A DNA stretch of 20,282 nucleotides, taken from IMG/VR virus record IMGVR_UViG_3300048016_000374, positions 1 through 20,282 of that record; one strand, 5' to 3'. Shown here one piece after another: positions 1 to 20,282 of the stretch (the stretch's first letter is position 1; each line of letters opens with the position of its first letter). The translations under genes and the position numbers were made by a program. Source of the stretch: a virus. Below the pieces are notes generated by a model. The model ran no database searches and was not told the DNA's origin. It worked only from the letters and a program-made list of their open reading frames with translations.

Positions 1-127
1 TAACAATCGAAAAAACGACCGAGAAAGTAACCGTTACGAATCCATTGACAGGCAAAGACGAAGAAAAAGCACGTACAACTATTACAACAAATGAAGGTTG
101 GACGGTTCAAGACGTTGTAATTAAAAC
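1..127. repeat. Terminal overlap of a circular sequence (left copy)
   Basis: Bases 1-127 are identical to 20156-20282. The open reading frame crossing the overlap is continuous when the ends are joined, which gives a circle of about 20,155 bp. A 127-base overlap equals a common maximum assembly k-mer. This is therefore best read as an assembly overlap of a circular molecule, not a biological terminal repeat. Confidence 0.9.
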
Positions 128-191
128 GGTAATTGGTGCGGTAATTGGGTTTATTATTACCAGAATCTTAGGTAAAATCTTTAAATTTTAA
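1..191 (+). CDS. C-terminal part of junction-spanning membrane-anchored protein
   Basis: This is the 3' end of the gene that starts at 19657 and crosses the circle junction. The reading frame runs from base 3 and continues exactly the frame at the window end. The encoded tail is a Thr/Lys/Glu-rich stretch, then a hydrophobic segment (VIGAVIGFIITRIL), then a short basic end (GKIFKF) and the stop at 189-191. Joined across the junction the protein is 229 residues. The next gene starts 3 bases downstream, so this opens the membrane-protein operon. The function is unknown; a virion membrane protein is inferred from context. Confidence 0.8.
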   Translation, partial: TIEKTTEKVTVTNPLTGKDEEKARTTITTNEGWTVQDVVIKTVIGAVIGFIITRILGKIFKF

Positions 192-193
192 GT

Positions 194-682
194 ATGAAAA
201 AGGCGTTTGAAGGTATTGGTAAAGGATTGACTTTTTTAACCAATAATAGATTTTTTTGGTATTTTGTTTTAGCAGTTTTGGCGTGGTTTGGGTATAAAAA
301 ATTAACGACATCTCCAGAAACAGCTTTTCTTGATTCTGAAATACCAAACAGCGGGAAGGACGTAACGATTTACTATAATCCGAGTGAATTAGTTGAACGT
401 TTTCATAATTATTTTTCGAGTTGGTTTGATGTAATTATTAATACCTCTGAATTAGAAATTTGTTATACGTTAGCGAATGCTTTGTCAGACGGTGAATTTG
501 TTATTATGGTAAAAACCTATAACGCTAAATATGCAAAATCGGACGGAGTGGGAATAATTACTGATACCATTGAAACACTTTGGAAACGTTCAAAATCTTC
601 TAAGAAAATTCTATTTGGCACAGGAACAATGCAACAAAGCAAGTTTTACGACAGAATGACACGTTTAAAACAAAATTATTAA
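194..682 (+). CDS. Membrane protein with N-terminal TM segment, unknown function
   Basis: The product has 162 residues. A Lys-containing amphipathic start (1-18) is followed by one hydrophobic segment at about residues 19-34 (RFFWYFVLAVLAWFGY), then a mixed soluble domain of about 120 residues ending in a basic patch. No family is recognised. The gene lies 2 bases after the preceding stop and 2 bases before the next start, so it is cotranscribed with the run of small membrane proteins. By position it is probably a virion or assembly protein held in the membrane by its N-terminus. The ATG is preceded by an A/T-rich leader, as expected for Bacteroidota. Confidence 0.75.
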   Translation: MKKAFEGIGKGLTFLTNNRFFWYFVLAVLAWFGYKKLTTSPETAFLDSEIPNSGKDVTIYYNPSELVERFHNYFSSWFDVIINTSELEICYTLANALSDGEFVIMVKTYNAKYAKSDGVGIITDTIETLWKRSKSSKKILFGTGTMQQSKFYDRMTRLKQNY

Positions 683-684
683 TT

Positions 685-858
685 ATGAGTAATTCACCAG
701 CAACAACAGGCAGTAAAACCAGCGGTTCAATTTTGGGAAACGTTGGAGATGTAAATATAAAGTTCGATACTCCCAGCATCATAACAGCGGGATTAACGGC
801 AATTGGTGTGGTAATTTTTGGAGTAATATTTTCCAAAATTATCAATAAATTCTTTTAA
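685..858 (+). CDS. 57-aa single-TM protein
   Basis: This short gene encodes 57 residues. A Ser/Thr/Gly-rich N-terminus (1-20) leads to a hydrophobic segment at about 31-51 (IITAGLTAIGVVIFGVIF) and a short basic tail (SKIINKFF). It sits 2 bases after the preceding stop and 4 bases before the next start, which supports it as real. The architecture, a soluble N-terminus with a C-terminal anchor and basic tail, matches several other proteins in the operon. It is likely a minor virion membrane protein; no homologue is recognised. Confidence 0.7.
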   Translation: MSNSPATTGSKTSGSILGNVGDVNIKFDTPSIITAGLTAIGVVIFGVIFSKIINKFF

Positions 859-862
859 AAAT

Positions 863-1423
863 ATGCTTCCTTTTGAATGGGTTTTACAGCGAGAACCATA
901 CGCATTTATCAGTAAATTAAAATTGATTTGTGAAAAATTACAAATTAATCCTGCATGGTTAATGATGGTTTTTTGGGTAGAATGCGAGTTCAATACGCAG
1001 ATAAGAAATCCACATTCTGGAGCAATAGGACTTATTCAATTTTTGCCCAGTACGTTAGTTAGTTTAGGTTTTAGAACGTCTCAATTAATTGGACGTTACG
1101 GAGTTTGGCAATTAGATTTAGTTTACAAGTATTTAGCACCGTACACAGGTCGAATGCACTCTGCCTATGATGTTTATTTAGCGGTGTTTTATCCAAGGGC
1201 ATTAAACAAACGAGATGATTTTGTAATTGCCTATGAACATGAAAAAGCCTATAAATATAATCAAATACTTGATACTGTTTTTGGCGATAATGACGGAGTT
1301 TTGGAGGTTTTAGACGTTAAATACTTTTTTCGGCAGCGAGTGTTAAAAGCTATCAAGGCACACCGCAAAAACCCGAAATATAAAGGTAGAATACCAGTAG
1401 ATTATGAATTAGGATTTTACTAA
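863..1423 (+). CDS. Lytic transglycosylase-like protein (SLT fold), soluble copy
   Basis: The 186-residue product carries the signature of the soluble lytic transglycosylase fold. Glu40 lies in WVECEFN at the catalytic position, and the GLIQF block (56-60) corresponds to the usual GLMQ motif. Such enzymes cleave the MurNAc-GlcNAc bond of peptidoglycan and form 1,6-anhydro ends. No signal peptide or TM segment is visible, so it is probably virion-carried or released with the holin-like proteins. The next gene encodes a clear paralogue sharing the same motif order, which suggests an old tandem duplication. The catalytic Ser after Glu is replaced by Cys41. Role in entry or lysis cannot be decided from sequence. 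Confidence 0.8.
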   Translation: MLPFEWVLQREPYAFISKLKLICEKLQINPAWLMMVFWVECEFNTQIRNPHSGAIGLIQFLPSTLVSLGFRTSQLIGRYGVWQLDLVYKYLAPYTGRMHSAYDVYLAVFYPRALNKRDDFVIAYEHEKAYKYNQILDTVFGDNDGVLEVLDVKYFFRQRVLKAIKAHRKNPKYKGRIPVDYELGFY

Positions 1424-1430
1424 AAGCAAG

Positions 1431-2102
1431 ATGATTTTTATAGAGAAAATACCGATTAATGAACGAGTTTACGTTAAAAATGAAATAAATTCTATTTGTT
1501 CAGATTTAGGCATAAAAAACCCTGATTGGTTGAGTATTATTATTTATCGTGAGTCGGTTTGGAATCCGAAAGCAAAAGCAAAAACAAGTACAGCAACAGG
1601 ATTAATACAGTTTTTGGAAGCGACTGCAAAGAATTTAGGTACATCAACGGCAAAATTATCAACTATGACAATTAGCCAACAATTACCGTTTGTTCGTGAA
1701 TATTTCAAAAGAATGATACGACAATACGGCAAGCCTAAAAGTTTGTATCAAGCCTATTTGTTAGTTCATTATCCAGCAAGTTCTAAAAAAGGATTCACGG
1801 ACAAAATTTACAGTTCGCCATCGTTGGCATATTCAGCAAATAAAGCCTTAGATAAAGCAAAAAAGGGATATGTAAGCGGTCAAGATATTGAGAATTTTTT
1901 AACCAATAATTTGCCAGGAACTTACGACCCAAATAGAACGGTAAACACGCAAATTTTAGGCATTGATAAGAATTACATTTTATACGGTGCTTTATTCATA
2001 GTTCTTGCAACGTTTTTATATAATCCTTCTTATTGGTTAAGTCAAATCACTACAATTTTTAAAAACATCAAACTTTTTTTCACTCGTAAACGGTTCGCAT
2101 AA
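1431..2102 (+). CDS. Membrane-anchored lytic transglycosylase (SLT fold)
   Basis: The product has 223 residues with an N-terminal SLT-type domain. Glu41 lies in YRESVWNP, the canonical ES motif, and TGLIQF is at 56-61. A linker follows, then a C-terminal hydrophobic segment near 182-200 and a basic tail ending TRKRFA. The positive-inside rule would place the enzyme on the outer or periplasmic face. It is paralogous to the upstream gene but has the membrane anchor that copy lacks. The stop overlaps the next ATG (TAATG), which indicates translational coupling. A membrane-held muralytic enzyme in a tailless phage is expected to open peptidoglycan during genome delivery; that use is inference. 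Confidence 0.85.
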   Translation: MIFIEKIPINERVYVKNEINSICSDLGIKNPDWLSIIIYRESVWNPKAKAKTSTATGLIQFLEATAKNLGTSTAKLSTMTISQQLPFVREYFKRMIRQYGKPKSLYQAYLLVHYPASSKKGFTDKIYSSPSLAYSANKALDKAKKGYVSGQDIENFLTNNLPGTYDPNRTVNTQILGIDKNYILYGALFIVLATFLYNPSYWLSQITTIFKNIKLFFTRKRFA

Positions 2103-2335
2103 TGATTTTTTTAGAGATAGAAAACACGATTCAAATTAGTACAGTAATTTCAGTTGCCGTTGGAGTTGTAACCGTAATAGGTGTTTTAGTCGGTGGGATT
2201 TCTTGGTTTTTTAGAATCGTTACCAGAGTTTCAATACTGGAGACGGAAATGGTAAGCGTGAAAGAAGACCAAACGGAAATTAAACAGGACGTAAAAGAAA
2301 TTTTGAAATTATTGAGAGATAGACCAAACCGATAA
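2102..2335 (+). CDS. Small TM/coiled-coil protein, holin-accessory (XhlA-like) candidate
   Basis: The product has 77 residues, with one long hydrophobic segment at about 13-37 and then a heptad-like charged helix (about 45-72, LETEMVSVKEDQTEIKQDVKEIL). TM plus coiled coil, size and position next to a lytic transglycosylase recall XhlA-type hemolysin/holin-accessory proteins. The order of the two parts is, however, opposite to classical XhlA. Its start overlaps the previous stop, and the next gene begins one base after its own stop, so the three are translationally coupled. The lysis role is inferred from neighbours and architecture. Confidence 0.6.
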   Translation: MIFLEIENTIQISTVISVAVGVVTVIGVLVGGISWFFRIVTRVSILETEMVSVKEDQTEIKQDVKEILKLLRDRPNR

Positions 2336-2336
2336 A

Positions 2337-2702
2337 ATGAAAATTCAAGAAGAAATACTTAACGCCACAACTGACACAAACAACAATTTAAAGGTTTTAA
2401 ATCGTAATATTGAAAGTTTGGTTCAAGCCGTTGCAAAGTCGCAGGAAACGCCCGAAAAACCGCAAAAAATAGGTTTTGTACAGAATGCAGTAAAAAGTAT
2501 TATCGACAATCCAAAAACGAGTTTTGCGGGCGTTTCAAGTATGGTTTTAGGCGTTGTTTCAAAATTATATCCTCAATACGCTGAAATAATAAATAGTTGC
2601 ATGGTTGGCATTACTGGAGGCGGTTTAATCATTGCCAGAGATGCAAAACCAGCAACGCAACCAGTAGCACCAGTACAACCAAATGAGGAACTTTTAGGAT
2701 AA
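2337..2702 (+). CDS. Holin-like membrane protein
   Basis: The product has 121 residues. A coiled-coil-prone N-terminus (1-45) is followed by two short hydrophobic stretches at about 62-76 (SFAGVSSMVLGVVSK) and 86-100 (NSCMVGITGGGLIIA). A Pro/Ala-rich hydrophilic tail follows. The pattern NPKT...AGV...YAEII...GITGGGLI resembles phage holin-like proteins found beside cell-wall hydrolases, although I cannot name the family with certainty. The gene is tightly packed: one base after the previous stop, and a stop overlapping the next ATG. A function in membrane permeabilisation or membrane scaffolding of the virion is plausible. Confidence 0.55.
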   Translation: MKIQEEILNATTDTNNNLKVLNRNIESLVQAVAKSQETPEKPQKIGFVQNAVKSIIDNPKTSFAGVSSMVLGVVSKLYPQYAEIINSCMVGITGGGLIIARDAKPATQPVAPVQPNEELLG

Positions 2703-3166
2703 TGTTTATAATCGGATTCAGGCATAAATTAGCAAACAATGACGTGAAAAGCCATGCCATGAGTTTATTGCTAAATTCAGATATAGTACATTGTGAATTA
2801 ATATTTTCAGATAAAAAAGTCGGGTCTTCTTGTCAATGGTTAGGCGTTGGGATTTTCAATAAAGACGAAAACCGTAACCCGAAACATTGGGAGTTTTACG
2901 AAATTCCTTCTTTTTACGAAGAAAAAGCGAGGGAATACATCCAACGGAAAGAGGGATTAAAATATAATTGGGCGGGAATATTCGGGCAAATGTTAATGCC
3001 AATAGGTTTAAATTCAGACGGTTTTTGTTGTGCAGATTTATGCTATTTGGCATTAAAAAAAGCAGGTTTACCATTACCAAATTTTAACCCCGAAAGTCTT
3101 GCCCCGAGTGATATTTTAATGATGATTAAGCAATTAAATTTAAACAAAATTTACAATGTTCAATAA
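2702..3166 (+). CDS. Permuted papain-fold (NlpC/P60-like) hydrolase
   Basis: The product has 154 residues. The circularly permuted NlpC/P60 arrangement is visible: an early His in a strand (His30 in IVHCELIFSD), then a later nucleophile Cys at the start of a helix (Cys109/Cys110 in GFCCADLCYLAL). The second of these matches the C-S/A-E/D pattern of YiiX/LRAT-like members. Such proteins are thiol hydrolases acting on peptides, amides or lipids. Lying directly after transglycosylase and holin-like genes, it could be a peptidoglycan endopeptidase or an acyl hydrolase. No signal peptide or TM segment is seen. The gene overlaps the next one by 11 bases. Confidence 0.65.
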   Translation: MFIIGFRHKLANNDVKSHAMSLLLNSDIVHCELIFSDKKVGSSCQWLGVGIFNKDENRNPKHWEFYEIPSFYEEKAREYIQRKEGLKYNWAGIFGQMLMPIGLNSDGFCCADLCYLALKKAGLPLPNFNPESLAPSDILMMIKQLNLNKIYNVQ

Positions 3167-3293
3167 AATTACAGGCTATTTTTCGCTATTTGTTGGGCTA
3201 TGCGTAGCAGGATATTACATCACAGGAGTTATTTTAAATTGGCGACAATTGAAACAACAAAACGAAATAAAAAAATCTAAAAATTACGAATAA
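3156..3293 (+). CDS. 45-aa single-TM protein
   Basis: This short frame encodes 45 residues: a hydrophobic segment at about 8-28 (YFSLFVGLCVAGYYITGVIL) followed by a charged Lys/Gln-rich tail (NWRQLKQQNEIKKSKNYE). It overlaps the preceding gene by 11 bases in another frame and ends 2 bases before the next ATG, which fills the gap exactly and supports translation. The architecture resembles small phage membrane or spanin-like proteins. No homologue is recognised. Confidence 0.6.
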   Translation: MFNKITGYFSLFVGLCVAGYYITGVILNWRQLKQQNEIKKSKNYE

Positions 3294-3295
3294 CT

Positions 3296-3856
3296 ATGAA
3301 TATTGGAGATACTTTTTATAGTTTGGTTGATGACATTCCATGTTATTCAGTCGAGGAATTAAAGGCAGGACGTAAATACAAAATCAATGAATTAAGTGTA
3401 AATACGCTTAATGATGATTACGGTTTTGATGATGCAGTAACACCCTTTTTGTTCAAAATTCCTATGCAAAAATTCATTGCAATTGCAGAGGAAAGGGTTG
3501 TTTGTTTGGGGATTGAATATGTAATTACTCATTTGAAATGTACTCATTATGACGACGGACATGATGGCGTTTTTGGAATTGGTAGTTCTCCCAGCATCGA
3601 CCGAGATTTTGAGGTTTATTTAGGTTTTGAAACAAGCCAAATTTCAACGACAAAACCGCAGGATTTCAAAGGAGGTACGGCAACATCAAACGATAAGCCC
3701 TTAACCAAAACGCCAGCGGTGGGAGGTTCAAACGGTTCAGGTTCGGGAACACCTGAAACCGATAAAAAAACGAGTACAGGCTTAATTGTTGGTTTGTCAG
3801 CTTTGGGATTAGCAATATTTGGAGGTTTAATTTATTTAGTCACTCGTAACAGATAA
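3296..3856 (+). CDS. C-terminally anchored protein with Gly/Ser/Thr linker
   Basis: The 186-residue product has three parts. A soluble N-terminal domain (about 1-115) contains paired Cys and acidic stretches. A low-complexity Thr/Ser/Gly/Pro/Lys linker covers about 118-158. A C-terminal hydrophobic segment at about 162-182 (LIVGLSALGLAIFGGLIYLV) ends in TRNR. This looks like an ectodomain held away from a membrane on a flexible stalk, with the tail inside. The arrangement suits a virion membrane protein reaching through or under a capsid. No family is recognised. It is tightly spaced with both neighbours. Confidence 0.75.
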   Translation: MNIGDTFYSLVDDIPCYSVEELKAGRKYKINELSVNTLNDDYGFDDAVTPFLFKIPMQKFIAIAEERVVCLGIEYVITHLKCTHYDDGHDGVFGIGSSPSIDRDFEVYLGFETSQISTTKPQDFKGGTATSNDKPLTKTPAVGGSNGSGSGTPETDKKTSTGLIVGLSALGLAIFGGLIYLVTRNR

Positions 3857-3858
3857 TT

Positions 3859-4296
3859 ATGAAAAGTAAAACAGATACTTCAAAAGGTTTAAATACGTCC
3901 ACATCGACGAAACAAACTTATAAGGAAATCAACGGTAAAACGAGGGTCGGAAACGCAATTTCTACGATTTGGGGAGGGTTTAAAGGCATCTTTACAGGCA
4001 AAGGAGCAGTACAAGCCAAACAGGACGGTACGGGCGTAGTTTTGAAAGATGACAAAGGCAAGGTTTTAGTTGATAAGCAGGTAAATAACACCAATTGGCA
4101 AAATATACTTGCTGGAGTTGGTTTATTGGTTGGAGGAATCACAGGAGCCACCAGCAACGAAGGCACAACACCGCAAGAACTGGAGATTCAAAACCAGCAG
4201 GAAATCCGTACAGGTTCAAATACTTTGCTTATTGTTGGGGTTGGTATCGTGGTATTCATTGGCTCAATTTGGGCGTATTTTAAATTTAGGGATTAA
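3859..4296 (+). CDS. Two-TM virion membrane protein candidate
   Basis: The product has 145 residues. The N-terminal half is rich in Lys, Thr and Gly. The first hydrophobic stretch is at about 82-97 (WQNILAGVGLLVGGITGA), followed by a polar Gln/Glu-rich loop (100-118), a second strong TM segment at about 120-140 (TLLIVGVGIVVFIGSIWAYF) and the tail KFRD. The function is unknown. It lies 2 bases after the previous stop, and its stop abuts the next ATG at 4297, so it is part of the same coupled operon. Confidence 0.7.
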   Translation: MKSKTDTSKGLNTSTSTKQTYKEINGKTRVGNAISTIWGGFKGIFTGKGAVQAKQDGTGVVLKDDKGKVLVDKQVNNTNWQNILAGVGLLVGGITGATSNEGTTPQELEIQNQQEIRTGSNTLLIVGVGIVVFIGSIWAYFKFRD

Positions 4297-5073
4297 ATGA
4301 GAATAGCGGTAATTAATGAAAACGTTTCTGAAATTACATACAATGACTTGGTTAAAGCCGTTTCAGCAATTCAATATCAGGTAAACGAGCATTTTTACCC
4401 AGTTCACGGATTAACCGCTGAAATTAAGCCGTTTCGTAGTTTAGAGGACGTTCCAGTAGGTTTTTATCCTATTACAATTAAATATGTTATCCGAAATAAT
4501 GAGTTAGACGGATTACATAATGTAGATGAAAAAGGAGGTCCGTTTGGAGAGATAAAATTTTGGAAACGGTGGAGCTACACACTTTCACATGAAATTTTAG
4601 AAATGATTAAAAATCCATTCCTAAAAGAGTTCAGAAAGAGTAAATCTATATTCAACGAAGAAACCGAAAATCCTCAATTTGTTGAAGAAGTAGCAGACGC
4701 AACCGATGGCAAAGGTTATGAGATTGGCGGCGTTGAAGTATCAAATTTTATAACGCCAAATTGGTACGATTTGTACGATAACGAGTATTATATAAAACTT
4801 GGTACACGCTCAAAACCTGTTAAATATGACTATTTGGGCATTTTGACCAAACCACGACAATTATACGAAGGTGGAAACGTAGCATGGTTGAGCATCACAA
4901 ACGAATACTTTCAGGCTCAAAAAACGAAAGGGATTGTTTACCTAAGAAACCTTACAAAAAACACGCCTTTTGAAGCAATTACAACAGCCGTAACCGATTC
5001 AGACAATACCGTTTATTACGTTTCAGTAGCTTTAATTTTAGGAATTACATATTTAATATTTAGAAAAAAATAA
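4297..5073 (+). CDS. Zincin-like (HE-motif) protein with C-terminal membrane anchor
   Basis: The product has 258 residues. A helix with the motif SHEILEM (His98-Glu99, Glu102) is followed by EEVADA (130-135) and then YEIGGVEVSNFITPNW (141-156). This order matches, from memory, a family of hypothetical phage and bacterial proteins with a SHE-LLEM motif, an EV-CD motif and a VSDF-TP motif, which look like metalloproteases. It is not a canonical HExxH. A single TM segment at about 239-255 (YYVSVALILGITYLIF) with tail RKK anchors it, catalytic domain outward. Possible roles are virion maturation or attack on envelope proteins. Activity is unproven. Confidence 0.6.
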   Translation: MRIAVINENVSEITYNDLVKAVSAIQYQVNEHFYPVHGLTAEIKPFRSLEDVPVGFYPITIKYVIRNNELDGLHNVDEKGGPFGEIKFWKRWSYTLSHEILEMIKNPFLKEFRKSKSIFNEETENPQFVEEVADATDGKGYEIGGVEVSNFITPNWYDLYDNEYYIKLGTRSKPVKYDYLGILTKPRQLYEGGNVAWLSITNEYFQAQKTKGIVYLRNLTKNTPFEAITTAVTDSDNTVYYVSVALILGITYLIFRKK

Positions 5074-5075
5074 CA

Positions 5076-5300
5076 ATGGCAAAGGCAAAAACAACAGCAA
5101 AAAAAACAACAACAAAAAAGGCAACTTCACGCAAGAAACCTACACAAGGTCAAGCATTGGCACAGGCAAGAATCGGACGTATCAGCGATGAAGCTACTCG
5201 CATTCAAAAAGCGGGCGGAAAAAAGACCATTCCAGCAAAATCAGTTTACAAAGTAAATAGGGCTGATGCAGTGAAACAAGCCGCTAAAAAAGTAAAGTAA
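5076..5300 (+). CDS. Lys-rich basic protein, probable nucleic-acid-condensing virion protein
   Basis: The product has 74 residues. The first 22 are almost entirely Lys, Ala, Thr, Arg and Ser (AKAKTTAKKTTTKKATSRKK), like histone H1 or viral core-protein tails. A short helix-prone middle (GQALAQARIGRISDEATRIQ) and a basic end (AVKQAAKKVK) follow. There is no TM segment. It probably binds DNA, for example condensing the packaged genome or lining the inner membrane face. A strong terminator begins 17 bases after its stop, which suggests high expression of this last gene before the stop signal. No specific family is recognised. Confidence 0.65.
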   Translation: MAKAKTTAKKTTTKKATSRKKPTQGQALAQARIGRISDEATRIQKAGGKKTIPAKSVYKVNRADAVKQAAKKVK

Positions 5301-5303
5301 AAA

Positions 5304-5352
5304 ACCTCTAAATCATTATCCCTAAACCTAAGAAATTTAGGGATATTTTTTT
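5304..5352 (+). terminator. Intrinsic terminator after basic-protein gene
   Basis: A perfect 10-bp stem (5317-5326 with 5336-5345, TATCCCTAAA/TTTAGGGATA) is followed by seven T at 5346-5352. The motif ACCTCTAAAT lies just upstream at 5304-5313. The next start codon is only 3 bases after the T run, so downstream expression probably depends on read-through. Confidence 0.85.
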
Positions 5353-5355
5353 ACC

Positions 5356-5739
5356 ATGTTCAAAGACCATAAAAAAGAATTTATCATTACGATTGTAGCA
5401 GTTTCTTTGCTATGGTTAGGCGTTTATTACTTTGGATTGCAGGACGTAAAGACAGCAGAACAAAAAGGGCGTAAAATTGAAATTCAAACGCAAATTGCCA
5501 TTCAAGACAAAAAGCGTACAGGCTTACAGAAAGCCGTTTGGGAAGCAATAGACAAAGGATTAAACGAGCGTAAAGAAATTGAACAAAACCATATTAAAGA
5601 CGATGAAAACATTACTATTTACGTTATTTCTCTTACTGACAGTTCCCTTTTTAAGCTATTCGAGAGTAAATACGGACTCATTGACAAAGAAAGAGACAAG
5701 ATACTACATCACAAAGATTCAGATTCAGAAAATCGTTGA
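5356..5739 (+). CDS. N-terminal TM/coiled-coil protein (i-spanin-like candidate)
   Basis: The product has 127 residues. A charged start (MFKDHKKEF) is followed by a TM segment at about 9-27 (FIITIVAVSLLWLGVYYFGL), then a charged helical region with heptad character (30-85) and a polar end. Inner-membrane anchor plus periplasmic coiled coil is the i-spanin (Rz-like) plan. A second gene with a signal peptide starts inside its 3' part in another frame, as in Rz/Rz1. The partner lacks a lipobox, so spanin function is only a candidate. It starts 3 bases after a terminator T run and has no promoter of its own that I can see. Confidence 0.6.
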   Translation: MFKDHKKEFIITIVAVSLLWLGVYYFGLQDVKTAEQKGRKIEIQTQIAIQDKKRTGLQKAVWEAIDKGLNERKEIEQNHIKDDENITIYVISLTDSSLFKLFESKYGLIDKERDKILHHKDSDSENR

Positions 5740-6019
5740 AAAAGACATAAAATTTGATTCTCTTCAAAAACGATTTGAACAAATGATTAGATTGCAAAAA
5801 GAGGTAATTGAACCCTCCCAGGTGCAAACAAAACAGGCTTTTTCTTTATCCGATGCAGAGATTAATAATTTACAGAAAATTGTAATTATTGATAAGCAAA
5901 TTATAAAAGCCCAGGGCATTAAAAACGTTTGGCTAAAAATAAGATTACCTCTTTCATTCATAACAGCGTTCTATTTGGGCAACGTTTTGGCACAAAAAGG
6001 GGTTAAAATAACATTTTAA
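5603..6019 (+). CDS. Exported protein overlapping the previous gene by 137 bases
   Basis: I chose the ATG at 5603 over the upstream TTG at 5579 because it gives a clean signal peptide (MKTLLFTLFLLLTVPFLSYS). The resulting 138-residue protein has a helical charged middle and a second hydrophobic stretch at about 115-130 (PLSFITAFYLGNVLAQ). The first 137 bases lie within the 3' end of the preceding gene, in the +1 frame. A TM/coiled-coil gene overlapped by a secreted-protein gene recalls nested spanin pairs, but there is no lipobox Cys. A two-TM structural protein is the alternative. Confidence 0.65.
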   Translation: MKTLLFTLFLLLTVPFLSYSRVNTDSLTKKETRYYITKIQIQKIVEKDIKFDSLQKRFEQMIRLQKEVIEPSQVQTKQAFSLSDAEINNLQKIVIIDKQIIKAQGIKNVWLKIRLPLSFITAFYLGNVLAQKGVKITF

Positions 6020-6023
6020 AATC

Positions 6024-6221
6024 ATGGGAATTTTCAGCGGTATAGGTAGTATCATAGATAATATTTTCGGTTCGGGTTCGTCCAGCAATTCAGAAACCGA
6101 ACAAATTAAATCAGCTTTGGAAGCGGATGACAAACGAGACAAAACACAGGCAATTTTAATTTATTTGTCTTTGGGAGTAGGTTTTACAGCTTTAATGGTT
6201 GCAATCTTTAAGAAAAAATGA
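6024..6221 (+). CDS. 65-aa C-terminally anchored protein
   Basis: The product has 65 residues. A Gly/Ser/Ile-rich amphipathic start (MGIFSGIGSIIDNIFGSG) and an acidic/polar middle precede a TM segment at about 42-62 (AILIYLSLGVGFTALMVAIF) and the tail KKK. The stop overlaps the next ATG (ATGA), which indicates translational coupling to the SGNH hydrolase gene. It is probably a small virion membrane protein or a partner of that hydrolase. No family is recognised. Confidence 0.7.
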   Translation: MGIFSGIGSIIDNIFGSGSSSNSETEQIKSALEADDKRDKTQAILIYLSLGVGFTALMVAIFKKK

Positions 6222-7468
6222 TAACAATAACATCACCAATACAAAACCAATTTCACCAGCGAGACAGCAGAAACAATGCAATCGTAAAAATTGCGGGTTC
6301 ATGTGATTTGCCGTGCAAATTGATTGTAAAATTAGACGGTAAAACGGTACAGGAAGAAACTTTAAATGGTAATTTTCAATCGTATAAAATCTTAAAGCAA
6401 GGGGTTTATACAGCTGAATTTTCAATTAATGACATCGTTCAAAGAACCGTAACTTTTGCCGTTGGTCGTGTTTTTTTATGTACAGGACACAGTTTTGCGG
6501 AAGGTGTAGGTAGTGCTTTTGTTCAATCTGAAAAGGTTTTTATTCAGTCGAATATTGACGGAGCAGTTCCACCGCTTGCAAGTTTTACGAATGATACGCC
6601 AATGTATAAAAAGATTAAAGATTATGCCATCACGGACGTAAACGGCAGTAAAAACGAGGGAATTTGGGGGCAATTTGCTGAGAATTTGAGCAAAAAAGAC
6701 GATTGTCCAGTATTAATTTATCATTCAAGTTGGGGCGGAACGTCCGTAAAACAATGGGCTGAAAGTGCCAGCGGTTCACGTCCAGAAGGCTATGCAGGGT
6801 ACAGTTTCAATAATCCGTCAGATTGTCCGTATTTCAAAACTCGTAATATTCTGAAATACCTGATTAAAAACACAGGATTAGAAGCGGTTTTAATCATGCA
6901 CGGAGAAAACGACACCAACGACACAGCGGAAAACATCACGGCAAACTATAATAAATTAATTACAGCGATTCGTTTAGATGCAAACGATAAGGAATTACCT
7001 ATTTATGTAAGCCGTTCCACTTGGCGAAGCGACACAGAAAGAAAAGTTATTTCAGCACAAAATACAGTTATTGAAAAAAATACAAATGTTTATGCTGGTC
7101 CAGATATTACAACGATAGGAGATTACGGGCGTAAAAATGTGCAATTACCGAGACAATTTGACTATGACGAACACCTAAACGCAGAAGGTCAGAAAAAAGC
7201 AGCTGCACTTTGGGCGGATTCAATCAAAGATTATCATAATAAAACGGTTGTAGGAAGTCTCGTTAATAAAATCCCTTTCATTGGTGGGAGTTCCGCAAAC
7301 GTTCAAAGTTCTAATGTAATTGGTTCGTTAGCGGTTTTTGTTATGTTGGTTCTTCTCAATCGTTCGGTAAAGTTGGGTTTTTTTGGCATCGTAGGAGCGT
7401 TTTGTTTGTCTGTCGGAGTTTATTTCAGTAACATTTTTAACATTGATTACAATGAGAATAGCAATTGA
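6218..7468 (+). CDS. Membrane-anchored SGNH/GDSL hydrolase (sialate O-acetylesterase-like)
   Basis: The product has 416 residues. A beta-rich Ig-like N-terminal domain (about 1-82) precedes an SGNH hydrolase domain. Block I is GHSFAEG with Ser92, the oxyanion Gly is in SSWGGTS (Gly173/Gly174), block III is HGENDT with Asn231, and block V is DYDEHLNAEG with Asp315/Asp317 and His319. Such enzymes remove O-acetyl or other acyl groups from glycans or lipids. Two C-terminal TM segments lie at about 366-383 and 387-405. In this context it likely acts on host surface polysaccharide, peptidoglycan O-acetyl groups or lipid during adsorption or entry. The substrate cannot be told from sequence. It is the largest protein of the structural block. 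Confidence 0.85.
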   Translation: MITITSPIQNQFHQRDSRNNAIVKIAGSCDLPCKLIVKLDGKTVQEETLNGNFQSYKILKQGVYTAEFSINDIVQRTVTFAVGRVFLCTGHSFAEGVGSAFVQSEKVFIQSNIDGAVPPLASFTNDTPMYKKIKDYAITDVNGSKNEGIWGQFAENLSKKDDCPVLIYHSSWGGTSVKQWAESASGSRPEGYAGYSFNNPSDCPYFKTRNILKYLIKNTGLEAVLIMHGENDTNDTAENITANYNKLITAIRLDANDKELPIYVSRSTWRSDTERKVISAQNTVIEKNTNVYAGPDITTIGDYGRKNVQLPRQFDYDEHLNAEGQKKAAALWADSIKDYHNKTVVGSLVNKIPFIGGSSANVQSSNVIGSLAVFVMLVLLNRSVKLGFFGIVGAFCLSVGVYFSNIFNIDYNENSN

Positions 7469-7655
7469 AGACTACGAGGAATTTATTTCACCTTTAAACT
7501 TATTTAAAAATGAAAAAGAGGTTAAAGATTTTTGTCAGATTTCTGACAACATCCAAGATTTACAAGCCTTTCGCCGTACCTGTTTCGAGTCAGGAGGAGT
7601 TGGTTTTGTTCATATAATTGATAATAGAATTGATGAAATATTGAGTTTGACATGA
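7452..7655 (+). CDS. Small acidic protein at operon end, unknown
   Basis: The product has 67 residues from ATG 7452; an in-frame TTG at 7443 exists but is less likely. The gene overlaps the end of the SGNH gene by 17 bases. The protein is acidic and soluble, with two Cys (CQISDN, RTCFES) and no TM segment. It is the last gene before a two-way terminator. No family or function is recognised. Unlike its neighbours it lacks membrane features, so it may be regulatory or an accessory gene. Confidence 0.6.
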   Translation: MRIAIEDYEEFISPLNLFKNEKEVKDFCQISDNIQDLQAFRRTCFESGGVGFVHIIDNRIDEILSLT

Positions 7656-7660
7656 TTTGT

Positions 7661-7695
7661 AAACTAAAAAAGCCCTAAAATTTAGGGCTTTTTTG
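7661..7695. terminator. Bidirectional terminator between convergent operons
   Basis: AGCCCTAAA (7671-7679) pairs with TTTAGGGCT (7681-7689), flanked by five more A on the left and a T run on the right to 7694. It serves both the + strand operon ending at 7655 and the - strand lipoprotein gene whose stop is at 7696-7698. Confidence 0.85.
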
Positions 7696-8097
7696 TTATT
7701 TATCTTGTTTGATATTATAACCACGTCCAACTACATGGGTTTTATATCTAACATAAGAAATTACAATCAATGGAATTACAAGTTTTTTTGTCTCAAATTT
7801 TGGTTGTAGAATTCCGTCTATTTTGTTCAGCTTGCAAGCATCTAAATAAACTCGTTCCCGTCGGTGGTCTTCTCCTGTTTTGCCAGAACGCCCAAAAGGT
7901 ATAAATAAGAGCCAAAATTTATTGAAACTTCTTTCAGATTCAACATTAGAAGTAATTACCAAGTCTTCACGTTTTAGATTATTAATTCCAGTATCTTCAT
8001 TGAGGGAATTAATTGATTGACCTTGGAAATTGTGGGGAACTGATTGACACGAAGACAATAACGCTGAAAATGCCATAAGAACTATTAATTTTTTCAT
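7696..8097 (-). CDS. Predicted lipoprotein, possible lysogenic conversion gene
   Basis: I chose the start at 8097 because it gives a lipoprotein signal peptide with lipobox LLSSC (Cys17); an upstream in-frame ATG at 8166 would bury it. The mature part is about 115 residues with a mid-protein hydrophobic stretch (FWLLFIPFG) and basic regions. No acidic sorting signal follows the Cys. The gene lies downstream of the integrase, on the same strand, with its own -7 promoter element at 8132-8139. An exported lipoprotein in the lysogeny block is a typical place for superinfection exclusion or host-surface conversion, but that is inference. No family is recognised. Confidence 0.75.
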   Translation of the reverse strand: MKKLIVLMAFSALLSSCQSVPHNFQGQSINSLNEDTGINNLKREDLVITSNVESERSFNKFWLLFIPFGRSGKTGEDHRRERVYLDACKLNKIDGILQPKFETKKLVIPLIVISYVRYKTHVVGRGYNIKQDK

Positions 8098-8131
8098 TTG
8101 AATAAATTTTGTTAAAGTGAAAAATAAAACC

Positions 8132-8139
8132 CAAATATA
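8132..8139 (-). promoter_or_regulatory. Bacteroidota -7 promoter element for lipoprotein gene
   Basis: Read on the minus strand, this is TATATTTG, an exact match to TAnnTTTG, about 35 bases before the chosen ATG at 8097. No well-placed -33 TTG was found; the nearest TTG is 24 bases away, which is longer than usual. Confidence 0.5.
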
Positions 8140-8250
8140 AAAGTTTTCGGGCATCTGCACACCCAAAAACCTGATATTATCAAAAAAAAAACATCAACAC
8201 CCTGAACACCCCCACGCATTTACCCAATACCCGAGCGAAGCCCTTTCTGC

Positions 8251-9378
8251 TCACATCAAATGTGATAAACCCCTTAAAACCGTATCAGGGAACATTTTAG
8301 CGTAGTACATTTGAGTAGTTTTTACGCTCGAATGACCTAAAAAAGCCTGTACAACCTCAATCGGTACATTATTATTCAGTAGATAACTACCAGCGGTTTT
8401 TCTACCTGTTTTGGTTGTTAATGCAAAGTCAAGGTTAAGCCATTGCCCAAAGGTTTTTAAAGTACGGTTAAAATGTTGGTTGCTGCATTGCGGTAAATCA
8501 TACTGATATTTTTCTAAAATCCGTTTCGCCTCTGGAAGTAATGGAACGATACGAGTATTATCGTTTTTTCCTCTATTCAAATCAATCAAACTGTTTTTAA
8601 TATCTGTTTTTGGGTTGAACTCCGCAAAGTCGCAATAATCAAAACCAGTATAACAGATAAATAAAAATAAGTCTCTAATTAAATCCAAGTTCCCAGACAA
8701 AGACCAGGAGGAAATTAATTTAAGATGTTGATTTTCTAAGCATTGAATTTCTTTTGAGCGACTACGTTTTAACTCACATAATCGAATCGGATTATTAGGT
8801 ATAATTTTTTGAGACACAGCCCAATCAACAACCGTAGAAATACTTTTTGCGTGCCTTACAGAGTGGTCGTTTCCAATATGTTTAACCGTTATCAGAAACG
8901 TGTAAAACTCATTACCAAACTTTTCAGAAATTTCATTAATAGGGATTTTTTCATTAAAATCTATCAAATGATTTTTCAGCGATTGCCATTTTACCAGCGT
9001 TCCTTTGGATAATGCTTTGGGCGTTCCGTCGAATTCACGTTTTACGGTATCAATATACGTTTGGAGAACATCGTGAAGAAATGGAAGGGGTAAATCTTTT
9101 TTGATGTAGCGATTAATAACTTCTTTACTCGTAATATTTTCATTACGAATAATTATTTCTTGAATTTGGGCGTAAATATTCCCTAATAATTCATTGTCAA
9201 GGCTTGTTTGTTTTGAATAGCCTTTAATTCGTTGTTTTTCAAGATTCCAATTTTCAGCAGGAATTTTTAAGCCTGTGGCAAAATCACATACTTGTTTGTT
9301 GATTTTAACACGGCAAGAGATTGGGGTTAATCCTTTTCGAGTGTTTTGGTATCTTAGCCAAAAATTGATAGAGAACAT
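8251..9378 (-). CDS. int: Tyrosine recombinase / phage integrase
   Basis: The product has 375 residues with the three-part plan of Bacteroidota integrases. An arm-type DNA-binding N-terminus (about 1-55) includes WLRYQNTRKGLTPISCRV. A SAM-like core-binding domain covers about 95-200. The catalytic domain has Arg326 (GRKTAGSYLL), His349 (LGHSS) and nucleophile Tyr358 (TTQMYY). The Arg I position is Asp247 in CYTGFDYCDF; replacement of Arg I is known in this phylum (IntDOT has Ser), so this does not imply inactivity. The usual His at the HxxR position is Lys323. It probably catalyses site-specific integration at the attP region directly upstream (9431-9678) and excision from it. Confidence 0.9.
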   Translation of the reverse strand: MFSINFWLRYQNTRKGLTPISCRVKINKQVCDFATGLKIPAENWNLEKQRIKGYSKQTSLDNELLGNIYAQIQEIIIRNENITSKEVINRYIKKDLPLPFLHDVLQTYIDTVKREFDGTPKALSKGTLVKWQSLKNHLIDFNEKIPINEISEKFGNEFYTFLITVKHIGNDHSVRHAKSISTVVDWAVSQKIIPNNPIRLCELKRSRSKEIQCLENQHLKLISSWSLSGNLDLIRDLFLFICYTGFDYCDFAEFNPKTDIKNSLIDLNRGKNDNTRIVPLLPEAKRILEKYQYDLPQCSNQHFNRTLKTFGQWLNLDFALTTKTGRKTAGSYLLNNNVPIEVVQAFLGHSSVKTTQMYYAKMFPDTVLRGLSHLM

Positions 9379-9538
9379 AAGCCTTTTTTTACGACTTGCA
9401 TAGAAATTTATTTATAAGGGTTGAAAATATAGTACATCAAATAAAAATCATACCATACTGTAGTACATCCTTATAAAACTATGAAAATCAAATGATTGTG
9501 ATAAATGCGAGAAAAAAGGGGGAAGGGTATAAAAAGCA

Positions 9539-9561
9539 AAAACCGCTTTAAAGGCGGTTTT
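9539..9561 (-). terminator. Terminator for the repressor gene
   Basis: AAAACCGC (9539-9546) pairs with GCGGTTTT (9554-9561). On the minus strand the stem is followed by a T-rich run (TTTTTGCTTTTT), so it ends leftward transcripts from the repressor gene before the integrase. Confidence 0.65.
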
Positions 9562-9582
9562 AAGGATTTTCTTATTAAAAAT

Positions 9583-9598
9583 TGGTGGGCCCACTTGG
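9583..9598 (-). other. attP core resembling a tRNA 3' end
   Basis: On the minus strand the 16 bases read CCAAGTGGGCCCACCA. This has exactly the form of a tRNA 3' end: T-stem strand CCAAG, acceptor strand TGGGCCC, discriminator A, CCA. The similarity stops there, since the next bases are not a T-loop, as expected for an attP core that restores the 3' end of a host tRNA gene after integration. Confidence 0.6.
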
Positions 9599-9676
9599 TA
9601 CAGAACCGTACAAAATAAACCTCTAAAAATCAGCCAATTAGAATAATAATCCTAAAACCGTACAGCAATCAGTACA

Positions 9677-10039
9677 TCACTTTGCACAAAAAAAATACTG
9701 ATTGGCTAATGTGTACGGTTTAAACTTTCCCAAACTCAAATTTGAAATCGTAGATAACAGATTTTCAATTGTCCTTCTATATCCATCTTCTTTTTGATTC
9801 CACTCTAAACTTTTTTGTTCCCAAAAATCAAGTTTTGAATTAACATTATCATTGAAAATATCAACATTAATGTTTAAAGCCTTTGCAAATTTCTCCCTTG
9901 TACTATGTTTGGTTGTGTCTCTTTGTAACTGCTGATTATATGCCTGTATTGTAATTCCAAGCCTTTCGCTAACCATTTTATGAGTAAGTTTTTTGTCTTT
10001 TCTCATTTCTTCTTCGACAACATTTCTTAAAGTTTTCAT
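9677..10039 (-). CDS. HTH repressor-like protein
   Basis: The product has 120 residues. The N-terminal two-thirds hold an Xre-type helix-turn-helix (about 17-62). It includes KMVSERLGITIQAYNQQLQ and the LNINVDIF segment typical after the recognition helices. The rest is helical and probably a dimerisation region. There is no peptidase domain, so it is not a LexA/cI self-cleaving type. It lies divergent from the early gene at 10237 with a 197-base AT-rich gap between them, the usual layout of a phage immunity region. Its 3' end overlaps an integrase arm-like repeat. The role as prophage repressor is inferred from fold and position. Confidence 0.75.
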   Translation of the reverse strand: MKTLRNVVEEEMRKDKKLTHKMVSERLGITIQAYNQQLQRDTTKHSTREKFAKALNINVDIFNDNVNSKLDFWEQKSLEWNQKEDGYRRTIENLLSTISNLSLGKFKPYTLANQYFFCAK

Positions 10040-10236
10040 TTTTTTAAATAAAAATGTTTAAAATTAATTTTTTATTTTAAATATTAATGTTTAGTATTGC
10101 ATCATAATTCGTTTCAGATTACACTAAATACAGTTTCAAATGTAACGAAAAGTAAATAAAAAGTATATAAAATATTGCTAAATATTATTAAGTGGTAATA
10201 TTAATTATAAAATTCACAACCATTAAAAACAAGAAA
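10040..10236. promoter_or_regulatory. Divergent immunity/control region
   Basis: This AT-rich region between repressor and early gene contains direct repeats AATGTTTA (10053-10060, 10086-10093) and an inverted repeat AATATTA/TAATATT (10181-10187, 10196-10202). A minus-strand TACATTTG (10137-10144) matches TAnnTTTG for the repressor, about 98 bases upstream of its start. Operators are plausible here but are not proved in such AT-rich DNA. Confidence 0.45.
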
Positions 10237-10524
10237 ATGGGACTAAAACGAAAAGAAGGAAACATATTTTGGCAGGTGCTTTTATTTCAAAAGCAAAGTG
10301 TTCAAATAGCCATTAAAGAAGAAATGGAGGAACATAAATATTATAGAATGTTCCGAGATTATTACGTGTTTGACGAACCGCAAACTATGAAATTTGGCAT
10401 TAGAACGCTTGATATTTATTATCGTTTAGTCTTGCCAGCGGAGTATAAAGCAATACCAAATTTAACTACTTACCAGCAATTAGAACGGTATTACACCGAT
10501 TTGACAGGCAGTAAGGTCGTTTAA
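10237..10524 (+). CDS. Early protein of unknown function
   Basis: The product has 95 residues from ATG 10237. The frame is open upstream to a GTG at 10192, but that stretch is AT-rich control DNA and the ATG has an A-rich leader. The protein is mixed charged and aromatic (HKYYRMFRDYYVFDEP), with no TM segment and no motif I recognise. As the first rightward gene opposite the repressor it occupies the place of an early regulator such as a Cro or antirepressor. It has no clear HTH. Confidence 0.65.
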   Translation: MGLKRKEGNIFWQVLLFQKQSVQIAIKEEMEEHKYYRMFRDYYVFDEPQTMKFGIRTLDIYYRLVLPAEYKAIPNLTTYQQLERYYTDLTGSKVV

Positions 10525-10552
10525 AACCAATTCACTCAAAACAGGTCGTAAT

Positions 10553-10639
10553 ATGGTTGTTTTATTAGTGTTCGGATTTTTGACAATAGGTATCTTGATT
10601 AGTTGGATTTATGAAAAAATCAACGAAAAAGTACCGTAA
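10553..10639 (+). CDS. 28-aa hydrophobic micropeptide candidate
   Basis: This frame of 28 codons encodes a hydrophobic stretch (VVLLVFGFLTIGILISWIY) and a short charged tail (EKINEKVP). It lies 28 bases after the early gene and ends 34 bases before a terminator hairpin, so it would share that transcript. Length alone gives little support; the membrane-like composition and position are the evidence. Confidence 0.4.
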   Translation: MVVLLVFGFLTIGILISWIYEKINEKVP

Positions 10640-10673
10640 TAGATATTTTAATAGTGGTTAGGTTTTGATTAAT

Positions 10674-10700
10674 AGCGGGTGAAATTCACCCGCTTATTAT
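10674..10700 (+). terminator. Hairpin, probable terminator of the early transcript
   Basis: AGCGGGTGAA (10674-10683) pairs perfectly with TTCACCCGCT (10685-10694), followed by TATTATTAT rather than a pure T run. It is strong in pairing but weak in the T tract, so it could also be a structural element of the noncoding region that follows. Confidence 0.55.
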
Positions 10701-10860
10701 TATACCAGCCAGAAAGATAAACCATAGGATAGTGTATTGCAGGGGTGCAATACATGAGCGTAATGGTTCGGGTGTAGATGGGTGTTGTAGGTCAGTACGT
10801 TGCACACTCTGACAGTAAAATAAGGCAACATTTTTTTTAATCACATTAATTTACTTCACC
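10700..10860. other. Structured noncoding region
   Basis: There is no credible gene here. It holds a perfect 9-bp hairpin with GGGG loop (10733-10741 with 10746-10754, TGTATTGCA/TGCAATACA). A G-rich strand follows, then GTCAG/CTGAC complementary ends around 10792-10813. It could be part of a replication origin, a leader or a small RNA. Confidence 0.45.
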
Positions 10861-11130
10861 ATGTCAAGTCTCAAAAGAATTAATGATAAGTCAGTAATCA
10901 AGGAAGATTTAGAATACTTGATTGCTCTGCATAATGCAGTATCAAAGGCAAAGATTGACCACGACAGAACCAGCATTGAACCAGCGGTTGAATTGCTAAA
11001 AAAAATAGGTTGTATTGAACGAATGATGAAAAGGCACAAAAATATTTTAGAGTGTGGTTTTCACGACAAAGAACTAACAGCCTATTTGCCCGCAAATGGG
11101 ATTGGTAACGTCTCTTTATTTTCAGAATAA
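10861..11130 (+). CDS. 89-aa helical protein, unknown
   Basis: The product has 89 residues, is mostly helical by composition, and has charged N-terminal helices (KRINDKSVIKEDLEYLIALHNAVSKAK) and two Cys. There is no TM segment or recognised domain. It stands alone between two hairpin-rich noncoding regions and upstream of rep, so a role in replication control or as an early accessory protein is possible. I cannot assign a family. Confidence 0.65.
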   Translation: MSSLKRINDKSVIKEDLEYLIALHNAVSKAKIDHDRTSIEPAVELLKKIGCIERMMKRHKNILECGFHDKELTAYLPANGIGNVSLFSE

Positions 11131-11425
11131 ATCAAAACATTGGGGGTGTCTGCTTGAAAATCAAGCTCAATTTTTTATTCATTGGGGAATGAATAAGGAA
11201 AAGTAAACACAGTGATAATCTTGCACACATCCCAATACCTTTTATCATACTATGACAACTATCTTAATTATCCTTTTTGTGCTTTTTACGAAGGTTACAG
11301 GCTTTAAAAAGTCTCAATTTAATCCTACGTTACGATAAAAAATGAACGTCTAAAATCGGACGTTTAACCCTCACTTGATAAATATAGAAACATCTTTCGA
11401 GATGGACTAAAATCACCCTTACAAA
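11131..11425. other. Hairpin-rich noncoding region upstream of rep; origin candidate
   Basis: ATTGGG near 11139 can pair with CCCAAT near 11231. Nested inside are GCTTGA/TCAAGC (from about 11152) and TATTCATT/AATGAATA with a GGGG loop (11176-11183, 11188-11195). Further on, AACGTC/GACGTT (11345-11350, 11359-11364) is followed by CTTGATA at 11374-11380. That heptamer matches the core of the pC194/pUB110-type nick site TCTTGATA. Apart from a 28-codon frame at 11252-11338, no gene is seen. Confidence 0.5.
11252..11338 (+). CDS. 28-aa micropeptide candidate
   Basis: This frame of 28 codons has a hydrophobic first half (TTILIILFVLFT) and a basic second half (KVTGFKKSQFNPTLR). Like the one at 10553 it has exactly 28 codons and a membrane-like start. 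It lies in otherwise noncoding origin-like DNA, so translation is doubtful. Confidence 0.25.
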   Translation: MTTILIILFVLFTKVTGFKKSQFNPTLR

Positions 11426-13021
11426 ATGCAAGAACCAATACAATTAACCGATAATCAAAAAACGATAAATAAGTTATCGAAATTTGGCTTTACGGTTCGG
11501 AATAAGGCATTATCCAATAAAAAGTTAATTAATGCTATTGATGATTATTTGTTAGGGTTTAACATAGAGTTACCAGCGTTCAAATCGGATTACGAAAGAT
11601 TAAGAGAAACGATTTACGATTATGATACATATGGAGATGGTTTAGAATCGAAATTAGAGGAAATTGTAAAATTGAGGTATGCAATAGGAAACACAAAAGG
11701 ATATTATGCTATGTTTTCAGCAGGAAATCAAAAAGTATTGCAACCAATGGCGTTTTGGTACTCAAAACACCGCTTATGTAGTGTTTGGAATTGGAGAAAG
11801 AGCCAAATAATCAGAAGCAAATATCGTGATTTTCTGACGGATGCGACCGATGGCATGGGAAACAAACTAATTAATCATTATTTACCGATTCACTTAGTTT
11901 TAACAGTTCCTCACAAAAACGGACTTTTCAATGGAAAAAGATTTTACGCCAAAGAACTGATTGAAGCGTTTACGGCAATGCGAAAAACCGAAATTTGGAA
12001 AAAGTACATTTATGCAGGTGAATATGGAATTGAGGTGAAAAAGAATGAGGAAAACGGTTTACATATTCATATTCACAGTTTTTTACTCCAAAAACCCGAA
12101 TTTTCAATTATTGAAGTAGAAAGCGAAATTACTCAATTATGGAAATTATACATAGGAAACGAAACCACATTCAGCGGAATTCATTACGAAGGTTTATATC
12201 TGCATAAACGAGACGAAAACGGCAAAAAAAATACTGAGGAAAAGTTAGTTTATGACAAAAAAATAGGATTGAAAGTATTAAAACAAGTTCCTGTTAAACA
12301 ATACATTGACCCAAAAACAGCGGATATAAACCAATATTTAAGCGGTGTTTTAGAGTGCATCAAGTATCATTTTAAGCCCGATTGTATTCAGATCGAAAAC
12401 GGCAAGTACGATATGGAATTGATTGAGGATATTTTGAATAATACGAAGAACAAACGCCTGTATTCTCGTTTTGGCAAGTTCTACAATGTAAAGGAATTGA
12501 ACTTTAACAATCTTGAAAAAGAGGAAGAAACGGACGTTTTAGAGGACGAATTGACCACCACCAGCACGGACGGAGTAGAAGAAAGAGTAATTAACCCGAT
12601 TACCTTAGAAAAATGCAGTAAACGGACTGATTACGAGATTGTTATAAGTAACCCTTTATCAGTACGTTACCGAGAAAAAACAAGCCGTAAACCGTTAGAA
12701 TCATACATTTACAATACAAAAGGATTACGGATTGCAGACCAATGTTTGAACCTTAAACAAGTCATCCGTTTGGATATGATAGGTTTACCAATTACGGGTT
12801 TTGGTCAAGAAGTTGTTACTAAAATGGATTTCGATAAAATTTTAGCCGTAAACACTCATAAGGACAAAATTAGAGAACAGGCACAAGCAATTTTAAAAAC
12901 GTATCAAGATTTTCCAGAAATCGAAAATTACAATTCGATTCAAGTTTTTAATAAATCAGTTGCCAAAGAAAAGGACGAAATAGAAAAAGAATTTGGAGCG
13001 TATAAAACAGTTGAATTTTAA
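11426..13021 (+). CDS. rep: HUH rolling-circle replication initiator (Rep)
   Basis: The product has 531 residues. The HUH motif is HIHIH at 213-217 (GLHIHIHSF). Motif I is HLVLTVPH (156-163). The nicking Tyr is probably Tyr314 in CIKYHFKP, the KYxxKP form of Rep_1/pC194-type plasmid initiators with a single Tyr. Upstream, HRLCSVWNWRK (115-125) is a decayed version of the C-R-CP-C-WR block of that family. A long C-terminal region (about 320-531) has an acidic low-complexity linker near 365-390 and no helicase motifs, so a host helicase would be needed. The enzyme nicks one strand at the double-strand origin and starts rolling-circle synthesis. Confidence 0.9.
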   Translation: MQEPIQLTDNQKTINKLSKFGFTVRNKALSNKKLINAIDDYLLGFNIELPAFKSDYERLRETIYDYDTYGDGLESKLEEIVKLRYAIGNTKGYYAMFSAGNQKVLQPMAFWYSKHRLCSVWNWRKSQIIRSKYRDFLTDATDGMGNKLINHYLPIHLVLTVPHKNGLFNGKRFYAKELIEAFTAMRKTEIWKKYIYAGEYGIEVKKNEENGLHIHIHSFLLQKPEFSIIEVESEITQLWKLYIGNETTFSGIHYEGLYLHKRDENGKKNTEEKLVYDKKIGLKVLKQVPVKQYIDPKTADINQYLSGVLECIKYHFKPDCIQIENGKYDMELIEDILNNTKNKRLYSRFGKFYNVKELNFNNLEKEEETDVLEDELTTTSTDGVEERVINPITLEKCSKRTDYEIVISNPLSVRYREKTSRKPLESYIYNTKGLRIADQCLNLKQVIRLDMIGLPITGFGQEVVTKMDFDKILAVNTHKDKIREQAQAILKTYQDFPEIENYNSIQVFNKSVAKEKDEIEKEFGAYKTVEF

Positions 13022-13031
13022 CCGTAAAACA

Positions 13032-13313
13032 ATGGAAATCAAAGATTTAGATTTACGTCCTTTTAATATACCCAAAAAAGGGAAATTAAAACTATACTCT
13101 AAAATAAGGGAAGAAAAGAGAATTATATTTTGTTGTTCAACTTCAAAAAATTCTTACGGAATATATACGGAATATTTAGTAAAATTTTGGTTTAATCGTT
13201 TGGGAGGTGGACAACATTTTTACAAATTAAGTGATTTAGGGAATTCCTTGTTTTCAAATTTACCTGACTATTTAATAAGTATTCCAGAAGAAAATTTTAA
13301 ACTTTTAATTTAA
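13032..13313 (+). CDS. Small protein after rep, unknown
   Basis: The product has 93 residues from ATG 13032; the in-frame TTG at 12993 inside rep is unlikely. It is basic, with a beta-strand-like aromatic middle (YTEYLVKFWFNRLGGGQHFY). No TM segment or recognised motif is present. It lies between rep and the SSB-like gene, so a replication accessory role is plausible. Codon use is more AT-rich than in its neighbours, with few CG-containing codons, which may mean later acquisition. Confidence 0.65.
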   Translation: MEIKDLDLRPFNIPKKGKLKLYSKIREEKRIIFCCSTSKNSYGIYTEYLVKFWFNRLGGGQHFYKLSDLGNSLFSNLPDYLISIPEENFKLLI

Positions 13314-13343
13314 TAATTAACTAACAATAAAAACAAACAAATC

Positions 13344-13730
13344 ATGCAAAAATTACAATTATCAGGAAAAGTACATTCAGTTTCAGAGGTTAATTTTATC
13401 GGTCAAAACAATACGAAAGTACAGCGTTTACGTTTGGATTGTACAGATAATCCAGAATACCCAAACATCCCAGAATTTCAAGCAATCGGAAAAAATGTAT
13501 CGTTATTAGCTTCTTTAAAAACAGGTGAAACCATACAAATAGGGTTTGTAATTGATGGCAGAGATTACGAAAAGGACGGAAAAAGAGGCGTAATTACAAA
13601 CCTCAATATTCTCGAAATCGGACGTTTGAGAACTGATTTTATCAAAGTTGAGGACGAACCCGAAACCAAAGAAATGCCAGCACCAGCGGCGGCAACAGGA
13701 CCAGCGAAAAATGACGATATTATATTTTAG
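13344..13730 (+). CDS. SSB-like OB-fold protein
   Basis: The product has 128 residues. The N-terminal part (about 1-95) has the alternating strand pattern of a small OB fold (LSGKVHSVSEVNF, KVQRLRLDCTD, ETIQIGFVIDGRDY). An Ala/Pro/Glu linker follows, then the acidic-hydrophobic tip NDDIIF, like the DDIPF tail by which SSBs recruit partners. Size and location directly after rep fit a protein coating displaced single strands in rolling-circle replication. It could alternatively belong to a Bacteroidota DUF with the same tail; I cannot separate these without a search. Confidence 0.7.
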   Translation: MQKLQLSGKVHSVSEVNFIGQNNTKVQRLRLDCTDNPEYPNIPEFQAIGKNVSLLASLKTGETIQIGFVIDGRDYEKDGKRGVITNLNILEIGRLRTDFIKVEDEPETKEMPAPAAATGPAKNDDIIF

Positions 13731-13732
13731 CT

Positions 13733-13852
13733 ATGTATAAAGTACAATTTGATACAGGAACGGAAACCATAGACGAAAAAGATTTTGATAATCTTATGGA
13801 TTACTATCTTTATTGGGGTTTTCCGTTCCCTTATTTTTGGGAAAAAGTTTAA
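13733..13852 (+). CDS. 39-aa acidic aromatic protein
   Basis: This short frame encodes 39 residues: an acidic N-terminal half (FDTGTETIDEKDFDN) and a strikingly aromatic C-terminal half (YYLYWGFPFPYFWEKV). It starts 2 bases after the SSB-like gene and ends 4 bases before the next ATG, so it fits the operon exactly. Function is unknown. Confidence 0.6.
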   Translation: MYKVQFDTGTETIDEKDFDNLMDYYLYWGFPFPYFWEKV

Positions 13853-13856
13853 CATT

Positions 13857-14030
13857 ATGGAAAAATTAATAAAACTTGATTGGTATCATGCTAAGTTAAT
13901 TGAAGGACTTTTAAATGATAAATTATGTGTAATTGAGAATAATAAATTAAAAAATCCTGACGAAATGCACTATCAAATTATTCACAAAAAATTTAAGATA
14001 ATCAATGAATCGACAACTAAGCAGGCTTAA
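13857..14030 (+). CDS. 57-aa protein, unknown
   Basis: I chose ATG 13857 because the longer frame from 13785 would overlap the preceding small gene heavily. The product has 57 residues, is helical, basic and soluble (KLDWYHAKLIEGLLNDKLCV), with no recognised motif. It overlaps the next gene by 26 bases. It is probably a small early protein. Composition is AT-rich, as in the gene at 13032. Confidence 0.55.
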   Translation: MEKLIKLDWYHAKLIEGLLNDKLCVIENNKLKNPDEMHYQIIHKKFKIINESTTKQA

Positions 14031-14337
14031 CAGTAGCGTTCTTTGCTATCAAATGTTACAGCATCCATATTTAAAAGAAATCCAGCTAATAATGCTTAAA
14101 TTATTGGCAGGTGAATACGGTTTTAATTATGATTATTACGAAAAAATGGGAGTTTGGGCTACTAATAAGGAAATCGAAAACGGCAAAGAAGGAAACCCGT
14201 TTACAGCCGTTTACGACCCTAAAAAGGAGGTTTTGAAGTGCAAAGGTTGTTCAAAAAATTTTGATAAAAGAAAAGAAAATCAAAAATTTTGCAACTTGAT
14301 TTGTAAAAATAGATTTCATAATTCAAAAAAAGTTTAA
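14005..14337 (+). CDS. Zinc-ribbon protein
   Basis: The product has 110 residues. The N-terminal two-thirds are helical without a recognised motif. The C-terminus has four Cys (Cys79, Cys82, Cys96, Cys100; CKGCSKNF ... FCNLICKNRFHN) in a C-x2-C ... C-x3-C zinc-ribbon arrangement rich in Lys and Asn, which suggests nucleic-acid binding. It is the last gene of the replication block, just before a two-way terminator. A transcription or replication regulator is likely, for example a late-gene activator, but this is inference. Confidence 0.65.
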   Translation: MNRQLSRLNSSVLCYQMLQHPYLKEIQLIMLKLLAGEYGFNYDYYEKMGVWATNKEIENGKEGNPFTAVYDPKKEVLKCKGCSKNFDKRKENQKFCNLICKNRFHNSKKV

Positions 14338-14340
14338 TCA

Positions 14341-14381
14341 AAAAAAAAGCCTTATCAAACAAAAATTGATAAGGCTTTTTT
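14341..14381. terminator. Bidirectional terminator
   Basis: GCCTTATCAA (14349-14358) pairs perfectly with TTGATAAGGC (14366-14375), with eight A before and six T after. It ends the + strand replication operon and the - strand gene whose stop is at 14394-14396. Confidence 0.9.
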
Positions 14382-14393
14382 ATGTAATACCCT

Positions 14394-14555
14394 CTAAATC
14401 AAAGGTAATCCCCAAAACGTACAATATTCAAAGTAAAACACGTCTTTACGTCCAAATTTCTTGCGTACAGGGTTTAATTTCCTATCCCTTGCGTGTTTCT
14501 TAGATACGCCCAAAGTGATAGCCAGAAACGAAGAATTTACAATAAAATTACCCAT
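14394..14555 (-). CDS. 53-aa DNA-binding protein candidate (winged-HTH/excisionase-like)
   Basis: This short minus-strand gene encodes 53 residues with the look of a single HTH unit: FLAITLGVSKKHARDRKL, then PVRKKFGRKDVFYFEYC as a possible wing or strand. It is strongly basic. It has a consensus promoter 36 bases upstream (14591-14621) and a terminator just beyond its stop, so it forms a complete one-gene transcription unit. It faces away from the assembly operon, whose promoter carries a palindrome at 14697-14725. It is a good candidate for the switch regulator of that operon, or for an excisionase, though it is far from integrase. Confidence 0.65.
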   Translation of the reverse strand: MGNFIVNSSFLAITLGVSKKHARDRKLNPVRKKFGRKDVFYFEYCTFWGLPLI

Positions 14556-14590
14556 GATTACGATGTTTTGTTTTTTGGTAGATTACGATA

Positions 14591-14621
14591 CAAATATAAT
14601 GGTTTACCTATGTTTTAGCAA
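14591..14621 (-). promoter_or_regulatory. Consensus Bacteroidota promoter for the 53-aa gene
   Basis: On the minus strand the order is TTG (14619-14621), 20 bases, then TATATTTG (14591-14598). This matches TTG-N19/21-TAnnTTTG. The predicted transcript starts near 14585, leaving about 30 bases before the ATG. A GTAAAC sequence lies in the spacer. Confidence 0.75.
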
Positions 14622-14696
14622 GACAAAAAACACCTCAAAACGCCACATTATACCGCAATACACCACGTTAAGACTGCATTACGTCAGTTTGTACAA

Positions 14697-14725
14697 AGTT
14701 TACGATTAAGTTTGAACCGTAAACT
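14697..14725 (+). promoter_or_regulatory. Promoter and operator-like palindrome for the assembly operon
   Basis: TAAGTTTG (14707-14714) matches the TAnnTTTG -7 element 22 bases before the ATG at 14736. It is enclosed by a perfect 8-bp inverted repeat, AGTTTACG (14697-14704) and CGTAAACT (14718-14725). A protein bound there would cover the promoter. No -33 TTG at proper spacing is seen, so activation by a factor is possible. Confidence 0.6.
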
Positions 14726-14735
14726 ATAATAACTC

Positions 14736-15539
14736 ATGGCAAAAAAAGTAATTGCAACGGTAAAAACTGATAAACAAATAATTATTGATGGCGTAAACCG
14801 TGAAAAATTAATTCTTGGTTCAGCCAGTGAAGTATGCGAACGTGCTTTATCAGAATATTTTGAGCCACAACGTAAACACGAATTTAGCGTAAACGATGTT
14901 GATGAAATCCGTCTTTCAAAGATTTTAATTAACATAAATACAAATGATTGCGGTACACTTCATTTAATAGCGAATGAAAAAGGTTTAACAATGCCTGACT
15001 TATGCAGTATTATTTTAAGTCGTTTTTGTCGTGGAGAAATCCGTTTTTATGATATCCCAGAATACGCAGTAATTGAGACAATTACGCAGGAAACCCAAAC
15101 CGAAAACAAACCATTTACGACAGAAATCCAAACGGTAAACGAGACTGTAAACCAAGAAACCGAAAGTTTATATGTTGATTCTGATAAGGTAATCATTACG
15201 ATTTCAGAGTTAATGATACCAGCCGTTCAAGATATTTTACGCAAAAACGGTTTTGAGGAATTACGGTATTATACTCCAGAAAAAGAACATCAAGTAAACC
15301 GTGAAATGAATAATTTAATCAATGATGTTAAGGCAGAAAAGCAGAACGAAATCAATCGTTTACAGGCAGAAAACCAAACGTTAAACGAAGCCAGCGGAGA
15401 CATTGAAGGATTGATTGAAGGTACAAAAATCTGTATAAAAGAACTTTCAGAAATAGGAATAAATCCGTTTTCTCGTTTCGATAAAAAGGAGATTTTAAAA
15501 GTTTTCCCTGAGAAATTAAGACCAATTTTTGAAGCATGA
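14736..15539 (+). CDS. Coiled-coil protein, first gene of assembly operon
   Basis: The product has 267 residues. The basic N-terminus (MAKKVIATVKTDKQIII) and the following helix (SEVCERALSEYF) weakly recall a ribbon-helix-helix unit. A Thr/Glu/Gln-rich linker lies near 118-145. A coiled coil covers about 190-225 (EKQNEINRLQAENQTLNE), and a helical C-terminus follows. There is no TM segment. Its stop overlaps the next ATG. It could be a scaffolding or DNA-binding protein acting at packaging, or the operon regulator. No family is recognised. Confidence 0.7.
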   Translation: MAKKVIATVKTDKQIIIDGVNREKLILGSASEVCERALSEYFEPQRKHEFSVNDVDEIRLSKILININTNDCGTLHLIANEKGLTMPDLCSIILSRFCRGEIRFYDIPEYAVIETITQETQTENKPFTTEIQTVNETVNQETESLYVDSDKVIITISELMIPAVQDILRKNGFEELRYYTPEKEHQVNREMNNLINDVKAEKQNEINRLQAENQTLNEASGDIEGLIEGTKICIKELSEIGINPFSRFDKKEILKVFPEKLRPIFEA

Positions 15540-15913
15540 TTTTAGCACTCATTGACGAAAACACAGGCGAAACAATAAAGGTTTACGGCAAAAATACAAC
15601 CTTAGAAATTACTGATTCTTATTTTTCGGAATGCAGTAAACTAATGAGTAAACAGCGTAAAAAATCCGTAATTGACCGTAATAACGAATTACGCTATTTT
15701 GCCAATTTGGACGAAATTATAAAAATGGGGTTTATCCAGCGGTCGGAAATTGAAACGATTATTGAGCGTAAACTTATTGAAATTGAAAACAGAGTTACGT
15801 TAAAATTAAAGTTTGAATATTACGTTTCACGTCCTATCAAAAAGGCATTTATGAAAGGTTTAACGTTTTTTGGTTTTAAAATTATGAAAAATTTACAAAA
15901 TGCAGGAATTTGA
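15536..15913 (+). CDS. Basic protein of unknown function
   Basis: The product has 125 residues, translationally coupled to the previous gene by an ATGA overlap and overlapping the next by 14 bases. The N-terminal half is beta-like (LALIDENTGETIKVYGKNTTLEI). The C-terminal half is basic and hydrophobic (RPIKKAFMKGLTFFGFKIMKNLQ) and may form an amphipathic membrane-associating helix. No recognised motif is present. Position directly before the packaging genes suggests an assembly function. Confidence 0.7.
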   Translation: MILALIDENTGETIKVYGKNTTLEITDSYFSECSKLMSKQRKKSVIDRNNELRYFANLDEIIKMGFIQRSEIETIIERKLIEIENRVTLKLKFEYYVSRPIKKAFMKGLTFFGFKIMKNLQNAGI

Positions 15914-16523
15914 TTATTTAGCGGAGTTTACCGCCACAAATACAGGTTTGTTTGATGTTGAGGACGTTGCACAACCAGCAATAGAACTACTTCCAAACAG
16001 ACCAAACCAAGCACCAGCGGGCGGGGTTTTTGATAGGTTCATTCCTCAAAACGTTAGCCAGCCAAAACCCGAAATTTCAAATAGTGAGATAGAGGAATAC
16101 GCAAAAATTGAAGCGGATTGGATATTATCACAATTTCAAATGTTTGTAGGGTTGGGCAAAGGTGCAATTTCGGGCGTAATCTACAATTCAGACGATAAAC
16201 GATTACTGCAATCGTTAAGCGATAGCGGTCAAGGAAACAGCGAGGAAGCAAGGGAAATTTTAGAACGTTTTGAGATACAAAAAAGCCTTGAAAGTACAGG
16301 AATCAAGGATTACGAGACAAAAAGAAAAATATTTATTTCTGTAATCAAGTTGGATTTATTGAAGAAACAACGTGAAGGGAAACTCGAATTACCTTCAATT
16401 TCTCAATACTTATATAAAATGGTTGCCAGCGAATTAGTACAGATTACGGGCAACAATCCACGTATTTTTTCAACCATTGGCGAACGGTTACTGAATCTCA
16501 TTAAATCAAAATTACCGATATGA
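15900..16523 (+). CDS. Protein upstream of packaging ATPase, unknown
   Basis: The product has 207 residues. A Pro/Gln/Asn-rich N-terminus (about 25-60) is followed by a mainly helical domain (60-207), with a Gly-rich segment FVGLGKGAISGVIY near 82-95. There is no clear TM segment. It overlaps the previous gene by 14 bases, and its stop overlaps the ATPase start by 4 bases, so the two are probably made in fixed ratio and may interact. A packaging-vertex or assembly factor is a reasonable guess; no family is recognised. Confidence 0.7.
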   Translation: MQEFDYLAEFTATNTGLFDVEDVAQPAIELLPNRPNQAPAGGVFDRFIPQNVSQPKPEISNSEIEEYAKIEADWILSQFQMFVGLGKGAISGVIYNSDDKRLLQSLSDSGQGNSEEAREILERFEIQKSLESTGIKDYETKRKIFISVIKLDLLKKQREGKLELPSISQYLYKMVASELVQITGNNPRIFSTIGERLLNLIKSKLPI

Positions 16524-17215
16524 ACCCAAAAGGAAACGTTTGGTGGATTGGAGGGAAACGAGACACAGGTAAATCTTATGAATCCCTACAAATTGCCGAT
16601 TTCTTTCACCAACGAAAAGAAAACCCGAAAAGAGTAATCGTAATTGACCATACCAACAACGAAGATACTTATGGACATATCAAAAAAATCAAGTTATCGG
16701 ACTTAGATTTCAAGTTACCAGAAAAGGGTTATTTTCGGATTTGTCGAGAAGAAAACGAACCTAATTTTGATTTTAAAACCTGTTATCAAAAATTAGCAAA
16801 ATTAGCTAATACGGTAATTGATTTTGACGATGTTACAGGGGTTTTGCGAGGTACAGCACCAGCGGAATTGATGACACTTTGCGGATTAGCGAAAAATCAA
16901 AGGTTAGAATTAATCTTTCAATTTCACACCGTCACGGCTACTGCTCCTCAAATTATTGGAGTGTGCAATATGATTGTAGTCAAACAAACTAATGAGGATT
17001 TACCGCTGAAAGAATCATTCGTAAATAGTAGAATTGTAGGCGTTTTGATGCAGGAAATTAGAACGGAAAATAGAACGTATGACGACCGTAAAAAGTGGGC
17101 AACTCGCATTTTAGACGTTGATTTAGAAAAGATTTTCGTTAAAAATATCAATGGAAAATCTTACATAGATTGTTACAGAACAAAACCGAAAAATTTAGAA
17201 TCATATTTTAAATGA
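16520..17215 (+). CDS. Genome-packaging ATPase (A32/FtsK-HerA type)
   Basis: The product has 231 residues, the compact size of PRD1 P9 / PM2 P9 / A32-like ATPases. Walker A is GKRDTGKS (12-19). Walker B is TVIDFDD (98-104). The HerA-type glutamine after strand 4 is Gln134 in LIFQFHTV. No TM segment is present, unlike the Zot/pI proteins of filamentous phages, and there is no nuclease domain, unlike large terminases. It would drive DNA into preformed membrane-lined capsids. The stop overlaps the next ATG. This is the strongest marker that the element makes a tailless virion. Confidence 0.85.
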   Translation: MNPKGNVWWIGGKRDTGKSYESLQIADFFHQRKENPKRVIVIDHTNNEDTYGHIKKIKLSDLDFKLPEKGYFRICREENEPNFDFKTCYQKLAKLANTVIDFDDVTGVLRGTAPAELMTLCGLAKNQRLELIFQFHTVTATAPQIIGVCNMIVVKQTNEDLPLKESFVNSRIVGVLMQEIRTENRTYDDRKKWATRILDVDLEKIFVKNINGKSYIDCYRTKPKNLESYFK

Positions 17216-17544
17216 TAAAAAAATCAATTAATCCGTTCCCAATAATTTACGCAACAGCCGTTTTTATTGGCTTTATTCTTACTAATATTTTCCTCCGTAA
17301 AAAGTTAGTAAATCAAATTCACAGCCAACAAAAACGCATTGAATTGTTAGAGTTGGAACTTCAAAACGTAGAGGAAAACTTACACGATAAAGTTTTAAGC
17401 GGTTTTTTTATGAATTTGGACGTGAAAGATTTAATGGAAGCCGTTTCAGAAAAACGTGGTTTTGAGTGTGTGGCAATTGGGAAAGAGGTTTTGAAAAATT
17501 TATTAGATGGAGAAAACCCAGAAAATTATGATATACAAGGCTAA
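17212..17544 (+). CDS. TM/coiled-coil protein after the ATPase
   Basis: The product has 110 residues. An N-terminal TM segment at about 8-28 (PFPIIYATAVFIGFILTNIFL) with basic flanks is followed by a coiled coil at about 30-60 (QIHSQQKRIELLELELQNVEENL) and a small C-terminal domain. It is coupled to the ATPase by a 4-base overlap, so it may dock the packaging motor on the virion membrane at the unique vertex, as small membrane proteins do in PRD1. That role is inference. Confidence 0.7.
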   Translation: MIKKSINPFPIIYATAVFIGFILTNIFLRKKLVNQIHSQQKRIELLELELQNVEENLHDKVLSGFFMNLDVKDLMEAVSEKRGFECVAIGKEVLKNLLDGENPENYDIQG

Positions 17545-17548
17545 CACC

Positions 17549-17770
17549 ATGACCGATATTTGTAAATTTTTGGATTTAACCAAAGGTTCAGACAAAAACC
17601 TAAGACCTGATATTCGATATTTAAAAGCATCTTTGGACGTACCAGAACATCAAGAAAATCTTATAAAATTAGGATTCAATCCGAGTAATCCACCGCTACG
17701 AAAACAAATACCATATCCAGCAGTACATTATATCATGGAAACCGTATTTAGGCAGAAATTGACCGAATAA
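17549..17770 (+). CDS. Small soluble protein, unknown
   Basis: I chose ATG 17549, 4 bases after the previous stop and preceded by AAGG; in-frame ATGs at 17507 and 17528 would overlap the previous gene. The product has 73 residues and is Pro- and Lys-rich in the second half (NPSNPPLRKQIPYPAVHYIM). No TM segment or recognised motif is present. It is the last gene before the capsid-block leader. Confidence 0.6.
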   Translation: MTDICKFLDLTKGSDKNLRPDIRYLKASLDVPEHQENLIKLGFNPSNPPLRKQIPYPAVHYIMETVFRQKLTE

Positions 17771-17901
17771 AACCGTATTACACGCAACTACAAACAACAT
17801 AAACAGAACTACGTATATTTAAAACCGTTTAGCTTGAAAATATAGGTAGTTTCGTAAGATTATTATTACAAAACGAAATTACAAAACGAAATATTTTTCT
17901 A
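17771..17901 (+). promoter_or_regulatory. Leader of the capsid block with 13-bp tandem repeat
   Basis: This 131-base gap holds two exact tandem copies of ATTACAAAACGAA (17865-17877, 17878-17890), ending 11 bases before the ATG at 17902. TATATTTA upstream differs from TAnnTTTG by one base. It may be an activator site or a translation-enhancing A-rich leader for a highly expressed gene. Confidence 0.45.
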
Positions 17902-18441
17902 ATGGAAAACGAAATATTATTACCTCCATTTGCTAAAATCGAAGCAAAAACGGAAATTTTACAATACGACATCCAAGCCCCAGAAATCAAGGCAGACAAG
18001 AAAATAAACCCTGATGCAGTTGCAGAGATTTGTTTAATGTCTCAATCATCCGCAAACGTATCTTTAAAAGGTCGTTATGTTACGGACGGAGAGTTTAAAG
18101 GTGTGTCAAGTGATGACGTTTTAAAAGCAACAGCAAAGGTTAAAACCGTTGTTTTAGAACATTGTCAATCGTTCGATAAACGTTATGAGCCAACTGTTAA
18201 GGAAATCCGTGTTGAGGTTTTGGACGGTTTGACGTTTCAAAAGCAAATGAAACAACGCCTAAAAATCGTAACGATTGATAGATTATCAAACAGAGAAGTT
18301 AAGGAAGTTAAGGCAGTTTTAGACGAAGAAACAGGCGAATTTGTGTTTGAGGTAAACCAAAAAATCACGTTTGATATGACGGTTAATTATGCCATTGTTT
18401 CATCAATGAAAATTGGCGTTACCGTGGTTTATTTGGCGTAA
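17902..18441 (+). CDS. Candidate capsid protein, beta-rich
   Basis: The product has 179 residues with no TM segment. From residue 75 on it is almost continuous beta-strand pattern (KTVVLEHCQ, TVKEIRVEVLDGLTF, RLKIVTIDRL, EFVFEVNQKITFDMTVNY, KIGVTVVYLA), as in a single jelly-roll. Size and place two genes after the packaging ATPase agree with the small major capsid proteins of sphaerolipovirus-type phages. It has its own leader with tandem repeats, and the block ends in a strong terminator, which suggests high expression. The capsid role is inferred; no sequence family is recognised. Confidence 0.6.
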   Translation: MENEILLPPFAKIEAKTEILQYDIQAPEIKADKKINPDAVAEICLMSQSSANVSLKGRYVTDGEFKGVSSDDVLKATAKVKTVVLEHCQSFDKRYEPTVKEIRVEVLDGLTFQKQMKQRLKIVTIDRLSNREVKEVKAVLDEETGEFVFEVNQKITFDMTVNYAIVSSMKIGVTVVYLA

Positions 18442-18479
18442 AAATTACGTTACATTCATAATATTCTAAAATCAATAAA

Positions 18480-18983
18480 ATGAAAATATTTTCACAACCA
18501 TTTCTTCAAGGAACAAAAATTGCAAAATTTACTAATGAATATCAAGATTATGGATTTTTCTTGTTTTTTGTAAAAGGTGTTTTTTGTGTTGTTTATTCAA
18601 GTAGCACCTCTTTTGTCGATGGTAAAATTTCTTTTTTTTTAACAGGAGGAAAAGAACTATTATTAGATTATTTAAGCAGGGCAAACGATAATTCTGGAAA
18701 AATGATTCTCATTAATGGTTTCACTTTGACAGACTTAGACAAGGTATCCTCAAATGTTGTTGTTAATGGTACTTTGGGGGTGCCAAATGAAACAAATATA
18801 GCAAGAGACGTATTGCAATATTTTGGCAGTATTCCTACTGGTTATATCGAGCCACAAGAAACCGATTCAATAGAATTGCAAGCTCACGCAATTAAAGCAA
18901 CAAAGTACGGTGTTGAAATGAGTAATTTACTTACTCAAAACGGTATTTCTCACGTTTCTTTTCAGAATTTTTCAGCTATTTAA
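18480..18983 (+). CDS. Beta-rich protein, second capsid or spike candidate
   Basis: The product has 167 residues. The N-terminal part is strand-rich and aromatic (YGFFLFFVKGVFCVVYSS, GKISFFLTGG), followed by a mixed C-terminal region. There is no signal peptide and the hydrophobic stretches are too short and polar for sure TM segments. It is placed between the capsid candidate and another abundant-protein candidate. Codon use is more AT-rich than in its neighbours. It could be a second capsid protein or a vertex protein; no family is recognised. Confidence 0.6.
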   Translation: MKIFSQPFLQGTKIAKFTNEYQDYGFFLFFVKGVFCVVYSSSTSFVDGKISFFLTGGKELLLDYLSRANDNSGKMILINGFTLTDLDKVSSNVVVNGTLGVPNETNIARDVLQYFGSIPTGYIEPQETDSIELQAHAIKATKYGVEMSNLLTQNGISHVSFQNFSAI

Positions 18984-18996
18984 GTAAGCTATCTAA

Positions 18997-19012
18997 GTAA
19001 AGGAAACTTTAC
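18997..19012. other. Intergenic hairpin with GAAA loop
   Basis: GTAAAG (18997-19002), loop GAAA, CTTTAC (19007-19012) lies in the 70-base gap between two genes of the capsid block. There is no T run, so it is more likely an mRNA-stability or processing element than a terminator. Confidence 0.4.
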
Positions 19013-19053
19013 AAAATAATAAAATTTCACTCTAAATCAAGTAAATTAAGGAA

Positions 19054-19584
19054 ATGAATAAATTAACAAACTTACACGCTTCAGGCGTAATTAAGCAAGG
19101 GGAAAAGGTTTTTGATATTGATTGTACAGTAGGAACAGTTTCAGTTTGGAGTTTAGCACTTTGTAAAATTAACGGTTTGTTAGTTGCTTTTGCAAAACAT
19201 TCAAGCGGTTTAACGTATTCTCCTGCAGATTTGAATTTGCACGCAAATTTTGTACGTGATAACGCAGATGCGCCAGCGGTTTTAGCTGCATTAGAAGCAA
19301 TCAAGCCTTATTGTTTAACGCCAACAGCGGCGGCAGGTTTAGTTTATGTAACGGATGCAACAGAAACAGGCTTATATTTCGACGGTGTGAATAAAATTAC
19401 AACGGCTCCAGTTACGCCACAAACAACTGCTGACATTTTGAAACAAGCGTTAGGCGGTTCAGGAAATGGAACGGACACAACGCCAGCGGGGGACTTGCCG
19501 AAATGGTACACAAAACCGTTAAACATCGTTTTAATGGTTGCGGGTGCAATCGGAATTGGCTTGTTAATCAAGAAATTTGCTTAG
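19054..19584 (+). CDS. Abundant virion membrane protein candidate
   Basis: The product has 176 residues. A beta-rich, Ala-rich soluble domain (about 1-125) is followed by a Thr/Gly linker (GGSGNGTDTTPAG, about 134-146) and a C-terminal TM segment at about 155-173 (LNIVLMVAGAIGIGLLI) with tail KKFA. A strong terminator follows 22 bases after the stop, as expected for the last gene of a highly expressed set. It is probably a capsid-to-membrane linking protein. No family is recognised. Confidence 0.7.
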   Translation: MNKLTNLHASGVIKQGEKVFDIDCTVGTVSVWSLALCKINGLLVAFAKHSSGLTYSPADLNLHANFVRDNADAPAVLAALEAIKPYCLTPTAAAGLVYVTDATETGLYFDGVNKITTAPVTPQTTADILKQALGGSGNGTDTTPAGDLPKWYTKPLNIVLMVAGAIGIGLLIKKFA

Positions 19585-19591
19585 TAGAAAT

Positions 19592-19648
19592 ACCTCTAAA
19601 TTTATAAAAACGCTTGTTTGCTAAGGTAGGCAAGCGTTTTTTTTAACT
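19592..19648 (+). terminator. Terminator after the capsid block
   Basis: AAAAACGCTTG (19606-19616) pairs with CAAGCGTTTTT (19631-19641), and the T run continues to 19644. ACCTCTAAAT precedes it at 19592-19601, as at the terminator near 5304. The next ATG (19657) is only 12 bases beyond the T run. Confidence 0.85.
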
Positions 19649-19656
19649 TCAAAAAT

Positions 19657-20282
19657 ATGTTTCAGCAAGGCACAGCCCTAAAAGCAATCAAGAAAGTAAG
19701 CCTTTACGAAAATATGGTTTACGATGAGGGAGGAAATACAGTAATTTCGCAAGGAACGCCATTTGCAAGTATTTCAGCGGGTGAACAAATTGGCATTGTG
19801 GAAGCAACATTTACACAGCAAAATTTTGTTTATGTTCAGTTATTCAAGCCAATAACCGTAAATCTAAAAAAGCGGTATTATGCTTTAATTTTCACGGATA
19901 ATATACAAGAATTACCCGCTAAAACGGCAAGTAGTGAAACGATTGAATACTTTGCAAAGTGCCAGCCTGATAGTTCGGTAAACATTCGTTTATCAGCAAG
20001 TTTAACAGGAACTGTAAAAGCAAAAGCCAAAAACGGCTCATTAATTGGGCGGAGTGATGGAAAGGTAGGAAACAACGGATTTTTAAAGTTTAATTTGGCT
20101 TTGGGCGGTGTTGGTTATGTTCATAAAGATTATGTAACAAAAACCAAGACAGCCGTAACAATCGAAAAAACGACCGAGAAAGTAACCGTTACGAATCCAT
20201 TGACAGGCAAAGACGAAGAAAAAGCACGTACAACTATTACAACAAATGAAGGTTGGACGGTTCAAGACGTTGTAATTAAAAC
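19657..20282 (+). CDS. N-terminal part of junction-spanning membrane-anchored protein
   Basis: The frame opens at ATG 19657 and stays open to the window end, continuing at 1-191 for a total of 229 residues. The N-terminal 150 residues are strand-rich, with SH3-like sections (VSLYENMVYDEGG, QNFVYVQLFKPI, LTGTVKAKAKNGSLIG). A Thr/Lys/Glu stretch, a C-terminal TM segment (about 207-225) and a basic tail follow. It starts 12 bases after a terminator T run with no visible promoter, so it probably depends on read-through from the capsid block. It is a minor virion membrane protein candidate; the specific role is unknown. Confidence 0.8.
   Translation, partial: MFQQGTALKAIKKVSLYENMVYDEGGNTVISQGTPFASISAGEQIGIVEATFTQQNFVYVQLFKPITVNLKKRYYALIFTDNIQELPAKTASSETIEYFAKCQPDSSVNIRLSASLTGTVKAKAKNGSLIGRSDGKVGNNGFLKFNLALGGVGYVHKDYVTKTKTAVTIEKTTEKVTVTNPLTGKDEEKARTTITTNEGWTVQDVVIK
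20156..20282. repeat. Terminal overlap of a circular sequence (right copy)
   Basis: This is identical to bases 1-127. See the left copy for the interpretation as a circle of about 20,155 bp. Confidence 0.9.

Follow-up and report, generated by a model that had tools for sequence, protein, structure and literature searches.

The window analyzed here (the whole 20,282-nucleotide stretch, IMG/VR record IMGVR_UViG_3300048016_000374) carries an identical terminal repeat of 127 bp at positions 1 to 127 and 20156 to 20282. Since the first and last 127 bases match, we read it as a circular genome, probably complete at 20,155 bp, with a G+C content of 34% and the majority of its genes on the plus strand. 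Two hairpins with GGGG loops lie between the gene for a helix-turn-helix protein and rep, in a region with the following features.

8251-9378, minus strand: tyrosine integrase.
9677-10039, minus strand: helix-turn-helix protein.
10674-10694, plus strand: P0, a 10-bp palindromic, terminator-like hairpin (AGCGGGTGAA-A-TTCACCCGCT), 25 nt 5' of element 1.
10719-10829, plus strand: element 1, two tandem hairpins (P1 with an internal loop, then P3) and a conserved GTAAAATAAGG tail.
10720-10768, plus strand: P1, with outer stem AACCAT/ATGGTT, internal loop (TA)GGATA / GCGTA, and the GGGG hairpin at 10733-10754 as inner stem.
10791-10813, plus strand: P3, hairpin GTCAG(13-nt loop)CTGAC.
10815-10825, plus strand: the GTAAAATAAGG tail, identical in the relative L022.
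10861-11130, plus strand: small protein of 89 amino acids, open frame, C terminus NVSLFSE.
11139-11236, plus strand: element 2, three stems (closing stem ATTGGG..GTGT / ACAC..CCCAAT, hairpin GCTTGA-AAA-TCAAGC, and the second GGGG hairpin at 11175-11196).
11252-11338, plus strand: tiny membrane-protein open reading frame (ORF) (MTTILIILFVLFTKVTGFKKSQFNPTLR), with a similar tiny ORF after element 2 in L022.
11345-11364, plus strand: putative double-strand-origin (dso) hairpin AACGTC-TAAAATCG-GACGTT, at the same place with different sequence in five genomes.
11368-11389, plus strand: putative Rep nick site CCCTCACTTG^ATAAATATAGAA, with the predicted nick between 11377 and 11378.
11426-13021, plus strand: Rep, 531 amino acids, HUH endonuclease of the Rep_1/pC194 type (HLVLTVPH, GLHIHIHS, ECIKYHFKP; Pfam Rep_1, E 8.6e-11).
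13344-13730, plus strand: single-stranded-DNA-binding protein (SSB; PHROG 4932, E 7e-7; Pfam DUF3127).

The virus is most likely a temperate, circular, rolling-circle-replicating virus of Bacteroidota. Rep matches Pfam PF01446 above the cut-off, and the spacing of its E310 and Y314 equals that of Glu210 and Tyr214 in pC194. In a genome scan, Siphonobacter aquaeclarae (L002) turned up with a Rep about 50% identical to the window Rep. Profile searches of the Siphonobacter order and family extended the list by G101 (L011), G115 (L012), and G429 (L022). They also gave Reps of greater divergence in G048 (L013) and G137 (L014), and copies that are broken or partial in G514 and G194. The Reps of L022, L011, L012, and L002 share 47 to 51% identity with the window Rep, and these four loci and the window make up our five-genome set. 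In G514 (L023), broken remnants of a window-type Rep lie in a 10-Mb chromosome. No relatives of Rep were found among the IMG/VR viral contigs, and none via the ATPase-like protein or via two nick-site patterns; the phage and plasmid collections gave no close relatives, just two weak plasmid Rep matches.

The initial annotation had reported two hairpins with the same GGGG loop on either side of the 10861-11130 gene, and both are exactly in place: TGTATTGCA-GGGG-TGCAATACA at 10733-10754 and TATTCATT-GGGG-AATGAATA at 11176-11195, the latter with a stem that extends to 9 bp (11175-11196). They exceed the shuffled background, with two perfect stems of at least 8 bp and a GGGG or CCCC loop in the window versus one in total in 40 whole-window dinucleotide shuffles and none in 300 shuffles of the region. 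For perfect stems of at least 8 bp with loops of 3 to 8, the script counts three in the region versus a shuffle mean of 0.13. The pairings ATTGGG (11139-11144) with CCCAAT (11231-11236) and GCTTGA-AAA-TCAAGC (11152-11166), described at the same time, are also there. The accompanying statement that none of the hairpins has a T run had to be dropped, since the palindrome at 10674-10694 (followed by TATTATTATA) and the hairpin at 11152-11166 (followed by TCAATTTTTT) have T-rich, terminator-like tails. The two GGGG hairpins are not twins, because they belong to different elements and their loop is mostly not conserved: of the four relatives with element 1, one retains it, and the single relative with element 2 does not. 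Their dissimilar flanks and the lack of loop conservation led us to reject a common origin of the two.

For element 1, conservation lies in the pairing. P1 takes the same form in all five genomes (outer stem, TAGGATA, inner stem, ACGTA, outer stem), with the internal-loop variants GCGTA in the window and GAGGGTG / AGCGTA in L002, while the outer stems read AACCAT/ATGGTT, AATCAG/CTGATT, ACCCCG/CGGGGT, ACCCTG/CAGGGT, and TCCCCT/AGGGGA. From an alignment made without structure, RNAalifold returned a P1 consensus of 18 pairs, in 10 of which both partners have changed. None of 500 shuffles matched any observed measure, and sliding the partners lowered the paired cells from 84% to 29-40%. The P1 fold was recovered independently in the minimum-energy structure of each genome and has G-U type pairs at two positions; for P1 of the window, the fold z is −5.4 as RNA and −5.8 as DNA. 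P3 has different letters at the same place, 17 to 25 nt after P1, in all five genomes (GTCAG/CTGAC in the window versus GTGTG/CACAC in L022), and the loop TGCAGGGGTGCA is common to these two genomes only. The alignments thus support the view that element 1 is a structured nucleic acid whose pairing persists while its letters change; covariation in related genomes had been proposed at the outset as the check on which the idea of a structured region depends, and the pairing is kept. The same controls bear on the view that all of these are chance structures or simple terminators, ordinary intergenic hairpins without a common function. P0 and the 11152-11166 hairpin do look like terminators, but for element 1 the hairpin shuffles and covariation controls contradict such an explanation, and we regard it as very improbable.

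By eye, L022, L011, L012, and L002 likewise have a hairpin 5' of element 1, but only those of the window and L022 look terminator-like. Just 5' of element 1, a tRNA T-arm-like sequence (GTTCGATTC) occurs on the minus strand of both L012 (about 9494-9545) and L011 (near 9985-10060), enclosed in L012 by a 7-bp acceptor-like stem (AACTGGA/TCCAGTT). ARAGORN found no tRNA or tmRNA in or near element 1 and did not call these T-arm-like stretches as tRNA.

A covariance model built from P1 of the five loci, the window included, scored 51 bits on the window P1 (E 1.9e-12), a value that is partly by construction given that the window is in the model. In a 154-kb sequence set, it picked out the five loci used in training, and no other sequence rose above background. 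Four strong matches among 222 family-level genomes were all known rep-linked loci (three further matches were weak), and among 385 order-level genomes the strong matches again lay only beside these rep genes, with one weak match in G375. Weak matches in G530, G531, and G427 were rejected, as they lie in or beside ordinary cellular genes with no rep nearby. The model did not match L013 or L014, which have the distant Reps, or the single-stranded DNA (ssDNA) phage FLiP.

Directly before rep, the five genomes read CCCTC(A/C)CT(T/C)GATAANNNTAGAA (consensus CCCTC(A/C)CT(T/C)GATAA...TAGAA), with 22 invariant columns in the alignment and a single match of the pattern per genome in each close relative. 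CTTGATA, found at 11374-11380 in the window and also in L022, is the reported nick site of Rep_1 initiators and plasmids (PMC10378824). The pC194-type origin employed in PMC7072734 has the sequence TTATCTTGATAATAAGGG, sharing CTTGATAATA with L022. Nick site and Rep belong to the known Rep_1/pC194 kind, and we infer from the sequence that Rep nicks at CTTG^ATA. The window resembles a pC194-type dso in its CTTGATA nick, nearby hairpin, adjoining Rep_1 gene, and E...Y spacing of four (PMC10378824, PMC5703833, PMC7072734), and differs in the longer conserved context CCCTC(A/C)...TAGAA and in the CTCGATA of three relatives (L002, L011, and L012). Similar nick-like sequences, CTCGATAATAATACAAACAAC and CTTGATAATATACGCAATAAC, occur in L013 (10985-11010) and L014 (5110-5135, reverse complement), in each case just within the 5' end of rep as annotated. 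Translation may therefore start downstream of the annotated start codons, or origin and coding sequence may overlap.

Element 1 lies 369 to 697 nt upstream of the putative nick site, on the same strand, in the five genomes. Single-strand origins (sso) are located upstream of the dso, are active only on the displaced strand, and need structure over sequence (PMC5703833, PMC4595007, PMC10378824). By analogy, the leading explanation, to which we give about even odds, is that element 1 acts on the displaced strand as the origin of the complementary strand (an sso), within a rolling-circle origin region. Rep would cut at CTTG^ATA on the rep-coding plus strand, shortly upstream of rep itself, and the nicked strand would be displaced rightwards, as in Rep_1 plasmids. 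Element 1 would then be exposed last, about 97% of the way round the circle, and fold into two hairpins, at which host RNA polymerase or primase could start the complementary strand. The small protein, with its clamp-like C terminus, and SSB may help to load the host polymerase.

Several observations fit an sso: the secondary structure is conserved in its pairing, it is upstream of the dso on the strand that would be displaced, and P1 folds well as DNA. The CS-6 sequence (TAGCGA/T), which applies to some sso types and is not defining for all, was not found in a hairpin loop; the window has only TAGCGG in a stem (10673-10678), and L022 has TAGCGA in P1. None of the known sso types matches element 1. 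The small protein belongs to no Pfam or PHROG family, and its C termini in the five genomes (SLFSE, EQSLFS, QLGLFGNS, NTLFPEE, or QLSLV) contain stretches (QLGLF, QLSLV, EQSLF, VSLF, and NTLF) that we take to resemble sliding-clamp-binding motifs (QLxLF-like), making recruitment of the host polymerase plausible. The suggestion of structured DNA or RNA in the initial annotation therefore stands insofar as the pairing of element 1 is conserved in relatives and the region is that of a rolling-circle origin, while the notion of a matched pair of hairpins falls away.

Element 2 has a homologue in L022 (2925-3016, minus strand; CTTGGA-AAA-TCCAAG and AATGTAA/TTACATT). Between the two, the small hairpin shows compensating changes (GCTTGA-AAA-TCAAGC versus CTTGGA-AAA-TCCAAG) and the closing stem is similar, whereas the third stem of L022 is different and has no GGGG loop. 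The three-stem fold is within 0.3 to 0.7 kcal/mol of the minimum in both genomes under constrained folding, and the fold z of the window element is −2.7 as RNA and −3.6 as DNA. As the MAFFT alignment misregisters the 3' half, we assessed the pairing manually and with the constrained folds. These two sequences suggest, tentatively, a conserved structure in element 2. Just 5' of it in L022 (about 3025-3095, minus strand), there is a third strong stem, TTTGGGGTTC / GAACCCCAAA, around GGCG/CGCC. Membrane peptides of 28 amino acids are encoded by tiny ORFs at 10553-10639 and 11252-11338, with near-origin counterparts in L022 and L002.

The placement of both elements brings in the main rival to an sso, namely, that they are structured mRNA 5' leaders or small RNAs controlling the small protein, the tiny membrane ORF, and rep through translation control, processing, or ligand sensing. 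Element 1 always directly precedes the small gene, ending 36 to 101 nt before its ATG in all five genomes, and element 2 precedes a tiny membrane ORF in the window and L022 despite its different position relative to rep. All genes there share one strand, the G-U type pairs in P1 are no less suited to RNA than to DNA, and a strongly conserved internal loop within covarying stems is typical of structured RNA. The total of five sequences and the shift of element 2 relative to rep also speak against an sso. On the other hand, no Rfam family matches, even at a relaxed threshold, and the small proteins that follow element 1 in the relatives are only 16 to 24% identical to that of the window. In the window and L022, a terminator-like hairpin lies 12 to 25 nt before element 1 with no promoter-like match between, which weighs slightly against a leader; the Bacteroidota promoter pattern TAnnTTTG had no match in the five regions, and promoters of this phylum are poorly modelled. 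We consider control of this kind possible, though somewhat doubtful. The structures lie on the strand that also has the mRNA sense, so the sequence is compatible with both an sso and a leader.

The hairpins could also serve as packaging signals on ssDNA in the virion, which we think improbable. It is in favor of such a role that the lytic protein of the window (1431-2102) is 40% identical across 130 residues to the virion lytic protein of FLiP, that inspection by eye shows a hairpin-rich intergenic stretch of 473 nt in FLiP, and that ssDNA genomes of the FLiP group may reach 17 kb (PMC5894146). However, the window encodes at 16520-17215 a protein that has a P-loop-like motif (GGKRDTGKS), whereas FLiP has no packaging ATPase (PMC7654751), and FLiP does not match the element 1 model. 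If packaged as ssDNA, the 20,155-bp genome would be larger than the 17 kb cited for the FLiP group. Finnlakeviridae (FLiP) and the PhiCjT23-like Flavobacterium ssDNA phages are like the window in their Bacteroidota hosts, circular genome, rolling-circle Rep, related lytic protein, and, for FLiP, hairpin-rich intergenic DNA. The window differs in a genome twice as large, in the lack of element 1 in FLiP, and in its Rep, whose motifs are not seen by eye in that of FLiP; a FLiP-sized capsid gene was not recognized in the window. Many small virion-type ORFs with one membrane segment each are present, an obvious double jelly-roll capsid gene was not found, and single-sequence structure prediction for one capsid candidate gave a poor model (pLDDT of 35).

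Returning to the sso, the closest known counterparts of element 1 are those of rolling-circle plasmids (ssoA, ssoU, ssoT, ssoW, and ssoL; palA) and sso1 of ICEBs1. These, too, are long folded stretches of the displaced strand, located upstream of the dso in the neighborhood of a rolling-circle rep gene, and keep structure over sequence (PMC5703833, PMC4595007). Element 1 differs from them in having no sequence match, no CS-6 in a loop, and a conserved TAGGATA/ACGTA internal loop. Its host phylum is Bacteroidota, versus Firmicutes for the known sso. Firmicutes plasmids have supplied most of the known single-strand origins, with a few coliphages adding to them, and the rolling-circle origin literature cited here describes none in Bacteroidota. 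Element 1 is best called a novel sso-like element, with a supported structure and an inferred function. It is a less likely, speculative prospect that it represents a new class of structured RNA, unrelated to Rfam families, that regulates the replication module of undescribed Bacteroidota rolling-circle viruses (or acts as both RNA leader and sso); some of these viruses would then have a second element independent of it. As a candidate defined by covariation beside a conserved nick site, element 1 offers a testable replication origin for an undescribed group of large, temperate rolling-circle viruses, and together with the nick site it may provide a portable origin for genetic tools in Bacteroidota.
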